From Hyphomonas johnsonii MHS-2 (GTDB lineage Bacteria; Pseudomonadota; Alphaproteobacteria; Caulobacterales; Hyphomonadaceae), in the NCBI RefSeq assembly GCF_000685275.1, contig NZ_ARYK01000001.1, positions 992,001 to 1,056,000 of the forward strand: 64,000 nucleotides of DNA, written 5' to 3'. Shown piece after piece: positions 1 through 64,000 of the stretch. How positions within the stretch are numbered: position 1 is the stretch's first letter; every line of letters starts with the position of its first letter. Under the pieces are notes generated by a model. It saw nothing but the letters and a program-made list of their open reading frames with translations, was not told the origin of the DNA and made no database searches. Made by a program: the position numbers and the translations under genes.

Positions 1-444
1 CTCTACAAGAAGCTCGACAAGCTTGAAGACGAAGTGTCCGACCTTACGGCGAAGGCCAAGTCGTTTGCAGGTGACGTGAACCTGAAGGCGCGCCTGGCTC
101 GTCTGACGGCTGAAATCGAAGCTGTCGCCGGGGAGACTGGTACAGAAGTCGCCAAGACAGCCAAGAAAGCTGCGAAAAAGACATCTGCGGCTGTCAAACA
201 GGCCGTCGCTGCCAAGACCGAACCCAAGGCAAAGGCGAAGACTGCCGCCGCTGACGATCTGTCCAAGATCACGGGCGTTGGTCCGGCCATGGTGAAAAAG
301 CTCGCAGCTGAAGGCATCACCACCTACGCGCAAATCGCTGCGCTGAAGAAGGCAGAGATCGCTGCTCTCGATGACAAGATCGTCGCGCGTGGTCGCATCA
401 CCCGGAACAACTGGGTGAAGCAGGCGAAAGCCCTGATGAAGTAA
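1..444 (+). CDS. Lys/Ala-rich coiled-coil protein with C-terminal helix-hairpin-helix domain (5' end missing)
   Basis: The reading frame is open from base 1, so the gene starts left of the window; the GTG at 34 is only an internal valine. The visible part has a charged coiled-coil stretch, then an Ala/Lys-rich histone-H1-like linker (codons about 50-82). The last 60 residues are a helix-hairpin-helix module with the core KITGVGPAMVKKL, of the type found as C-terminal extensions on alphaproteobacterial ribosomal protein L21 and NuoE. It lies next to phaC and phaZ, and the coiled coil plus Lys/Ala-rich tail recalls phasin/PhaF-like granule proteins that can also touch DNA. That role is inferred from context only. 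A hairpin follows the stop. Confidence 0.6.
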   Translation, partial: LYKKLDKLEDEVSDLTAKAKSFAGDVNLKARLARLTAEIEAVAGETGTEVAKTAKKAAKKTSAAVKQAVAAKTEPKAKAKTAAADDLSKITGVGPAMVKKLAAEGITTYAQIAALKKAEIAALDDKIVARGRITRNNWVKQAKALMK

Positions 445-459
445 GGCTGCCGGAACGTG

Positions 460-491
460 ACGGGTGGCTTCAGAAAGAAGCCGCCCGTTTC
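460..491 (+). terminator. Rho-independent terminator after the truncated gene
   Basis: Inverted repeat ACGGGTGGCTT / AAGCCGCCCGT (one G-T wobble) with a 7-nt loop, followed by TTTCC. It starts 16 nt after the stop at 444 and reaches the 3' end of the convergent TetR gene. Confidence 0.6.
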
Positions 492-492
492 C

Positions 493-1125
493 TCAGGCCC
501 CGGTCGACTCGTAGTGAGCGATCATCCGGGTCAGGGCCCCGAACCCGGCCTCACCCATATAGGGAACAATGAGGCACATCACCTGGAACACGGTTTTGTG
601 GATCAGGGCAGGGCCATCGTGAACCGCGTTGCCTATGCTGTCATTGGCGAGCCAGAAAGTGATTGTCATCATGATCTGGTCTGTCAGCGCGGATTGCAGG
701 CGAGGGTCCATGCGCAGGATTTCGTCTCGTGCCAGGTCCCCGAGGACGCGCTCCAGCGTGTTTCGCTTCTCGGACATCAATGCGCGAAAGCGGACAGCAA
801 GGTCGGGATAGCGATCAAGCAGAATCCCGAGGTCGCGATAGAAGAACCGGAAGTCGTAGATTTCCTCAAGGATGATGTAGAGATAGATCCAGTTGTCCTC
901 GATCGACGTGACGCCGCCCTTGGACCCTCTGAGGATCACACGCATTTCGTCCTCGAACTGGTCGTACAAGGCTCGGATGATCGCGTCCTTGCCCTTGAAG
1001 TGATAGTAAAGGTTGCCGGGACTGATTTCGAGCGCGTTTGAAATATCGACAGCCGTTTGCTGTGCTTCGCCTTCATCATTGAAGAGAAGCAAGCTGACTT
1101 GAAGGATACGATCACGTGTTTTCAT
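493..1125 (-). CDS. TetR/AcrR-family transcriptional regulator
   Basis: 210-residue one-component regulator. The N-terminal helix-turn-helix (about residues 5-50) carries the family signature around the residues SPGNLYYHFKGKDAI. The C-terminal helical ligand domain is unassigned. The ATG at 1125 (MKTRDRIL) is preferred over an upstream GTG at 1158, because that GTG lies beside the predicted -10 element. The gene is divergent from phaC, and a perfect 13-bp palindrome overlaps its -35 box, so autoregulation and control of the PHA genes are likely. The effector is unknown; acyl-CoA or hydroxyacyl compounds are a guess from context. Confidence 0.85.
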   Translation of the reverse strand: MKTRDRILQVSLLLFNDEGEAQQTAVDISNALEISPGNLYYHFKGKDAIIRALYDQFEDEMRVILRGSKGGVTSIEDNWIYLYIILEEIYDFRFFYRDLGILLDRYPDLAVRFRALMSEKRNTLERVLGDLARDEILRMDPRLQSALTDQIMMTITFWLANDSIGNAVHDGPALIHKTVFQVMCLIVPYMGEAGFGALTRMIAHYESTGA

Positions 1126-1150
1126 GTTCCGACTTGCAGTTTGACACGCA

Positions 1151-1188
1151 ATTATCACTATGGAACGAATTTTGTTTCAAAGTTTGAA
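1151..1188 (-). promoter_or_regulatory. tetR promoter with overlapping operator palindrome
   Basis: Read on the minus strand, TTGAAA (1175-1180) and GATAAT (1151-1156) are separated by 18 bp and lie just upstream of the TetR ATG. The palindrome TTCAAA-G-TTTGAA (1176-1188) covers the -35 box and is the best operator candidate. Confidence 0.5.
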
Positions 1189-1194
1189 CGTCTG

Positions 1195-1213
1195 TCTTTC
1201 CGGAATGGAAAGA
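1195..1213. promoter_or_regulatory. Second inverted repeat in the tetR-phaC gap
   Basis: TCTTTCC-N5-GGAAAGA, perfect 7-bp arms, between the tetR promoter and the phaC start. It could be a second operator site or a hairpin in the phaC leader. Confidence 0.35.
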
Positions 1214-1282
1214 GAATATAGTTAAGCCGGCACCGTGGATCCTTCTGTTTGCGGAAGACCGGCACACAAAGGGATGATCGAA

Positions 1283-2971
1283 ATGCCTACACCCCAAGAA
1301 GAGATTGCGCAGAACGCCGCTCAGAATACGACCGCCCTGAATCCCTTGCTCGGGGGGATCAATCGGCAGGAACTGGTAGGCGCCGTGGCGATGATGCTCC
1401 GGTCGACGATGACCAATCCCGTCACGACCGCCAAGACGGCCGGCAAGATCACTGCCGAGAATGCGAAAATCCTGCTCGGCAAGAGCGATCGGGAGGCTGA
1501 CCGCAAGGATCGGCGTTTCAAGGATCCCGCCTGGCAGCACAATCCCTTCTACAAGCGCGGCATGCAGGCCTATCTGGCGACGCAGGACCACCTCAATGAC
1601 TGGGTCAGCGAGCTCAAGATGACCGAGTTGGAGCACGCCCGGGCAAAATTCGTGATGGGCATGATTACCGACGCGCTCGCGCCCACCAACACTTTGCTCG
1701 GCAATCCCGCCGCGACGAAACGGCTTGTCGACTCCGGTGGCATGTCCCTCCTCAAGGGGCTGCAAAATCTCTACACAGACATCACCAAGAATGGTGGCAT
1801 GCCATCCCAGGTCGACAAGCGCCCGTTCAAGGTCGGCGAAAACCTCGCGACATCCAAGGGGGCGGTCGTCTGGAAGAACGAGCTGCTGGAACTCATCCAG
1901 TACGCACCGATCACAGAAAAGGTGCACAAGACACCGATCCTGATCATTCCGCCGCAAATCAACAAGTTCTACGCAAACGACCTGACGCCGATGACCTCGA
2001 TCATCCAGTTCCTCCTGGCGATGGAACTGCAGCCCTTCATCGTTTCCTGGCGCAATCCGACGCGAGAGAACGCGGAATGGGGCCTGTCTGATTATGTCGA
2101 CAGCCTTGTCCAGGCGAGCGAGGTGATCCGGAAGATCACCAAGTCGTCGAAAATCAACGTCGGTGGCGCCTGCTCCGGCGGCATCACGACCGCGACGTTC
2201 GCCAGCCTCCTCGCCGCCGCCGATGACAAGCGCATCAATTCCCTGACATTCATGGTTTGCGTTCTCAATCCAGAGCGTGACGACAGCGACCTTGGCCAGA
2301 TTGTCTCGGACGGCAGCCTCGAAATTGCCCGCAAGTATTCGCGCCGGAAAGGCATCCTGAAAGGCGACGATCTCGCCCGGATGTTTGCCTGGATGCGCCC
2401 GAACGACCTGATCTGGAACTATGTCGTCAACAACTATCTGATGGGCGAAGATCCGCCTCCCTACGACGTCTTGTTCTGGAATAATGACACGACCAACCTG
2501 CCGGCCCAGCTGCACTCCGACTATCTTGACCTCGGAATGACACAGCCATTTGCCAATCCCGGCACAGTCGAGGTTGCCGGCCACATGGCAGACCTGACAA
2601 AGGTCACGTGTGACGCGTTTGTCGTGGCCGGGCTGACCGACCACATCACGCCGTGGAAGGCCTGCTACCGCACGCCGGCACTGCTGGGATCCAAGAATGT
2701 CGAGTTTGTCCTGTCGTCCAGTGGCCATCTCCAGTCGCTGATCAATCCGCCCGGAAACCCCAAGGCCAAGTATTTCCGCAGCTCCGACATCAAGCCGACT
2801 GCAGATGAATGGGCCGCGACAGCCGAAGAACAAGCCGGATCCTGGTGGCCGCGCTGGGGCGAATGGCTCAAAGAGCGTTCCGGTGCACTGAAGGCTGCGC
2901 CGAAAGCTTGCGGCACCGAGGCATTCCCCCCACTTTATCCGGCACCAGGCCGATATGTGTTCGACGAATAG
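1283..2971 (+). CDS. phaC: Class I poly(3-hydroxyalkanoate) synthase
   Basis: 562-residue polymerase that links 3-hydroxyacyl-CoA monomers into PHA at the granule surface. The PhaC N-terminal region is followed by the alpha/beta-hydrolase core. The modified lipase box reads GGACSGG with catalytic Cys297; Asp453 (in TDHITPWKACY) and His482 (in SSSGHLQSL) complete the triad. Length and motif fit class I synthases acting without PhaE or PhaR. The ATG at 1283 is chosen because AAAGGG sits 9 nt upstream; an ATG at 1274 would lie directly on that site. phaZ follows 38 nt downstream, so the two are probably one transcript. Transcription is probably under the divergent TetR regulator. Confidence 0.95.
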   Translation: MPTPQEEIAQNAAQNTTALNPLLGGINRQELVGAVAMMLRSTMTNPVTTAKTAGKITAENAKILLGKSDREADRKDRRFKDPAWQHNPFYKRGMQAYLATQDHLNDWVSELKMTELEHARAKFVMGMITDALAPTNTLLGNPAATKRLVDSGGMSLLKGLQNLYTDITKNGGMPSQVDKRPFKVGENLATSKGAVVWKNELLELIQYAPITEKVHKTPILIIPPQINKFYANDLTPMTSIIQFLLAMELQPFIVSWRNPTRENAEWGLSDYVDSLVQASEVIRKITKSSKINVGGACSGGITTATFASLLAAADDKRINSLTFMVCVLNPERDDSDLGQIVSDGSLEIARKYSRRKGILKGDDLARMFAWMRPNDLIWNYVVNNYLMGEDPPPYDVLFWNNDTTNLPAQLHSDYLDLGMTQPFANPGTVEVAGHMADLTKVTCDAFVVAGLTDHITPWKACYRTPALLGSKNVEFVLSSSGHLQSLINPPGNPKAKYFRSSDIKPTADEWAATAEEQAGSWWPRWGEWLKERSGALKAAPKACGTEAFPPLYPAPGRYVFDE

Positions 2972-3009
2972 GGCAGTCCCGTCCTCCCTGAATCGCAAGG
3001 AAATGTTCA

Positions 3010-3852
3010 ATGGCTGCAACTGAGCCGCGCCCAAGGATCACCATGCAGGACGTCGAAGGCGTTCAGCTGCGCACCGCGTTCTGGCCGGCAAAGGTCGACG
3101 CGGGCAATCGCGCGCTGCTGTTCTTCAACGGCATCGGCGCAAATCTCGAGCTGACGAACGCGCTCGGCGACATGTTTCCTGACCGCGACATCATCACGTT
3201 CGATGTGCCCGGTGTCGGCAAGAGCCCGGTGACGCAATGGCCTTATCGGCCATGGATGCTCGCCCGCTGGGCCCGCAAGCTGCTCGACCAGTTCCACATC
3301 GACGAGGTTGATGTGATGGGTGTTTCGTGGGGCGGGGCCCTGGCCCAGCAATTCGCCTTCCAGTACCGCAACCGCGTCGGAAAGCTGATCCTGTGTGCCA
3401 CCACGGCCGGCATGACGATGATCCCGGGCAAGCCGGCATCTCTGTCGAAAATGGTCGATGCCCGCCGGTACACTGATCCGAACTACATGCGCGACAATTT
3501 CGCGACGCTCTATGGCGACGAGGCGGACGCCCAGGCTGGCAACCATATCGACAACCTGATGGCGCCGGACCCGAAAGGCTATGTCTACCAGCTGCTGGCC
3601 TTCCTGGGCTGGTCGAGCCTGCCGTTCATCCGCTTTCTCAAGATGCCGACCCTGGTCATGATGGGTGACAAGGATTCCATCGTCCCGCTCGCCAACGGGC
3701 GCATCCTCAAGGTCGCATTGCCGAATTCACGCCTGCATGTCGTCGAGGGCGGCGGGCACCTCTTCCTGGTCACCCGCGCTGCAGAGACGGCCGCTGTCAT
3801 CAAGGCCTTCCTCAACGAACCGGTTGAAGCCGAAGCTCGCGCGGCCGCCTAG
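3010..3852 (+). CDS. phaZ: Intracellular PHA depolymerase (alpha/beta hydrolase)
   Basis: 280-residue alpha/beta hydrolase resembling the pseudomonad intracellular medium-chain PHA depolymerase along its whole length, including the blocks LLFFNGIGANLEL, FDVPGVG and GVSWGGALAQQFA. Ser106 in GVSWGG is the nucleophile, Asp220 or Asp222 in MGDKDS the acid and His250 in GGGHLFL the base. It would release hydroxyacyl units from stored polymer. It follows phaC and overlaps the convergent AMP-ligase gene by 4 nt. A looser assignment as an unspecific hydrolase is possible, but synteny supports PhaZ. Confidence 0.88.
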   Translation: MAATEPRPRITMQDVEGVQLRTAFWPAKVDAGNRALLFFNGIGANLELTNALGDMFPDRDIITFDVPGVGKSPVTQWPYRPWMLARWARKLLDQFHIDEVDVMGVSWGGALAQQFAFQYRNRVGKLILCATTAGMTMIPGKPASLSKMVDARRYTDPNYMRDNFATLYGDEADAQAGNHIDNLMAPDPKGYVYQLLAFLGWSSLPFIRFLKMPTLVMMGDKDSIVPLANGRILKVALPNSRLHVVEGGGHLFLVTRAAETAAVIKAFLNEPVEAEARAAA

Positions 3853-5426
3853 ATCGCCATCAGGTCTTCGGCCTGCTTCTGGACGGCGGCATAGTCGATC
3901 TTGCCAGTGCCGAGCACGGCGATGGCGGCGACATGGAACACACGCCGCGGCACGGCCAGCTCCGGCACACCGTGATTCTGCGCCCAGGCGAGAATGTCCT
4001 CACGGTTGCAGGCATCGGTATCGCTTAACAGGATGACCTGTTCACCCTTGCGCGGGTCCGGCAGCGTCACCGCCGCGTGCAGGTTGTCCGGCCATACCGC
4101 GCTCGCACAATTCTCCACCACCGCCAGCGAAACCATCTCGCCGCCAATCTTGGCGAACCGCTTCACCCGGCCCATGATCCGAATGAATCCCTCATCATCG
4201 ATCGCAACGATGTCGCCGGTATCGTGCCATCCGCCCTCGGGCCGCTCGAGCACGCCGGGCCGGGAAGGCCGCAGGTATCCCAGCATGATGTTCGGCCCGC
4301 GAATTTGCAGCTTTCCGCCTTCGGGAATGCCGTCAACCGGGATCAGCTTTGACTCCATGTCCGACATCAGCAGGCCGACCGTTCCTGGCTTGTTGCGCTC
4401 CCACTGGTTTGCCGCGACCACGGGCGACGCTTCAGTCGCGCCATAGCCTTCAAGGATTTCAATCTCGAACTTGCGGCGCACCAGCGCCCGTGTCTCGTCC
4501 TTCACGCGCTCTGCGCCACACACGGCAAGCCGTACGGAGTCCATATCGCCTTCCGCGCCGGTCCGCGCGTACTGGGAAATGAACGTATCCGTCGCGAGCA
4601 ATATGGTCGATCCGGTACTGCGTATACGTTTCACGATCTCGCGCGGCTGCAGCGGCGTCGGATGGAACATCACCTGGATGCCCGCGACCAGAGGCAGAAT
4701 CGCCCCGACCGTCAGCCCGAAACAATGGAAGGTCGGCAGCGGATTGAACAATCTGTCCGTATCCGGGCTCAGGCCGATATGCGCCCGCACCTGCTCGACA
4801 TTCGCCATCACGTTTTCATGGCTGAGAACGACACCCTTGGGCTCGCCTTCGGTGCCGGACGTGAAAAGGACCACCGCGGGCGATTTGTAGCGCGCCTGTT
4901 TCCGGAACAGCCCCGGCATGACGGGGCCGAGCGCGGCCGCGATCTTGTTGCCGACAGTCAGGCTTTCGCGGACGTCCTCAAGGTAGACGATTTCGACAAC
5001 CCGCCCGAGTTCCTCGATCAGGGTCTCCAGGCCGCCCAGTTCCACGAACTTCCGGGCGGTGACGATCCGCTTTACTTCAGCCGCTTCCATCGCGGCCTTG
5101 AGGTTCCGCGAGCCTGCGGTGAAGTTCAGCATCGCCGGAACACGCCCAAAAGCGCTGATGGCATAAAACGCGATCACGGCGCCGGCGCCGGTTGGCAGCA
5201 TCACACCGACCGCTTCGCCGGCTTTCGTGCCCTTCTTGAGGGCAGACCCCAGGCCGAAGGATGCCCGGATGATTTCCTTGTAAGTCAGCTCCCGCTCATC
5301 GCCATCGACGACAATCACCTTGTTCGCACCAAATTCCCGTTTGGCGCGCATGAGGGCCGCAAAAAGGTCTGTTCGGGTGCGTGATGGGCGGTAGGGGATA
5401 GGGGATGGTATTGCGACGTTAATCAT
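3849..5426 (-). CDS. Aas-like acyl-ACP synthetase / AMP-dependent ligase
   Basis: 525-residue adenylate-forming enzyme. The P-loop-like A3 motif is [12 protein letters not shown], the A5 motif is [10 protein letters not shown] and the A7/A8 region contains WHDTGDIV and [13 protein letters not shown]. The closest match I recognise is the acyl-ACP synthetase half of E. coli Aas (note [12 protein letters not shown] and VPELAVPR). The N-terminal PlsC-like acyltransferase half of Aas is absent. It would activate a fatty acid with ATP and load it onto ACP or CoA. The ATG at 5426 is used; a TTG one codon upstream is weaker. A perfect 12-bp palindrome CAAGGGCCCTTG (5427-5438) lies over the ribosome-binding region. 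Confidence 0.85.
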
Positions 5427-5577
5427 CAAGGGCCCTTGTGACGGCGAAGCCTCCGCTTCAAATCTTGTAACATTTTGTCACGTACGGGCCCCGGCGCAAC
5501 ACTTATTGCAAGTTTGCATATGCACTCTGCACTGCATTCTCCTTGATGAATCAGCAGCGGACGTCCATCTTCCCGGA

Positions 5578-6549
5578 ATGACAACGATCATCGACCTCAG
5601 CCCATCGGGCCGCAAGCATCGCCACCCGGAAAAGCAGGCGCGTCCGGATACTCCCCTCATGCGCAAGCCGGACTGGATCCGCGTGAAGGCGCCGACATCG
5701 GCTGGTTATGCCGAAACGCGGGAAATCGTGAAATCGAAAGGCCTGATCACCGTGTGTGAGGAGGCCGGATGCCCGAATATCGGCGAATGCTGGGAGAAGA
5801 AGCACGCGACCATGATGATTCTGGGCGACGTGTGCACACGGGCCTGCTCCTTCTGCAACGTGTCCACCGGCAAGCCGATGGCAGGAGTCGACGCCGACGA
5901 ACCCCGGCGCGTCGGTGACGCTGTCGCCGAAATGGGGCTTGAGCACGTCGTCATCACCTCCGTTGACCGCGACGACCTGGAAGACGGCGGCGCAATGCAT
6001 TTTGTTCAGGTCATCGCCGCAATCCGGGCCGCATCGCCCGGCACCACGGTCGAGATCCTGACTCCCGACTTCCTGCGCAAGGACGGCTGGGAAAACCACG
6101 TGATCGACGCCCGCCCGGACGTGTTCAACCACAATCTCGAAACCGTGCCGCGCCTCTACCACAGCATTCGTCCCGGTGCCCGCTACTTCCACTCCCTGCG
6201 CCTGCTGCAAAAGGTCAAGGATCGTGACCCCTCGCAGTTCACCAAATCCGGCCTGATGGTTGGTCTCGGCGAAACCAAGGAAGAGGTTTTGCAGGTGATG
6301 GACGACATGCGCTCGGCCGACGTCGATTTCCTGACCATCGGCCAATACCTGCAGCCCACGCGAAAGCATGCGGCGATCGACCGTTTCGTCACGCCTGAAG
6401 AGTTCAAGGCGCTGGAAGAAATCGCGCGCGCCAAGGGGTTCCTCATGGTGTCCGCCACGCCTTTGACGCGCTCCAGTTACCATGCCGGCGAAGACTTCGC
6501 CCAGATGCGTGCAGCGCGCGAAGCCAAGCTAGCGGCCCTCTCGGCTTAG
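5578..6549 (+). CDS. lipA: Lipoyl synthase (radical SAM)
   Basis: 323-residue enzyme that inserts two sulfurs into octanoyl chains on lipoyl domains, including the PDH lipoyl domains encoded at 49.2-51.9 kb. It shows the auxiliary cluster motif C60-x4-C65-x5-C71 and the radical-SAM motif C86-x3-C90-x2-C93. The ATG at 5578 (MTTIIDLSP) gives a normal N-terminus; the longer open frame to 5506 has no family resemblance. The next gene starts 1 nt after the stop, as is typical in alphaproteobacteria. Confidence 0.96.
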
Positions 6550-6550
6550 C

Positions 6551-7027
6551 ATGCCTCGCTTTTCGAAATCGATGCGCGTGCCTTACTCGCCCGCGCAGGC
6601 ATTCGATCTTGTCTCCGACATTGCCAGTTATCCGGACTTCATAAAATGGATAACGGCGATGCGGGTGTCGGGGGAGCAAGTTGACGAATCCGGCGTCCGC
6701 CACATGCGCGGCGATGCAGTTGTCGGTTTCAAGGGATTTGTAGAGCGTTTTTCGACCGCCGTGTCAGCCGACAGGGAGCAGGGTACGGTTGTCGCGTCGC
6801 TGATACAGGGGCCGTTCCGGAGGCTGAAGGCACAATGGCGCATCGAACCCCGCGCCCAGGGCGGCGCGGATATCGCGCTGGAAATAGACTATGAATTCAA
6901 GAATGTACTGATTGCCGTGCTTGCCGCGGCCAACCATGACACGGCCGTCAATCGCATCATGTCTGCTTTCCTTGATGAGGCGAAACGGCGTTACGCGGTC
7001 ACGCCTAGCGCATCTGCACCTGAATGA
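6551..7027 (+). CDS. Coq10/RatA-family START-like (SRPBCC) protein
   Basis: 158-residue protein of the polyketide-cyclase/START fold. The family opening is present (residues SKSMRVPYSPAQAFDLVSDI), as is the C-terminal helix with FLDEAKRRY. Coq10 homologues bind ubiquinone and help respiratory function; the E. coli homologue RatA has been described as a ribosome-association toxin, but the ubiquinone role is the more likely one here. It lies 1 nt behind lipA, so co-transcription is expected. The 3' end overlaps the convergent pncC gene by 23 nt. Confidence 0.88.
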   Translation: MPRFSKSMRVPYSPAQAFDLVSDIASYPDFIKWITAMRVSGEQVDESGVRHMRGDAVVGFKGFVERFSTAVSADREQGTVVASLIQGPFRRLKAQWRIEPRAQGGADIALEIDYEFKNVLIAVLAAANHDTAVNRIMSAFLDEAKRRYAVTPSASAPE

Positions 7028-7499
7028 GGCCGAGCGCAGATTCCACTGCTGCCATCCGCACTTCAGACCGGCCGATCTCGCCCACCTGGATCATTTCGTG
7101 AACCACCGCCCGGTTCTCTCTGGCACACGCGACATGAACCGTACCGACCGGCTTCATCCGCGTCCCCCCACCCGGCCCGGCAACGCCCGTGATAGCCACG
7201 GCAATGTTGGCGCGGCTGGCTTCCAGCGCCCCCTCAGCCATCATCCGCGCCACGGGCTCTGACACGGCACCATAATCGGCGAGAACGTCGCCGGCGATGC
7301 CAAGGATCTCTTCCTTCGAGCGATTGGAATAAGTCACGAACCCGCGCTCGAAGACCGTCGATGAGCCGGGAATGTCGGTGAACAGGGCGGCGAGCAGGCC
7401 GCCGGTACAACTTTCGGCCGTGCATATCCTGAGACGCGCGCGTTCGGCATCGTCAAGGATCAGCATTGCGAGATTTCGGATACGATCTGGAAACATCAT
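7005..7499 (-). CDS. pncC: Nicotinamide-nucleotide amidase (CinA C-terminal domain)
   Basis: 164-residue stand-alone CinA C-domain. The signature CTAESCTGGLLAAL near the N-terminus carries the active-site region, and AITGVAGPGGG is the second conserved block. It deamidates NMN to nicotinate mononucleotide in NAD recycling. There is no N-terminal CinA/MoaB-like domain, which is normal for alphaproteobacterial paralogues. It follows ispDF with a 6-nt gap, so the two are probably one transcript. Confidence 0.9.
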   Translation of the reverse strand: MMFPDRIRNLAMLILDDAERARLRICTAESCTGGLLAALFTDIPGSSTVFERGFVTYSNRSKEEILGIAGDVLADYGAVSEPVARMMAEGALEASRANIAVAITGVAGPGGGTRMKPVGTVHVACARENRAVVHEMIQVGEIGRSEVRMAAVESALGLIQVQMR

Positions 7500-7505
7500 T
7501 GCAGC

Positions 7506-8648
7506 CTAGCGCGGCCCGGGTTTCGGCACCAGCACCGCAATTGCTTCTGCGGCAATACCTTCACGTCGGCCAGTAAATCCCAGGCCTTCCGTTGTCGTGG
7601 CCTTCACGCTTACGGCCGTCAGCGGCAGGCTCAGCAGGGCGGCAGTCCGCGCTCGCATGGCCTCTCGGTGAGGCTTCACCTTGGGACTCTCGCAGATGAT
7701 CGTGATGTCGCAACTCGTCAGCACATACCCTTCGGCTTCTGCCAGCCTCACGGCCTCGGCAAGGAATACGGCGCTGTCAGCGTCCTTCCATCGCCCGTCC
7801 GATGGCGGGAAATGGTCGCCGATATCTCCCAGGGCAACCGCACCGAAGATCGCGTCCGTCAGGGCATGCCATCCCGCATCCGCATCCGAATGCCCTTTCA
7901 GCTGCGCAGTGTGCGCAATCTGGACACCGCAGAGGGTGACATGGTCGCCAGGCTCGAACGCATGAACGTCGAAACCCTTGCCGACACGTGGCACGGATGC
8001 CGCCGGGGTCATCAGCCGTGCAACCATTTCGAAATCCTCCGGATAGGTGATCTTGTGGAGCAGGGGGTCACCGGGAATCAGCTTGATACGGCCACCTGCC
8101 GCCTCCATCGCGGCAAGATCGTCGACCAGGTCGTCGCCCGCAGCCGCCAGCGCATCCCGGATTGCACCCAGCCTGAACGCCTGCGGGGTCTGGACCCGGA
8201 ACAGGCCATCCCGGGCCACGGTGACAGTGGTTTCGCCCTTCACCATCTTGAGCGCGTCGGGCACCGGCAGGGCTGGTGCGACACCGTCCGCGTCCGCCAG
8301 GGCTTCGAGCAGGGCCGTGATCATTGCCTGGCTGATGCCGGGCCGGGCTGCGTCGTGGATCAGGACCGGGCTAAGCGCGCCTGAATCGATGCCGGCCAGG
8401 CCGTTCCGCACCGACTGGGTCCGGCTGTCCCCGCCATCCACCCGCTTCACACCCATGCCGCCCCCATGGGGCATCACCGCTTCGTCCCCCACAACCACCA
8501 CCTGACCAATGCCGGGGTGTGTCAAAAGAGCCTCAATTGACCAGTCGATGATGCGGCGACCCAACAGGGTTTCCAGCTGCTTCGGGCTGGCGCGGCCGCT
8601 GCGTTTCCCACGCCCGCCCGCAACAATGACTGCAGTTGCCAATTCCAT
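7506..8648 (-). CDS. ispDF: Bifunctional IspD/IspF (MEP isoprenoid pathway)
   Basis: 380-residue fusion. Residues 1-215 are the IspD cytidylyltransferase ([13 protein letters not shown] nucleotide loop, LIHDAARP). Residues 222-378 are IspF (metal ligands Asp227 and His229 in GFDVHAF, and His261; [10 protein letters not shown] near the end). It converts MEP to CDP-ME and CDP-MEP to MEcPP in isoprenoid precursor synthesis. The fusion is the usual alphaproteobacterial arrangement. The ATG at 8648 (MELATAV) starts the IspD fold exactly; the open frame continuing to 9011 is not part of the protein. Confidence 0.95.
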
Positions 8649-8768
8649 GTCCAGCCTTGTAAGCGGGGCCGCGAAGTCTGGCCATAGGCTTTCGGAGCCA
8701 TGCCTTTTTGTGCAAGTGCGCGTCTTTTGTGCACTTGCGAAGCGATCAAAAGTCAGAACAATAGAGAT

Positions 8769-9758
8769 ATGACTGTTTTTGAGGCACCCAAAGTCTGGCT
8801 CGCGCCCATGTCCGGCGCGACCGACGCCCCCATGAGACGCCAGGCCGTACGCTTCGGCGCGCCAGCTGTCGTGTCCGAGATGGTCGCCTCGGAGTCCCTT
8901 GCTGCTGAGCGCCCGGATGTCGTGCGGCGCACCTGCCGGCACGATGGGGCAGGATACTGGATCGTCCAGCTGGCTGCCCGGCGCCCAACCGACATGCTCG
9001 CCGGAGCGCACCTGATGCGGGACGCCGGCGTCGACGTGATTGACATCAACATGGGCTGTCCATCGAAGCAGGTGACCGGCGGTCAGTCAGGCTCGGCGCT
9101 GATGCAGGATATTCCGTTGGCCACACAGATCATCGAAGCAGCGCTTGAGGGCGCTGGAGCGACGCCTGTGACCCTCAAGATGCGGCTCGGCTGGGATGAG
9201 CAGAGCCACAACGCACCGGAGCTCGCACGCGTCGCTGAATCACTGGGCGTCAAGATGATAACGGTGCACGGTCGCACCCGCTGCCAATTCTACAAGGGCG
9301 CAGCCGACTGGGCGGCCGTGCGGGCCACCGTTGATGCCGTCTCGGTTCCGGTCATCGTCAATGGCGACATCACCAGTTCCGAAGACGCGCACGCAGCACT
9401 TGCTGCGTCAGGCGCGCATGGCGTGATGGTCGGTCGCGCCGCGATGGGGCGCCCATGGATCGCCGGAGAGGTCGCCGCGAGCCTGGCAGGCCAGGCATAC
9501 GAGCAACCTGATCTCGCCACCCAGGCCGACAGCCTCGAAGCGCAGGTCCGGGATTCAGTCGCTCTTTATGGTTCGTCATTGGGCGTCCGGATCGTTCGCA
9601 AGCACGTGTCAGCGGCCATCGACACAGCTGCCCTGCCTCTCGACGATTCCCACCGCCGCCAGTTGCGCGCCCAGCTGTGCCGGATCACGGATCCAGACGA
9701 ATTGATACGGGCGCTCAACACGACATTCCTCAAACCCCAATTGTTCGAGGCGGCATGA
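8769..9758 (+). CDS. dusB: tRNA-dihydrouridine synthase (NifR3 family)
   Basis: 329-residue flavoenzyme that reduces uridines in the tRNA D-loop. The TIM barrel starts at [10 protein letters not shown]; the catalytic Cys97 lies in [12 protein letters not shown], and the C-terminal recognition domain is present. The ATG at 8769 is the start. Its stop overlaps the ntrB start as ATGA, giving the classical nifR3-ntrB-ntrC order of alphaproteobacteria. The start lies about 120 nt from the divergent ispDF start. Confidence 0.94.
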
Positions 9759-10831
9759 CGATGACTTCCTTGACCGCCTTGAGACCTTCCATGCTAGGTG
9801 ATCTGTCCCCTGTGGCGCTTGTGCTGATTGATGCGCGCCGGCGCATTCTCGAAGCGAACCCGGCTGCCGAATCCCTGCTGAAAATGTCGCGCCGGGCGCT
9901 TGCAGGGCGGCCGATGAGCGAAGTCATCTACCATGACTCACCTATCTTCGAACTGATCGACCGGGCAGATCGACAATCGGGGGACATCATGGCGCCGGGT
10001 ACGCCGATTGCCGGCCCGGGCATGCATAATGGCATCATTTGCGACATCCGGATCAGGAGCGCCGACGATGGCACGTTCGTATTGGCGCTTGCCGAGACGC
10101 CGTCCCGCGAATCCAGCGATTCTGTCGCTGGTGCCGCCGGCTTTGGCCGGATCCTGGGGCACGAGGTCAAGAACCCGCTGGCGGGAATCATCGGGGCGGC
10201 ACAACTCCTCGAACGTCAGGGCCAGGCGGACCAGAGTGAGTTGCTCGACATCATTAAGGACGAGGCCCGCCGCATTGAGCGCCTGGTGAACCGGTTGTCC
10301 GCGTTCGAACTGTTCTCCGCACCGCGCATGCAGGCCTTCAATATCCACGCCCTGCTGGACAAGATCATTGCTGCGGAGCGCGCGGCGATCGGCGCCAATG
10401 TCTCCTTCAACCGTGAATTCGACCCGTCACTGCCAGATGTTATCGGCGACGCCGATCACCTCCAGCAGGCCTTCCAGAATATCGTGCGCAATGCGGCTGA
10501 AGCGGCGATCGACAACGGGTCACATGGCTCGGTCACCATCAGGACGTCCTATGCGGCCGGTCTCTCCATGAAGCAGGCGCGCCGCGGCGCCGGCCTGCGC
10601 AAAGCGATGATGGTGTCGATCGAGGACGATGGTCAGGGCATTTCGAGAGAGCGCCAGGCGACGATCTTCGACGTATTCCAGAGTTCCAAATCAGGAGCAC
10701 GAGGGCTGGGTTTGTCCATCGTTAGCGAAGTTGTCGCCGCTCATGGCGGGCAAATCAGAGTGGACAGCGAGCCGGGCGCGACCCGGTTCACAGTATTACT
10801 GCCCTTGGGCGATGGAGTAGATCATGGCTGA
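9755..10831 (+). CDS. ntrB: Nitrogen-regulation sensor histidine kinase NtrB
   Basis: 358-residue soluble kinase. A PAS domain (about 15-115) precedes the HisKA dimerisation helix with phospho-acceptor His136 in [12 protein letters not shown]. The HATPase domain shows the N box ([11 protein letters not shown]), G1 (EDDGQGI) and G2 ([10 protein letters not shown]). It phosphorylates NtrC under nitrogen limitation, and PII protein normally controls its activity. It overlaps dusB by 4 nt and ntrC by 8 nt, so the three are translationally coupled. Confidence 0.95.
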
Positions 10832-12200
10832 AAAAACCGTCTTGTTGGCGGAGGATGATGCGAGCATCAGGCTCATCGTGAACCAAACGCTGGTTGCGGC
10901 AGGCTATGACGTTCGCGCCACGAGTTCGACCGACGCGCTGGAGCGATGGGTACGCAATGGCGAAGGCGACGTCGTCGTGACGGATGTCTATCTTGGTGAC
11001 GTCTCGATTTTCGACCTCTTGCCGTCCATGAAGCTTGCCCGCCCGGACCTGCCCTTCATTGTCATGAGCGGCCAGAATACGATCCTGACCGCCGCGTCAG
11101 CGGCGGAGCATGGCGCGTTTGATTACCTGCCCAAGCCGTTCGACATAGACGTGCTCTCCAGCCTGGTGCAGCGGGCTCTCAAGACGTCGCCAAAGACATC
11201 GAGCCGCTCGATCAATCCCGAGGCCCAGAAGGCCATCAGCGACGCAGGCCTGCCCCTGATCGGCCGGTCGGATGCCATGCAGGAAGTCTACCGCATCATC
11301 GCCAAGGTCATGAATACCGAACTGACGGTCCTGATCGAGGGCGAGAGCGGCACCGGCAAGGAACTGGCGGCTCGCGCGGTCCATCAACTGGGGGCCGCGA
11401 AAGCGGGGAAATTCGTGGCGCTGGATCTCGCAGCTCTGCCGGCAAGCGAAATCAACCGCGAACTGTTCGGGCTCGATGGCGAGGGCGGCGCGGTTCACCT
11501 CCAGGGCGGCACGCTCTATCTCGACGAGATCGGTGACCTTCCGGCGGAAGCGCAAACGCAGCTGGTCAAATTGTTGCGGGATTCAAGCGGTGCGCGCCTG
11601 ATCGCATCCACGCGGCGCAACCTTGGTCGGCTTGTGGAAGAGGGGAAGTTCCGCGAAGACCTGTACTATCGGCTGAACGTCGTGCGCCTGACGATGCCAC
11701 CCTTGCGCCTGCGGAAGGAAGACATTCCGGAATTGGCGCGCGCCTTCCTGATCCGGGCGCAGCGCCAGGGCCTGTCCGCCAAGACGCTCGACAAGTCCGC
11801 ACTTGATCTTCTCACGGCCTATGACTGGCCCGGCAACGTGCGGGAGCTTGAGAACCTGATCTTGCGCCTCGCGGTGCTCAGCCCGGACGAAGCCATAACG
11901 CTGCGTGACGTGGAACGGGAACTGCGCGCGGGCGCCCGTGAACAGAAGGGGGCGAGCGCCGGGTTCGAAAAAGACGTCGAAACGCTCTTGCACCGCTATG
12001 TCATGGGCGACCTGATCGCCGGCAGCGATTCAGAGGATTCTGCAGTGTATTCCCGGGTAATTGACCAGGTCGAACGCCCCCTCATCCGACTGGCCTTGTC
12101 GGTGACGTCCGGCAACAAAGTGAAGGCTGCCCAGCTTCTCGGGATGAATCGCAACACACTGCGCGCCAAGATCAATGCCCTTGGAATCGCAGAAGACTGA
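10824..12200 (+). CDS. ntrC: Response regulator NtrC lacking the sigma-54 GAFTGA loop
   Basis: 458 residues. The receiver domain has Asp11, Asp12 and phospho-acceptor Asp54. The AAA+ domain has Walker A GESGTGKE (173-180) and Walker B GGTLYLDE (228-235). The C-terminal Fis-type helix-turn-helix is AAQLLGMNRNTLRAKI. Between ELFG (213-216) and GGT (228) the loop is only 11 residues long and the GAFTGA motif is absent. That motif contacts sigma-54, so this NtrC probably works with a sigma-70-type polymerase, as known for Rhodobacter capsulatus and reported for Caulobacter NtrC. It overlaps ntrB by 8 nt. Confidence 0.95.
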   Translation: MAEKTVLLAEDDASIRLIVNQTLVAAGYDVRATSSTDALERWVRNGEGDVVVTDVYLGDVSIFDLLPSMKLARPDLPFIVMSGQNTILTAASAAEHGAFDYLPKPFDIDVLSSLVQRALKTSPKTSSRSINPEAQKAISDAGLPLIGRSDAMQEVYRIIAKVMNTELTVLIEGESGTGKELAARAVHQLGAAKAGKFVALDLAALPASEINRELFGLDGEGGAVHLQGGTLYLDEIGDLPAEAQTQLVKLLRDSSGARLIASTRRNLGRLVEEGKFREDLYYRLNVVRLTMPPLRLRKEDIPELARAFLIRAQRQGLSAKTLDKSALDLLTAYDWPGNVRELENLILRLAVLSPDEAITLRDVERELRAGAREQKGASAGFEKDVETLLHRYVMGDLIAGSDSEDSAVYSRVIDQVERPLIRLALSVTSGNKVKAAQLLGMNRNTLRAKINALGIAED

Positions 12201-12307
12201 TTGACGGCAGGCGAAACTGTGCTTTTAGTGCACCACTGTTGCTGTACCGACACGAAAGCGTGTCGTAAATGCAACGGGCCGGGGTGGCCGTTACAGAGCG
12301 TGGTTGA
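12201..12307 (+). promoter_or_regulatory. ntrC-ntrY intergenic region with palindromes
   Basis: The 107-nt gap has GTGC-N7-GCAC and, further on, a perfect hairpin CGACACG-AAAG-CGTGTCG (12248-12265) without a U-tract. The first resembles, but does not match, NtrC half-sites. Together they may be a regulator site and a processing or attenuation hairpin separating ntrBC from ntrYX. Confidence 0.3.
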
Positions 12308-14614
12308 TTGTCGAATACCTTAAGTCAGCAAGCGACAAAGGCGAGTTGGGCTCTGTTCGAGGGGCTCTTCATCATCGCGGCCCTGGTAGCCGTGTTTGCG
12401 ACCTTTATTGCCATTTCAGGTGTTGACCCGAACAATCCGGGCGCCGGCGCCACGCCTTGGCTGTTGGGCCTGAACTTCATTGTGATCGTCGTGCTCGCGA
12501 TGATCGTCGTGCGGGAATACATGTCGATCCAGGTCGGCGGCCGCGGTGAGGGCAAGGGGCGCCTCGCTCGCCGATTCGTTCTCCTGTTCGGCTTTTCCGC
12601 CCTGATCCCGGCCATGATCGTCGCGCTGTTCATCGGTGCATTCATTACGCGCGGACTCGACAATTGGCTCGGTGAGCGGGTCGACACGATCATGGAAAAG
12701 AACGCGCAGATATTCCAGGACTATGTCGACAATTTCGAATCCACGCTGGATGTCGATGTGAGGCTCGCTGCCCTCGATGTCGAGAATTTCGCGAAGGACG
12801 TCAAAAAATCGCTCGCCGCCAGCGGACAGAACGATGAGATCACCGCCGAAAACCTGGAAAAGGATGCGTCAAAAGCCTTTACCGAGGGGCTTCGGTCAGA
12901 GCTTGGTTTTCGGGAATTCCTGACCATCGCGGTGCTCGGATCCGACGGGGTTGAGTTGATCGCGGAGCAAAGCGTCCAGCAACCCATCCTCGTGCCGCCC
13001 CCGCAATCGGCATTCGAAGAGGCCAATACCGGCAACATCGCAACAACGCTGTATGAGAACCGCGGTATCGCCACAGCCCTGATTCGTATCGAAGAGCCCC
13101 TCGATGGGTACATCTACGCAGTCAAGAACTTCGACAAGAATGCTCTGGTGCAACTGAGGGAAGCGGAAGCGGCCCTGGCTCAATACAATAACGCCAAACG
13201 CCGAAGCGGGCGGCTTCAGTCGTTCTTTGCCATCGGCTATACGCAGATTGCTGCATTGATCCTCCTGCTCGCAGGCCGGCTCGGCCTGGAGGCGGCTGGC
13301 AGGATCACCGGTCCTATCGGGCGTCTGGCCACCGCTGCCCATACGGTGCGAGACGGGGACCTGACGGTAAGGTTGCCAGCGTCTGGCCCAAAGGATGAAG
13401 TCTACGCCCTGACCAATTCCTTCAATGCGATGACTGAACAATTGTCGGAACAGCGCAATGCGCTCATTCGCGCCCGTGAGGATTCCGAAGATCGCCGGAA
13501 ATTCGTCGAGACTCTCCTTGCCGAAGTCAGCGCTGGAGTCATCCGCATGGACGGTGACATGATCATCACGCTGGCAAATCGGTCGGCGGCGAGCGTGCTC
13601 GGAGTGGCCGAAATTGAGCCTGGTACGTTACTGGCAGACGTTGCGCCCCATTTTGAAAGCTATGCCCGCGACACACTCGAACGGGTATCGCAGGTCGATG
13701 CATCGCTCGACCTCAGCATCAATGGCGAGATTCGGCATATCCGTTTGAAAACAGCGCCGGATCCAGCGGGCGGTTGTGTGTTGACGTTTGATGACACGAC
13801 CCGCCTGGTCAACGCACAGCGCCAGCTTGCCTGGCGCGACGTTGCGCGAAGAATCGCCCACGAAATCCGGAACCCACTGACGCCGATCATGCTTTCCACG
13901 GAACGAATCCGGCGCCGTTACGCCGACAAGATTGACGACAGTGACGGCGTGTTTGACCGCTGCATCGAGACGATCCTCCGCCAGGTCGGCGACATCGGAC
14001 GGATGGTTGAAGAGTTTTCTTCCTTCGCACGAATGCCCAAGCCCAATGTCGCGCCATTCAACATGCGGACACTGCTCCAGAGCGCCGCATTCTCCCAGAG
14101 CGTGGTGTCGCCAGATGTCGAATTCGACTTCGAGTCCACCCCCGAAGCCATGGCCTTTCGCGGAGACGAGCGCTTGCTCGGCCAGGCCTTCGGAAATCTT
14201 CTGCAAAATGCCGCCGAAGCAATCGAGGGACTGCCCGAGGAATCCGAAACCAAGGGGCACATCCGGATCACACTGACCGATGATGCCCGTGGCGTTGAGG
14301 TGGCGATTGAGGACAACGGTCCGGGCTTTCCCTCCGATGTTCGCGACCGCCTTCTGGAGCCTTATGTTACCACCCGAGAAAAGGGCACCGGTCTGGGACT
14401 TGCCATCGTCAATCGGATCATCGCTGATCATGGCGGGTCGATTTCACTGCAAAACCGCCTTGATGGCATGCGGGGCGCGCGTGTGCGCGTGTGGCTGCCA
14501 CGGTCGGCCCCTGTTGCATTGTCGGCACACGACGACGCGGTAACCGACGACGAAGACTCCCACCAAACCGTCCGAACATCCGAAGAAGTAGAGGAACCGG
14601 CACCATGGCGTTAG
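12308..14614 (+). CDS. ntrY: Membrane sensor histidine kinase NtrY
   Basis: 768-residue membrane kinase starting with TTG at 12308; no suitable ATG lies near. Three N-terminal transmembrane helices (about 18-38, 50-69, 90-113) precede an extracytoplasmic sensor region, a fourth helix (about 303-325), HAMP (about 326-375), a PAS domain, HisKA with His518 in IAHEIRNPLTPIM, and HATPase (QNAAEAI, EDNGPGF, GTGLGLAI). NtrY partners NtrX and has been tied to nitrogen, redox and envelope signalling in related bacteria. It overlaps ntrX by 10 nt. Confidence 0.95.
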   Translation: MSNTLSQQATKASWALFEGLFIIAALVAVFATFIAISGVDPNNPGAGATPWLLGLNFIVIVVLAMIVVREYMSIQVGGRGEGKGRLARRFVLLFGFSALIPAMIVALFIGAFITRGLDNWLGERVDTIMEKNAQIFQDYVDNFESTLDVDVRLAALDVENFAKDVKKSLAASGQNDEITAENLEKDASKAFTEGLRSELGFREFLTIAVLGSDGVELIAEQSVQQPILVPPPQSAFEEANTGNIATTLYENRGIATALIRIEEPLDGYIYAVKNFDKNALVQLREAEAALAQYNNAKRRSGRLQSFFAIGYTQIAALILLLAGRLGLEAAGRITGPIGRLATAAHTVRDGDLTVRLPASGPKDEVYALTNSFNAMTEQLSEQRNALIRAREDSEDRRKFVETLLAEVSAGVIRMDGDMIITLANRSAASVLGVAEIEPGTLLADVAPHFESYARDTLERVSQVDASLDLSINGEIRHIRLKTAPDPAGGCVLTFDDTTRLVNAQRQLAWRDVARRIAHEIRNPLTPIMLSTERIRRRYADKIDDSDGVFDRCIETILRQVGDIGRMVEEFSSFARMPKPNVAPFNMRTLLQSAAFSQSVVSPDVEFDFESTPEAMAFRGDERLLGQAFGNLLQNAAEAIEGLPEESETKGHIRITLTDDARGVEVAIEDNGPGFPSDVRDRLLEPYVTTREKGTGLGLAIVNRIIADHGGSISLQNRLDGMRGARVRVWLPRSAPVALSAHDDAVTDDEDSHQTVRTSEEVEEPAPWR

Positions 14615-15993
14615 ACATTCTGGTCGTAGACGACGAACCTGATATTCGCGAGCTTGTCGCCGGCGTGCTAAGCGACGAGGGATACTCCGTGCGAACCGCA
14701 GAGACAGCCGAACGCGCGATCGAAGAGGTCCGTACACGGATGCCCCGGCTGGTCGTTCTGGATGTCTGGCTGCAAGGCAGCCAGATGGACGGCCTCTCGG
14801 TCCTGAAATACCTTAAATCGATTGACCCGCTTTTGCCTGTGATCGTCATCAGCGGTCACGGCAATATCGAAACGGCCATCGCGGCGATACGGCGGGGCGC
14901 CTATGACTTCATTGAAAAGCCGTTCAAGACGGACAGGCTGCTGCATCTGATCGAGCGAGCGATCGAATCCGCCGCGCTGAAATACGAGAATGCGGCACTG
15001 CGCAACCGGGCCGGTGAAGACGAGCACTGGATCGGCAACAGCCAGGCTGCCGCAAACCTGCGCGCCTCGATCGAAAAAGTCGCACCGACAAACTCGCGCG
15101 TCATGATCAATGGACCGGCTGGGGTCGGCAAGGAATTGGCGGCCCGCCTGATTCATCGCAGCTCGTTGCGGGCAGGTGGACCTTTTGTTGTCGTGAACGC
15201 AGCAAGCATCGCTCCCGACCAGATGGAAACAGCGCTGTTCGGCGAAGAAGACCAGCAAGGGCGGACGATCCGCGTGGGCCTGTTTGAAAAGGCTCACAAT
15301 GGCACGCTCCTGCTCGACGAAGTGGCGGACATGCCGCTCGGAACACAGAACAAGATTCTGCGTGTACTGACTGAGCAGCGATTCCAGCGGGTAGGCGGTC
15401 GCTCGGACGTTAGCGTCGATGTTCGCGTGATGTCGGCAACGACGAAGGATCTGAAACAGGAAATTCTGGACGGAAACTTCCGTGAAGACCTGTTCTATCG
15501 CCTCAGCGTCGTGCCGTTGCGGGTTCCATCCCTGGCAGAGCGCCGCGACGACATCGTCGACCTGGTCAATTACTTTACCGACCGCATCTCGGACTCTTCC
15601 GGCCTCGTGCCTCGCGCGTTCTCCGCAGAGGCAATGGCCGTACTCCAATCGATGGACTGGCCGGGCAATATCCGGCAATTGCGGAATATCGTCGAGCGTA
15701 TCCTCATCCTGTCTCCTTCTGATTCCGACCGGGCGGTCAGCGTGGACGAGTTGCCACGGGACTCCGGATCAGGCGTGACACAGACCTCGAAATCCGGGTC
15801 CGCAGAACTCGTCGGGCTCTCACTTCGTGATGCACGCGAACAGTTCGAACGGGAATACCTCGCGCTCCAGATCACCCGATTCAACGGAAATATCTCGCGA
15901 ACCGCAGAATTCATTGGTATGGAACGCTCTGCATTGCACAGAAAATTAAAGGCTTTGGGCGTAGCTTCCGGCCTTTCTCGTCAAGACGGCTGA
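14605..15993 (+). CDS. ntrX: Response regulator NtrX (AAA+, Fis-type HTH), GAFTGA absent
   Basis: 462 residues. The receiver has phospho-acceptor Asp53 in VVLDVWLQ, the AAA+ core has Walker A GPAGVGKE (170-177) and Walker B NGTLLLDE, and a Fis-type helix-turn-helix ends the protein. After LFGEE (211-215) the sequence runs DQQGRTIRVGLFEKA with no GAFTGA, so sigma-54 activation is unlikely. Start is the ATG at 14605 with GAGGA upstream. It overlaps ntrY, and trkA follows 24 nt later. Confidence 0.95.
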   Translation: MALDILVVDDEPDIRELVAGVLSDEGYSVRTAETAERAIEEVRTRMPRLVVLDVWLQGSQMDGLSVLKYLKSIDPLLPVIVISGHGNIETAIAAIRRGAYDFIEKPFKTDRLLHLIERAIESAALKYENAALRNRAGEDEHWIGNSQAAANLRASIEKVAPTNSRVMINGPAGVGKELAARLIHRSSLRAGGPFVVVNAASIAPDQMETALFGEEDQQGRTIRVGLFEKAHNGTLLLDEVADMPLGTQNKILRVLTEQRFQRVGGRSDVSVDVRVMSATTKDLKQEILDGNFREDLFYRLSVVPLRVPSLAERRDDIVDLVNYFTDRISDSSGLVPRAFSAEAMAVLQSMDWPGNIRQLRNIVERILILSPSDSDRAVSVDELPRDSGSGVTQTSKSGSAELVGLSLRDAREQFEREYLALQITRFNGNISRTAEFIGMERSALHRKLKALGVASGLSRQDG

Positions 15994-16017
15994 GTATCCG
16001 TCGAAAGGCAGTAACAA

Positions 16018-17391
16018 ATGCGCGTTCTGATATGCGGCGCAGGCCGTGTCGGACATGGAATTGCCCGCCGCCTGGCGCGTGAGAAGCACGATATCACGAT
16101 CATCGATGAAAACGCGGATCTCGTGGATCAGGTATCGACTGATCTCGATGTCCGGGGCCTTACAGGCCATGCCGCGCATCCGGATGTCCTCAAGCGGGCA
16201 GGGGCTTCAGACTGCGAAATGATCATCGCGGTCACCCATTTCGACGAAATCAACATGGTGATCTGCCAGATCGCCCACACCCTGTTCTCCGTTCCCTACA
16301 AGATTGCGCGGGTGAGGGAGCAATCCTATATCGACCCGGCCTGGAAGAATATCTTCTCCCGAGAAGGCCTGCCCATCGACATGGTCATATCCCCCGAGAT
16401 CGAAGTCGGCGAAGCAATTCTCCAGCGGTTCCGGACACCTGGTGCCGTGATGAGCGCGACTTTCGGCAAGGGGCAGGTCAAGTTGCTCGGGCTCGAAATC
16501 GACGATCAAAGCCCGCTTCTTGATACGCCGGTCGATCAGATGCGCGGCTTGTTCCCCGACCTGTCGGCGCGCATCGTTGGCATCGGGCGGGGCGATTCCG
16601 TCCGCGCGCCACGGTCAACCGACGTCCTGAAGCCTGACGACCGAGCCTACATCGCGGTCCTCGACGAGCATGCCGACCGCCTGACCTCGATCTTCAATCG
16701 CCACAATGAGCGGCTCGACCATATTGTCATTGTCGGCGGCGGAAATGTCGGATTGTACGTTGCCAAGACTCTCGAACGCGAAAGCAACATCCGAATACGC
16801 TTGATCGAAAACAGCGCGCTCCGGGCCGACGCGGCCGTCGCGGAGTTGAAACGGACGATTGTCATTCAGGGAGACGGTCTCAACCCGGATATCCTGGCTG
16901 AAGCCGGCGCCCCGAAAGCGGACTTTGTCATCGCGATCACCAATGATGACAAGACGAACCTCCTGATCTGCAATCTGGCCAAACGTGCTGGCGCGAAGCG
17001 GGCGATGGCGCTCGTGAATGCGACCGAACTGGCCGGACTGGCACGCGACATGCGCGTTGATGCCGTACTGGACCCTCGCGCGCTGACCGTGTCCCAGATC
17101 CTTCTGCGCATGCGGCGCGGCCGCATCCTGGGGCTGCAATCGATCGAGGACGGACTTGCTGAAGTCGCTGAAGGGGTAACGCTTGAATCGTCGTCACTGA
17201 TCGGCAAGACGCTCGGTTATCAGGACCTGCCAGACGGCGTGACGGCAGCAGCGATCGTGCGGGACGGCGTTGTCCACATGGCCGGTCCGGACGTCACCGT
17301 GCGCGCCGAGGACCGCCTCATCGTGTTCTACGAAGAGAGTATGGTGCGAAAGGTCGAAAAGTACTTCCGCGTCAGTCCAGACTTCTTCTGA
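16018..17391 (+). CDS. trkA: Trk potassium uptake regulatory subunit TrkA
   Basis: 457-residue peripheral membrane protein with two RCK (Rossmann plus TrkA-C) halves. The first NAD-binding loop is MRVLICGAGRVGHGIA at the N-terminus, and the second is IVGGGNVGLYVA near residue 240. It gates TrkH according to NAD(H)/ATP. trkH starts 4 nt behind the stop, so the two form one transcription unit, as usual in alphaproteobacteria where ntrX-trkA-trkH are linked. Confidence 0.95.
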   Translation: MRVLICGAGRVGHGIARRLAREKHDITIIDENADLVDQVSTDLDVRGLTGHAAHPDVLKRAGASDCEMIIAVTHFDEINMVICQIAHTLFSVPYKIARVREQSYIDPAWKNIFSREGLPIDMVISPEIEVGEAILQRFRTPGAVMSATFGKGQVKLLGLEIDDQSPLLDTPVDQMRGLFPDLSARIVGIGRGDSVRAPRSTDVLKPDDRAYIAVLDEHADRLTSIFNRHNERLDHIVIVGGGNVGLYVAKTLERESNIRIRLIENSALRADAAVAELKRTIVIQGDGLNPDILAEAGAPKADFVIAITNDDKTNLLICNLAKRAGAKRAMALVNATELAGLARDMRVDAVLDPRALTVSQILLRMRRGRILGLQSIEDGLAEVAEGVTLESSSLIGKTLGYQDLPDGVTAAAIVRDGVVHMAGPDVTVRAEDRLIVFYEESMVRKVEKYFRVSPDFF

Positions 17392-17395
17392 TTCC

Positions 17396-18802
17396 ATGAA
17401 TTACGCTTCGGTTGTCCGCGTTCTCTCTTTCATGATGCTGTTCCTTGCGGGCGGGACCCTTCTCCCGGTTGTCGTCGCCGTTTATGCAGGCGAACCACGG
17501 CAGGTATTTTCACTCCTTGCGACGGGATTGGGCATTGCCGTACTGGCCAGCAGTATCCTCCTCCTGACGCCAAAGCCGAGGCGCAAGTCCCGTCCTTCCG
17601 ATGCGCTGGGGGTGGTGATCCTGTGGTGGTTCACGGCGCCGGTCGCTGCCGCGCTTCCATTCGTTCTGGGCGTGGCTGATAACTCGGTGCTTCACGCCAT
17701 CCATGAGGCGACAGCGTGTCTGACCACAACAGGCCAGTCCGTCATTGAATTGGGAGACGATCCCTGGCCGGCCAGCCTGGTTGTCTGGCGCGGTGTCCTG
17801 CACATCCTGGGTGGGCTTGCCACCATCGTGACGGCCGCGAGTGTCCTCGCTGCGCTCAACCTTGGTGGGCCGGGAATTCACCGCACGATCCTGTTCACGC
17901 TGCCGGAAACCAGCTTCTTCGATGCGGTGCCCCGGGTTACCCGGTGGGTCGCTATCATGATGGCGGTGTGCATCCTCGGCTTGATTGCAGCACTGATCCT
18001 TGCGGGCGTGCCGTTTCCGCGCGCCGTCGAGGATGCCATCAGCGCCATCACGACGGGTCTCGTCGCGCCAGATAGCGCAACCCGGCCCGCCCTGCCGATC
18101 GTTGGCTCCATCGTGCTCGCCATCGGTCTCATCGTTGGCGCGCTGGGCCTCGCCGTCTGGCTGCCCTTGCGGGACCGTAGGATCAAGGCAGCGCTGACAG
18201 ACCCTGAAACCGTCATGTTCATGCTGCTGATCCTGGTCTTCGCTGCAGTGATCCTGCCTTTGGGCCTGGGCATGCGTGACAGTATTTCCTGGTCGCTGAC
18301 GGCGTTGGCCACTTCCGGCATAGCGCTGACGGATACGCCGGTGCGCGACATAATTCCGCTGCCCATCTTCGTGTTGCCTTCCCTGATTGGCGGATCCGCC
18401 TTGTCGGCCGCCGGGGGCGTCAAAATAGCCCGTCTCATCGTTCTCGCGCGTCGCGCGGGACAGGAATTCCGTCAACTGGGCTACCGGCGCTCGGTCCTTG
18501 GGTTCCAGTTCAGGGACCGGGAACTCGATGAGCGCAGCGTCATTGGTGTTTGGGTCTACCTTATCGCTTATATTGTCGCCGTCTTCGCGGTCATGATCGG
18601 GTTTTCGTTCCTGAATCTGCCGTTTGAATCGACCATCCGGCTGGCAATCGGCGGACTCACCAATTCGGGCGCGCTCCTCATCGGGCACACTGACCAACTG
18701 GGCGATGGCCCAACCAGTCTCCTGATTTTCAGCATGTTATTGGGCAGATTGGAAATTTTGGCCCTATTTCCTGCGCTGGCCCCAAGTTTTTGGCGGGGTT
18801 GA
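17396..18802 (+). CDS. trkH: Trk potassium transporter membrane subunit
   Basis: 468-residue polytopic channel-like protein with repeated membrane-pore-membrane units; pore-loop segments are visible around ATACLTTTGQSV, ISAITTGLVAP, ALATSGIALTD and GGLTNSGALLIG. It mediates K+ uptake together with TrkA. The ATG at 17396 is chosen (MNYASVVRVLSF, then the first helix). The upstream open frame overlaps trkA and is not coding. Confidence 0.93.
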   Translation: MNYASVVRVLSFMMLFLAGGTLLPVVVAVYAGEPRQVFSLLATGLGIAVLASSILLLTPKPRRKSRPSDALGVVILWWFTAPVAAALPFVLGVADNSVLHAIHEATACLTTTGQSVIELGDDPWPASLVVWRGVLHILGGLATIVTAASVLAALNLGGPGIHRTILFTLPETSFFDAVPRVTRWVAIMMAVCILGLIAALILAGVPFPRAVEDAISAITTGLVAPDSATRPALPIVGSIVLAIGLIVGALGLAVWLPLRDRRIKAALTDPETVMFMLLILVFAAVILPLGLGMRDSISWSLTALATSGIALTDTPVRDIIPLPIFVLPSLIGGSALSAAGGVKIARLIVLARRAGQEFRQLGYRRSVLGFQFRDRELDERSVIGVWVYLIAYIVAVFAVMIGFSFLNLPFESTIRLAIGGLTNSGALLIGHTDQLGDGPTSLLIFSMLLGRLEILALFPALAPSFWRG

Positions 18803-18885
18803 GCAGTGTTCGCACTTGCACAATCGACACAATCCATTTAGCTCGCGACACATAACAAGAACAATAGCAGCAACGGCCCGATCCC

Positions 18886-19134
18886 ATGTCTTCAGAAAAA
18901 AAACAAAACCTGCAGGACACGTTCCTCAATGCTGTCAGGAAATCCAGAACACCTTTGACAGTGTTTCTCGTCAACGGTGTGAAGCTTCAGGGGGTCGTTA
19001 CCTGGTTTGACAATTTCTGTGTTCTTCTCCGCGGCGATGGCCGCCCACCGCAGCTTGTATACAAGCACGCGATTTCGACGATCGCGCCAAGCGCGCCTGT
19101 CCAGCTATTCGACGAAGAACTTGAAGGGGAATAG
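18886..19134 (+). CDS. hfq: RNA chaperone Hfq
   Basis: 82-residue Sm-like protein that forms hexamers and pairs small RNAs with mRNAs. Sm1 ([20 protein letters not shown]) and the Sm2 YKHAIST motif are intact; the tail is short, as in other alphaproteobacteria. hflX follows 6 nt downstream. Confidence 0.97.
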
Positions 19135-19140
19135 GTCCAT

Positions 19141-20460
19141 TTGAGTGACAAGCTCATAGACCGCCTGCCGACACCGGAGATTGCCGGTGCCGTCATCCCT
19201 TGGTTCACACCTTCCAACCGTCCCACAGAAGATCGCCTGATCGAGACTGCGGGCCTGATCGAAGCGCTCGGGTGCGAACTCGCGTTCCTGCGGGCAGACC
19301 ACGTGCGCAACGTGAATTCTGCCATCCTGTTTTCGGGCGGATTGCTCGACCGTTTTGCCGAAGACCTGGAAGCGCACGATTGCACGATCGCGATTGTGGA
19401 CGGAGCCCTCACGCCCGTTCAACAGCGCAACCTCGAGCAGCGCCTCGGCGTCAAGGTGATCGATCGGACCGGCCTGATACTGGAGATCTTCGGCCTCAGG
19501 GCCCGCACGCGGGAAGGCCGCCTTCAGGTCGAACTCGCCCGGCTCCTCTATGAGCGCTCCCGTCTCGTGCGCACGTGGACACACCTTGAGCGTCAGCGCG
19601 GCGGCGGCGGCTTCCTGTCAGGCCCAGGTGAGAGCCAGCTCGAAGCCGACCGGCGGATGCTGGACGACAAGATCGTGCGATTGCGCCGTGATCTTGAAGA
19701 CGTCCGTCGCACCCGCGCCGTGCAACGCGCCGGCCGCACCCGCTCCGGCAAGCCGGTCATCGCGCTCGTCGGTTACACCAACTCAGGCAAGTCGACTCTG
19801 TTCAACCGCCTGTCTGGCGCAGACGTGTTCGCGAAGGACATGCCGTTCGCCACGCTGGACCCGACAATCCGACGGATCGACCTGCCGACGATTGGGGAAG
19901 CTGCCTTGATTGATACTGTGGGGTTCATAACGGACCTGCCAACCCACTTGATCGACAGTTTCAAGGCAACGCTGGAAGAGGCGATGCAGGCCGACTTGCT
20001 CGTCCATGTGCGCGACAGGTCCAGCACATCGGATGCGGAACAATCCGGCGACGTCGCAATCGTGCTTGAGCGCCTCGAAGCAGAGACCGGCCTGCCGCTG
20101 CCACCCATGATCGAGGCCTGGAACAAATCGGACCTGCTATCTCCTGACAGGGCGGCCGCCCTGGCGCTGGCCGCATCGACGGCGACCAATCCACCCGCCG
20201 TGCTCGTGTCCGCAAGGACCGGGGCTGGCATGGAAGATCTGTCGCGGCAGATCGAACGCGCCTTGTTACGCAGCGCGCGGGAATGCGGTGTCACTCTCGG
20301 AACGCAGGACGGGCGGGCCCGCGCCTGGCTCCACCAATACGGGGAAGTCAGGACAGAGTCCGTCCTTGGCGACGGCCGCGTGGCGATCAGCGTGCGCCTG
20401 CCAATCGAACGCGTCGGCCAGTTCCATACCGAGTTCCCGGATATCGAAATCGACAGCTAG
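19141..20460 (+). CDS. hflX: Ribosome-associated GTPase HflX
   Basis: 439-residue GTPase with the HflX N-terminal domain, a coiled-coil linker containing [15 protein letters not shown], and a G domain with G1 [10 protein letters not shown]3 DTVGF and G4 NKSD. It splits stalled or heat-damaged ribosomes. It starts with TTG at 19141 behind AAGGGGA. It follows hfq as in most proteobacteria and overlaps the convergent mazG by 4 nt. Confidence 0.95.
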
Positions 20461-21290
20461 GCCTTTTCCGCGCGTTTTACGCGTTGCCAGTAGGATTCCT
20501 GCTCATCCAGCGTCAGCCCGGCAAAATCCTCACCATTGTCCGACGCAGTCTGCTCCATGGCCTTGAACCTGCGTTCGAATTTTGCGTTGGCACGGCGCAA
20601 AGCGACCTCCGGATCAATCCCGAGGCGCCTGCCGAGATTGGCTGCCACGAACAGCAAGTCTCCAACCTCGTCCTCGATGTCGTCACGATTGCCTGACGCG
20701 ATGGCATCTTTCACTTCCTGGGTTTCTTCGATCAGTTTGTCGAAGATCGGCTCTGCTTCAGTCCAGTCAAACCCGACCCTCGCGGCGCGTTTCTGCAATT
20801 TCTCGGCCCTCAGCAGGGCGGGGAGGGCAAGCGCCACGCCATCAAGCGCGCTTGGTGTGTCGGGATTGCTCTGCTTGGCGGCGCGTTCGCGTGCCTTCAT
20901 GACTTCCCAGGCCGTTGTCTGTTCGTCCGCCGATCGACCGTCTACACTTTCGAAAACATGCGGGTGGCGGCGCACCATCTTGGCGATGATCGCGTCCGCC
21001 ACATCGGCAAAATCGAACAAGCCTTGTTCGCTCGCCATCTGGCTGTGAAACACGACCTGGAACAGGAGATCACCCAGTTCGTCTCTCAACTCGGCCATGT
21101 CACCACGATCGATGGCATCAGACACTTCGTAGGCTTCTTCAATCGTATAAGGCGCAATGCTCGCGAAATCCTGCTCAAGGTCCCACGGGCAACCGCCGTC
21201 GGGGTCGCGCAACCTGGCCATGATCTCCAGCAGTTCACCCAGCGCTTCCGCTGGCCGTGAATTCGGTTTGGTCTTCGATTCGTCAGGCAT
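20457..21290 (-). CDS. mazG: Nucleoside triphosphate pyrophosphohydrolase MazG
   Basis: 277 residues with two MazG domains. The first carries GGCPWDLEQ and [10 protein letters not shown] ... [13 protein letters not shown]; the second carries [10 protein letters not shown] ... [13 protein letters not shown]. It hydrolyses (d)NTPs to NMP and PPi and so sanitises the nucleotide pool. The ATG at 21290 is preferred over the open-frame extension to 21317, which would enter the SDR stop. Confidence 0.94.
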
Positions 21291-21316
21291 CAGGCCTCCA
21301 CATTTGGCCAACCGCA

Positions 21317-22054
21317 TCAGCGCAGGGTCAGGCCACCATCAACGATGATTGTCTGGCCCGTCACATAGGCTGCGAGCGGCGATGCGAGGAAAATGGCCAC
21401 ACCCGCCATGTCGCCGGGCGTCCCCATTCTTCCCTGCGGGATCGAACGCAAACTGGCTTCGAGCCGTTTCGGGTTCGCCGTCGTCACCTTCGTGAGCTTG
21501 GTATCGACAAGGCCGGGGGCAATGCCGTTGACACGGATGCCGTCCGTCGCCCACGCAGCACCGAGGGTCTTCGTCAGACCGACAGCTGCGTGCTTCGAAG
21601 CGGCATAGGCCGGGTTGCCGACGGTCGACCCGAACCCGGCAACCGAACTCACGATGATCATCGCACCGTTCGCGCGTTTCAGCTGAGGATGGAACTTCAT
21701 GGCGGTTGCCATGACCGAGTTGATATTGACGTCCATCACCGCATCCCAACCGGGGCGTGCGAACTCTTCCCGCTTGTAGCGGACGGTGCCCTGACACTGA
21801 ACAAGGATGTCGAGCGACTCAAAATCGGGAGAAAGCGATTCGACAGAATCAATGTCGGCGACATTCACCTGCCGGTAATGCAGGCCGGAAAGATCTGAGC
21901 CATCGGCGGCATCATAATCTTCTGCGCGTGCGCGCGTGCCCCAGACATGAACGTCTGCACCGCGCGCCAGGAACGCATGCGCGATGCCGTTTCCGATGCC
22001 GCTCGAGCCGCCAACGACAAGAACGCGTTTCCCACTGAAATCCAGATCCGGCAT
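21317..22054 (-). CDS. Short-chain dehydrogenase/reductase (candidate sugar 1-dehydrogenase)
   Basis: 245-residue classical SDR: cofactor loop GGSSGIG (residues 15-21), catalytic Ser in IVSSVAG, and YAASK with the catalytic Tyr and Lys. The tail PLAAYVTGQTIIVDGG is typical. Its divergent neighbours are a 2-keto-3-deoxygalactonate kinase and an SMP-30 lactonase, so it may oxidise an aldose such as galactose or arabinose to the lactone. Substrate assignment is inference from context. The mazG ATG lies 27 nt downstream, so it may share that transcript. Confidence 0.85.
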   Translation of the reverse strand: MPDLDFSGKRVLVVGGSSGIGNGIAHAFLARGADVHVWGTRARAEDYDAADGSDLSGLHYRQVNVADIDSVESLSPDFESLDILVQCQGTVRYKREEFARPGWDAVMDVNINSVMATAMKFHPQLKRANGAMIIVSSVAGFGSTVGNPAYAASKHAAVGLTKTLGAAWATDGIRVNGIAPGLVDTKLTKVTTANPKRLEASLRSIPQGRMGTPGDMAGVAIFLASPLAAYVTGQTIIVDGGLTLR

Positions 22055-22083
22055 GCCCGTTTCTCCAATGTCCGCTCCACACT

Positions 22084-22112
22084 GGCGGTTGCTGCTGGCG
22101 GCTTCAACCGCC
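22084..22112. promoter_or_regulatory. Inverted repeat in the SDR-dgoK divergent gap
   Basis: GGCGGTTG-N11-CAACCGCC, perfect 8-bp arms, 30 nt upstream of the SDR start. It could be an operator for a sugar regulator encoded elsewhere, or a hairpin in the SDR leader. No other strong signal is seen in 22055-22238. Confidence 0.4.
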
Positions 22113-22238
22113 TTCGCCCGAATTGATTGACTTTCTTGTCACGGCGGGAGACCTGAGCCCACGCAGAATCATTTCCCAGTGTAATCGACCAGCCCTCTGG
22201 CGGTACTACCAGCTTGGAACAGGAGTCATGAGCGATTG

Positions 22239-23111
22239 ATGGAACGGGCGGTGCTCATTGGAGTGGATTCGCGGGACGGCGAGCTGCGGGCGTGGGCGTT
22301 CGATGCTGACGGGACCGTCATCTCACACGCGACAGCGCCGTTCGCACCGGCGCCCGACAGCGACAGCGCAACAGCGCTGGTCACCACATTCCTGCGTAAC
22401 AACCTGCCGGGCGCAGACCGGATCCCCGTTGTCGCGTGTGGCAACCTGGACACCGGTCCGGGCCAGGGGACGGGGCATTTCGTCCAGGTCCCAATGCTGC
22501 TGAATGACCTTTGCGAATATCTTGATCTCCGGGACGGCATTCATGTTGTTCCGGGCTTGAAGCGTCTCTCTCCCCCCGACATCCTGAATGGCGAGGAAAC
22601 CCAGCTTTTCGGTCTCGGAGACCTGAGTGGCGATGTGTGTATCCCCGGGATGCACACCCGGCACATTTCGCTTGAACAAGGCCGCGTCCTCGACTTTTCG
22701 AGCGAGATGACCGGCGAGATTCACAAACTGCTGCTGGGGACGGGCGCGTTGGCGCTGCGGCCCGGCATTGAGCAGAAGTTCGACATGGCAATCTTCCGGG
22801 ATTGGGTCGAACGCTCGCTGGATACCGACGATGCGGCATCACCCTTTGCTGTCCGGGCTGCCCGTCTGATCGGCACGCTGCGGCCTGAACACCAATCCGC
22901 TGCCTTGTCGGGCCTGCTCATTGGGGCGTGCGTCGCGGCGCACTACGATCCCGGCGATGATGTGCTCCTTGTCGCTGACGGGCACCGCTTCGAAACCTAT
23001 GGCATGGCCCTTGATACCCTGGGCGCGAGCGTGGAAGAGTATTCGGCGATCGAGACCCTGCAGGACGGGCTTTTTGAGATCGCAGACGAATCAGGGCTGC
23101 TAGACACATGA
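22239..23111 (+). CDS. dgoK: 2-dehydro-3-deoxygalactonokinase
   Basis: 290-residue DgoK-family sugar kinase phosphorylating 2-keto-3-deoxygalactonate at O-6. Diagnostic blocks are VPGLK(R)LSPPDILNGEETQLFG and the PGMHTRHI segment, with an N-terminal ASKHA-like phosphate loop (LIGVDSRDGELRAW). Start is the ATG at 22239. A good AGGAG lies 13 nt upstream, where it also serves a 3-codon ORF (22228-22239) whose stop overlaps this start. The SMP-30 lactonase follows 40 nt later. Confidence 0.88.
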   Translation: MERAVLIGVDSRDGELRAWAFDADGTVISHATAPFAPAPDSDSATALVTTFLRNNLPGADRIPVVACGNLDTGPGQGTGHFVQVPMLLNDLCEYLDLRDGIHVVPGLKRLSPPDILNGEETQLFGLGDLSGDVCIPGMHTRHISLEQGRVLDFSSEMTGEIHKLLLGTGALALRPGIEQKFDMAIFRDWVERSLDTDDAASPFAVRAARLIGTLRPEHQSAALSGLLIGACVAAHYDPGDDVLLVADGHRFETYGMALDTLGASVEEYSAIETLQDGLFEIADESGLLDT

Positions 23112-23151
23112 ACCCACAATCAGGACAGGCCCCAACGCCTGGGGCAGACAC

Positions 23152-24030
23152 ATGCTGATGACGCCGGAATGTGTCGCTCCGACAGGCTGCGCACTGGGTG
23201 AGGGGCCCGTCTGGAGCCCGTCAGAGGGCTTTCTTTGGTGGGTCGACATCAAGCGGGCCAAATTGCACCGCTATAATCCAAGGACAGGCAATACCCGCCG
23301 CTATGACCTGCCCATACGGGCGTCGGCGCTGGCGCTCCATGACGGCTGCCTGTTGATGGCGGGCGATCAGGAAATCGGGCTCTACGACCCGGCAACCGAG
23401 GGCTATGAACGCTGGTGCACGCTTTCAGGTGAACCCGAAACGAACCGCACGAACGATGGTGGTGTCGCGCCTGACGGCTCGTTCTGGTTCGGGACAATGG
23501 ACGACAAGGAGCGCGAGGCAACCGGTAGCTATTTCCGGCTCGGCGCAGATCGCCAGGTCAGCCCGGTTCGGCTGCCATCCGTCATGGTGACCAACACGAT
23601 GCAGTTCTCGCCGGATGGGCGCACATTCTACACGTGCGACAGCGCCGAGCAGGAGATCCTGGCGTTTGACCACGATAGCGAGACAGGCACGCTGACAGGC
23701 CGCCGCGTGTTCGCGACGACGTACGAATTCGGTGGATTTCCGGACGGGTCAACGATTGATTCGGAAGGCTGCCTGTGGACCTGTTTGTGGGACGCATCAC
23801 GTGTTGTCCGGTTCCTGCCCGACGGAACGGTCGATCAGGTTGTCACACTCGCCGCACCGCGCCCGACAAGCTGTACATTCGGAGGTCCGGACATGCGAAC
23901 TCTGTTCATCACGACGGCCCGTGCGGGTTTGAGTTTTCCGGTATTGGATTCCCGCCCGCTTTCCGGCAGCCTGTTTGCTGTGACGGTTGACGTTCCAGGC
24001 CTGCCACCACGCGAATTCGGGAAGGGGTGA
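23152..24030 (+). CDS. SMP-30/gluconolactonase-family sugar lactonase
   Basis: 292-residue six-bladed beta-propeller. Metal-site residues are expected in the GEGPVW (Glu), TNDGGVAPDG (Asn) and GFPDGSTIDSEG (Asp) segments, and FWFGTMD is the family core. It would hydrolyse an aldonolactone to the acid between the SDR dehydrogenase step and the dehydratase/DgoK steps. It starts at 23152, or at the in-frame ATG 23158. Confidence 0.87.
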   Translation: MLMTPECVAPTGCALGEGPVWSPSEGFLWWVDIKRAKLHRYNPRTGNTRRYDLPIRASALALHDGCLLMAGDQEIGLYDPATEGYERWCTLSGEPETNRTNDGGVAPDGSFWFGTMDDKEREATGSYFRLGADRQVSPVRLPSVMVTNTMQFSPDGRTFYTCDSAEQEILAFDHDSETGTLTGRRVFATTYEFGGFPDGSTIDSEGCLWTCLWDASRVVRFLPDGTVDQVVTLAAPRPTSCTFGGPDMRTLFITTARAGLSFPVLDSRPLSGSLFAVTVDVPGLPPREFGKG

Positions 24031-24179
24031 GCAACCAGCGGGGCTTGCGCGTGGCGGAGGCAGGCCTTGCAACCCGCATTTTTCAGCCTCACATGCCTTC
24101 ACAAGAGCAAGTATGCACTTTAACCGTGGACGAGGCGGGTCAAAACCGCTAACTCCCCGCCTTTCAAGAAAGTGTCGAA

Positions 24180-24389
24180 ATGGCCGACAAGGACAAAAAG
24201 AAACGTATCGGACCGATAACCTTCTCGCGCCAGGTGCGTGCGGAAGGAAACAAGGTGACATGGACGACTCGCCCGGAAACCATTCAGGCGTCGATATTCG
24301 TGATCATCATGTCGGTTCTGATTGCACTGTTCCTGTTCCTGGCCGACACGCTGATCAGCATGGCCGTAAAATTGATTACCGGTCTGTAG
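24180..24389 (+). CDS. secE: Preprotein translocase subunit SecE
   Basis: 69-residue single-span SecE. An amphipathic cytoplasmic helix with the conserved EGNKVTWTTRPET precedes the C-terminal transmembrane helix (about 37-60). It is an essential part of the SecYEG channel. nusG follows 42 nt downstream, the universal arrangement. The 149-nt gap upstream (24031-24179) holds no tRNA-Trp and no strong promoter that I can see. Confidence 0.95.
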   Translation: MADKDKKKRIGPITFSRQVRAEGNKVTWTTRPETIQASIFVIIMSVLIALFLFLADTLISMAVKLITGL

Positions 24390-24431
24390 ATGCAGGTCGG
24401 CCAACTAGTATTCAAGGAGCGCGAAAGCCCT

Positions 24432-24974
24432 ATGGCTGAAGCCAAATGGTATATTGTCCACGCTTATTCCAACTTCGAGAAGAAGGTTGCATCCTCTATT
24501 CTCGAGCAGGCAGAGCGGAAGGGACTTTCCGGCCTGATCGAGGACATTCAGGTTCCAACCGAGGAAGTTGTCGAAGTCGCACGGGGCAAGAAGAAAACCG
24601 TCGAGCGCCGCTACTTTCCAGGCTACGTGCTGATGAAGGCCCAGATGACCGACGATGTGTATCACCTCGTGAAGGACACACCGAAAGTTTCCGGATTCCT
24701 CGGGTCTGATGGCGGCAAGAAGCCGTTGCCGGTGCGCCAGCGCGAAGTTGATCGCATTCTCGGAACCGCAACTGATTCGGCGGAAGAGCGGCCACGTCCC
24801 AAGATTTCGTTCGAAATTGGCGAGCAGGTGCAGGTCAACGACGGCCCGTTCCAGGGTTTCGAAGGCGCTGTCGAGGAAATTGATGAAGCGAACGGGCGAC
24901 TCAAGGTCACCGTTTCCATTTTTGGACGAGGTACACCGGTCGATCTGGAATTCGACCAAGTCGCAAAGATCTGA
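24432..24974 (+). CDS. nusG: Transcription termination/antitermination factor NusG
   Basis: 180 residues. The NGN domain (KWYIVHAYSNFEKKV ... RYFPGYVLMKAQM) binds RNA polymerase. The KOW domain (GEQVQVNDGPFQGFEGAVEEID) binds Rho or S10. Start is the ATG at 24432, with AAGGAG upstream. It is co-transcribed with secE. Confidence 0.97.
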   Translation: MAEAKWYIVHAYSNFEKKVASSILEQAERKGLSGLIEDIQVPTEEVVEVARGKKKTVERRYFPGYVLMKAQMTDDVYHLVKDTPKVSGFLGSDGGKKPLPVRQREVDRILGTATDSAEERPRPKISFEIGEQVQVNDGPFQGFEGAVEEIDEANGRLKVTVSIFGRGTPVDLEFDQVAKI

Positions 24975-25048
24975 TCCCCAGTATTCGCAGTTTCAGCCCC
25001 GGTGGCGCTTGAATCCACGGGAAATGGGCTGTATCTCCCAGCCTTAGG

Positions 25049-25125
25049 GCCGCCTTAGCTCAGTTGGTTAGAGCGCTGGTTTGTGGAACCAGAGGTCCTC
25101 CGTTCAAACCGGAGAGGCGGTACCA
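25049..25125 (+). tRNA. tRNA-His (GTG anticodon), CCA encoded, U72/A73 type
   Basis: Full cloverleaf: acceptor GCCGCCT/AGGCGGT, D stem GCTC/GAGC, anticodon stem CTGGT/ACCAG with loop TTGTGGA (anticodon GTG), T stem CTCCG/CGGAG with loop TTCAAAC. Position 1 is G facing U72, the discriminator is A73 and CCA is encoded. Canonical bacterial tRNA-His has G-1:C73; the G1:U72, A73 set is the one described for Caulobacter-type alphaproteobacteria. The base before position 1 happens to be G. Confidence 0.96.
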
Positions 25126-25170
25126 TTTTCTTTAACATTTCAACGGGTGCGACGAATTACCGGGCAGGGT

Positions 25171-25199
25171 TTGACTGAAGCCAAGCAATCTGTTGCAAT
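25171..25199 (+). promoter_or_regulatory. ompA: Candidate ompA promoter
   Basis: TTGACT (25171-25176), 17-bp spacer, TGCAAT (25194-25199). It would give a leader of roughly 155 nt in front of the ompA ATG, long enough for sRNA or RNase control, as usual for outer-membrane protein genes. Only 4 of 6 bases match at the -10 element. Confidence 0.35.
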
Positions 25200-25362
25200 T
25201 GCGCCGCGGTGGTAGAAAAATACCATACGTTTGGGTGCTGCGACTTTTGAATTCGCTCGCGGTGGCTAAGAAAAAAGTTTAACAGGAACCATGCGCGTTG
25301 TAGCGCGTATGAACCTGCGGTCGAGGACAATCCCGTCCTTCGGCACAGAAAGGGGATCGAGT

Positions 25363-26538
25363 ATGAAGAAAACTCTTATGTGCGCGACAGCCGCGGCCGC
25401 ATTTGCGTCTGCTGGACTTGTCGCTCAGGCAGAGGAAGGCTGGTACGCCCGCGCCGATGCAGAATACACGTTTGACGGTCGTCTTGACCATGACCCACAG
25501 GTCCAGGACGTCGTTGGCTCCATGGGCGGCAGCTCAGACATTGATGAAATGTGGGGCGGCAATGTCGGGTTCGGTTACGGCCTCGACAATGGCATCCGCA
25601 TCGAGGGTGTCCTTGGTTACAATAGCGGCGATCTTTCGGTGCCGTCCAACTTCAACGGCCTTCTGCCGCTGACTGGACCCAATCCGAACGGGTACCTGCA
25701 ATCTGTCGATTTCATGGTAAACGGCATTTACGACTTCAATCGTGAAGGCGCATTCCAGCCCTACGTCGGCGTCGGTGTCGGCGCGATCCGGGCAAACGCC
25801 AAGGCAAGCAACCTGTCTTACGCCTCGGCCACTGAAGTTGCGTCCGCGAATGGTTTCAGCAGCAAAGAGACCGGCCTGGCCTATCAGGGCCTTCTGGGTT
25901 TCGGCTACAAGTTGTCCGAGCGCCTGACGATGGACGTCGGCTACAAGTATTTCGTTGCTGAAAAGCTTGAATTCGATGGCATCAACGGCGGTGTCGGTTA
26001 CGACGCTGACATGAGCAGCCACTCGGCAACGGTCGGCCTACGTTATGCGTTCGGCGTTACGCCGCCGCCTCCGCCGCCACCACCTCCGCCACCACCGCCT
26101 CCGCCACCACCGCCACCTCCGCCGCCACCTCCTCCGCCGCCGCCACCACCGACGACTGAGACAGCTGCGCCGGAAATCGTGTGTTCCGGTCTCAACCAGA
26201 ACTTCGTGGTGTACTTCGAGTGGGACAAGGCTGACCTGACGAGCCAGGCTGCTGCCGTTATCGATCAGGCTGTTGCCAACATCACCGGCGGTGCCGGTTG
26301 TGCTCCAAGCGCAGTGTCGATCGCAGGCCACACCGATACGTCGGGTGCAAGTGCATACAACGCCCGTCTGTCGCAGCGTCGCGCAGACGTCGTGTCTCAG
26401 GCACTTCAGTCCCGCGGTGTGAGCCCAACGATCATCACCGAAGAAGCCAAGGGTGAAACGGATCTGGCAAAAGCGACACGCGATGGCGTTCGCGAGCCTC
26501 TGAACCGTCGCTCGGTTGTGGCAATTACCGTCCAATAA
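25363..26538 (+). CDS. ompA: OmpA-family outer-membrane porin with 30-proline linker
   Basis: 391 residues. A signal peptide ends near residue 23 (AQA). The eight-strand OmpA-like barrel (about 24-233) is followed by an uninterrupted run of 30 prolines (234-263) and the peptidoglycan-binding OmpA C-domain (about 275-390, with AGHTDTSGASAYNARLSQRR). It anchors the outer membrane to the cell wall. The proline codons mix CCG, CCA and CCT, so the tract is not a simple triplet repeat at DNA level. The ATG at 25363 has AGGGGA upstream. A strong terminator follows. Confidence 0.93.
   Translation: MKKTLMCATAAAAFASAGLVAQAEEGWYARADAEYTFDGRLDHDPQVQDVVGSMGGSSDIDEMWGGNVGFGYGLDNGIRIEGVLGYNSGDLSVPSNFNGLLPLTGPNPNGYLQSVDFMVNGIYDFNREGAFQPYVGVGVGAIRANAKASNLSYASATEVASANGFSSKETGLAYQGLLGFGYKLSERLTMDVGYKYFVAEKLEFDGINGGVGYDADMSSHSATVGLRYAFGVTPPPPPPPPPPPPPPPPPPPPPPPPPPPPPPTTETAAPEIVCSGLNQNFVVYFEWDKADLTSQAAAVIDQAVANITGGAGCAPSAVSIAGHTDTSGASAYNARLSQRRADVVSQALQSRGVSPTIITEEAKGETDLAKATRDGVREPLNRRSVVAITVQ
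26062..26151 (+). repeat. ompA: Polyproline-coding tract (30 codons) in ompA
   Basis: Ninety bases encode 30 consecutive prolines using CCG, CCA and CCT in irregular order. Ribosomes stall on such runs without EF-P. Confidence 0.95.
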
Positions 26539-26561
26539 CCGAACGCAATTCCAATAATAGG

Positions 26562-26590
26562 ACGGCCCGGCAAATTGCCGGGCCGTTTTT
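26562..26590 (+). terminator. Rho-independent terminator of ompA
   Basis: Stem ACGGCCCGGC / GCCGGGCCGT (10 perfect pairs) closed by AAATT and followed by TTTTTG, starting 23 nt after the ompA stop. Confidence 0.92.
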
Positions 26591-26650
26591 GTTTGTGCTG
26601 ACCGTATCGACAGGCTTGCCCAGTTTCGCTTCCTATGAAACCAAGTGAGC

Positions 26651-27910
26651 ATGAACGACTTGTCCAAACTGTCACCCGAAGACGAGGCGTCACGCGAACG
26701 CCTCCTGTCTGAAGCGCCCTCCATGCAGGCGCGAACCCGTGCCTGGTCCGACATGAACACAGGCAGCTGGAATGTTTCAGGGCTGAAGGCGTTTTCCGGC
26801 CATCTTGCGGATGCGTTCTCGGAGCTTGATGCCGATGTGCGACTCGCCGAGGCACCCGGATTCGAATCGATCGACGCCAAAGGGCAGGTTGAGACGATCC
26901 ACACCGGCCCCATTCTCCGCGTGTCGTCCCGCCCTGCAGCGCCCATTCAGGTCGTCCTTTCCGGGCACTATGACACCGTGTTTCCGCCCGGCACTTTCGA
27001 AGGCGTCACCGACTTGGGTGATGGGCGCCTCAACGGCCCGGGACTGGCTGACATGAAAGGCGGGCTGTGTGTCATGCTCGAAGCCCTCAAGGCGTTCGAG
27101 GCAGGCCCTCTCAAGGACCGGCTCGGCTACCAGATCGTCGTGACACCCGATGAAGAGATCGGGAACCTGGCAAGCGCGCCGTCATTGACTGAAGCAGCCC
27201 GCGCCGGCGCCCATATCGGCATGACCTATGAGCCGGCCATGGATACGGGTGCCATGTCAGGCGGCCGCAAGGGTTCGGCCGTATTCGACATTGTCCTCCA
27301 TGGTAAGGCCGCCCACGCCGGACGGGCAAAAGAGGAGGGGCGCAGCGCGCTCGAGGCCGCCGCCGAACTGGTGGTCGGGTTGGAATCCCTGAACGGCGCG
27401 CGCGATGGCGTCACCGTGAATGTCGGCAGCATCGATGGCGGAAGTCCGGTCAATATCGTGCCTCAACTGGCGATCGTCAGGTTTGGCGCACGTGCCCCGG
27501 ATGGCGCAGCAGCCGACTGGACGGTCAGCCAGGTGCAGCGCCTGTTAGACCGCGCAACCGCGAGAGATGGCATCACCGGGCACCTCCATGGCGGATTCTA
27601 CCGGCCACCAAAGCCCCGCAACGCCGCGCAGCAAGCCCTTTTCGATGCCGTCCACGCGACCGGCCAGTCGATCGGCCTCGATCTCGAATTCATCGACACG
27701 GGTGGCGTCTGTGAAGGAAACAATATTTTCGCTGCCGGCGTGCCCAATGTCGATACATTGGGTGTCCGCGGCGGTCGCATTCATTCCAATGAGGAATTCG
27801 TGGTCGTGGAGAGCTTCGCAGAGCGCGCTATCCTGTCGGCATTGTTGCTCAATCGACTCGCAGACGGGCGTCTCGACGGAGCCCGTATCAAGGCGATGAT
27901 GGAGCACTGA
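26651..27910 (+). CDS. M20-family zinc hydrolase in the AST operon (candidate N-succinylglutamate desuccinylase)
   Basis: 419-residue M20/carboxypeptidase G2-like amidohydrolase. Ligands and catalytic residues are in GHYDTV (His106, Asp108), GPGLADMKGG, TPDEEIG, a Glu in TYEPAM and His in RIHSNEEF, with a dimerisation domain (GKAAHAGRAKEEG). It directly precedes astA with a 1-nt gap. AstE, the usual last AST enzyme, is not in the cluster. The family acts on N-acyl-glutamates, so removing succinate from N-succinylglutamate is the natural guess; this is inference. A GTG at 26645 is an alternative start. Confidence 0.85.
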   Translation: MNDLSKLSPEDEASRERLLSEAPSMQARTRAWSDMNTGSWNVSGLKAFSGHLADAFSELDADVRLAEAPGFESIDAKGQVETIHTGPILRVSSRPAAPIQVVLSGHYDTVFPPGTFEGVTDLGDGRLNGPGLADMKGGLCVMLEALKAFEAGPLKDRLGYQIVVTPDEEIGNLASAPSLTEAARAGAHIGMTYEPAMDTGAMSGGRKGSAVFDIVLHGKAAHAGRAKEEGRSALEAAAELVVGLESLNGARDGVTVNVGSIDGGSPVNIVPQLAIVRFGARAPDGAAADWTVSQVQRLLDRATARDGITGHLHGGFYRPPKPRNAAQQALFDAVHATGQSIGLDLEFIDTGGVCEGNNIFAAGVPNVDTLGVRGGRIHSNEEFVVVESFAERAILSALLLNRLADGRLDGARIKAMMEH

Positions 27911-27911
27911 C

Positions 27912-28952
27912 ATGGCGGCAAACTACGTCATGCGTCCATCGCGGCTCGACGACTTCGACGCGCTGCTGCAATTGGCGCAGCTGTCCGGCCCGGGCTTCAC
28001 CAGCCTGCCTGTCGATGAGGGCATCCTGAAGGAGCGTCTCGAGAAGTCGGAACGCGCCTTCTCCGGGCGACAGAAGCGCATCGACTACGGCAAGTACCTG
28101 TTGATGATGGAGCACCTGGACACGGGCGAAGTTGTCGGATGTTCGGCCGTCAAGGCGGGTACCGGGATCGACCAGCCATTCTTCAATTATCGGGTCATCA
28201 CCCTCGCGCAGGCAAGTCACGCTGCTGGCAATATGCGCTTTGATATGGATGCGTTGATCCTGACCAATGAATATGTCGGCTACACCGAGGTCGGCACGCT
28301 GTTCCTGAAACCCGAGCACCGAGGCGGCGGGGCGGGGCGCCTTGCGGCGCAGTCGCGCTACCTCCTCATGGCTGCAGCACCGGACCGCTTCAGCGATCAT
28401 GTCCTCGCAGAACTCCGCGGCGTTGTGGACGACAAGGGGCGTTCGGAGTTCTGGGAATGCCTCGGCCGGCATTTCTTCCGCATGGATTTCACGGAAGCAG
28501 ACAGGCTCTCGGCCACTACCGACAACCAGTTCATTGTCGACCTGATGCCCAAGTATCCGATCTATGTCGACCTGCTGCCTCCCGAAGCGAGAGAAGTGAT
28601 TGGCCGCTGCCACTCTGACGGCGTCGGCGCCTACAAGCTGCTCCAGTGGGAAGGCTTCCAGTTTGATCGCACTGTCGATATTTTTGATGGCGGACCTCTC
28701 GTGGCCGCACAGCGGCGACATATCCGGACGATCCAGGAAAGCCGCGTCGTGACACTGGAGCCCGGACGTGTGGCGGGCGACCCAGCGACCCGCCAGGGGC
28801 TTGCCGCGACCAATTCCTTGCCCGATTTCCGCGCCTCACTGGCAGAAGTGCTGATGTCGGAAGATGGAAACGTCGCGACGATCGACCCGGCAACAATCGA
28901 AGCACTTCAATTGAAAAGAGGCGCCGAAGCGCGCGTCTGGTTACGGAGCTGA
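27912..28952 (+). CDS. astA: Arginine N-succinyltransferase
   Basis: 346-residue AstA, the first step of the ammonia-producing arginine succinyltransferase route (arginine + succinyl-CoA). Family blocks seen are MRPSRLDDFDALLQLA, GCSAVKAGTG, EVGTLFLKPEHRGGGAGRL and FWECLGRHFFRMDF. The length matches the family. It is the second gene of the AST operon; astD begins 2 nt after its stop. Confidence 0.96.
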   Translation: MAANYVMRPSRLDDFDALLQLAQLSGPGFTSLPVDEGILKERLEKSERAFSGRQKRIDYGKYLLMMEHLDTGEVVGCSAVKAGTGIDQPFFNYRVITLAQASHAAGNMRFDMDALILTNEYVGYTEVGTLFLKPEHRGGGAGRLAAQSRYLLMAAAPDRFSDHVLAELRGVVDDKGRSEFWECLGRHFFRMDFTEADRLSATTDNQFIVDLMPKYPIYVDLLPPEAREVIGRCHSDGVGAYKLLQWEGFQFDRTVDIFDGGPLVAAQRRHIRTIQESRVVTLEPGRVAGDPATRQGLAATNSLPDFRASLAEVLMSEDGNVATIDPATIEALQLKRGAEARVWLRS

Positions 28953-28954
28953 AC

Positions 28955-30409
28955 ATGGCAGACGGCGTCTATATCGACGGCAAATGGTCGAGCGGAAACG
29001 GAGAGCGTTTCACCAACAGGTGCCCGGCCACGGGTGAAGTTGTCTGGGACGGGCAGGGGGCGGATGCCTCCGAAGTGGACGCAGCGGTCAAGTCGGCGCG
29101 CGATGCATTTGGCCATTGGGCGCACCTGCCACAGGGCGACCGCACAGCCGTGCTGGAAAGGTATGCTGACGAGGTCGGCAAGCGTGCCGATGCCATCGCG
29201 ACGACGATCAGTCGCGACATGGGAAAGGCGCTGTGGGATTCCCGGGGCGAAGCCGCCACCATAAAGGCCAAGGTCGCCGTTTCGGTCGCAGCCCAGGTTG
29301 AGCGCGCCGGATCGAAATACCAAAGCGCCGCATTCGGTTCGGCGCATCTCACGCACAGGCCGCACGGCGTCATGGCCGTGTTTGGTCCATTCAATTTTCC
29401 GGGTCACCTGCCGAACGGCCATATCGTTCCAGCGCTGCTCGCGGGGAATACGTGTGTCTTCAAACCATCCGAGCAGGCGCCGGGCGTCGCCGCCATCCTC
29501 GCGGACGCGTTTGAAGCGGCGGGCCTGCCACCCGGATGTCTCAACATCGTGCATGGCGGACGTGAGACGGGTGGCGCACTCTTGAACGCCCCCATCAACG
29601 GACTCCTGTTCACCGGTTCGGCCAAAACCGGTGTGGCCTTCCACAAGCACTTTGCGGGTCGACCGGAAGTCATGCTTGCCCTCGAAATGGGCGGCAACAA
29701 CCCGCTGATCATATGGGATCCTGCCGACGTCGATGCGGCGGCGGACATTGCGGCGCAGTCCGCGTTCCTCACCACGGGGCAGCGTTGTTCATGCGCTCGC
29801 CGGGTCATTCTTCCGGAGGGGGCTTTCGGTGACGCGGTTGTCGACGCCATCGTCGCGCGGGCTAAAAAGCTGAAGATCGGCGCCTGGGACGAAGAAGACA
29901 TATTCATGGGGCCGCTGGTATCGGAAGATGCCGCTGCTGCCGCGACCGATTTCCAGATGATGCTCTCCAAGGCTGGGGGAAAGCCCCTGCGCCGTCTGAA
30001 ACGGATGGATCGCGGTGGCGGGTTTGTCACTGCTGGCGTGATCGACGTCACGGACGCTCATCATATCCCCGATGAGGAACTCTTTGGTCCTTTGATGCAG
30101 GTCATCCGGGTCAAATCCTTCGATGAGGCAATCACCCGGGCAAACGCGACCCGTTACGGCCTCTCGGGCGGCCTCGTCTGTGACGACGACGCCCGCTGGG
30201 TTCAGGCGCATCAGCAGATGCGTGCAGGCATCCTGAACAGGAACCGGCCGACCGCCGGCGCCAGTGGTGCAATGCCGTTCGGCGGCCCCGGCCTGTCCGG
30301 AAATTTCCGTCCCGGTGCCTATTACGCAGCAGATTACTGTGCCTGGCCCCAGGCGAGCCAGGTGTCCGATACTGCTGTGCGCATGACCGCTCAGGGCTTC
30401 CCGAAGTGA
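28955..30409 (+). CDS. astD: N-succinylglutamate 5-semialdehyde dehydrogenase
   Basis: 484-residue aldehyde dehydrogenase. The catalytic Glu is in LEMGGNNP and the catalytic Cys in TTGQRCSCARR; the NAD loop is FTGSAKTG. It oxidises succinylglutamate semialdehyde to succinylglutamate, the fourth AST step. Its TGA overlaps the astB GTG start by 4 nt (GTGA), coupling their translation. Confidence 0.96.
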   Translation: MADGVYIDGKWSSGNGERFTNRCPATGEVVWDGQGADASEVDAAVKSARDAFGHWAHLPQGDRTAVLERYADEVGKRADAIATTISRDMGKALWDSRGEAATIKAKVAVSVAAQVERAGSKYQSAAFGSAHLTHRPHGVMAVFGPFNFPGHLPNGHIVPALLAGNTCVFKPSEQAPGVAAILADAFEAAGLPPGCLNIVHGGRETGGALLNAPINGLLFTGSAKTGVAFHKHFAGRPEVMLALEMGGNNPLIIWDPADVDAAADIAAQSAFLTTGQRCSCARRVILPEGAFGDAVVDAIVARAKKLKIGAWDEEDIFMGPLVSEDAAAAATDFQMMLSKAGGKPLRRLKRMDRGGGFVTAGVIDVTDAHHIPDEELFGPLMQVIRVKSFDEAITRANATRYGLSGGLVCDDDARWVQAHQQMRAGILNRNRPTAGASGAMPFGGPGLSGNFRPGAYYAADYCAWPQASQVSDTAVRMTAQGFPK

Positions 30410-31725
30410 CGGCCCACGAAGTCAATTTCGATGGCCTGATCGGACCATCCCATAATTATGGCGGTCTTTCAGACGGCAACCTTGCCAGCGGGAAGAATGC
30501 CGGAGACATTTCGAACCCGCGTGAAGCAGCGCTGCAAGGTCTCGAAAAGATGCGGACCATGCTGCGCGCCGGTCTGGTGCAAGGCATAATTCCACCGTTG
30601 CCCCGGCCCAATTTTGACTTGCTGGTGTCAGCAGGCTTCACGGGAAGCGACTCGCAGATCATCGCGGCCGCGGCGCAACAGGCGCCCCACCTCTTGAAGG
30701 CCGCCTATTCAGCCAGCAGCATGTGGACCGCCAACGCCGCCACGGTGTCGCCATCCGCCGACACCAGCGATGGCCGGCTTCACCTCACCACCGCCAACCT
30801 GTCCACCATGCTGCACCGCAGCCTCGAGCATCCCGACACGACTGCGACGCTGGTCTCGATCTTTCATGACGAAGCCCGTTTCGGTTTGCACGCGGCCTTG
30901 CCGATGCATCAGGACTTTGCCGACGAGGGCGCAGCCAATCATGTCCGTCTGTGTGCAGAGCATGGGTCTGCGGGCGTTGAACTTTTCGTGTTCGGGCGCA
31001 TGGCGGGCGAAAGCCTGATCGGATTCCCGGCCCGCCAGACACGCCTGGCGAGCGAGTCCATTGCGCGCGGCCATGGCCTCGACCCGGCTCGAACTGTCTA
31101 CGCCCGCCAGTCGCGGGCTGCGATCGATGCCGGTGCGTTCCACAATGATGTTGTGGCAGTCGGCGCGCTCGACACATTGTTCTTCCATGAGCTTGCATTT
31201 GAGAACGCCGAAGAGACTCTGGCTGCGATCCGGGCTGCCGCCGGTGACCTGTTCGATTTCAAGCCGCTCATGGTCCCCGACTCGGCGGTGCCGATCCAGG
31301 ATGCCATCAGGTCTTATCTGTTCAATTCGCAGCTGCTGAAGTTTCCCGGGGAAGACCGTCTGGTCCTGGTCGCGCCACTCGAGACGCAGGAAATGGAATC
31401 CACTCGCTCGTTCTGCGACGCCATGGTCAGCGGCAATGGCCCGATCGGGCGCGTCGACTATGTCGACGTCCGCCAGTCGATGCGCAATGGAGGTGGCCCG
31501 GCCTGCCTGAGACTGCGCGTCGTCATGACAGCGGCTGAAATCGACGCGTGCCATCAGGGTGTCCTGCTCGATGAAGCCGCGATCGACGAACTGCAGGATG
31601 TGGTGCGCGCATCCTATCGTGATCGCCTTGCACCCGCAGATCTCGCAGACCCCGCCTTCGCTGACGAATGCCGGCAAGCCCGCGAAAGCCTCCTGGCGGT
31701 CCTCGATCTCGACGCGCTGGCCTAG
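30406..31725 (+). CDS. astB: N-succinylarginine dihydrolase
   Basis: 439-residue AstB of the amidinotransferase fold, converting succinylarginine to succinylornithine, CO2 and two NH3. The N-terminal signature VNFDGLIGPSHNYGGLSDGN is diagnostic; the C-terminal MRNGGGPACLRLRV carries the catalytic Cys. GTG start at 30406. No astC (transaminase) is in the window; ArgD-type enzymes often supply that activity. Confidence 0.96.
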   Translation: MTAHEVNFDGLIGPSHNYGGLSDGNLASGKNAGDISNPREAALQGLEKMRTMLRAGLVQGIIPPLPRPNFDLLVSAGFTGSDSQIIAAAAQQAPHLLKAAYSASSMWTANAATVSPSADTSDGRLHLTTANLSTMLHRSLEHPDTTATLVSIFHDEARFGLHAALPMHQDFADEGAANHVRLCAEHGSAGVELFVFGRMAGESLIGFPARQTRLASESIARGHGLDPARTVYARQSRAAIDAGAFHNDVVAVGALDTLFFHELAFENAEETLAAIRAAAGDLFDFKPLMVPDSAVPIQDAIRSYLFNSQLLKFPGEDRLVLVAPLETQEMESTRSFCDAMVSGNGPIGRVDYVDVRQSMRNGGGPACLRLRVVMTAAEIDACHQGVLLDEAAIDELQDVVRASYRDRLAPADLADPAFADECRQARESLLAVLDLDALA

Positions 31726-31739
31726 AACGGAGCAGGAAG

Positions 31740-32387
31740 TTGATCACACTCTACGATTACTGGCGATCATCGGCGGCCTATCGCGTACGCATTGCGCTCA
31801 ACCTGAAGGGCGCCGCCTACGAAAGCATTCCGATCAATATTGCCCCGGGCAAGGACGAGCAGTTTGCCGAGTCCTACGCGACCATGAACCCGCAGATGCG
31901 CGTCCCGGCGATCATTGTGGATGGTCATGTTATCGGCCAGTCGATGGCGATCATGGAATGGATGGAGGAAACGCTTCCGGGCCCGTCGCTATTGCCGGAA
32001 TCGCCGCTGGACCGCCTTCGGTCACGGGCCTTTGCCAACGTGATTGCCTGTGACATCCACCCACTCAACAATCTTTCCGTGCTGAGCGCGCTGCGTACTG
32101 ACTTCCAGGCAGATGATGCGGCCGTTACCCGATGGTACCAGGACTGGATACGGCGCGGGTTTACGGCGCTGGAACTCACGGTTGCCGATTTGCCCCGGAC
32201 GCCATTTCTCTTCGGCGACCGCCCGACGTTTGCTGAAATTGCGCTTGTGCCTCAGGTCGCCAATGCCCGCCGGTTTGACCTGGATTTGTCGGAATTTCCG
32301 CGGCTCGTTGAAATAGATGCCGCAGCACGGCAGCTCGATGCCTTTATCCGCGCCGCGCCCGAGAACCAGGCAAGACCCGCCACTTAG
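31740..32387 (+). CDS. maiA: Zeta-class glutathione S-transferase / maleylacetoacetate isomerase
   Basis: 215-residue GST of the zeta class. The N-terminal active-site motif YDYWRSSAAYRVRIALNLKG and the NPQMRVPAI segment are characteristic, and the all-helical C-domain contains CDIHPLNNLSVL. Such enzymes isomerise maleylacetoacetate in tyrosine breakdown. It starts with TTG at 31740 behind a GGAG-containing stretch, 14 nt after astB, so it is probably the last gene of the AST transcript. No homogentisate pathway genes are nearby, so another GST role is possible. Confidence 0.85.
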   Translation: MITLYDYWRSSAAYRVRIALNLKGAAYESIPINIAPGKDEQFAESYATMNPQMRVPAIIVDGHVIGQSMAIMEWMEETLPGPSLLPESPLDRLRSRAFANVIACDIHPLNNLSVLSALRTDFQADDAAVTRWYQDWIRRGFTALELTVADLPRTPFLFGDRPTFAEIALVPQVANARRFDLDLSEFPRLVEIDAAARQLDAFIRAAPENQARPAT

Positions 32388-33208
32388 TTCTCTTCACCAC
32401 GGGCTTCCAGTTGCTCGTCTGTTTCGCCGGGCCTGCGAATGTCGATGATCTCGACTTCCTCGAGCGCCCCCAACGGTTCGGCTGTTTTCGCAACATTCGC
32501 TTCCAGCCAGTCGGGGAAGGCAGCCAGCTGTTCTCCTCCGATCGGTGCGGGTTCGGTCACGATGATATTTCCATCCTGGCGCCCGATTTCGACAATCGGC
32601 TGGCACGCGTCTCCCGTCAGGCGTTCAGGACAGAAGGGCGCAATGCCTGCGCCGGACGCCACGGCCTGGAACTGGGCACTGTCACCCTTCGGCCGGGTGA
32701 GTCTGAGAAACCCGCCAAATCGCTCTCTCAAGGCAGCGTCAGTTTCCAGCTCACGCAGCATGGAGGCGGGCAGGGGGTGCTCCGTGGCGATCACGAAAGC
32801 CCGGCCACGATTGTGGGTATCGAGGTAATTCTTGAACGCTGCGGCGAGATCGGGCGCCGACTCTCCGGCCCGATAAAGTGGGGCATAGACAGGGCCAACC
32901 GGCGCAAGTTCCTGAGACAGGCCTCCTGCCTGGTGGCGGGCCCGTTCGACATCACGTGAAAGCTCGGATTCGGATTTGGCCGCGAGGTCCTGCTTCGGTC
33001 CGACCAGGAACACGTCAACGCCCCATCCGCCCATCCACACCGCTGGCGGAACCTCCGCCGGCGTGGCTGCCCAACTATCCAGCGCGCGATAATCGAATGC
33101 CGGCAAGGCCATGGCGGGACGCTGGTCGAAAAAGGTTCGGTACGCCCATGGGCCGAGGCCGATTCCCAGGGCAACAAGGATCGTGAAGACGAGAAGCAAT
33201 CGTTTCAT
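32384..33208 (-). CDS. Membrane-anchored DUF3089-like protein without the hydrolase nucleophile
   Basis: 274 residues with an N-terminal membrane anchor (about 4-23). The body looks like a DUF3089-type alpha/beta hydrolase: VDVFLVGPKQD, PVYAPLYRAG and AAFKNYLDTHNRGRAFVIA align by eye with that family. Where those enzymes have the nucleophile elbow GHSQG, this protein has ATEHPLP (141-147). It may therefore be a non-catalytic relative. The family call is moderate, since it is from memory of motifs only. The ATG at 33208 is chosen because the anchor starts there. The 3' end overlaps maiA by 4 nt. Confidence 0.6.
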   Translation of the reverse strand: MKRLLLVFTILVALGIGLGPWAYRTFFDQRPAMALPAFDYRALDSWAATPAEVPPAVWMGGWGVDVFLVGPKQDLAAKSESELSRDVERARHQAGGLSQELAPVGPVYAPLYRAGESAPDLAAAFKNYLDTHNRGRAFVIATEHPLPASMLRELETDAALRERFGGFLRLTRPKGDSAQFQAVASGAGIAPFCPERLTGDACQPIVEIGRQDGNIIVTEPAPIGGEQLAAFPDWLEANVAKTAEPLGALEEVEIIDIRRPGETDEQLEARGEEN

Positions 33209-33234
33209 GGGTATCCCTGCACGATTGAAGGCCT

Positions 33235-33618
33235 TCAACTGCGCGGGGCGCGCGCCGCTTTGAGGCCGGAATATTGAGGCTGGTCGATAGACAACTGGGC
33301 GATTGTGGTAGTTTTGAGATGTTCCAGCAAGCCCGGCGTGCTGATTGACATCGATCCGGTCCGCAATTGTTCGCACAGAGTCCTGTTCAGGGATTGAATG
33401 GAATCGCCCGCCTGGGTGCCCAGGAGTGCCTTTAGGCCAGCAAGTTCTTCTGCCTCTGCCGCAGGCCTCTGCTCGATTTCCCGCAACAATGTCGAGAGAA
33501 CATTCGAGGCCACCCGTGCATAAAATGCCGCGTGGCCAGTCAGCTGCGGCGCGGCAGTATCGTCGATGAAGGACTTTACGGCAGAGATCAGTTCGGCAGG
33601 AGAGGGCGCATCGTGCAT
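33235..33618 (-). CDS. DUF6285-family protein
   Basis: 127-residue all-helical protein with the DUF6285 opening (PSPAELISAVKSFIDD ... HAAFYARVASNVL). The function is not known. In many Proteobacteria and Actinobacteria it sits beside an aminoglycoside-phosphotransferase-like gene near acyl-CoA dehydrogenases, as here (1-nt gap behind the kinase gene). The pair probably acts together, possibly in acyl-CoA or lipid metabolism. Confidence 0.75.
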   Translation of the reverse strand: MHDAPSPAELISAVKSFIDDTAAPQLTGHAAFYARVASNVLSTLLREIEQRPAAEAEELAGLKALLGTQAGDSIQSLNRTLCEQLRTGSMSISTPGLLEHLKTTTIAQLSIDQPQYSGLKAARAPRS

Positions 33619-33619
33619 C

Positions 33620-34621
33620 TCAGGACACCTTTTCGAGCAGGTTCAGCAGGTCGATCTCGGTTTCCGAAACGCGCCGGCCGATCGCTGCGCGCTCCACGCT
33701 GGCATCTGCACCCGAGCGGAATGCTTCATACATGATCATGCACATGATGCCCCATTTCAGGCTTCCGAGCGTCTCCCACCAGTCGATCTGTCGGGTATCG
33801 AACCGAACACCACCGGCCTCGGCATAGGCGTCCAGCAGGGAATCGAGGTCTCCAAACCCGCCAACCCTGTTCTCGATCTGGCCGAACCGCCACGAATTGA
33901 CGCAGATCCAGGCAATATCCTCGCGCGGGTCACCCACATGCGCGAGTTCCCAGTCCAGGACCGACGCCAAGCCCTCTGGCGCAACAATCAGGTTGCCGAG
34001 CCGGAAATCCCCATGCACCAGAACTGCAGGCTGCGGCGCTGGCGGATTGGCTTTCAACCAGGCGAGGGCCAGTTCAAACACCGGCCGAGGCAGGTCGAAT
34101 GCCCGATAGATCGCCTCATACTTGTTGATCTGGTCCAGCCCGTTGCTGTGGGGCAGGGCCGGCAAGGAGGCCAGGTCCGCAGCATGAATGCCAGCAAGCG
34201 CCCGTCCACACTGCGCAGCCAGCACAGGCCGCGCTGGCGCATAGGCATCATCCCGAAGGATTTTCCGCCCGAGCGTCTCGCCATCGATTCGTTCCATGAT
34301 GAACGCTTCGCCGAGATCGGTGCCGGGATCAGATACGCCAAGAACGGCGGGAACTGGCACACCAGCCGTGGCTGCCGCAGCCAGAAGGGCCGCCTCTGTC
34401 GCCAGGGACACCGCTTCCGATGACCGCGCCATCGCAACGCCGCCCGGTGCCCGCCTGAGAATCAGCCTGCGGCTGGTGCCCACTCCGGAGACTTCGAAGG
34501 CCCAGGTTTCCTGGCTGGCACCGCCAGACAGGCGTTTGAGTGCCTCAATACGGGATTTAGGGCCGAAAAGGCCCTTGGCCCATCGCTCGAGGGCCTTTTC
34601 AATGTGGTCTGCACTTCCCAT
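33620..34621 (-). CDS. Aminoglycoside-phosphotransferase-like (APH/ACAD10-type) kinase
   Basis: 333-residue protein-kinase-fold phosphotransferase. Gly-rich start RLSGGASQETWAFEV, a Lys/Arg-bearing strand (RLILRRAP), the catalytic loop HGDFRLGN and metal Asp in VLDWELAHVGDP. It resembles the APH domains linked with acyl-CoA dehydrogenase 10/11 rather than resistance enzymes; the substrate is unknown. The ATG at 34621 (MGSADHIEKALERW) is preferred; the frame continuing upstream to 34870 antiparallels the DUF502 gene. It is followed by the DUF6285 gene. Confidence 0.83.
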   Translation of the reverse strand: MGSADHIEKALERWAKGLFGPKSRIEALKRLSGGASQETWAFEVSGVGTSRRLILRRAPGGVAMARSSEAVSLATEAALLAAAATAGVPVPAVLGVSDPGTDLGEAFIMERIDGETLGRKILRDDAYAPARPVLAAQCGRALAGIHAADLASLPALPHSNGLDQINKYEAIYRAFDLPRPVFELALAWLKANPPAPQPAVLVHGDFRLGNLIVAPEGLASVLDWELAHVGDPREDIAWICVNSWRFGQIENRVGGFGDLDSLLDAYAEAGGVRFDTRQIDWWETLGSLKWGIMCMIMYEAFRSGADASVERAAIGRRVSETEIDLLNLLEKVS

Positions 34622-34703
34622 CTTCGCCACAATCGCGCGGAAGATGTGACTCGCCAAGGTCTTACCTTGAGGAACGCAGCGATAGAATAATCGGAGATAC
34701 TGA

Positions 34704-35432
34704 ATGGCTCGCAAGAAAGACCCGGATATGGGCAGATTGCCGGGGGAGGCCCCGCCGACACAAAGCTTGTTCGGCTGGCTGCGAGGCCGTTTTTTCGCAG
34801 GCATGGTCATCGCGGCGCCGATCGCGGTCACATTCCTCATCCTCCAGTTCCTGATTGGGGAAATCGACAAGCGCGTCGTGCCGCTGATTCCTGCGGCCCT
34901 GAATCCGGAAACCTACCTGAAATATGCTGTCCCGGGCTTTGGCCTGATCGTGCTCGTTGTCTTCCTGACAATCCTCGGTGCGATCACAACCAACCTGATC
35001 GGCCGCTCGGTTGTGGGAATCGGTGACCGCGTCCTCAGCCGGGTTCCGATTGTCCGCTCGCTCTATTCCGCCTTCAAGCAGCTCGTTGAAGTGTTCGCGA
35101 AGGACAATACCGACCAGTTCAGCGAAGTTGTCCTGATCGAGTATCCGAAGCCCGGCACGTGGTGCCTCGGCTTTGTGTCTTCGGCGGCTAGGGGAGAGAT
35201 CGGTGCGGCCCTCGGCCATGAGTTTCTCGGCATTTTCGTGCCGACGACGCCAAACCCGACCTCGGGCTTCCTGATGTATGTCCATGCAAAGGAAGTCATC
35301 CGCCTCGGCATGACGGTCGAAGAGGGCGCCAAGATGATCCTGTCGGCGGGCCTGGTCGTTCCGGAATTTCCGCCGGCCGCGAAACCGGAAGGCGGATCAG
35401 GCTCCCGAAACCGCACCATCGTCGGCAAATGA
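34704..35432 (+). CDS. DUF502 inner-membrane protein
   Basis: 242 residues with two transmembrane helices (about 30-52 and 73-95) and a conserved cytoplasmic part (PIVRSLYSAFKQLVEVF, the PTTPNPTSGFLMYV loop, and MTVEEGAKMILSAGLV). This is the DUF502 family, of unknown role, sometimes linked with recG in alphaproteobacteria. Its stop abuts the convergent recG stop without a gap. Confidence 0.88.
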   Translation: MARKKDPDMGRLPGEAPPTQSLFGWLRGRFFAGMVIAAPIAVTFLILQFLIGEIDKRVVPLIPAALNPETYLKYAVPGFGLIVLVVFLTILGAITTNLIGRSVVGIGDRVLSRVPIVRSLYSAFKQLVEVFAKDNTDQFSEVVLIEYPKPGTWCLGFVSSAARGEIGAALGHEFLGIFVPTTPNPTSGFLMYVHAKEVIRLGMTVEEGAKMILSAGLVVPEFPPAAKPEGGSGSRNRTIVGK

Positions 35433-37508
35433 TCAGCCTGCGCTGCTGGCCACGCGCGGAGTCAACAACTCGCGCACCAGCCTGAGCGCCTGACCACGCG
35501 GACCGGCCAGATCCGGATCGCCCTCGACGACAGCGCTTGTGTCCTTCTTTGCGATCTCCAGCAGGTCGGCGTGCCTCGACAGGTCGATGATCCGGTAATC
35601 GGTTGCGCCGGCCTGACGCAGGCCCAGCATGTCGCCTGGGCCCCTCAGTTTGAAATCGGCCTCGGCGATTTCAAACCCGTCATCCGTGCTGCGCAGCGTT
35701 TCCAGCCGCTCGCGCGCCATGTCGCCAAGCGGAGGGCGATACAATAACAGGCAGAACGAGTCGCGGTCACCGCGTCCGACACGCCCGCGCAGCTGGTGCA
35801 ATTGGGCCAGGCCAAAGCCCTCAGCCCGCTCAATCACCATGATGGTCGCCTCGGGAACGTCGACACCCACTTCGATCACGGTCGTGGCGACAAGAATCTT
35901 TGTTCGCCCGGACCGGAAGTCTTCCAGCGCACTATCCTTGTCAGCTGGCTTCATCCGTCCGTGCACCAGGCCGACAGGAACGGCCAGCCGGTCTTTCAGC
36001 GCTGCATGCCGGCCAACAGCTGTGGAATCGTCATCATCCACGTCCACCTTCGGGCAGACCCAGAAGGCCTGCTCGCCCCGCTCGACCGCGCGACCGACCG
36101 CCTCCACGACATCATCGATCCGTGTGTCGGGGATGGCACGTGTCTCGACGGGTTTGCGGCCTTCCGGCTTCTCGTCCAGGATGGTGACGTCAAGGTCGCC
36201 ATGAACGGTCTGCGCCAGCGTTCGGGGAATGGGTGTGGCGCTCATGACCAGCATGTGCGGCGATGTGGCCTTGCCGACCAGGCGCATCCGGTCCTGCACG
36301 CCGAAACGGTGCTGTTCGTCGACGATGATCAGCCCGAGATTCTGGAACGATACCGACTCCTGGAAGAGTGCGTGTGTTCCGGCGACGACCTGGATGGTCC
36401 CGTCCGCCAATCCCAGCAGCGTGCCTTCGCGGGCCGCGCCCTTGTCCCGGCCAGTCAGCGCCGCCACGGAATAGCCGAGCGGCGAGAGCAGCTTGTCCAG
36501 CGTCTCGTATTGCTGGCGCGCAAGCACTTCGGTGGGCGCCATGAACGCTGTCTGGAATCCGCCTGCCGCCGCCTGCACAGCTGCCATCGCGCCCACCAGC
36601 GTTTTGCCCGCCCCGACATCCCCCTGCAGCATGCGCCGCATCGGAGACTGGCTCGCCATGTCTTCGGCTATCTCTGCCACCGCCCGTACCTGCGCCCCGG
36701 TCTGGCGATAGGGCAGCGTCCGCGCAAGCCGCCCCTGCGCCAAGGGGGCCTTGGGGACGGATGCAGCGATCCGGCGCTTGCGGCTGGCCCGCGCCAATGC
36801 GAACGCGGACTCACGTGCGAGGGCCTCGTCATAGGCCAGCCGGTCACGCGCGCGCTGGAACGCCTCTTCGTCATACTCGAGGGGGTTGTGCAGCCCCTGC
36901 AGCGCCGCCTTGAACCCAACCCACCCGCGTTGCGCCACCAGGTGCGCGTCTCCCCATTCCGGCAGGTCATCCGGTACAGCCGACAAGGCCTGCAGCGCAA
37001 AGCCATGAACCCGCTTGTTCGTCAGGCCGGCCGTCAGCGGGTAGATCGGCTCCACTTCGGGTGGCGGCTCACCTCGGGCCGGATCGACGATATAGTCGGG
37101 ATGGGTCATCTGGCGCTCACCCTTGAAATCCTCGATTCGCCCGGACACGATCCGTGTGGCGCCCAGCGGGAACTGGCCCTGAAGCCAGCGTCCGTCAGCC
37201 CGGAAAAAGGCGACAGTCAGGAACCCTGTCCCGTCAAACAGCTGGATTCGATGGGGGGCCTTGTCGGAATAGGGCGCGTGATAGGCGTGGACTTCGCCCC
37301 GCACGGTCGCGACTTCGCCAAAAACGATCTGGTCGAAACTGTCACGGACGCGCCGGTCGACCCATCGCTCGGGCAGGTGCAGCAACAGGTCCCAAACCGC
37401 TTCGCCGTCCACAAGTCGTTCGAGCACGGGCTTCAGCTTCGGGCCGACGCCCGTCAGCGTCTCGAGGCCCGCAAAGAGTGGAAACAGTCGCTCATCCCGC
37501 ATCAGCAA
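35433..37508 (-). CDS. recG: ATP-dependent DNA helicase RecG
   Basis: 691-residue superfamily-2 helicase that remodels stalled forks. An N-terminal wedge/OB domain (about 1-240) is followed by the helicase core with Walker A QGDVGAGKT, DEQHRFG (motif II), SATPIPRTL (motif III) and the C-terminal LHQLRGRVGRG. Full length. Its start is 90 nt from the divergent sdhE. Confidence 0.96.
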   Translation of the reverse strand: MLMRDERLFPLFAGLETLTGVGPKLKPVLERLVDGEAVWDLLLHLPERWVDRRVRDSFDQIVFGEVATVRGEVHAYHAPYSDKAPHRIQLFDGTGFLTVAFFRADGRWLQGQFPLGATRIVSGRIEDFKGERQMTHPDYIVDPARGEPPPEVEPIYPLTAGLTNKRVHGFALQALSAVPDDLPEWGDAHLVAQRGWVGFKAALQGLHNPLEYDEEAFQRARDRLAYDEALARESAFALARASRKRRIAASVPKAPLAQGRLARTLPYRQTGAQVRAVAEIAEDMASQSPMRRMLQGDVGAGKTLVGAMAAVQAAAGGFQTAFMAPTEVLARQQYETLDKLLSPLGYSVAALTGRDKGAAREGTLLGLADGTIQVVAGTHALFQESVSFQNLGLIIVDEQHRFGVQDRMRLVGKATSPHMLVMSATPIPRTLAQTVHGDLDVTILDEKPEGRKPVETRAIPDTRIDDVVEAVGRAVERGEQAFWVCPKVDVDDDDSTAVGRHAALKDRLAVPVGLVHGRMKPADKDSALEDFRSGRTKILVATTVIEVGVDVPEATIMVIERAEGFGLAQLHQLRGRVGRGDRDSFCLLLYRPPLGDMARERLETLRSTDDGFEIAEADFKLRGPGDMLGLRQAGATDYRIIDLSRHADLLEIAKKDTSAVVEGDPDLAGPRGQALRLVRELLTPRVASSAG

Positions 37509-37598
37509 AGACTAGGCGGGCCCGCTCGTGTGTACAATGCAAGTTTGCGAACCCTGCCAGACGCCTGTATCCCTCTCTGAAAGCCAGCGGAGCACGTC

Positions 37599-37859
37599 AT
37601 GGAAACGAGAAAGCGGAAACTGAAATTCCGGGCCTGGCGCCGCGGCTTCCGGGAAATGGATCTCCTGATGGGATCCTTCGCCGACAAGCACATCGCCGCC
37701 TTTGGTGAAAGTGAGCTCGACGAGTTCGAACGCCTGCTCATCGTGCCGGACTGGGAAGTTTATGCATGGCTGATCGGGCAAACGCCCATCCCTGACAATC
37801 AACGGGGTCCGGTGCTGGACCAGTTGATCGCTTTCCGCTACGCCGCGCAGGCCGGTTGA
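37599..37859 (+). CDS. sdhE: FAD assembly factor SdhE (YgfY family)
   Basis: 86-residue small helical protein with the RGxxE motif (RRGFREMD) that promotes covalent flavinylation of succinate dehydrogenase. Alphaproteobacteria often have it in a recG-sdhE-mfd cluster, as here; mfd starts 48 nt later. Confidence 0.93.
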   Translation: METRKRKLKFRAWRRGFREMDLLMGSFADKHIAAFGESELDEFERLLIVPDWEVYAWLIGQTPIPDNQRGPVLDQLIAFRYAAQAG

Positions 37860-37907
37860 TCCTTTCGACCGCGTATCCACGCAACCCACGCTATCCCAAG
37901 GGTCAGG

Positions 37908-40900
37908 ATGACTCCCGTTGACCTTCTCAAATCCCTGAGCGGCCCTGCCAGCTTTGCTGGCGCACCGTTTGGTGCCGACATGATCGCGTTTTGCGGCGCT
38001 CTGTCGGCGCGTGGCGGAGTCGGACTCTACGTCGCCCGTGATGACAAGGTGGCGAGCACGGCCCGCCGGCTCGCCCAGTTCATTGCGCCCCGACTCGATT
38101 GCATCGAGCTGCCGGGGTGGGACACGCTGCCCTATGACCGCATCAGCCCGACGCCCGGTGTCGCCGCACGCCGCTGCGCCGGTCTGGCGCGCCTTGCGCG
38201 CTACGATGCCGCGCAGGGGCCACTGCTGGTCATCACGACCGCGACCTCCATCGTGCAGCGTGTTCCGCCCGTGTCGACAATGCGGCGGGCCTCCTTTTCC
38301 GTTTCGACAGGACACACTGTCAGCCAGAAGGACCTGACGGACTACCTGTCGATGAACGGCTATGTGCGGGCCAGCACCGTCCGCGAGCAGGGCGAGTTTG
38401 CCATTCGCGGCGGGATCATCGACATATTCCCGCCGACGGCTGGCGAACCGTATCGCCTGGATTTCTTCGGGGACGCGCTGGAAACGCTGCGAACCTTCGA
38501 TACCGAAACCCAGCGATCCACCGGGGATGCCAACTCGGTCGCTTTCGCGCCCGTCAGCGAACTCCTCTTCGATGATGACATTCTCAGCGTTTTCCGTGAA
38601 CGCTACCTCGCCACATTCGGCCCGCCATCCGGCGACCAGATGTACGAATCGGCCCGCGCGTCGATCCGTCGCCAGGGTGTTGAAGCCTGGTTGCCGCTGT
38701 TCCATGACCATCTCCAGACCCTGTTCGACTATGTCGGGCCGGATTGCCTGATCGGGTTCGGGCACCTGGCGGGCGAAGCGGCCGCAGAGCGCCTCGCGCA
38801 GGCACTGGACTATTATACGGCGCGCCTTGAGGCCGCCGACGGTGACCCGCACAGGGCCAAGGTTCTGGAACCCAGCGCGCTGTACCTTGAAACGCCGGAC
38901 CTCGAGCAGCAATTGGCGACGCATGCCGTTGTCCGGTTCAGCCCGGCCGAAGCGACGGGCGGCGCATACGACATTGGCGCCCGGATCGGCCGGGACTTCG
39001 CGCCAGAGCGCCTGCGGGCGGACGAGAACGTGTTCGAGGTGACGATCGCTCACGCGCGTGCCCTCTACGCGTCGGGAAAACCCGTCGTGCTGGCGGCCTG
39101 GTCGACAGGCTCGGCAGATCGCCTGATCAACGTCATGGCGGACCACGGGCTGCCAAACCTCGCGCAGGTTCACACGCTCGAAGCCGCCCGCAAGACTGAT
39201 TTCACGGTTGTCGAACTGCCGCTCGAATCCGGCTTCGTATCGCCGGAGATCGCAGTCATCTCCGAGGCGGACATTCTGGGTGACCGCCTGGCCGGGCCGC
39301 GCAGGAAGCGGAAATCCGCCAGCTATATCACTGACGCCGCAGCACTGTCCCAGGACGACCTCGTGGTCCACGTTGACCACGGCGTCGGCCGGTATATCGG
39401 CCTGAAGACACTCGACGTCACCGGCGCGCCCCACGACTGTCTCCAGCTTGAATATGCCGGCGGAGACATGATTTTCCTGCCGGTCGAGAACATCGATCTC
39501 ATCAGCCGGTACGGGTCTGAGGACTCCGACAGTCAACTCGACCGGTTGGGAGGCGCTGGCTGGCAAACGCGCAAGGCCAAGGCCAAGAAGCGTATCCTCG
39601 AAATGGCGGCCGAGTTGATGGCGATTGCTGCGGCCCGTGCGCTGAAGCGCGCCGACGCACTCGCGGCGGGGCAGGGGCTGTATGAGGAATTCGCCGCCCG
39701 GTTCCCTTACGAGGAAACTGATGACCAGTTGAATGCCATCGAGGACGTTTTGAGCGATCTTGCGTCCGGCAAGCCGATGGACCGCCTCGTCTGCGGTGAT
39801 GTCGGTTTCGGAAAGACCGAAGTCGCCCTGCGCGCTGCCTTCATGGCAGCCATGAGCGGAAAGCAGGTCGCCGTGATCGCACCGACCACGCTGCTCGCCC
39901 GCCAGCACTACAAGACCTTTACCGAACGCTTCGCGGGTTGGCCCCTCAAGGTGCGCCACCTCTCCCGCCTCGTCGGTCAGCGCGAGTCTGTCGAAACCCG
40001 TGACGGCCTCGCAGATGGCAGCATCGACGTCGTCATCGGCACGCACGCACTGCTGGCCAAGGGGATGGAGTTCAAGCGGCTCGGCCTGCTGATCGTGGAC
40101 GAGGAGCAGCGCTTTGGCGTCAAGCACAAGGAGCGCCTCAAGGAGCTGAAGGCCGATGTCCACGTCCTGACCCTGTCAGCAACCCCCATCCCGCGCACCC
40201 TCCAGATGGCGCTCACGGGCATCCGCGACCTCTCCATCATCGCCACGCCACCGGTCGACCGCCTCGCTGTGCGCACCTACATCACGGAAGAAGACACCGT
40301 CACGTTGCGCGAAGCCCTGCTGCGCGAAAAATACCGCGGCGGGCAGGCATTCTTCGTCGCGCCACGGATCCAGGATCTCGACAAGCTCGAAAAGTTCCTG
40401 TCCACTCAGGTGCCCGAAGTGTCATTCATCGTTGCCCACGGCCAGATGGCGGCAGGTGAACTCGAAGACATCATGACCGCGTTCTACGAGGGCAAGTATG
40501 ATGTCCTTCTCTCGACCACGATCGTCGAAAGCGGCCTGGACATTCCACGCGCGAACACACTGATCATTCACCGCGCCGACATGTTCGGCCTGGCCCAGCT
40601 CTACCAGCTGCGTGGTCGTGTCGGTCGATCGAAGCTGCGCGCCTACGCCTATTTCACGACACCGAAGGACCGCATCGTCACCGAGATGGCCGAAAAACGC
40701 CTCAAGGTCCTGCAGTCACTCGACTCTCTGGGTGCCGGGTTCCAGCTCGCCAGCCACGACCTGGACATGCGCGGGTCAGGCAATCTGCTCGGCGACCAGC
40801 AATCCGGCCAGGTCCGCGAAGTCGGTGTCGAACTCTACCAGTCCATGCTCGAGGACGCCGTAAAGGCCCTTCAGGCGGGTGCCCACGACGGCGACGACGT

Positions 40901-41369
40901 GGTCGACGATTGGTCGCCGCAGATCAATCTCGGGGTCGCCGTCCTCATTCCGGAAGACTATGTCGAGGATCTCACGATCCGCCTGTCGCTGTACCGACGG
41001 CTCGCAGACATCAGCACCCCGGCGGAACGCGAATCGTTTGCCGCGGAATTGATCGACCGTTTCGGACCGCTGCCTGAACCTACGCGGCAATTGCTGGAAG
41101 TGACGGCCATCAAGGTTCAGTGCAAGGCGCTGGGAATCTCGCGGCTGGATTGCGGCATCAAGGGCGCCGTGTTTGCCTTCCGGCCCGACACCGTCATGGA
41201 CCCGGCCAGATTGATGGAACTGGTGCGCACCCGCCCGAGCACGCTGAAGCTGCGCCCGGACTCCAAGCTGGTGCATTCCGGCCTCGGTGGCGAAGCCGAG
41301 CGCCGTCTCGCCGGCGTGAAAGCGTTCCTCAAGGAACTTGAGGCCGTCGCAGGCCACGTGGCGGCCTAG
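37908..41369 (+). CDS. mfd: Transcription-repair coupling factor Mfd
   Basis: 1153 residues. UvrB-homology region (about 1-330), RNA-polymerase interaction domain (DLVVHVDHGVGRYIGL), translocase core (Walker A CGDVGFGKTE, DEEQRFGVKHKE, LYQLRGRVGRS) and the C-terminal D7 domain. It removes stalled polymerase and recruits UvrA. Length is typical. It overlaps the convergent GGDEF-like gene by 4 nt. Confidence 0.97.
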   Translation: MTPVDLLKSLSGPASFAGAPFGADMIAFCGALSARGGVGLYVARDDKVASTARRLAQFIAPRLDCIELPGWDTLPYDRISPTPGVAARRCAGLARLARYDAAQGPLLVITTATSIVQRVPPVSTMRRASFSVSTGHTVSQKDLTDYLSMNGYVRASTVREQGEFAIRGGIIDIFPPTAGEPYRLDFFGDALETLRTFDTETQRSTGDANSVAFAPVSELLFDDDILSVFRERYLATFGPPSGDQMYESARASIRRQGVEAWLPLFHDHLQTLFDYVGPDCLIGFGHLAGEAAAERLAQALDYYTARLEAADGDPHRAKVLEPSALYLETPDLEQQLATHAVVRFSPAEATGGAYDIGARIGRDFAPERLRADENVFEVTIAHARALYASGKPVVLAAWSTGSADRLINVMADHGLPNLAQVHTLEAARKTDFTVVELPLESGFVSPEIAVISEADILGDRLAGPRRKRKSASYITDAAALSQDDLVVHVDHGVGRYIGLKTLDVTGAPHDCLQLEYAGGDMIFLPVENIDLISRYGSEDSDSQLDRLGGAGWQTRKAKAKKRILEMAAELMAIAAARALKRADALAAGQGLYEEFAARFPYEETDDQLNAIEDVLSDLASGKPMDRLVCGDVGFGKTEVALRAAFMAAMSGKQVAVIAPTTLLARQHYKTFTERFAGWPLKVRHLSRLVGQRESVETRDGLADGSIDVVIGTHALLAKGMEFKRLGLLIVDEEQRFGVKHKERLKELKADVHVLTLSATPIPRTLQMALTGIRDLSIIATPPVDRLAVRTYITEEDTVTLREALLREKYRGGQAFFVAPRIQDLDKLEKFLSTQVPEVSFIVAHGQMAAGELEDIMTAFYEGKYDVLLSTTIVESGLDIPRANTLIIHRADMFGLAQLYQLRGRVGRSKLRAYAYFTTPKDRIVTEMAEKRLKVLQSLDSLGAGFQLASHDLDMRGSGNLLGDQQSGQVREVGVELYQSMLEDAVKALQAGAHDGDDVVDDWSPQINLGVAVLIPEDYVEDLTIRLSLYRRLADISTPAERESFAAELIDRFGPLPEPTRQLLEVTAIKVQCKALGISRLDCGIKGAVFAFRPDTVMDPARLMELVRTRPSTLKLRPDSKLVHSGLGGEAERRLAGVKAFLKELEAVAGHVAA

Positions 41370-42613
41370 GCGGCGTCGAGACGCATGAACGGGCCTGACA
41401 ATCCGGCCCCCAGCAGTGTCGTCGGCGTATGGTAGGCGCGCTTTTCCACAACACGCCAGTTAAGCACCAGGCCGGATAGCGCCGGGTGAGCAGCGACTTG
41501 CAGCGCAATGCGGCCAGCCAGCCGCGCGGCGCCTCGATAAGGCGTGGACGGCATCGAAACCACAATCGTTCCGGCCGCAACGACGGCGGCAGAATCTGTA
41601 TCGCGAAGCATCGGCTTGAGGCAGCTGCTCAGCGCCTTCAGCGTTTCAATATCGGTCTTTCGGTCTCCACCGAGCTTCAGCGTCATCACCGACAGCGGTG
41701 TTTCAAACTGTTCGGCAAGGCGCATCTGGCGCGCGAGGTGGATTTCGATGAATCTTCGAGAGAGCAGGCCAGTCGCGAGATCGGTCATTTCTGATGTGAG
41801 TGATGGCCCCGGCAAGACAGGCATTTCGGCCTGATAGCGCCGCGCGAGCGACTCGATCTGCGTTGCCATCGACCCGACGTCTCCGGCAAGGTCGATGATC
41901 TCGTCAGCCGAGGCGACCAGGTTCCCTGACACGCTGTTCAGGTCGACGCCAGGATCCAGGATCGCAAACACGGGTACGCCACCCAGCAGGTCGTCCGGCA
42001 AGTCCATGCCCACCGGCAGGTCTGCCCGGGATACATCCACGAGAGCGGCCACAAAGCGTTTGCTCGCCAGGTAGTCGCGGGTCGTCTTGCGGGTCAGCGC
42101 GGCCGTTACGGATACGCCCCGCAAAGTCAGCGCCCCTTGCAGCGACAGGAACAGGGGAGAGCCCACGCCCAGGTAAAGCAGGCTGGGCGATGCGTCCGGG
42201 TCGGTCATGGCCAGCTTGGCGCCAAACTGGCTGGCCGTCTCGGCGCGAATGGCGAATTCCCGCTGCCGCGCACCCCGCCGCGCCAGCGCTGACAGGCGCC
42301 CCTTCAGGAGGGTCAGGTCCCGGTCGCGACGGATCGTGATCGCGTCCGTGAGGGCCAGTCCGGTTTCGGCGACGTCCAGCACGGCCAGCGGCCGCGTGAG
42401 CCCGGCCATGCACGCTCGGGCACACCGCGCGATCACCTCACGTGGCACGCTCGAAATGTCGACGAGCAACGGATCTGTGGAGTTGAAATCCACTTGCGCA
42501 CTGGCAGGGTAGGGCCGCATGCCACCCGACCGCAAACGCGACATGATCATTTCCAGACGCGGACTTGTCGCCGCAATCTCGATGGGCGGGTCGAGATATG
42601 ACAGATCAGACAT
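41366..42613 (-). CDS. PopA/PleD-like protein with degenerate GGDEF domain and intact I-site
   Basis: 415 residues. Two receiver-like halves (about 45-130 and 143-255) precede a GGDEF-family domain (about 265-410, starting near TDLATGLLSRRF). Aligned by eye with PleD, the catalytic GGEEF position reads AAGTI (346-350), while the allosteric RxxD motif is kept as R337-D-T-D340 at the correct 5-residue spacing. The protein should therefore bind c-di-GMP without making it, as Caulobacter PopA does when it helps deliver CtrA to ClpXP. The PopA orthology is inferred. Start ATG 42613 (MSDLSYLDPP). Confidence 0.75.
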   Translation of the reverse strand: MSDLSYLDPPIEIAATSPRLEMIMSRLRSGGMRPYPASAQVDFNSTDPLLVDISSVPREVIARCARACMAGLTRPLAVLDVAETGLALTDAITIRRDRDLTLLKGRLSALARRGARQREFAIRAETASQFGAKLAMTDPDASPSLLYLGVGSPLFLSLQGALTLRGVSVTAALTRKTTRDYLASKRFVAALVDVSRADLPVGMDLPDDLLGGVPVFAILDPGVDLNSVSGNLVASADEIIDLAGDVGSMATQIESLARRYQAEMPVLPGPSLTSEMTDLATGLLSRRFIEIHLARQMRLAEQFETPLSVMTLKLGGDRKTDIETLKALSSCLKPMLRDTDSAAVVAAGTIVVSMPSTPYRGAARLAGRIALQVAAHPALSGLVLNWRVVEKRAYHTPTTLLGAGLSGPFMRLDAA

Positions 42614-42678
42614 ATGAGACTCGCTTGGCCGCCGTCTGGACGACGTTGGGACACCCCTAGCTTTTGCGCCTCCGACAC

Positions 42679-42693
42679 TTAATGTTCCGCTAA
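42679..42693. promoter_or_regulatory. Near-consensus CtrA box between the PopA-like gene and the AMACR gene
   Basis: TTAA-N7-CTAA, 7 of 8 matches to the CtrA consensus TTAA-N7-TTAA, in the 113-nt divergent gap (42614-42726). Such sites occur by chance, but the PopA-like neighbour makes this one worth noting. Confidence 0.25.
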
Positions 42694-42726
42694 ACCGGGC
42701 CGACTGGCCGTACAGATTGGGAGAAT

Positions 42727-43827
42727 ATGATGGCGAGTGGCCCCTTGGATGGTGTGAAGATTGTCGAGTTCGCAGGGATTGGACCCGGTCCATTCTGCGG
42801 AATGCTGCTGTCGGACATGGGCGCGGACGTGATTCGAATTGATCGCCCGGGCGATGGACGGCCCGGACGGGCCGCCGACGTCATGAGCCGCGGGCGGCGC
42901 TCGATCAGTCTCAATCTGAAAGACCCGGCAGACGTGGAAGTGGCGATGAAACTCATCGAGAAGGCCGATGGCCTGATTGAAGGGTTCCGGCCCGGCGTCA
43001 TGGAACGCAACGGCCTCGGGCCGGATGCGGTGCTGGCACGCAGTCCAAAGCTGGTCTACGGGCGGATGACGGGTTGGGGCCAGTTCGGCTCTCTGTCCCA
43101 GGCCGCAGGCCATGACCTCAACTACATCGCCCTGACGGGGGCGCTTCACGCAATGGGCCGCAAGGACGAACGGCCCAGCCCACCGCTCAACCTGGTCGGT
43201 GACTATGGCGGCGGGGCACTCTACCTCGCCATGGGCCTCCTGGCCGGCATCGTTAACGTGAAGAATGGCGGCGAGGGCCAGGTTATCGACGTTGCCATGA
43301 CCGATGGCGCCGCATCGCTCTCCACCATGTTCTTCGGCATGAAGGCCATGGGCATCTGGACCGACGAGCGCGAATCGAACCTGCTCGATGGTGGCGCGCA
43401 CTTCTACGATACCTACGAGTGCAGCGACGGAAAATGGGTGTCGATCGGCTCCATCGAACCCCAGTTCTATGCCTTGCTCCTTGAAAAGGGCGGCATCACG
43501 GATCCTGAATTCCAGGCGCAGATGGACCGCTCCAAATGGGGGAGCCTCAAGGCAAAGCTGATGGCACTCTTCAAAACCAAGACCCGGGATGAATGGTGCG
43601 CCATCATGGAAGGGACCGACATCTGCTTTGCGCCCGTCCTGTCAATGGCCGAAGCGCCAAGCCACCCGCACAATGCCGAGCGGAAGACCTTTGTGGAAGT
43701 TGAGGGTGTCGTCCAGCCGGCACCAGCCCCCCGCTTCTCCGCCACGCCCGCCGAAATACAGCGGCGGCCGGCCGGCGTCGGCGAGCATACGGATGAAATC
43801 CTACGCGACTGGCAAGTGAGTCGCTGA
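42727..43827 (+). CDS. Alpha-methylacyl-CoA racemase (CaiB/BaiF family)
   Basis: 366-residue family III CoA-transferase fold. It follows the AMACR/Mcr pattern closely: ELAGIGPGP-like start ([16 protein letters not shown]), catalytic His in [12 protein letters not shown], catalytic Asp in NLVGDYGGG, and [11 protein letters not shown]. It interconverts (R)- and (S)-2-methylacyl-CoA for branched fatty-acid or sterol side-chain degradation. The phosphatase gene follows with a 1-nt overlap (TGATG). Confidence 0.9.
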
Positions 43828-44566
43828 TGAGCGCCCTTCCGGGCACCACCGGACGGCGCCGGATCTACCTGATGCGGCACGGGTTCGTGGACTATACGTC
43901 CGAAGCCGTGCGCATGGCGCGTGATCCGTCGGTTGCCACGCTGACCCCGGCGGGGGAACAGGAAGCCCTGGCTGCCGGTGTCGCCCTGTCGGATGTCCAT
44001 TTCGATCTGGCGATTTGCACCGGCCTTATCCGCACCCGGCAGACGGCAGAGATCGTGCTTGCCCAACATCCAAACGCGCCGGTCCTGGAGGAAGAGCCTC
44101 GTTTTGGTGAGCTTCGGTCCGGGCAGTATATTGATTTCAAGTCCGCTGAACATCTCGCGGCAACGATGACGTTCCTGTTCGAACAGGCCGGGGAACCGGA
44201 CGCCTGTTTTCTGCCAGGTGGCGAGAAATTCGCTGATGCGCTGGATCGGATCCTCGAGGGGCTCAGTGACCTTCTGACACGCCCGGACTGGGCCAGCGCC
44301 CTTGTCGTCGCGCACGAAGTGGTCAACCGCATGGTCCTGGCGTCTGTCGTCGGGGCGCCGCTTGGTGCCAGCGCCGGTTCGAACAGGATACAGGCTGCAT
44401 AAACATTATCGACTTCGACCTTGTGCCCGACGCCAACGGAAACCGGACAAGAATCGAGCGCGGCGTGATCAAGGCAGTCAACCTGACACCCGCCAACTAC
44501 CTCAAGAACGGCATGAATCTCCGCAGCCTCGAGGCCATATTCACCCAACCCGAGCCACCCGCCTGA
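43827..44566 (+). pseudogene. Histidine phosphatase family protein, disrupted by a -1 frameshift near 44377
   Basis: The first frame (43827-44402, 191 codons) has the phosphatase motif YLMRHGF and the second catalytic His in VVAHEVVNRM, but ends abruptly. From 44378 a second frame continues FEQDTGCINIIDFDLVPD ... RGVIKAVNLTPANYLKNGMNLRSLEAIF to a stop at 44566. This is the normal C-terminus of this phosphatase type, so one base seems lost around 44371-44378. A terminator sits 2 nt after 44566, which supports that end. It is a recent mutation or a sequence error; no slippery run is present. The truncated product might still fold. Confidence 0.8.
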
Positions 44567-44568
44567 GT

Positions 44569-44588
44569 TCGCGTGACACGCGATTTTT
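44569..44588 (+). terminator. Short terminator after the phosphatase
   Basis: TCGCGTG-A-CACGCGA palindrome followed directly by TTTTT. Small, but placed immediately after the restored stop codon. Confidence 0.5.
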
Positions 44589-44755
44589 GGCGCCGCAGAT
44601 CAACCTGAACGGAACATAACGCCACCCCCCGGCTCTGTTCAGGTTTACTTCGCTATTAACCGTGATGTCGGCCCTGAACCATCCAGGCTATTTGCCAAGG
44701 CGATGGGGCGACGTCCTTCTTGCTTACCTGGCCGCCCTTCGGGGCGGCCCTTTTC
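44589..44755 (+). ncRNA. Candidate small RNA or long structured leader
   Basis: A non-coding stretch between the phosphatase terminator and the dipeptidase gene. It contains a perfect 9-bp inverted repeat AACCTGAAC (44602-44610) / GTTCAGGTT (44637-44645), and its 3' end is a classical terminator hairpin with UUCG loop (44730-44755). Either an independent sRNA of about 100-160 nt ends here, or the hairpin attenuates the downstream gene. No known RNA family is recognised. Confidence 0.4.
44730..44755 (+). terminator. Strong UUCG-loop terminator
   Basis: GGCCGCCC-TTCG-GGGCGGCC, 8 perfect pairs, followed by CTTTTC. It lies 60 nt upstream of the dipeptidase start and has no coding sequence directly before it. 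Confidence 0.75.
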
Positions 44756-44815
44756 TTGCGCAGTACAATAATGCAGCTAAGGTCGCGCAATCGAGACAGA
44801 TGGCGAGGGCTGAAA

Positions 44816-46072
44816 TTGAAACGAATCATGACGAGCGGGCTAGTTCTGGCGCTGGTGGCCTGTGCGCCCAAGGCGCCGCCTCCCGAGGCCGTGGCCGCAC
44901 CCGATCCTGCAGAAACAGCTGCCGAACTGCATGAGCGCTTGCTCGTCATGGATTCCCACCTCGACACGCCCGCCAATTTCTCGAAGCCTGACTATGATAT
45001 CATGGCTGACAACCCGACCCAGCTTGGTGAAGTCCAGGTCGACTTCCCGAAAATGCAGCGCGGCGGACTTGATGGCGGATTCTGGGTGACGTTCCTGCCG
45101 CAAGGCCCCCTGGATGCGGCCTCCTATGAGGCGGCAAAGACTGCCGCCCTCAAGCGGAATGACGAAATCCACGCCATGGTCGCTGCGCATCCGGACACGT
45201 TCGAACTCGCCTATACCGCCGAAGACGCTGCCCGGATCGCAGCGTCGGGCAAACGGATTGTCTTCCAGTCCATCGAGAACAGCTATCCGCTCGGCACGGA
45301 TATTTCGATGGTCGAGACCTTCTACGATCGCGGTGTTCGCATGATCGGCCCAGTCCATTTTCGCGACAACCAGTTTGCTGACAGCGCGACAGACCTCTCG
45401 GCAAACGACTATGGCGGCCTCAGCCCGCTGGGCCAGCAGCTTGTGCGGGAAGCCAACCGGCTCGGCATGGTCCTCGATGGCTCGCATGCCGCCGATGCGA
45501 CAGTTGACGACATGATCGAACTCTCGACGACACCGATTATCCTGTCACACACGGGTGCGAAGGCCATCTATGACCACCCGCGCAATGTCGACGACGCCCT
45601 GATGCAGAAAGTCGCGGATAATGGCGGCGTCATCCAGATCAATGCTTATGGCGGCTACCTGGAATTGCTGGAGCCGACACCTGAGCGGCAGGCGGCCCTC
45701 GACGCGCTGGCGACCGAATTCGAAGGCGAGACAATCGCGACCGCCGATGCCGAGACCCGAGACCGGTACATCGCACGCATGAAAGAGATTGACGCGGCCT
45801 TCCCACCGCCGCGCTCCACCTTCGAGAAATTCATGGAGCACATGAACCATGCGCTCGAACTGGTCGGGCCGGACCATGTCGGCATGGGCGCCGACTGGGA
45901 TGGCGGCGGCGGTGTCATCGGGATGGAGGACGTATCCTTCCTGCCGAAAGTCACGGAGCGGCTCCTCGCGGAAGGCTATTCCGCAGAGGATATCCAGAAG
46001 ATATGGAGCGGGAACTTGCTGCGCGTGCTGCAGCAGGCCGAGGCCAACAAGGAAACCTCCCCAGCGCAATAG
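44816..46072 (+). CDS. Membrane dipeptidase (peptidase M19) lipoprotein
   Basis: 418 residues starting with TTG at 44816, which gives MKRIMTSGLVLALVAC, a proper lipoprotein signal with Cys16. The M19 amidohydrolase barrel follows: zinc ligands in MDSHLDTP, a bridging Glu in QSIENSYPLG, His in ILSHTG, and Asp in GADWDGGG. Renal-dipeptidase-like enzymes split dipeptides, often with D-residues, in the periplasm. The shorter ATG start at 44828 would leave a poor signal peptide. Confidence 0.87.
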   Translation: MKRIMTSGLVLALVACAPKAPPPEAVAAPDPAETAAELHERLLVMDSHLDTPANFSKPDYDIMADNPTQLGEVQVDFPKMQRGGLDGGFWVTFLPQGPLDAASYEAAKTAALKRNDEIHAMVAAHPDTFELAYTAEDAARIAASGKRIVFQSIENSYPLGTDISMVETFYDRGVRMIGPVHFRDNQFADSATDLSANDYGGLSPLGQQLVREANRLGMVLDGSHAADATVDDMIELSTTPIILSHTGAKAIYDHPRNVDDALMQKVADNGGVIQINAYGGYLELLEPTPERQAALDALATEFEGETIATADAETRDRYIARMKEIDAAFPPPRSTFEKFMEHMNHALELVGPDHVGMGADWDGGGGVIGMEDVSFLPKVTERLLAEGYSAEDIQKIWSGNLLRVLQQAEANKETSPAQ

Positions 46073-46194
46073 GGCAGGGGCGGGAACATTTCACTGGTTT
46101 GGTGAGGTTCATGCCTTGCAAAGCCTTGCCGGCGTCTGTAAGAGGCCGGTTCCATTTCACGCGCTGAAAATGCGCAACAATCCGGATACCTGTC

Positions 46195-46380
46195 ATGGCA
46201 GTCCCCAAGAGTAAGATTTCCAAGTCCCGTCGCGGTCAGCGCCGCTCGCACGACCGGCTTGCGATGAACACCTATATCGAAGACGCCCAGTCGGGTGAGC
46301 TTCGCAGGCCGCACCACATCGATCTCAAGACCGGCGTGTATCGTGGCCGCCAGGTGCTCGAACCGAAGAGCGATATCTAG
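46195..46380 (+). CDS. rpmF: 50S ribosomal protein L32
   Basis: 61 residues with the conserved start [20 protein letters not shown]. The cysteine zinc ribbon of some L32 proteins is absent, as usual in alphaproteobacteria. It is monocistronic, with a terminator downstream. Confidence 0.96.
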
Positions 46381-46407
46381 TCAGGTTGCGCAAATGCGCG
46401 CACATGA

Positions 46408-47778
<1,371 letters not shown>

Positions 47779-47820
47779 CGCAAACGTGCGGTTAACCAAT
47801 CGCCGCTACAGATTTCGGCC

Positions 47821-48120
47821 ATGGTATCCCGCCTCGAAGCCTTCGGGCTCAGCGCTCTTGTGCTCTATTTCGCCTACCACGCCTTTGCGGGGGAGAAGGG
47901 GCTTGGCCGTTGGTCGGACGCTCAGCTGGAACTTGAAGACAGGCAGGCTGAACTGGCGGTCCTGGATACCGAAATCAGCCGGCTGCGCACCGACATTCGG
48001 CGTTTGACCCCCGGATCCGTCGATCCCGACTACGTGGAGGCCCTTGCGCGCGACAAGCTCGCATTTGTATACCCAAATGAGATCGTTCTGATCACGCCGG
48101 AGCGTAGCGTTGCAAAATGA
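47821..48120 (+). CDS. ftsB: Septum formation initiator FtsB/DivIC
   Basis: 99 residues with one N-terminal transmembrane helix (about 8-25), a periplasmic coiled coil (about 35-65) and the DivIC tail ARDKLAFVYPNEIVLI. It belongs to the FtsQLB divisome subcomplex. The eno-ftsB-pdhA order is common in alphaproteobacteria. Confidence 0.92.
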   Translation: MVSRLEAFGLSALVLYFAYHAFAGEKGLGRWSDAQLELEDRQAELAVLDTEISRLRTDIRRLTPGSVDPDYVEALARDKLAFVYPNEIVLITPERSVAK

Positions 48121-48186
48121 CATAGATGTTCTGACTTGTCGCTGCGTAAGCACGCATACATAAGACTGGAAGGGATGGAGCATCTG

Positions 48187-49200
48187 ATGGCAACAAAACC
48201 AAAGAGTTCAAAAAAAGCACCCGCTAAGTCCAGCAAGGCGGACATGCTCGAATATTATCGCGGGATGCTGCTGATCCGGCGCTTTGAAGAAAAGGCCGGC
48301 CAGCTATACGGCATGGGCAAGATTGCCGGCTTTTGTCACCTCTATATTGGCCAGGAGGCTGTCGTCACCGGCATGCAGGCATGCCTCAAGGATGGCGACC
48401 AGGTCATTACCGGCTACCGTGACCACGGACACATGCTCGCCTGCGGCCTCGACCCGAAAGGCGTCATGGCAGAGCTCACCGGACGCTCGGGCGGCCTTTC
48501 CAAGGGCAAGGGCGGCTCCATGCACATGTTCAGCCGCGAAAAGAACTTCTTCGGCGGTCACGGCATCGTCGGCGCCCAGGTGCCGATCGGCACCGGGCTC
48601 GCATTCGCCAACAAGTACAAAGGTGGCGACAACGTATCCGTTGCATATTTCGGGGATGGCGCGGCCAACCAGGGGCAGGTCTACGAGGCCTTCAACATGG
48701 CGTCGCTGTGGGACCTGCCGGTCATCTACGTCATCGAGAACAACCAGTACGCGATGGGCACAAGCGTGGCCCGGGCATCTGCCGAAGTCGAACTCTTCAA
48801 GCGCGGCATCAGTTTCGAGATCGAAGGCGAAGCCGTGGATGGCATGGATGTGCTCGCCGTGAAGGAGGCCGGTGAAAGGGCCGTGAAATACGCCCGGTCC
48901 GGCAAGGGACCCTACATTCTTGAAATGAAGACCTACCGCTATCGCGGCCACTCGATGTCCGACCCCGCCAAATATCGCAAGCGCGAGGAAGTTGACGACA
49001 TTCGGTCCCACCACGACCCGATCGAGGGCCTGAAGGCGCAGTTGGTCGAGGACGGCCATGCAACCGAGGATGAACTCAAGGATATCGACAAGGAGATCAA
49101 GGGAATCGTGAAGGACGCTGCAGACTTTTCGCTGGAGAGCCCGGAACCGGACCCATCAGAACTCTGGACAGATGTCCTGCGCGAAACGGAGACTGCATAG
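48187..49200 (+). CDS. pdhA: Pyruvate dehydrogenase E1 component, alpha subunit
   Basis: 337 residues starting at the ATG at 48187 (MATKPKSSKK), with GGAG 7 nt upstream. After a Lys/Ser-rich tail comes the E1-alpha fold: RGMLLIRRFEEK, GFCHLYIGQEA, and the thiamine-diphosphate motif GDGAANQGQVYEAFNMA. The phosphorylation-loop-like YRYRGHSMSDP is also present. It decarboxylates pyruvate together with PdhB. pdhB starts at the next base after its stop. Confidence 0.96.
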   Translation: MATKPKSSKKAPAKSSKADMLEYYRGMLLIRRFEEKAGQLYGMGKIAGFCHLYIGQEAVVTGMQACLKDGDQVITGYRDHGHMLACGLDPKGVMAELTGRSGGLSKGKGGSMHMFSREKNFFGGHGIVGAQVPIGTGLAFANKYKGGDNVSVAYFGDGAANQGQVYEAFNMASLWDLPVIYVIENNQYAMGTSVARASAEVELFKRGISFEIEGEAVDGMDVLAVKEAGERAVKYARSGKGPYILEMKTYRYRGHSMSDPAKYRKREEVDDIRSHHDPIEGLKAQLVEDGHATEDELKDIDKEIKGIVKDAADFSLESPEPDPSELWTDVLRETETA

Positions 49201-50610
49201 ATGTCCGTCGATATCCTGATGCCAGCCCTGTCGCCCACCATGGAAGAGGGCACGCTTTCGAAGTGGCTGAAGAAAGAAGGCGATACGATTTCGTCCGGCG
49301 ATGTGATCGCCGAGATCGAGACCGACAAGGCGACGATGGAAGTCGAAGCCGTCGATGAAGGCGTCCTCGCCAAGATTCTCGTCGCCGAAGGCACCGAGGG
49401 TGTGAAGGTCAACGCCGTGATTGCCGTTCTCGCAGAAGACGGCGAAGACGCCAGCAGCGTGACGCCCAAGGCGAACGGTGCAACGTCGCCTGCCAAGCCT
49501 GAAACCAGCGATGCCGTCGCGACGCCTGCCGCCGCCGAAGATGCGCCAGCCACGAAAGGCGAGGAGTCAGCGCCCGCCGCGCCGGTGCGTTCCGACCCGT
49601 CGATTCCCGACGGCACCACCTTCACCGAGACCACCGTGCGCGACGCGCTGCGTGACGCCATGGCCGAGGAAATGCGCCGCGACGAAACGGTCTTCGTCAT
49701 GGGCGAGGAAGTTGCGGAATACCAGGGCGCCTACAAGGTCACACGCGAACTGCTGCAGGAATTCGGCGCTCGCCGCGTGGTCGATACGCCGATCACCGAG
49801 CACGGCTTTGCCGGCCTCGGGGTTGGCGCCGCCTTTGGTGGCCTCAAACCCATTGTCGAATTCATGACCTTCAACTTCGCCATGCAGGCGATGGACCAGA
49901 TCATCAACTCCGCCGCCAAGACGCTCTACATGTCCGGCGGTCAGATGGGGTGCCCGATCGTGTTCCGTGGCCCCAACGGCGCAGCGTCTCGTGTCGGCGC
50001 CCAGCACAGCCAGGACTACGCTTCCTGGTATGGCCATATCCCGGGCTTGAAGGTTATCGCGCCGTATGACGCCGCCGATGCCAAGGGCCTCCTCAAGGCC
50101 GCCATCCGCGACCCGAATCCGGTCATTTTTCTCGAGCACGAACTTCTCTACGGCACCAGCTTCCCGGTTCCGGACCTTGATGATCACGTGCTTCCCATCG
50201 GCAAGGCCTCGGTCAAGCGGGCCGGGTCCGATGTCACGCTCGTTGCCTATTCCCGCATGGTCGGCTTTGCGCTGCAGGCGGCGGAAGAACTGGCAGGGCA
50301 GGGGATCGACGCCGAAGTTATCGACCTGCGCTCGATCCGGCCGCTCGACACGGCCACCGTGGTCGACAGCGTCAAGAAGACCAACCGGCTTGTCACGTGC
50401 GAGGAAGGCTGGCGCTTCATGGGCGTTGGTGCGGAAATCGCCGCCTCGGTCGTCGCCGATGCCTTCGACTATCTCGACGCGCCACCCGCCCGCGTCCACC
50501 AGAAGGATGTGCCGCTCCCCTACGCCGCCAATCTCGAAGCGATGAGCCTCCCCAGCGTCGCCGACATCGTCGCAGCAGCCCGCAAGGTCTGCTACGTGGA
50601 CCAGGAGTAG
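49201..50610 (+). CDS. pdhB: Pyruvate dehydrogenase E1 component, beta subunit, with N-terminal lipoyl domain
   Basis: 469 residues. Residues 1-80 are a lipoyl domain with the modified Lys in [11 protein letters not shown]. An Ala/Pro linker (about 85-140) leads to the transketolase-type E1-beta core ([51 protein letters not shown]). The fused lipoyl domain is a known alphaproteobacterial feature. It is nearly identical to that of PdhC. Confidence 0.97.
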
Positions 50611-50614
50611 CGCC

Positions 50615-51946
50615 ATGAGTATCAACATCACCATGCCCGCACTTTCTCCCACGATGGAGGAAGGCACGCTGTCCAAATGGCTCGTCAAGGAAGGCGACAC
50701 CGTCTCATCCGGTGACATCATTGCCGAGATCGAGACTGACAAGGCGACGATGGAAGTCGAAGCCGTCGATGAAGGCACCGTCGCGAAACTCCTCGTCGCC
50801 GAAGGCACAGAAGGCGTAAAGGTCAATGCCGTGATCGCCGTCCTGGCGGAAGAGGGGGAAGACGCTGCCGCCATCAAGGTGCCCACGCCATCCGCCTCCC
50901 CGGCAAAAACCGGGGCGTCGGGCAATGGCGAACCAAAGCCTGCCCCCGCACCAGCGAAACCAGCCCCCGCGTCCCCTCCGCAGGCACCAGTGGCTCCGAA
51001 ATCCCAGCCTGTCGCGTCCACAGCCGTCTCCGGAGACCGGATCAAGGCAAGCCCTCTCGCCAAGCGCATTGCCGGCATGAAAGGCATCGACCTTGCCGCC
51101 CTCAAGGGCACCGGCCCACGCGGCCGCATCATCAAGCGCGACGTTGAAGGCGCCAGACCTGGCGCAAGCGCTGCACCGCAAGCCGGTGCGCGCCCGACGG
51201 GGTCACCTGACGGACTGATCCTGCCGCAAGTCCTCGACGACCGCATCTATGCGCCCGACAGCTATGACTTGAGGCCCCTGGACGGCGTCCGCAAGGTCGT
51301 CGCCAAGCGCCTCACCACCAGCTTCATGCAGGTCCCGCACTTCCCGCTGACGATTGATCTCGAACTCGACCACTTGCTGGCCAGCCGGACGGCAATCAAT
51401 GCCGCTGCGCCGGATGGCATCAAGGTCTCCGTCAACGACCTGTTGATCAAGGCTAGTGCCATGGCATTGATGGACGAACCTGATTGCAATGCATCCTATA
51501 CGGATAACGGCATTGCCTATCACAAGCACGCCCACGTTTCGGTTGCAGTCGCGATTGATGGCGGCCTGATTACGCCGGTCATCTTCAATGCCGAAGGCAA
51601 GGGCCTCGCCGACATCTCCGTGGAAATGAAGGATCTCGCTGCCCGCGCCCGCGAGCGCAAGCTGAAGCCTCAGGAATATTCCGGCGGCACGTTCAGCATT
51701 TCCAATCTCGGCATGTTCGGCATCCGCAACTTCGCCTCCATCATAAACCAGCCCGAAGGCATGATCCTGTCCGTCGGGGCCGGTGAGAAGCGCCCGGTCG
51801 TCAACGCCAAGGGCGACCTTTCCGTCGCAACTGTCATGAGCGTTACGCTGACCTGCGACCACCGCGTCATCGGCGGCGCCGAAGGCGCCAAATGGCTGCA
51901 GGCTTTCAAGCGCTACGTCGAAACACCCGAAGCAATGCTGCTTTAG
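50615..51946 (+). CDS. pdhC: Dihydrolipoamide acetyltransferase (PDH E2)
   Basis: 443 residues: lipoyl domain (1-78), Ala/Pro linker, peripheral-subunit-binding domain ([33 protein letters not shown]) and catalytic domain ending with [16 protein letters not shown] (His and Asp of the acetyltransferase site). It forms the PDH core. AGGAG overlaps the pdhB stop. Confidence 0.97.
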
Positions 51947-51985
51947 CCGGCATCACCCTCGAACGTGCAAATGGGACAACAGACT

Positions 51986-52393
51986 ATGAAACGTACCGGG
52001 CTGATCCTAGGGCTGACACTGCTGGCGGCATGTTCCGCGCAGACAACCGAGCCTGCGAACGAAACCGGGGCCGCCACAGTGCCAGGACCGGTTGTTCAGT
52101 TCGATCCGGACAGGCTTGCGGCCATTGCAGATGTGTTTGCCACGGAGCATGGCATGATGAACCTGTGCGGTGATGACGTTCCGGTGCGCCTTACGTTGTT
52201 CATGGCCGAGCTTGGCGCATCAACAACGCCGCCCGAGCTTGTTGCGAGCCTGACGGCCGCCAATGATGCAAAAATCGAAGAGCTGCGCGTCGCCGAGAAA
52301 GAGTACATCTGCACGCCCGAAATGTTCGAAAGCCGGGAAGCCAATTCAATGGCTGCGCAGGACGAATGGAACAAGATGCGAGGTGCAGAATGA
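51986..52393 (+). CDS. Small lipoprotein of unknown function inside the PDH operon
   Basis: 135 residues. MKRTGLILGLTLLAAC is a clear lipoprotein signal with Cys16. The mature part is acidic, helical and has two further cysteines (in NLCGDDV and YICTPEM) that may form a disulfide in the periplasm. I recognise no family. It sits between pdhC and lpd, and its stop overlaps the lpd start by ATGA, so the two are translationally coupled. A link to PDH function is not obvious for a periplasmic protein. Confidence 0.75.
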   Translation: MKRTGLILGLTLLAACSAQTTEPANETGAATVPGPVVQFDPDRLAAIADVFATEHGMMNLCGDDVPVRLTLFMAELGASTTPPELVASLTAANDAKIEELRVAEKEYICTPEMFESREANSMAAQDEWNKMRGAE

Positions 52394-53811
52394 CCACCCA
52401 ATACGACCTCATCGTTATCGGCTCCGGCCCAGGTGGCTATGTCGCTGCCATCCGCGCCAGCCAACTCGGCATGAAGACGGCCATCGTCGAACGCGAAGCG
52501 CTCGGCGGTGTCTGCCTCAACTGGGGCTGCATCCCGACCAAGGCATTGCTGCGCTCAGCCGAGGTCATGCACCTGGCCAAGCACGCTGAAGATTTCGGCC
52601 TGAAGATCGACAAGGTCGGATTCGATCTCAGTGCCGTCGTCAAACGCTCGCGCGGCGTTGCCAGCCAGCTATCGAACGGCGTGAAGTTCCTGATGAAGAA
52701 GAACAAGATCGACGTCATCGAAGGCACCGCCCGCCTCGAAAAGGGCACGCCCGCCCCGAAGGTCATCGTCAAGGACAAGGACGGCAAGGACACCACGCTC
52801 CAGGCCAAGCACGTCATGCTCGCCACTGGCGCCCGCGCCCGCGACATCCCACAGGCCGGCCTCGTCGCCGACGGCAAGCTGATCTGGACATACCGCGAAG
52901 CCATGACGCCTGACATCATGCCCAAGCGCCTTCTCGTCATCGGCTCCGGTGCCATCGGCATCGAATTCGCCAGCTTCTACAATGAGCTTGGCGCCGAGGT
53001 CACCGTCGCCGAAGTCCTGCCGCGCATCCTGCCTGTCGAAGACGCTGAAATCTCTGCCATGGCCGAGAAGGATTTCAAGAAGCAGGGCCTCAACATCATC
53101 ACCGGCGCCAAGGTCGAAAACCTGAAAGCCGGCAAGACGACCGTCACCGCCGATATCACCAACAAGGACGGAAAGAAGGAGTCGAAGGAATTCGACCGCG
53201 CCATTCTCGCCGTCGGCATTGTCGGCAATGTCGAGAATCTCGGCCTCGAAGCGCTCGGTGTGAAGGTCGAGAAAACCCACGTCACCGTCGACGGCTTCGG
53301 CAAGACCGGCGTGCCCGGGCTCTACGCCATCGGCGACCTCACCGGTCCGCCCTGGCTCGCCCACAAGGCCAGCCATGAAGGCGTCATCTGCGTTGAAGCC
53401 ATCGCCGGCAAGGGCAAGGACCACGTTGAACCATTCGACGCCTCCAATGTCCCAGGCTGCACCTATTCCCACCCACAGGTCGCCAGCGTCGGTCTCACCG
53501 AAGCGGCCGCCAAGGAAAAGGGCTACGACATCAAGGTCGGCCGCTTTCCCTTCATCGGCAATGGCAAGGCCATTGCCCTGGGAGAAACCAATGGCATGGT
53601 CAAAACCATCTTCGACAAGAAGACTGGCGAACTCCTCGGCGCGCACATGATCGGCGCAGAAGTCACCGAACTGATCCAGGGCTATGTCATTGCCCGTCAG
53701 GGCGAGCTGACCGAACAGGACCTCATCCACACCATCTTCGCCCACCCAACCATCTCGGAAACAATGCATGAGGCCGTGCTGGACGCCGAGGGCAGGGCGA
53801 TTCACATCTGA
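52390..53811 (+). CDS. lpd: Dihydrolipoyl dehydrogenase (PDH E3)
   Basis: 473-residue flavoprotein disulfide reductase. FAD loop GSGPGGYVAAIRA, redox-active pair in GGVCLNWGCIPTKAL, NAD loop GSGAIGIEFASFY and the C-terminal His-Glu in HAHPT-like FAHPTISETMHEA. It re-oxidises the E2 lipoyl groups. Start ATG 52390 overlaps the lipoprotein stop. Confidence 0.97.
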   Translation: MTTQYDLIVIGSGPGGYVAAIRASQLGMKTAIVEREALGGVCLNWGCIPTKALLRSAEVMHLAKHAEDFGLKIDKVGFDLSAVVKRSRGVASQLSNGVKFLMKKNKIDVIEGTARLEKGTPAPKVIVKDKDGKDTTLQAKHVMLATGARARDIPQAGLVADGKLIWTYREAMTPDIMPKRLLVIGSGAIGIEFASFYNELGAEVTVAEVLPRILPVEDAEISAMAEKDFKKQGLNIITGAKVENLKAGKTTVTADITNKDGKKESKEFDRAILAVGIVGNVENLGLEALGVKVEKTHVTVDGFGKTGVPGLYAIGDLTGPPWLAHKASHEGVICVEAIAGKGKDHVEPFDASNVPGCTYSHPQVASVGLTEAAAKEKGYDIKVGRFPFIGNGKAIALGETNGMVKTIFDKKTGELLGAHMIGAEVTELIQGYVIARQGELTEQDLIHTIFAHPTISETMHEAVLDAEGRAIHI

Positions 53812-53837
53812 AACGGGCCATGCACCAAACCGTAGTG

Positions 53838-53896
53838 GGGCCTCGCGTGGAAAGGCCCTCTGCCTCGCCTGCCCCCATCGGGCTTGCCCGCAGGCG
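53838..53896 (+). terminator. Stem-loops downstream of lpd, possible terminator
   Basis: GGGCCT-N9-AGGCCC (53838-53858) and CGCCTGC-N17-GCAGGCG (53866-53896) lie in the 136-nt gap after lpd. Neither has a proper U-tract, so termination is uncertain; they may also protect the mRNA end. Confidence 0.3.
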
Positions 53897-53947
53897 CCGC
53901 TCACTGGTACGCAGGGGCCGGCAATAATCGTCTGGAGGAACCACCGC

Positions 53948-55093
53948 GTGCTGCGTTACCTAGTTCCCGCCCTCACTGCAGGGCTGATCGCAGCCTGCAG
54001 CCCCGCGCCTCAGCCTGAACCGGAAACCGTCATGCCTGCGCCCGAGGCCTCGATTGTCCTGCCTGAAGCCCGCGATGGCGTCGTCACCGACCGTTTCGCG
54101 CGCATGGCACTCGAGTGCATCCATCGCGAATACCCGAACAAGATCAGTCACGTCATGAACAGTGATGCGGACGCCGCCACACCGCGCCGGTTGCATCCGG
54201 CCTTCTATGGCTGCTTCGACTGGCATTCCTCTGCGCACGGTCACTGGTTGCTCGTACGCATCGTCAATACCGATCCCGACACGCCATTCCGCGACGCCAT
54301 CATTGCTTCGCTCGGCCAGAGTTTCACGCCGGAGAACGTCGCGGGCGAGATCGCCTATTTCCAGGCAGACGACCGGGCGAGCTTCGAGCGCCCCTACGGC
54401 ACAGCCTGGTTCCTCCAGTTGATGACCGAACTGCGCCAGTCAGACCTTCCTGAAGCCGCAACATGGGCTCGCACGTTGGAACCGCTGGAAACCTTCATCG
54501 TCGGCGAAACGTCCAGCTGGCTGTCAAAACTCGCCTACCCTATCCGTATCGGCACGCATAACCAGACGGCATTCGCTTTCGGCCTGATGCTCGACTGGGC
54601 CAAAGCCAAGAACGCCGGCGCCTTCAATGCCCAACTTACGCAGACAGTCCTCGACTTCTATTCAGGCGACGTGAATTGCCCGCTGGCGTACGAGCCATCA
54701 GGCGAGGATTTCCTGTCGCCATGCCTCATGGAAGCGGACCTGATGCGGCGCGTCATGCCTGCAGACGACTTCGCCACCTGGCTCTCGGCGTTCCTGCCGC
54801 AAATTCCCGAAGACGGGTCGAGTGACTGGCTGCAACCCGGCGTCGTCCTCGACGCGACCGATGGAAAACTCGTCCATCTCGATGGTGTGAACCTGTCGCG
54901 CGCCTGGGCGCTTGAAGGCATCGCCAGCGCGCTACCTGACGGCGACCCACGCACGCCTTCGCTGCTTGCGACAGCTGCGCTCCACAAACAGACGGGCATC
55001 GCGGCTGTCAGCGATGCGCATTATGCCGGTGGTCACTGGCTCGCAAGCTTTGCGACCTATCTCGAAACGCGCCGCGGAATCGACACCGAATGA
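53948..55093 (+). CDS. DUF2891 lipoprotein
   Basis: 381 residues with GTG start at 53948 and GGAGG upstream. The N-terminus VLRYLVPALTAGLIAACSP is a lipoprotein signal. The mature part is the DUF2891 family, with the diagnostic HPAFYGCFDWHSSAHGHW and later RIGTHNQTAFAFGLMLDWA and HYAGGHWLASFATYL. The function is unknown; conserved His, Asp and Trp suggest an enzyme or binding protein of the helical toroid type. It overlaps the NRAMP-like gene by ATGA and thus heads the 5-oxoprolinase operon. Confidence 0.85.
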   Translation: MLRYLVPALTAGLIAACSPAPQPEPETVMPAPEASIVLPEARDGVVTDRFARMALECIHREYPNKISHVMNSDADAATPRRLHPAFYGCFDWHSSAHGHWLLVRIVNTDPDTPFRDAIIASLGQSFTPENVAGEIAYFQADDRASFERPYGTAWFLQLMTELRQSDLPEAATWARTLEPLETFIVGETSSWLSKLAYPIRIGTHNQTAFAFGLMLDWAKAKNAGAFNAQLTQTVLDFYSGDVNCPLAYEPSGEDFLSPCLMEADLMRRVMPADDFATWLSAFLPQIPEDGSSDWLQPGVVLDATDGKLVHLDGVNLSRAWALEGIASALPDGDPRTPSLLATAALHKQTGIAAVSDAHYAGGHWLASFATYLETRRGIDTE

Positions 55094-56298
55094 AACTGCC
55101 CATCGGCCCCGGCGCTCTCGTCGCAGCGGCTTTCATCGGGCCTGGTACGGTTACAGTCTGCACGCTGGCCGGCGCAAATTTCGGATTCGCACTTGTCTGG
55201 GCGCTGGTATTTGCGACGTTCGCCACGATCATCCTGCAGGACATGGCCGCCCGCCTTGGTGTAATGGGCCGGGTCGGACTCGGCGAAGCACTTGTTTCCG
55301 GCACGGAGAATCCCTGGCTCAAATGGGGCGCTGCCGGCCTCGTCCTGACGGCCCTTGCACTCGGCAACGCCGCATACGAAGCAGGCAACCTGTCAGGCGC
55401 GGCCCTCGGGATAGAGGCGCTCGCTGGTGAAGGCACGGTACAGCGCCGGTGGATCATCCTGCTGCTTGCCCTGATCGCGGGCACGATCTTGATCATTGGC
55501 CGCTACAAGTTGGTCGAACGTGTCCTTATCTCACTGGTCATGATCATGAGCCTCGCCTTTGCAGGCAGCGCGATCCTCGTGCGGCCGGATATCGCCAGCC
55601 TTCTCTCCGGCATCATTCCGCGTGTCCCGGAAGGCGGCCTGCTGACGGCGGTTGCGCTGATCGGCACCACGATCGTTCCCTATAACCTCTTCCTGCACGC
55701 CGCCGCTGTGCGCGAGCGCTGGCCAGTCGCCAGCGATCAGGCCCTCGGCGAAGCAACCACGGATACCCGCGTGTCGATTGGCCTTGGCGGCCTGATCTCG
55801 ATCCTGATCCTTACGACCGCAGCCGCCAGCCTGTTCGGCAGCGGCGCGCAAATCGACAGCGCAGCGGGCATGGCAGACGCCATTGCGCCGACCTACGGTG
55901 CGGCCGCCAAATATCTGGTTGCCATTGGATTCTTCGCCGCCGGGCTCACATCCTCCATCACGGCGCCGCTGGCCACGGCCTATGCGCTCAGCGAAATCGC
56001 CCGCCAGCCGCGCGGAGGTCCATTGTTCCGCGGTGTCGCGCTTGCCGTGCTGGTCATTGGCACGGGCATCGCACTGCTGGGCCTGCGCCCCGTTCAGGTC
56101 ATCCTGGTTGCGCAGGTGGCGAACGGATTGCTGCTCCCGATCGTGGCAGTGTTTCTGCTGATCGCCATGAACCGCCGCAGCCTCCTTGGTGATCACGTCA
56201 ATGGACGGGTCGCGAATGCGCTGGGCGTTCTCGTCATCCTGATCACGTTCGGGCTTGGCCTGCGCATCGTGCTGCGGGCCGTGGGGGTGTGGCCGTGA
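55090..56298 (+). CDS. NRAMP-family transporter lacking the metal-binding motifs
   Basis: 402 residues with about 11 transmembrane helices. TM1 aligns with NRAMP (GPGALVAAAFIGPGTVTV), but the metal motif DPGN reads GPGT. In TM6 the MPH motif reads VPY (GTTIVPYNLFLHA). Both sets of metal ligands are therefore gone. Bacillus subtilis has an NRAMP-like gene (ycsG) beside its pxpA-pxpBC homologues, as here. The likely cargo is an organic acid such as 5-oxoproline; that is inference. Overlaps of 4 nt join it to the genes on both sides. Confidence 0.82.
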   Translation: MKLPIGPGALVAAAFIGPGTVTVCTLAGANFGFALVWALVFATFATIILQDMAARLGVMGRVGLGEALVSGTENPWLKWGAAGLVLTALALGNAAYEAGNLSGAALGIEALAGEGTVQRRWIILLLALIAGTILIIGRYKLVERVLISLVMIMSLAFAGSAILVRPDIASLLSGIIPRVPEGGLLTAVALIGTTIVPYNLFLHAAAVRERWPVASDQALGEATTDTRVSIGLGGLISILILTTAAASLFGSGAQIDSAAGMADAIAPTYGAAAKYLVAIGFFAAGLTSSITAPLATAYALSEIARQPRGGPLFRGVALAVLVIGTGIALLGLRPVQVILVAQVANGLLLPIVAVFLLIAMNRRSLLGDHVNGRVANALGVLVILITFGLGLRIVLRAVGVWP

Positions 56299-57056
56299 CG
56301 AAAGCGATCTGCCTTAACGCTGACATTGGCGAAATGCCCGGCGAACCCGGCCGGGCGCTCGACCGCGCCATGCTCGACGTGGTCACCCGATGCAGCATCG
56401 CATCAGGCGGTCATGCAGGCGACGCGCAAAGCATGGCTGCCACGGTCAAGGCAGCAGACGCCCGCAACGTCCTGATCGGCGCCCATCCATCCTATCCTGA
56501 CCGCGAAGGCTTCGGCCGGCGTGCAATGGCCATGGACGCCGACGCCTTGCGCGACAGCTTGCTCGAGCAGGTTCGTGCGCTCGCATCCATCGCCCGCGAG
56601 CGTGGTCAGGCCCTGTCGCACCTCAAACCTCACGGCGCACTCTACAACACCGCAGCCCGCGACGCCGGGATTGCGCGTGTCGTGGTGGAGGCCACGCTAC
56701 GGTCCCGCATAGACTTGTTGATCGGCCCGCCACATTCGAAACTTGCAGCTGCCGCCGCTGACAGCGGACTCCCGTTTCTGGCCGAAGGCTTCGCCGACCG
56801 GACGTACGAGGCGTCTGGAGACCTCACCCCGCGTACTGAGCCGGGCGCCGTTATCGAAACCGACGCGGACCGGATCCGCCAGGCCCTGCAGATCGTCGAG
56901 ACCGGCACTGTCACCACTCGCACCGGAGAAACACTCCAGCTGCCCGTCCGCACGATCTGCGTGCATGGTGACACGCCCGGAGCCCTCGCCAGCGCCCGCC
57001 ATATCCGTTCGGCTCTGGAATCGTCCGGAATTGTTGTCGCGCCCGTCGAGCCATGA
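56295..57056 (+). CDS. pxpA: 5-oxoprolinase subunit A (LamB/YcsF family)
   Basis: 253 residues. Family blocks: LNADIGEMPG, SGGHAGD, IGAHPSYPDREGFGRR, LKPHGALYN, FADRTYEASGDLTPR and TICVHGDTPGA. With PxpB and PxpC it opens 5-oxoproline (pyroglutamate) to glutamate using ATP. The GTG at 56295 is preferred since it makes the usual GTGA overlap with the upstream stop; a GTG at 56289 is possible. Confidence 0.93.
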   Translation: MTKAICLNADIGEMPGEPGRALDRAMLDVVTRCSIASGGHAGDAQSMAATVKAADARNVLIGAHPSYPDREGFGRRAMAMDADALRDSLLEQVRALASIARERGQALSHLKPHGALYNTAARDAGIARVVVEATLRSRIDLLIGPPHSKLAAAAADSGLPFLAEGFADRTYEASGDLTPRTEPGAVIETDADRIRQALQIVETGTVTTRTGETLQLPVRTICVHGDTPGALASARHIRSALESSGIVVAPVEP

Positions 57057-57688
57057 ACGAGCCAGATATTCTGTTCAGCGGTGACGATGCGCTCCGGGTC
57101 CTGCTCAGCGACCGGGCAACGCGGATCGCGCGGGCAAGCCAGCTCCGCCAGTCGGGTGACTGGCTTGAAGTCGTGCCGGGTCGCCAGGACGTGACGGTGC
57201 AGTTCGATCCCATCCGTCTCACGCCTGCCGAGGCCATGGCGCACCTCCGCCTCACCCTTGCCACACCCCCACCACCCACGCGCCACGCCACACGGACGAT
57301 CGACATTCCCGTCCGTTTCGGCGGTTCTGACGGCCCGGATCTCGCAATGATCGCAGAGAGTCTGGGCGTGACCGAGCCCGATATTGTCTCGCAATTGCTG
57401 GCCCAGCCGCTGCGGGTCGACATGCTGGGGTTCACGCCGGGATTCGCTTACATGACAGGCCTTGAAGAGCATTATGTGATTCCGCGCCTTCTGCAGCCAC
57501 GGCAACAGGTTCCAGCAGGGTCCATTGGACTTATAACCGGCCAGTGCGGCCTTTATGCGCTCGCAGGGCCGGGTGGATGGCCCATCATCGGTCGCGCGCT
57601 TGCCAGCCTGTTTGATCCTGCCTCCGCTGATCCCTTCATCCTGCAGCCGGGCCTGCAGGTTCGGCTTGTGGACAGCAGCAAGGCATGA
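57053..57688 (+). CDS. pxpB: 5-oxoprolinase subunit B (KipI family)
   Basis: 211 residues of the allophanate-hydrolase subunit 1 fold. Diagnostic C-terminal region: LGFTPGFAYMTGLEE, PRLLQPRQQVPAGSIGLITGQ and YALAGPGGWPIIGR. N-terminal half shows the usual LVEF-type strand DVTVQFDP. It acts with PxpC. Overlaps pxpA and pxpC by 4 nt on each side. Confidence 0.94.
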   Translation: MNEPDILFSGDDALRVLLSDRATRIARASQLRQSGDWLEVVPGRQDVTVQFDPIRLTPAEAMAHLRLTLATPPPPTRHATRTIDIPVRFGGSDGPDLAMIAESLGVTEPDIVSQLLAQPLRVDMLGFTPGFAYMTGLEEHYVIPRLLQPRQQVPAGSIGLITGQCGLYALAGPGGWPIIGRALASLFDPASADPFILQPGLQVRLVDSSKA

Positions 57689-58611
57689 GCCTCACGATCC
57701 TCCAGCCCGGCGCCCAGATGACCCTGCAAGGCGCCCCCCGGATCGGCACCCGCCACCTCGGCGTCCCGGCGAGCGGCCCGGCTGACCCACTGTCCATGGC
57801 GCTGGCCAACCACCTGGTCGGAAATGCCTGCGACGCTACCTGTATAGAGATCACGTTCGGGAACGCAGCTATCCGGTTCAACACCGCAGCCAGTTTCGCG
57901 CTGACCGGCGCGCCCGCTGCAGCAGCGCTTGCAGGTCGCGCCATCGCACCTCACACCGCTCATACTGCGCAAGCGGGAAACGAACTCAGGATAGACGGCG
58001 TGGGGCAGGGGTGCCGAATATACCTATCCATCGCCGGAACGTTGGCTACCAACGCCTTTCTGGGCTCGACGTCTACATACCTGCCGGCCCGTCTCGGTGG
58101 CCACGAAGGCCGCGCATTGAAACCTGGAGACCAGATCGCCATTGCAGCGCCGCGCAGCGCACCAACCATTGAAACACCTGCCGAATTTCGTCCGATCTGC
58201 AGTAATAGTTACGCATTGCGTGCGGTTGAGGGGCCGGATTATGTCGCCAGCCAGTCTGGCATATGGGATGAAACGTTCACCGCCACGCAACGCGCGAGCC
58301 GCATGGGGCTGGAGCTTGAAGGCCGCTTTCCGGATCCTGCGAGCGCGTCCGACATCCCGAGTTCCGCCGTCTTTCCGGGGGCGTTGCAGTTGCCGCCCGG
58401 CGGACACGGCTTCCTGCTGCTGGCCGACGGTCAGACAACAGGCGGCTATCCGCACATCCTCCAGGTCGTCCGCGCTGACCGCCACATCCTCGGACAGATC
58501 AGGCCGGGTGATCGTATCCGTTTTCTCCAGCGCACACACGCGCAGGCGACCGAAGCGCTCCGCGCCAAACAGGCACTGCTGGCAGGCTGGCTACCGGAAT
58601 TCAGCCTTTAA
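57685..58611 (+). CDS. pxpC: 5-oxoprolinase subunit C (KipA family)
   Basis: 308 residues of the allophanate-hydrolase subunit 2 fold, with TRHLGVPASGPADPLSMALAN near the start, EGPDY in the middle and LPPGGHGFLLLADGQTTGGYPHI near the end. Last gene of the operon. No U-tract terminator was seen after it. Confidence 0.94.
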   Translation: MSLTILQPGAQMTLQGAPRIGTRHLGVPASGPADPLSMALANHLVGNACDATCIEITFGNAAIRFNTAASFALTGAPAAAALAGRAIAPHTAHTAQAGNELRIDGVGQGCRIYLSIAGTLATNAFLGSTSTYLPARLGGHEGRALKPGDQIAIAAPRSAPTIETPAEFRPICSNSYALRAVEGPDYVASQSGIWDETFTATQRASRMGLELEGRFPDPASASDIPSSAVFPGALQLPPGGHGFLLLADGQTTGGYPHILQVVRADRHILGQIRPGDRIRFLQRTHAQATEALRAKQALLAGWLPEFSL

Positions 58612-58840
58612 GAAAGGGAGGAGGGGGGCTTGCGGGACGGGTGGGAAGTCCTAACGGTTTCCTAATCGCAATCTTCGCGCACCCACACTAACAGCGGCAA
58701 ATCTGGACCGTGAACGTCGCCGGAACGCGATGACCGACAGGCCGGTGGCTCGGGTGTTGCTTGAATGCGCCAAGGGTGCCGAGGACATTCTATCCTTGAG
58801 TCGCATAATCATCATTATGGGAAAAAATATAGGCCGGTAG
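58612..58840. other. Non-coding gap between convergent pxpC and the PhnP-like gene
   Basis: 229 nt. A 36-codon ORF on the plus strand (58730-58840) has no ribosome-binding site and no recognisable content. An AT-rich patch (GGGAAAAAATATAGG) lies near 58820. I see no hairpin with a U-tract and nothing else to report. Confidence 0.5.
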
Positions 58841-59650
58841 TCAGGCCGAGAATGGCAGGACCATGCCATCATATCCAGGTTCAACGCCCTGTGGCAGCTC
58901 CCTCACCAGCGTCTGGTAATCCATGTCCACGTGCATGTTGGTAAGCACAGCGCGCGTCGGTTTCAGCTCGGCGATCCATGCCAGCGCCTGGTCAAGGCTC
59001 GCGTGGGATGGGTGCTCTGTGCGGCGCAGCGCATCCACCACGAGCGTATCGAGGCCTCTCAGATGGTCCATGGTCGCGTCTGGTATGCCATTCACATCGT
59101 TGCAATAGGCCAGCCCCCCTATACGGAACCCGCAGCTGCGGATGCGTCCGTGCTCCAGGTCGACTGGAAGCAATTCCACAGGCCCGCCGTCCCCTGAAAG
59201 CGTGAACCGCTCGTATGGCACAATGTCGGGCTCGGTCTGCAGGATCGGCGGATAGCCGCCCATGCCCTTGAAACAATAACCGAACCGCCGATCGAGGGAT
59301 TCCCGCGTGGCCTTGTCCATATATGTCGGGATGTGCCGACGCATCCGGATGACGAGTGCCCGCACATCGTCGATACCGTGCGTCTGGTCGGCGTGGTCGT
59401 GCGTGTAGACAAGTGCGTCCACGTGGGTCACCCGCGCGGCCAGCAATTGCTCCCTGAGGTCAGGAGAGGTGTCGATCAGGATCCGCGTGATGGCGCCATC
59501 CGGCCCGAGCCGGTCGAGCAAGGCACCACATCGTGTCCGCCGGTTCTTGGGCTCCTCCGGGTCGCACAGGCCCCAGTCTCCGCCAACGCGCGGCACGCCG
59601 CCCGACGAGCCTGTTCCAAGCAGTGTCAGTCGGTACCCGGTATCGGTCAT
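58841..59650 (-). CDS. PhnP-like metallo-beta-lactamase-fold hydrolase
   Basis: 269 residues. Metal motif THDHADQTHGIDD, an N-terminal GTGSSGGVPRVGG and late HVDMDY place it in the PhnP/RNase Z-like branch. A possible structural zinc site is near GLCDPEEPKNRRTRC. Such enzymes cleave cyclic phosphodiesters. It overlaps tatD by 4 nt, an arrangement conserved in alphaproteobacteria, but the physiological substrate is not known. Confidence 0.88.
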   Translation of the reverse strand: MTDTGYRLTLLGTGSSGGVPRVGGDWGLCDPEEPKNRRTRCGALLDRLGPDGAITRILIDTSPDLREQLLAARVTHVDALVYTHDHADQTHGIDDVRALVIRMRRHIPTYMDKATRESLDRRFGYCFKGMGGYPPILQTEPDIVPYERFTLSGDGGPVELLPVDLEHGRIRSCGFRIGGLAYCNDVNGIPDATMDHLRGLDTLVVDALRRTEHPSHASLDQALAWIAELKPTRAVLTNMHVDMDYQTLVRELPQGVEPGYDGMVLPFSA

Positions 59651-60420
59651 GCTGATACGCCCGCAAACAGTGCAACAGCGTTCGCTTCGGTAATCTTGAT
59701 TACATCCTCGACGGGCAGTTGCTTTACCGCAGCTAATGCTTCGGCCACATGCACGAGATAGGCGGGCTCATTGCGCCGGCCCCGCATGGGCATCGGCGTA
59801 AGAAAGGGACAATCGGTCTCGAGGATCAGGCGGTCCATTGGCACCTCGGCGATCACCTCCCGCACTTCATTTGCACTCCGAAACGACAGGATGCCCGACA
59901 CGGACACGAACGCGCCGAGCGCCAGGCCCCGTTTCGCGAGGTCCAGGCCGCCAGTGTAGCAGTGCAGCAGTGGTCGGAACGCGCCCTTCGCATATTCCTC
60001 TTCCAGGACGTCTGCCATCATCGCGTCAGCTTCACGCGTGTGCAGGATCAATGGCAGGCCGGTTTCCCGCGCGGCTTGGATGTGTTTTCGCAAGCTCACC
60101 AACTGGTCTTCCTGCGGGCTGTAGCCGTAGTGAAAATCAAGACCGGTCTCGCCTATCGCCACCACATTGGGATCGGTTGCCGCGTCCGCCAGATCATCAA
60201 CCGTGATATTGGGAAAGTCCTTCGAATGATGCGGGTGGACGCCGACGGAGCACCAGATGTCATCATGCGCCGCCGCGAGGGACCTGACGGCCGGGAAATT
60301 GTCGAATCGGTCGCAAATCGCCAGGAACCGCCGGATACCCGCTGTCCTCGCCCGGTCGAGGACGTCTTCCAGATCGTCCGCAAAAGCGTCGCCGTGGAGA
60401 TTGACGTGTGTATCAAACAT
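59647..60420 (-). CDS. tatD: TatD-family deoxyribonuclease
   Basis: 257-residue metal-dependent hydrolase with DTHVNLHGD (first metal pair; the second His of the usual DxHxH is Asn-Leu-His here), IGETGLDFHY, LILHTREAD, LLHCYTGG and ETDCPFLTP. It acts as a 3'-5' exonuclease. It lies 10 nt behind holB in the tmk-holB-tatD run. Confidence 0.93.
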   Translation of the reverse strand: MFDTHVNLHGDAFADDLEDVLDRARTAGIRRFLAICDRFDNFPAVRSLAAAHDDIWCSVGVHPHHSKDFPNITVDDLADAATDPNVVAIGETGLDFHYGYSPQEDQLVSLRKHIQAARETGLPLILHTREADAMMADVLEEEYAKGAFRPLLHCYTGGLDLAKRGLALGAFVSVSGILSFRSANEVREVIAEVPMDRLILETDCPFLTPMPMRGRRNEPAYLVHVAEALAAVKQLPVEDVIKITEANAVALFAGVSA

Positions 60421-60430
60421 GCGGTGACGC

Positions 60431-61366
60431 TTAGCCTTGGACGGCTACGGAATAAAGGCCCGCGATCACCTTCGAGACAGTCTGCGATGGCTCCATGTTC
60501 AGCCTGTCCGCCTCACCGAGCAGGCGCGATGTTTCCAGCCAGGCGCTAGCTGCCGGGGCGTCGGTCTCTGCGCGGTCCGCCAGCCAGCCGAGCACTTCTT
60601 CGCGAAAGGCCTCGAGCGCCACTGCGTCTACATTCGCTGCCTGCACGGCGGCCGTCAGCACCGCGTCCGTCGGCTTTGGCATCGCCCGCAGCAAAGTCCG
60701 CGCCGCGCTTGCCGCTTCCATCCCGCTCTGACTCGACAGCCTGAGTCCCAGCCCGGGTCGGCCGCGCGCAAGCCCGGCCGCTTCCTTGGGTGCACCAACG
60801 CTTTCGAGGACTTGCCGCGTTTCATTATCCGACAGCGCCGACAGCCGGAGTGTCCGGCACCGTGACCGGATTGTTGGCAGGATCGGCTGGGATCCGTGAT
60901 TGATCAGAAACACGATGCTCGACGGTGGCGGTTCTTCCAGCGTCTTCAGCAAGGCGTTCGCGCCGTTCCGGTTCAGTTCGTCCAGCGCATCGATGATGCC
61001 CACGCGCCAGCCGCCAAGCGCCGGTTTCAGCGTGAAGAAGTGGTTCAGGTCGCGCACCTGGTCGACCGTGATGTCCTGCCTCGGCTTGCCCTTGTCGTTC
61101 AACTCGATCTGGACGGTCCGCTGATCCGGATGCCCGCCCGCAACACATTTCTGCATGACCGGGTCATCCGCACCAGCGTTCAGGGGCTCACCGGCCGGCC
61201 CCCGGGCGCCGAGCATGAACGCCGCGAGCCTGTGGGCCAACTGCGCTTTCCCGATACCTGCCGGCCCCTCGATCAACCAGGCATGATGCAGCTTGCCGGT
61301 GGCCTGCGCAGAAAGAAAGGCGGCCTGGGCCGCGTCATGGCCGATCAGGGGCAATGCGATATTCAT
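60431..61366 (-). CDS. holB: DNA polymerase III subunit delta'
   Basis: 311 residues of the clamp-loader AAA+ fold. Walker A-like GPAGIGKAQLA, the SRC motif in TIRSRCRTLRL and the sensor-1 stretch ALDELNRNGANALLKTLEEPP are present. ATG at 61366 (MNIALPLIGHD) overlaps the tmk stop by ATGA; the longer frame to 61411 is not needed. Confidence 0.92.
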   Translation of the reverse strand: MNIALPLIGHDAAQAAFLSAQATGKLHHAWLIEGPAGIGKAQLAHRLAAFMLGARGPAGEPLNAGADDPVMQKCVAGGHPDQRTVQIELNDKGKPRQDITVDQVRDLNHFFTLKPALGGWRVGIIDALDELNRNGANALLKTLEEPPPSSIVFLINHGSQPILPTIRSRCRTLRLSALSDNETRQVLESVGAPKEAAGLARGRPGLGLRLSSQSGMEAASAARTLLRAMPKPTDAVLTAAVQAANVDAVALEAFREEVLGWLADRAETDAPAASAWLETSRLLGEADRLNMEPSQTVSKVIAGLYSVAVQG

Positions 61367-62022
61367 GCGCCCTGGCCCCTGGCTGCCAGCAATCGGTCGA
61401 GTTCCGTCCATGCTGCATCTGCCACTTCGTCAGCGGGGCGCGACGCGTCCAGCAGCCGACACCGCGCTGGCTCGGTCCGCACAAGCTCAATGAAACCCGT
61501 TCGGACCGCCTGATGGAAATCGTCCGGCCGGACCTCAAACGCATCCGAGGCCCCAGGGCGACTCTTTCGCCGGCCGGCCGTCGCATCAAGCGGTGCGTCC
61601 AGCACCAGCGTAAGGTCGGGCACATCCTGCGCCAGCACCGAACGCTCCATCGCCTTCAGGAAATCCATCGGCACACCGGCGCCGACGCTCTGATAGACCC
61701 GCGTGGAATCGGCGAACCGATCGCAGATAACCCACTTTCCAGCCGCCAGCGCAGGACGGATCAGCTTGTCCAGGTGATCGGACCTCGCGGCATTCATCAA
61801 CAAGGCCTCAGCCATCGGCGACCAGGCTTCACTGCGTGGAGGGTGCAGCGCCAGTTCCCGAACGGATTCGGCAAGCGGTGTGCCGCCCGGTTCTCGGGTC
61901 TCCACAACTTCGATGCCATTGGCGGCCAACCGTTCGGCCAGAGCGTGTTGCAGGGTTGATTTGCCCGTGCCCTCGCCACCTTCGAGCGTGATGAACCTGC
62001 CGCGCGATATGTCAGCCATCAT
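61363..62022 (-). CDS. tmk: Thymidylate kinase
   Basis: 219 residues with P-loop LEGGEGTGKST, DRF motif (ICDRFADSTRVYQ) and the TREPGGT-like REPGGTPLAESVRE. It makes dTDP from dTMP. Starts with two consecutive ATGs (62022/62019), overlapping the dacC 3' end by about 8-11 nt. Confidence 0.95.
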   Translation of the reverse strand: MMADISRGRFITLEGGEGTGKSTLQHALAERLAANGIEVVETREPGGTPLAESVRELALHPPRSEAWSPMAEALLMNAARSDHLDKLIRPALAAGKWVICDRFADSTRVYQSVGAGVPMDFLKAMERSVLAQDVPDLTLVLDAPLDATAGRRKSRPGASDAFEVRPDDFHQAVRTGFIELVRTEPARCRLLDASRPADEVADAAWTELDRLLAARGQGA

Positions 62023-63166
62023 TGCCGGAAATCATCGCGCTCAATCCTTCGACCGCGCGGCCAAAGAAGCCGAGCTTCTTCACATCGGCTTCGGCGATCA
62101 CCGGCGCTTCGACGGGAGGGCGCCCTTCAAGCGTCACAACCAGCTTGCCAACGCGATCGCCTTTCTTGATTGGCGCCTCTAGCGGCTTCTCGAGGACGAT
62201 TTCTGTCTTGGCTTTCTCGAATGCAGCCTTGTGGCCGGCGATCAGCATCGGTTCGGCGAGGGAAACGGGAACCAGCCCTTGCTGTCCCAGCCACACTTTT
62301 TGTTCCGGTAGTGCAACGGATTCCGGTGCAATCGTTTTCAGTTCATAGCTCTGGAAAGCGAGACGCATCATGCGTTCGCCTTCCGACGCCCGGGCCGCCT
62401 TCGTCGGGAGGCCGTTGATGACGATGATCCGCCGGACACCATCCCGGACCGCCGACGCCGTCAGGCCATAACCCGCTGCTTCCAGGTGTCCCGTCTTCAA
62501 CCCGTCCGCACCGGCAACCTCAAGCAGGGGATTGCGATTGGGCTGGGTATACTCGCGCCAAGAATAGGAAGGGTCATCATACCATTCATAATATTGTGGG
62601 TAGTCTTCGATCGTCATTTTCGCGAGGCGCGCAAGATCGGCCGCCGAGATGACATGGCCCACAGCTTCGAGCCCGGTTGCGTTCAGGAAATTGACCGACT
62701 TCAGGCCCTTTTCATGCGCCAGGTCCGTCATGCGTTTCGCGAATGCTTCCTCTGATCCGGCCAGGCCTTCGCCCAGCACGATGCAGGCATCGTTGCCTGA
62801 CATGATGATGACACCGTGCAGCAGTTCCTCGACCGTCGGTGTATCCTTGGGCACAAGGCCCATCGTCGATGTGCCAGACGGAAAGCCGCCGCGACGCCAG
62901 GCATCTTCACTGACGGTGAGCCGGTCGGTGAGTGAAATTTCGCCCCGATTGATCATGTCGAAGACGAGATAGGCGGTCATCATCTTGGTCATGGATGCCG
63001 GGATCATCGGCTCGTCGCCGTTCTTGGAGAACAGGATTTCACCCGTCGTGTAATCCATGATCACCGCGTGAGACGCAGGCGTATCAATGATCTGTGCCGT
63101 TGCCGGCGTTGCGACCAGGGAAAACAGACAGGTCAGGGCGGCGAGAATTAGGTTCCGGCGCTGCAT
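62012..63166 (-). CDS. dacC: D-alanyl-D-alanine carboxypeptidase (PBP5/6 type)
   Basis: 384 residues: signal peptide ending near ATAQ (residue 25), the SxxK serine in IPASMTKMM, SGN motif (IMSGNDACI), KTG motif (DGLKTGHLEAAGYG), then the PBP5 C-terminal beta domain and a terminal amphipathic helix (GFFGRAVEGLSAMI) for membrane binding. It trims peptidoglycan pentapeptides. ATG at 63166 is chosen for the signal peptide. Confidence 0.94.
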   Translation of the reverse strand: MQRRNLILAALTCLFSLVATPATAQIIDTPASHAVIMDYTTGEILFSKNGDEPMIPASMTKMMTAYLVFDMINRGEISLTDRLTVSEDAWRRGGFPSGTSTMGLVPKDTPTVEELLHGVIIMSGNDACIVLGEGLAGSEEAFAKRMTDLAHEKGLKSVNFLNATGLEAVGHVISAADLARLAKMTIEDYPQYYEWYDDPSYSWREYTQPNRNPLLEVAGADGLKTGHLEAAGYGLTASAVRDGVRRIIVINGLPTKAARASEGERMMRLAFQSYELKTIAPESVALPEQKVWLGQQGLVPVSLAEPMLIAGHKAAFEKAKTEIVLEKPLEAPIKKGDRVGKLVVTLEGRPPVEAPVIAEADVKKLGFFGRAVEGLSAMISGNDG

Positions 63167-63211
63167 GTATTGACGGCCTCCAATGCAATTGTTGGGGATC
63201 CGGAATGAAAT

Positions 63212-63248
63212 CCGGCCCTTTTCCCCACTATAGGGGAAAAAGGGCCGG
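63212..63248 (-). terminator. Large hairpin between rlpA and dacC
   Basis: CCGGCCCTTTTCCCC ... GGGGAAAAAGGGCCGG, about 15 pairs with one bulged base and a 6-nt loop. On the minus strand it is followed by ATTTCATT, so termination after rlpA is probable but leaky. Confidence 0.6.
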
Positions 63249-63287
63249 TTTGTGGTCAGCGTCAATGGGTTCAGCTGTCGCGGAGCG

Positions 63288-64000
63288 TTACTGGTCGGTC
63301 ACGACGCGGGCGCCTGAAACTCCTCGTGACGCCAGTTGATCCTTCATCGTCACTGCCGGCAGGCGGCCATCAAAGGGGCCGACCCGGACCCGGAAGTAGT
63401 CTGCACCGTTGACGCGGGCCGGTACGATCACGACTGGCAGTCCCTGTCCGAGTTGGGCCTGCATGTCCTGAGCATTGCCGATGTCGGTAAAGGAGCCAAC
63501 CTGCACAAAATAGTCTCCCGCCGCGCGCGACGGTGCTTGGGTGTAGGTGGGCATCGCAGACTCGGCCGGAACCGAATACTGAGCCTGGACGGGCTCGGCA
63601 TAGGTGCTTTCAGGGGTATAATTCGCCAGCGTCAGGGTCGCAGCAGGCGGGTTGTAGGCTGTTTGCGTTCCGGACTGGCCGCCGACCGGTGCCGGACCCA
63701 GGTAACGGACGCGCACATTGGCCTTCCCTGCCCCGCCAAACCCAAGAACGTCTGCTGCCTTGCGGGATACCTGGAGCATCGCGCCATCTTCAAACGGCCC
63801 ACGGTCGTTCACCCGGACCACGACTTCACGTTGCGTGTCCATGTTGATGACCTGCACGAGGCTGGGCAACGGCAATGTCGGGTGCGCGGCGGTCATGCCG
63901 CCTTGAGTGAAGGTCTCGCCATTCGCGGTGGGAAGCCCGGCAAATTCGTCGCCGTAGACAACGCCCACTCCAAGCTCGTCGAATACCGGCGTGGCTGAAG
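63288..64000 (-). CDS. rlpA: Septal-ring lytic transglycosylase RlpA (5' end missing)
   Basis: The frame is open to the right edge, so the N-terminus is outside the window; the GTG at 63968 is internal. The double-psi beta-barrel domain shows GLPTANGETF, TAAHPTLPLPSLVQV and the catalytic-region VRVNDRGPF. A low-complexity linker leads to a C-terminal SPOR domain (about last 75 residues, DYFVQVGSFTDIGNAQDM ... YFRVRVGPF) that binds denuded glycan at the septum. dacC follows, as in most alphaproteobacteria. Confidence 0.93.
   Translation of the reverse strand, partial: SATPVFDELGVGVVYGDEFAGLPTANGETFTQGGMTAAHPTLPLPSLVQVINMDTQREVVVRVNDRGPFEDGAMLQVSRKAADVLGFGGAGKANVRVRYLGPAPVGGQSGTQTAYNPPAATLTLANYTPESTYAEPVQAQYSVPAESAMPTYTQAPSRAAGDYFVQVGSFTDIGNAQDMQAQLGQGLPVVIVPARVNGADYFRVRVGPFDGRLPAVTMKDQLASRGVSGARVVTDQ

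What the first reader, a model, noticed from the sequence alone, without database searches (positions are those of the whole stretch)
53948..58611. Five-gene overlapping operon: DUF2891 lipoprotein, motif-less NRAMP transporter and PxpABC 5-oxoprolinase
All four junctions are 4-nt overlaps (ATGA, GTGA, ATGA, ATGA), so the five proteins are made in a fixed ratio. PxpABC is known to convert 5-oxoproline to glutamate. The two leading genes have no assigned role. An envelope lipoprotein plus a membrane transporter in front of a cytosolic hydrolase suggests a capture-import-hydrolysis route for pyroglutamate or pyroglutamyl peptides. I know of no described system with DUF2891 in this role; the assignment is inference.
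Basis: partly seen in the sequence, partly recalled or inferred. Interest (0 to 1): 0.72.

Follow-up and report, generated by a model that had tools for sequence, protein, structure and literature searches.

The report
Recurring enzyme-like partner of pyroglutamate scavenging
The five-gene operon is real and is a known kind of pyroglutamate (5-oxoproline) uptake-and-recycling system, with one extra protein of unknown function (DUF2891) that turns up beside several unrelated versions of that system and looks more like an enzyme than a capture protein.

Summary
The operon exists as described. Its NRAMP+pxpABC core is not new: C. glutamicum pxpTABC takes up and opens 5-oxoproline (PMC13274462), and C. 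jejuni lacking DUF969-DUF979-DUF2891 could not use 5-oxoproline in a preliminary test (PMC12795558). The exact five-gene order was seen almost only in Hyphomonas-like loci, but the wider link holds: DUF2891 lies with all four pairings of two transporters (PxpT-type NRAMP, DUF969/979) and two unrelated oxoprolinases (PxpABC, OPLAH). An oxoprolinase is in 40 of 42 genomes with DUF2891, 202 of 335 without. The capture-lipoprotein idea is weak: all 19 DUF969/979-linked proteins lack an export signal, while exported forms go with the PxpT-type NRAMP (11 of 13 exported-form, 0 of 26 cytosolic-form genomes). Both forms keep the same conserved residues in an (alpha/alpha)6 fold. I think DUF2891 is a feeder enzyme that makes, or stereo-corrects, 5-oxoproline: before import with PxpT, after import with DUF969/979. 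Substrate unknown. Caveats: most DUF2891 genes stand alone, and the two forms are separated by one branch of the tree.

The parts
53948..55093 (+). DUF2891 lipoprotein, (alpha/alpha)6 fold; proposed feeder enzyme for 5-oxoproline
55090..56298 (+). NRAMP-fold transporter of the PxpT type (IGPGT / GTTIVPYNLFL), probable 5-oxoproline importer
   Evidence: PF01566 E 1.5e-76; motif changes; C. glutamicum pxpTABC in PMC13274462
56295..57056 (+). pxpA (LamB/YcsF), 5-oxoprolinase subunit; alternative GTG start at 56289
   Evidence: PF03746 E 9.9e-82; NCBIfam NF003814 268.3 bits, cut-off 226
57053..57688 (+). pxpB (CT_C_D), 5-oxoprolinase subunit
   Evidence: PF02682 E 4.2e-49; TIGR00370 129.7 bits, under its 145.55 cut-off
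57685..58611 (+). pxpC (CT_A_B), 5-oxoprolinase subunit
   Evidence: PF02626 E 1.1e-74; NF045499 213 bits, under its 500 cut-off
55090..55093 (+). ATGA overlap DUF2891/NRAMP
   Evidence: NTGA in 12 of 12 loci
56295..56298 (+). GTGA overlap NRAMP/pxpA
   Evidence: NTGA in 11 of 11 loci
57053..57056 (+). ATGA overlap pxpA/pxpB
   Evidence: in-frame ATGA in 6 of 10 loci
57685..57688 (+). ATGA overlap pxpB/pxpC
   Evidence: in-frame ATGA or GTGA in 6 of 10 loci

Best explanation
The operon is a 5-oxoproline (pyroglutamate) scavenging module. Two steps are known from relatives: an NRAMP-fold protein (PxpT type) takes up 5-oxoproline, and PxpABC opens it to glutamate with ATP. The new step is inferred: DUF2891 is an (alpha/alpha)6 enzyme that supplies usable L-5-oxoproline from a related compound (a pyroglutamyl conjugate, or the D isomer). 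Here it is anchored as a lipoprotein, so it would act before import. In organisms that use the unrelated DUF969/DUF979 transporter the same enzyme is cytosolic and would act after import. Shown: gene order, motifs, co-occurrence, compartment pattern, fold. Inferred: catalysis, substrate, direction.
For: All four transporter/oxoprolinase pairings beside DUF2891: NRAMP+PxpABC (W, L002, L003, L004, L005, L010, L016, L019, L068, L131), NRAMP+OPLAH (L067, L070), DUF969/979+OPLAH (L121, L122, L124, L125, L127; L128 with OPLAH on the other strand), DUF969/979+PxpABC (L117 only). Oxoprolinase in 40 of 42 genomes with DUF2891 versus 202 of 335 without; DUF979 in 22 of 42 versus 23 of 335. PxpT-type NRAMP in 11 of 13 exported-form and 0 of 26 cytosolic-form genomes, in 9 of those 11 away from the DUF2891 gene; DUF979 in 0 of 13 and 22 of 26. 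In a second set of 50 genomes with exported DUF2891, 27 have that NRAMP (20 of those 27 with an oxoprolinase gene within about 1.5 kb) and 0 have DUF979 over cut-off. Same near-invariant His/Glu/Asp/Arg residues in both forms. Fold closest to CJ0554, then GH88 hydrolases and AGE/YihS isomerases. A cj0552-4 mutant of C. jejuni did not use 5-oxoproline.
Confidence: 0.45

Rival explanations
1. Capture protein: DUF2891 binds 5-oxoproline or pyroglutamyl peptides in the envelope and hands them to the transporter.
For: Lipobox by pattern in 11 of 14 NRAMP-linked DUF2891 proteins, a hydrophobic N-terminal segment in the other 3. The fold class includes at least one binding protein, transcobalamin (rank 26, E 0.23).
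Against: All 19 DUF969/979-linked members have no export signal yet the cytosolic form keeps the same conserved residues; the nearest other folds are hydrolases and isomerases. That NRAMP-type carriers do not use binding proteins is recalled, not tested.
Confidence: 0.12
2. Racemase sub-case of the feeder idea: DUF2891 interconverts D- and L-5-oxoproline so that the D isomer (for instance from D-glutamate) can be used.
For: Would work in either compartment and with any oxoprolinase; fold neighbours include epimerases and isomerases.
Against: Those neighbours act on sugars and share 4-11 % identity; nothing here bears on stereochemistry; one divergent relative carries RTX repeats and a sub-threshold PPC match, which fits a secreted polymer- or peptide-acting enzyme better.
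Confidence: 0.17
3. Bystander: DUF2891 has an unrelated general function and shares operons with 5-oxoproline genes in only some lineages.
For: 88 of 122 loci have no such neighbour and their neighbours vary; G231 and G324 have neither oxoprolinase nor transporter; pxpA alone is not enriched; 23 of 50 exported-form genomes have neither transporter.
Against: Linkage to four different module types; oxoprolinase of either kind in 40 of 42 genomes; exported DUF2891 goes with the PxpT-type NRAMP even when unlinked.
Confidence: 0.2
4. The NRAMP gene supplies a metal (such as Mn2+) rather than 5-oxoproline.
For: B. subtilis YcsG/MntG raises cell Mn2+ and its ycsG phenotype on 5-oxoproline may be polar (PMC10448178, passages). 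The second-best solved structure, 7qia, also lacks DPGN and MPH and is still labelled a divalent metal cation transporter, so loss of the motifs does not exclude metal transport.
Against: The same signature is linked to the unrelated OPLAH oxoprolinase; C. glutamicum needs pxpT for growth on 5-oxoproline, with complementation (the authors do not exclude metal transport).
Confidence: 0.1

Closest known systems
pxpTABC of Corynebacterium glutamicum (PMC13274462; abstract and discussion read)
   Same: NRAMP-family transporter plus PxpABC in one operon for 5-oxoproline as carbon and nitrogen source
   Different: No DUF2891 in the parts read; has its own repressor PxpR; transporter 436 aa against 402 here
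cj0552-cj0554 of Campylobacter jejuni (PMC12795558; passages), with CJ0554 structures 8ieu/8iev
   Same: DUF2891 beside a proposed 5-oxoproline transporter; the mutant lost 5-oxoproline use; same fold
   Different: Transporter is DUF969/DUF979; the solved chain starts close to the domain, so it appears to lack an export signal (inferred); DUF2891 was not tested alone
Pontixanthobacter clusters 113, 115-117 (PMC10040529; one passage)
   Same: Hydantoinase B/oxoprolinase, DUF969, DUF979 and DUF2891 clusters with neighbouring numbers
   Different: Listed there only as co-occurring with halotolerance; adjacency of the genes not shown in the passage
GH88 unsaturated glucuronyl hydrolases and AGE/YihS epimerases
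   Different: 4-11 % identity, sugar substrates; catalytic residues not compared

Membership tests
PxpABC 5-oxoprolinase | LamB_YcsF, CT_C_D and CT_A_B domains in three adjacent genes | tested here: met
   Pfam over cut-off for all three
PxpABC 5-oxoprolinase | NCBIfam curated cut-offs for PxpB and PxpC | tested here: not met
   TIGR00370 129.7 of 145.55 bits; NF045499 213 of 500; TIGR00724 226.2 of 230.2. PxpA subfamily model NF003814 is met, 268.3 against 226. I therefore call these genes PxpABC-like by domain and order
PxpABC 5-oxoprolinase | ATP-dependent 5-oxoprolinase activity | not testable with these tools
   needs an assay
NRAMP fold family | Pfam Nramp domain over cut-off | tested here: met
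   258.3 bits, cut-off 29.8
NRAMP divalent metal transporters of the MntH kind | DPGN in TM1 and MPH in TM6 | tested here: not met
   IGPGT and VPYN in the window protein, against DPGN and MPH in 10ky and 8e6l and in L183-L191. 7qia lacks them too and is named a metal transporter
PxpT-type 5-oxoproline transporter | gene link to an oxoprolinase | tested here: met
   window; in 20 of 27 genomes of the second set, 7 of 27 without one in the stretch seen
PxpT-type 5-oxoproline transporter | 5-oxoproline transport | not testable with these tools
   needs an uptake assay
DUF2891 (PF11199) | family profile over cut-off and same fold as CJ0554 | tested here: met
AGE/YihS epimerases or GH88 hydrolases | shared (alpha/alpha)6 barrel | tested here: met
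AGE/YihS epimerases or GH88 hydrolases | their catalytic residues | not tested
   no coordinates were available for a residue-level comparison

The most novel reading that the evidence does not exclude
DUF2891 is an uncharacterised enzyme class that makes 5-oxoproline available from a conjugate or its D isomer, and evolution placed the same enzyme outside or inside the inner membrane according to which of two unrelated importers the cell uses.
Probability: 0.4. Interest if true: 0.68.

Novelty: new variant of a known kind. Interest (0 to 1): 0.5.

Why it matters
5-oxoproline forms spontaneously from glutamine and glutamate, and how bacteria obtain it beyond simple uptake is little studied. A family with a solved structure and no known function would get a concrete pathway, a short substrate list and a simple growth test. 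The compartment rule, if it survives wider sampling, would also hint at what each transporter can carry. The linkage of the divergent NRAMP type to two unrelated oxoprolinases bears on the dispute over whether these NRAMPs carry 5-oxoproline or Mn2+.

Tried and rejected
Literature: 'DUF2891' gave 3 papers (one or a few passages of each seen), 'PF11199' 1 (listing only), '8IEU' none, 'cj0554' 2 (listing only), DUF969 with DUF979 5 (listing), 5-oxoproline or DUF969 from 2022 on 666 with 15 listed, a CJ0554/crystal-structure search 20 with 10 listed and none on it, PxpT/PxpG 78 with 20 listed. No paper describing 8ieu/8iev was found in these, so their ligands are unknown to me. Niehaus 2017 (PMC5625064) is not held; I know it only through citing papers.

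Looked for a third transporter in the 23 exported-form genomes without the PxpT type: 12 have a single-chain OPLAH (ORF of 1000 aa or more; in G383 the match holds a stop), but the 12 stretches around it share no transporter; one, L233, has an SSF symporter beside it. pxpA was not searched in the 50 genomes of the second set. Neighbours of lone DUF2891 genes show no common partner. Searches used a simple ORF picker, not a gene finder. Promoter and terminator scans gave counts near those of shuffles.

Limits of the counts. Export signals were judged by hydropathy, a lipobox pattern and eye, not by a trained predictor; L138 (G217) is ambiguous and was counted cytosolic. G155, G046 and G117 (very divergent or truncated DUF2891) were set aside, so the compartment count uses 39 of 42 genomes. 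Fisher tests are not corrected for relatedness. The tree is a quick one (LG+G4, no bootstrap) with long branches for L137 and L144. The frequency of PxpT-type NRAMP in genomes without DUF2891 was not measured; G342 has NRAMP-pxpABC and is not among the DUF2891 genomes. The order 'pxpA before NRAMP' for L003 and 'DUF2891 before DUF979' for L122 and L124 comes from over-long ORFs.

Full report
Observation. From GTG 53948 the DUF2891 protein begins with a lipoprotein signal (LIAAC); the frame itself is open further upstream. Pfam assigns all five without doubt; the NCBIfam cut-offs for PxpB and PxpC are missed. The NRAMP protein lacks the MntH metal motifs: IGPGT for DPGN and VPYN for MPH. The first two overlaps recur in 12 of 12 and 11 of 11 related operons, the last two in 6 of 10 each, so this is a real unit; overlaps do not prove a fixed ratio.

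What is in print. PMC13274462 (abstract and discussion read): C. glutamicum pxpT, an NRAMP-family gene, and pxpABC are both needed for growth on 5-oxoproline; it cites that deletion of B. subtilis ycsG prevents its use as nitrogen source. PMC10448178 (passages) argues that YcsG imports Mn2+ and that the ycsG effect may be polar. PMC12795558 (passages): C. jejuni cj0552-4 encodes DUF969, DUF979 and DUF2891, and in a preliminary experiment the mutant could not use 5-oxoproline; the authors credit DUF969/979. PMC10040529 (one passage) lists oxoprolinase, DUF969, DUF979 and DUF2891 as clusters 113 and 115-117. So the pathway is known; a separate role for DUF2891 is not described in anything I found.

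Where DUF2891 occurs. Neighbourhoods within 7 kb: DUF2891-NRAMP-pxpABC in 9, plus L003 with the same set; L006 and L012 with part of it, both on short contigs; DUF2891-OPLAH-NRAMP in L067 and L070 (Thermoanaerobaculales); DUF969/979 beside DUF2891 in 19, of which six also have OPLAH (in L128 on the other strand) and one, L117, has pxpBCA; OPLAH-DUF2891 in L136; alone in 88. So all four transporter-oxoprolinase pairings are seen, one of them once. OPLAH, DUF969 and DUF979 identities were checked with Pfam on one locus, L121.

Genome level. In the 377-genome draw, DUF2891 is in 42, DUF979 over cut-off in 45, pxpA in 171, a single-chain OPLAH in 89 (E at most 1e-180 in an ORF of 1000 aa or more, counted). 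Either oxoprolinase is in 40 of 42 genomes with DUF2891 and in 202 of 335 without (Fisher p 1.5e-6); DUF979 in 22 of 42 and 23 of 335 (p 2.5e-12); OPLAH in 21 of 42 and 68 of 335; pxpA alone shows no enrichment, 23 of 42 and 148 of 335. The two exceptions are G231 and G324, which also lack both transporters. In G268 DUF2891 sits with a second DUF979 copy, apart from the copy beside pxpA.

Compartment. None of the 19 DUF969/979-linked DUF2891 proteins has an export signal; of the 14 NRAMP-linked ones 11 show a lipobox by pattern and 3 a hydrophobic N-terminal segment. At genome level, after setting aside three odd proteins, 11 of 13 exported-form genomes and 0 of 26 cytosolic-form genomes have the PxpT-type NRAMP; DUF979 is in 0 of 13 and 22 of 26 (p 4.7e-8 and 2.9e-7). 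In 9 of those 11 genomes the DUF2891 gene is not beside the NRAMP gene. In family f8 both forms occur: two exported with the PxpT type, three cytosolic with DUF979, one cytosolic with neither. A second set of 50 exported-form genomes (50 of the 80 loci; at least two genomes shared with the first set) gave the PxpT-type NRAMP in 27, all with the GTTxVPYNLFL signature, and DUF979 over cut-off in 0; pxpA (15) or OPLAH (5) lies near that NRAMP in 20 of 27. Against this, 23 of 50 have neither transporter, and the tree puts the two forms on two sides of one branch (SH-aLRT 87), so the pattern may be one historical split.

Transporter. The PxpT-type signature is shared by NRAMPs beside PxpABC and beside the unrelated OPLAH oxoprolinase, which speaks for 5-oxoproline as cargo. 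Loss of the metal motifs alone does not: 7qia, the second-best solved match, also lacks them and is named a divalent metal transporter.

Reading. A protein that keeps the same residues inside and outside the membrane, has a fold best known from enzymes, and goes with any pairing of importer and oxoprolinase is unlikely to be a capture protein. The simplest reading is an enzyme that feeds the pathway, placed before PxpT and after DUF969/979. Whether it cleaves pyroglutamyl conjugates, racemises 5-oxoproline or does something else is open. The bystander reading remains possible because most DUF2891 genes stand alone.

Noticed in passing
L067, L070, L167 (G255), L168 (G269), L198, L205, L218, L220, L221: The PxpT-type NRAMP lies beside the unrelated OPLAH-type oxoprolinase in several genomes (in L205 on opposite strands; L218 and L221 are the genomes of L070 and L067), in G255 and G269 with 4-nt overlaps.
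   Followed up: yes
L137:6811-9882: Very divergent DUF2891 domain fused to RTX calcium-binding repeats (13 stretches) with a PPC match under its cut-off, so possibly secreted.
   Followed up: partly
L153 and L156 (Klebsiella plasmids), L155 (Burkholderia): 55 plasmid records match DUF2891, 35 of them Klebsiella. Of the four looked at, L156 and L155 carry DUF969 and DUF979 beside it, L154 does not, and in L153 they appear as split ORFs. L156 also has acetamidase, APC permease and urea amidolyase-family genes nearby.
   Followed up: partly
L163 (G187): A genome of the window's own genus has pxpABC but no NRAMP match (E up to 1e-20) and no DUF2891.
   Followed up: partly
L003, L006: Contigs binned as Acidobacteria carry the operon or its start, with DUF2891 74 and 71 % identical to the window's; misbinning or recent transfer, not resolved.
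   Followed up: no
L150 (G274), 5731-8064: A cytosolic-form DUF2891 lies beside what looks by eye like an M20-type amidohydrolase and a peptide-type ABC transporter (no family search).
   Followed up: no
L143 (G046): The DUF2891 match covers only about the first 157 of 325 profile positions; probably a broken gene.
   Followed up: no
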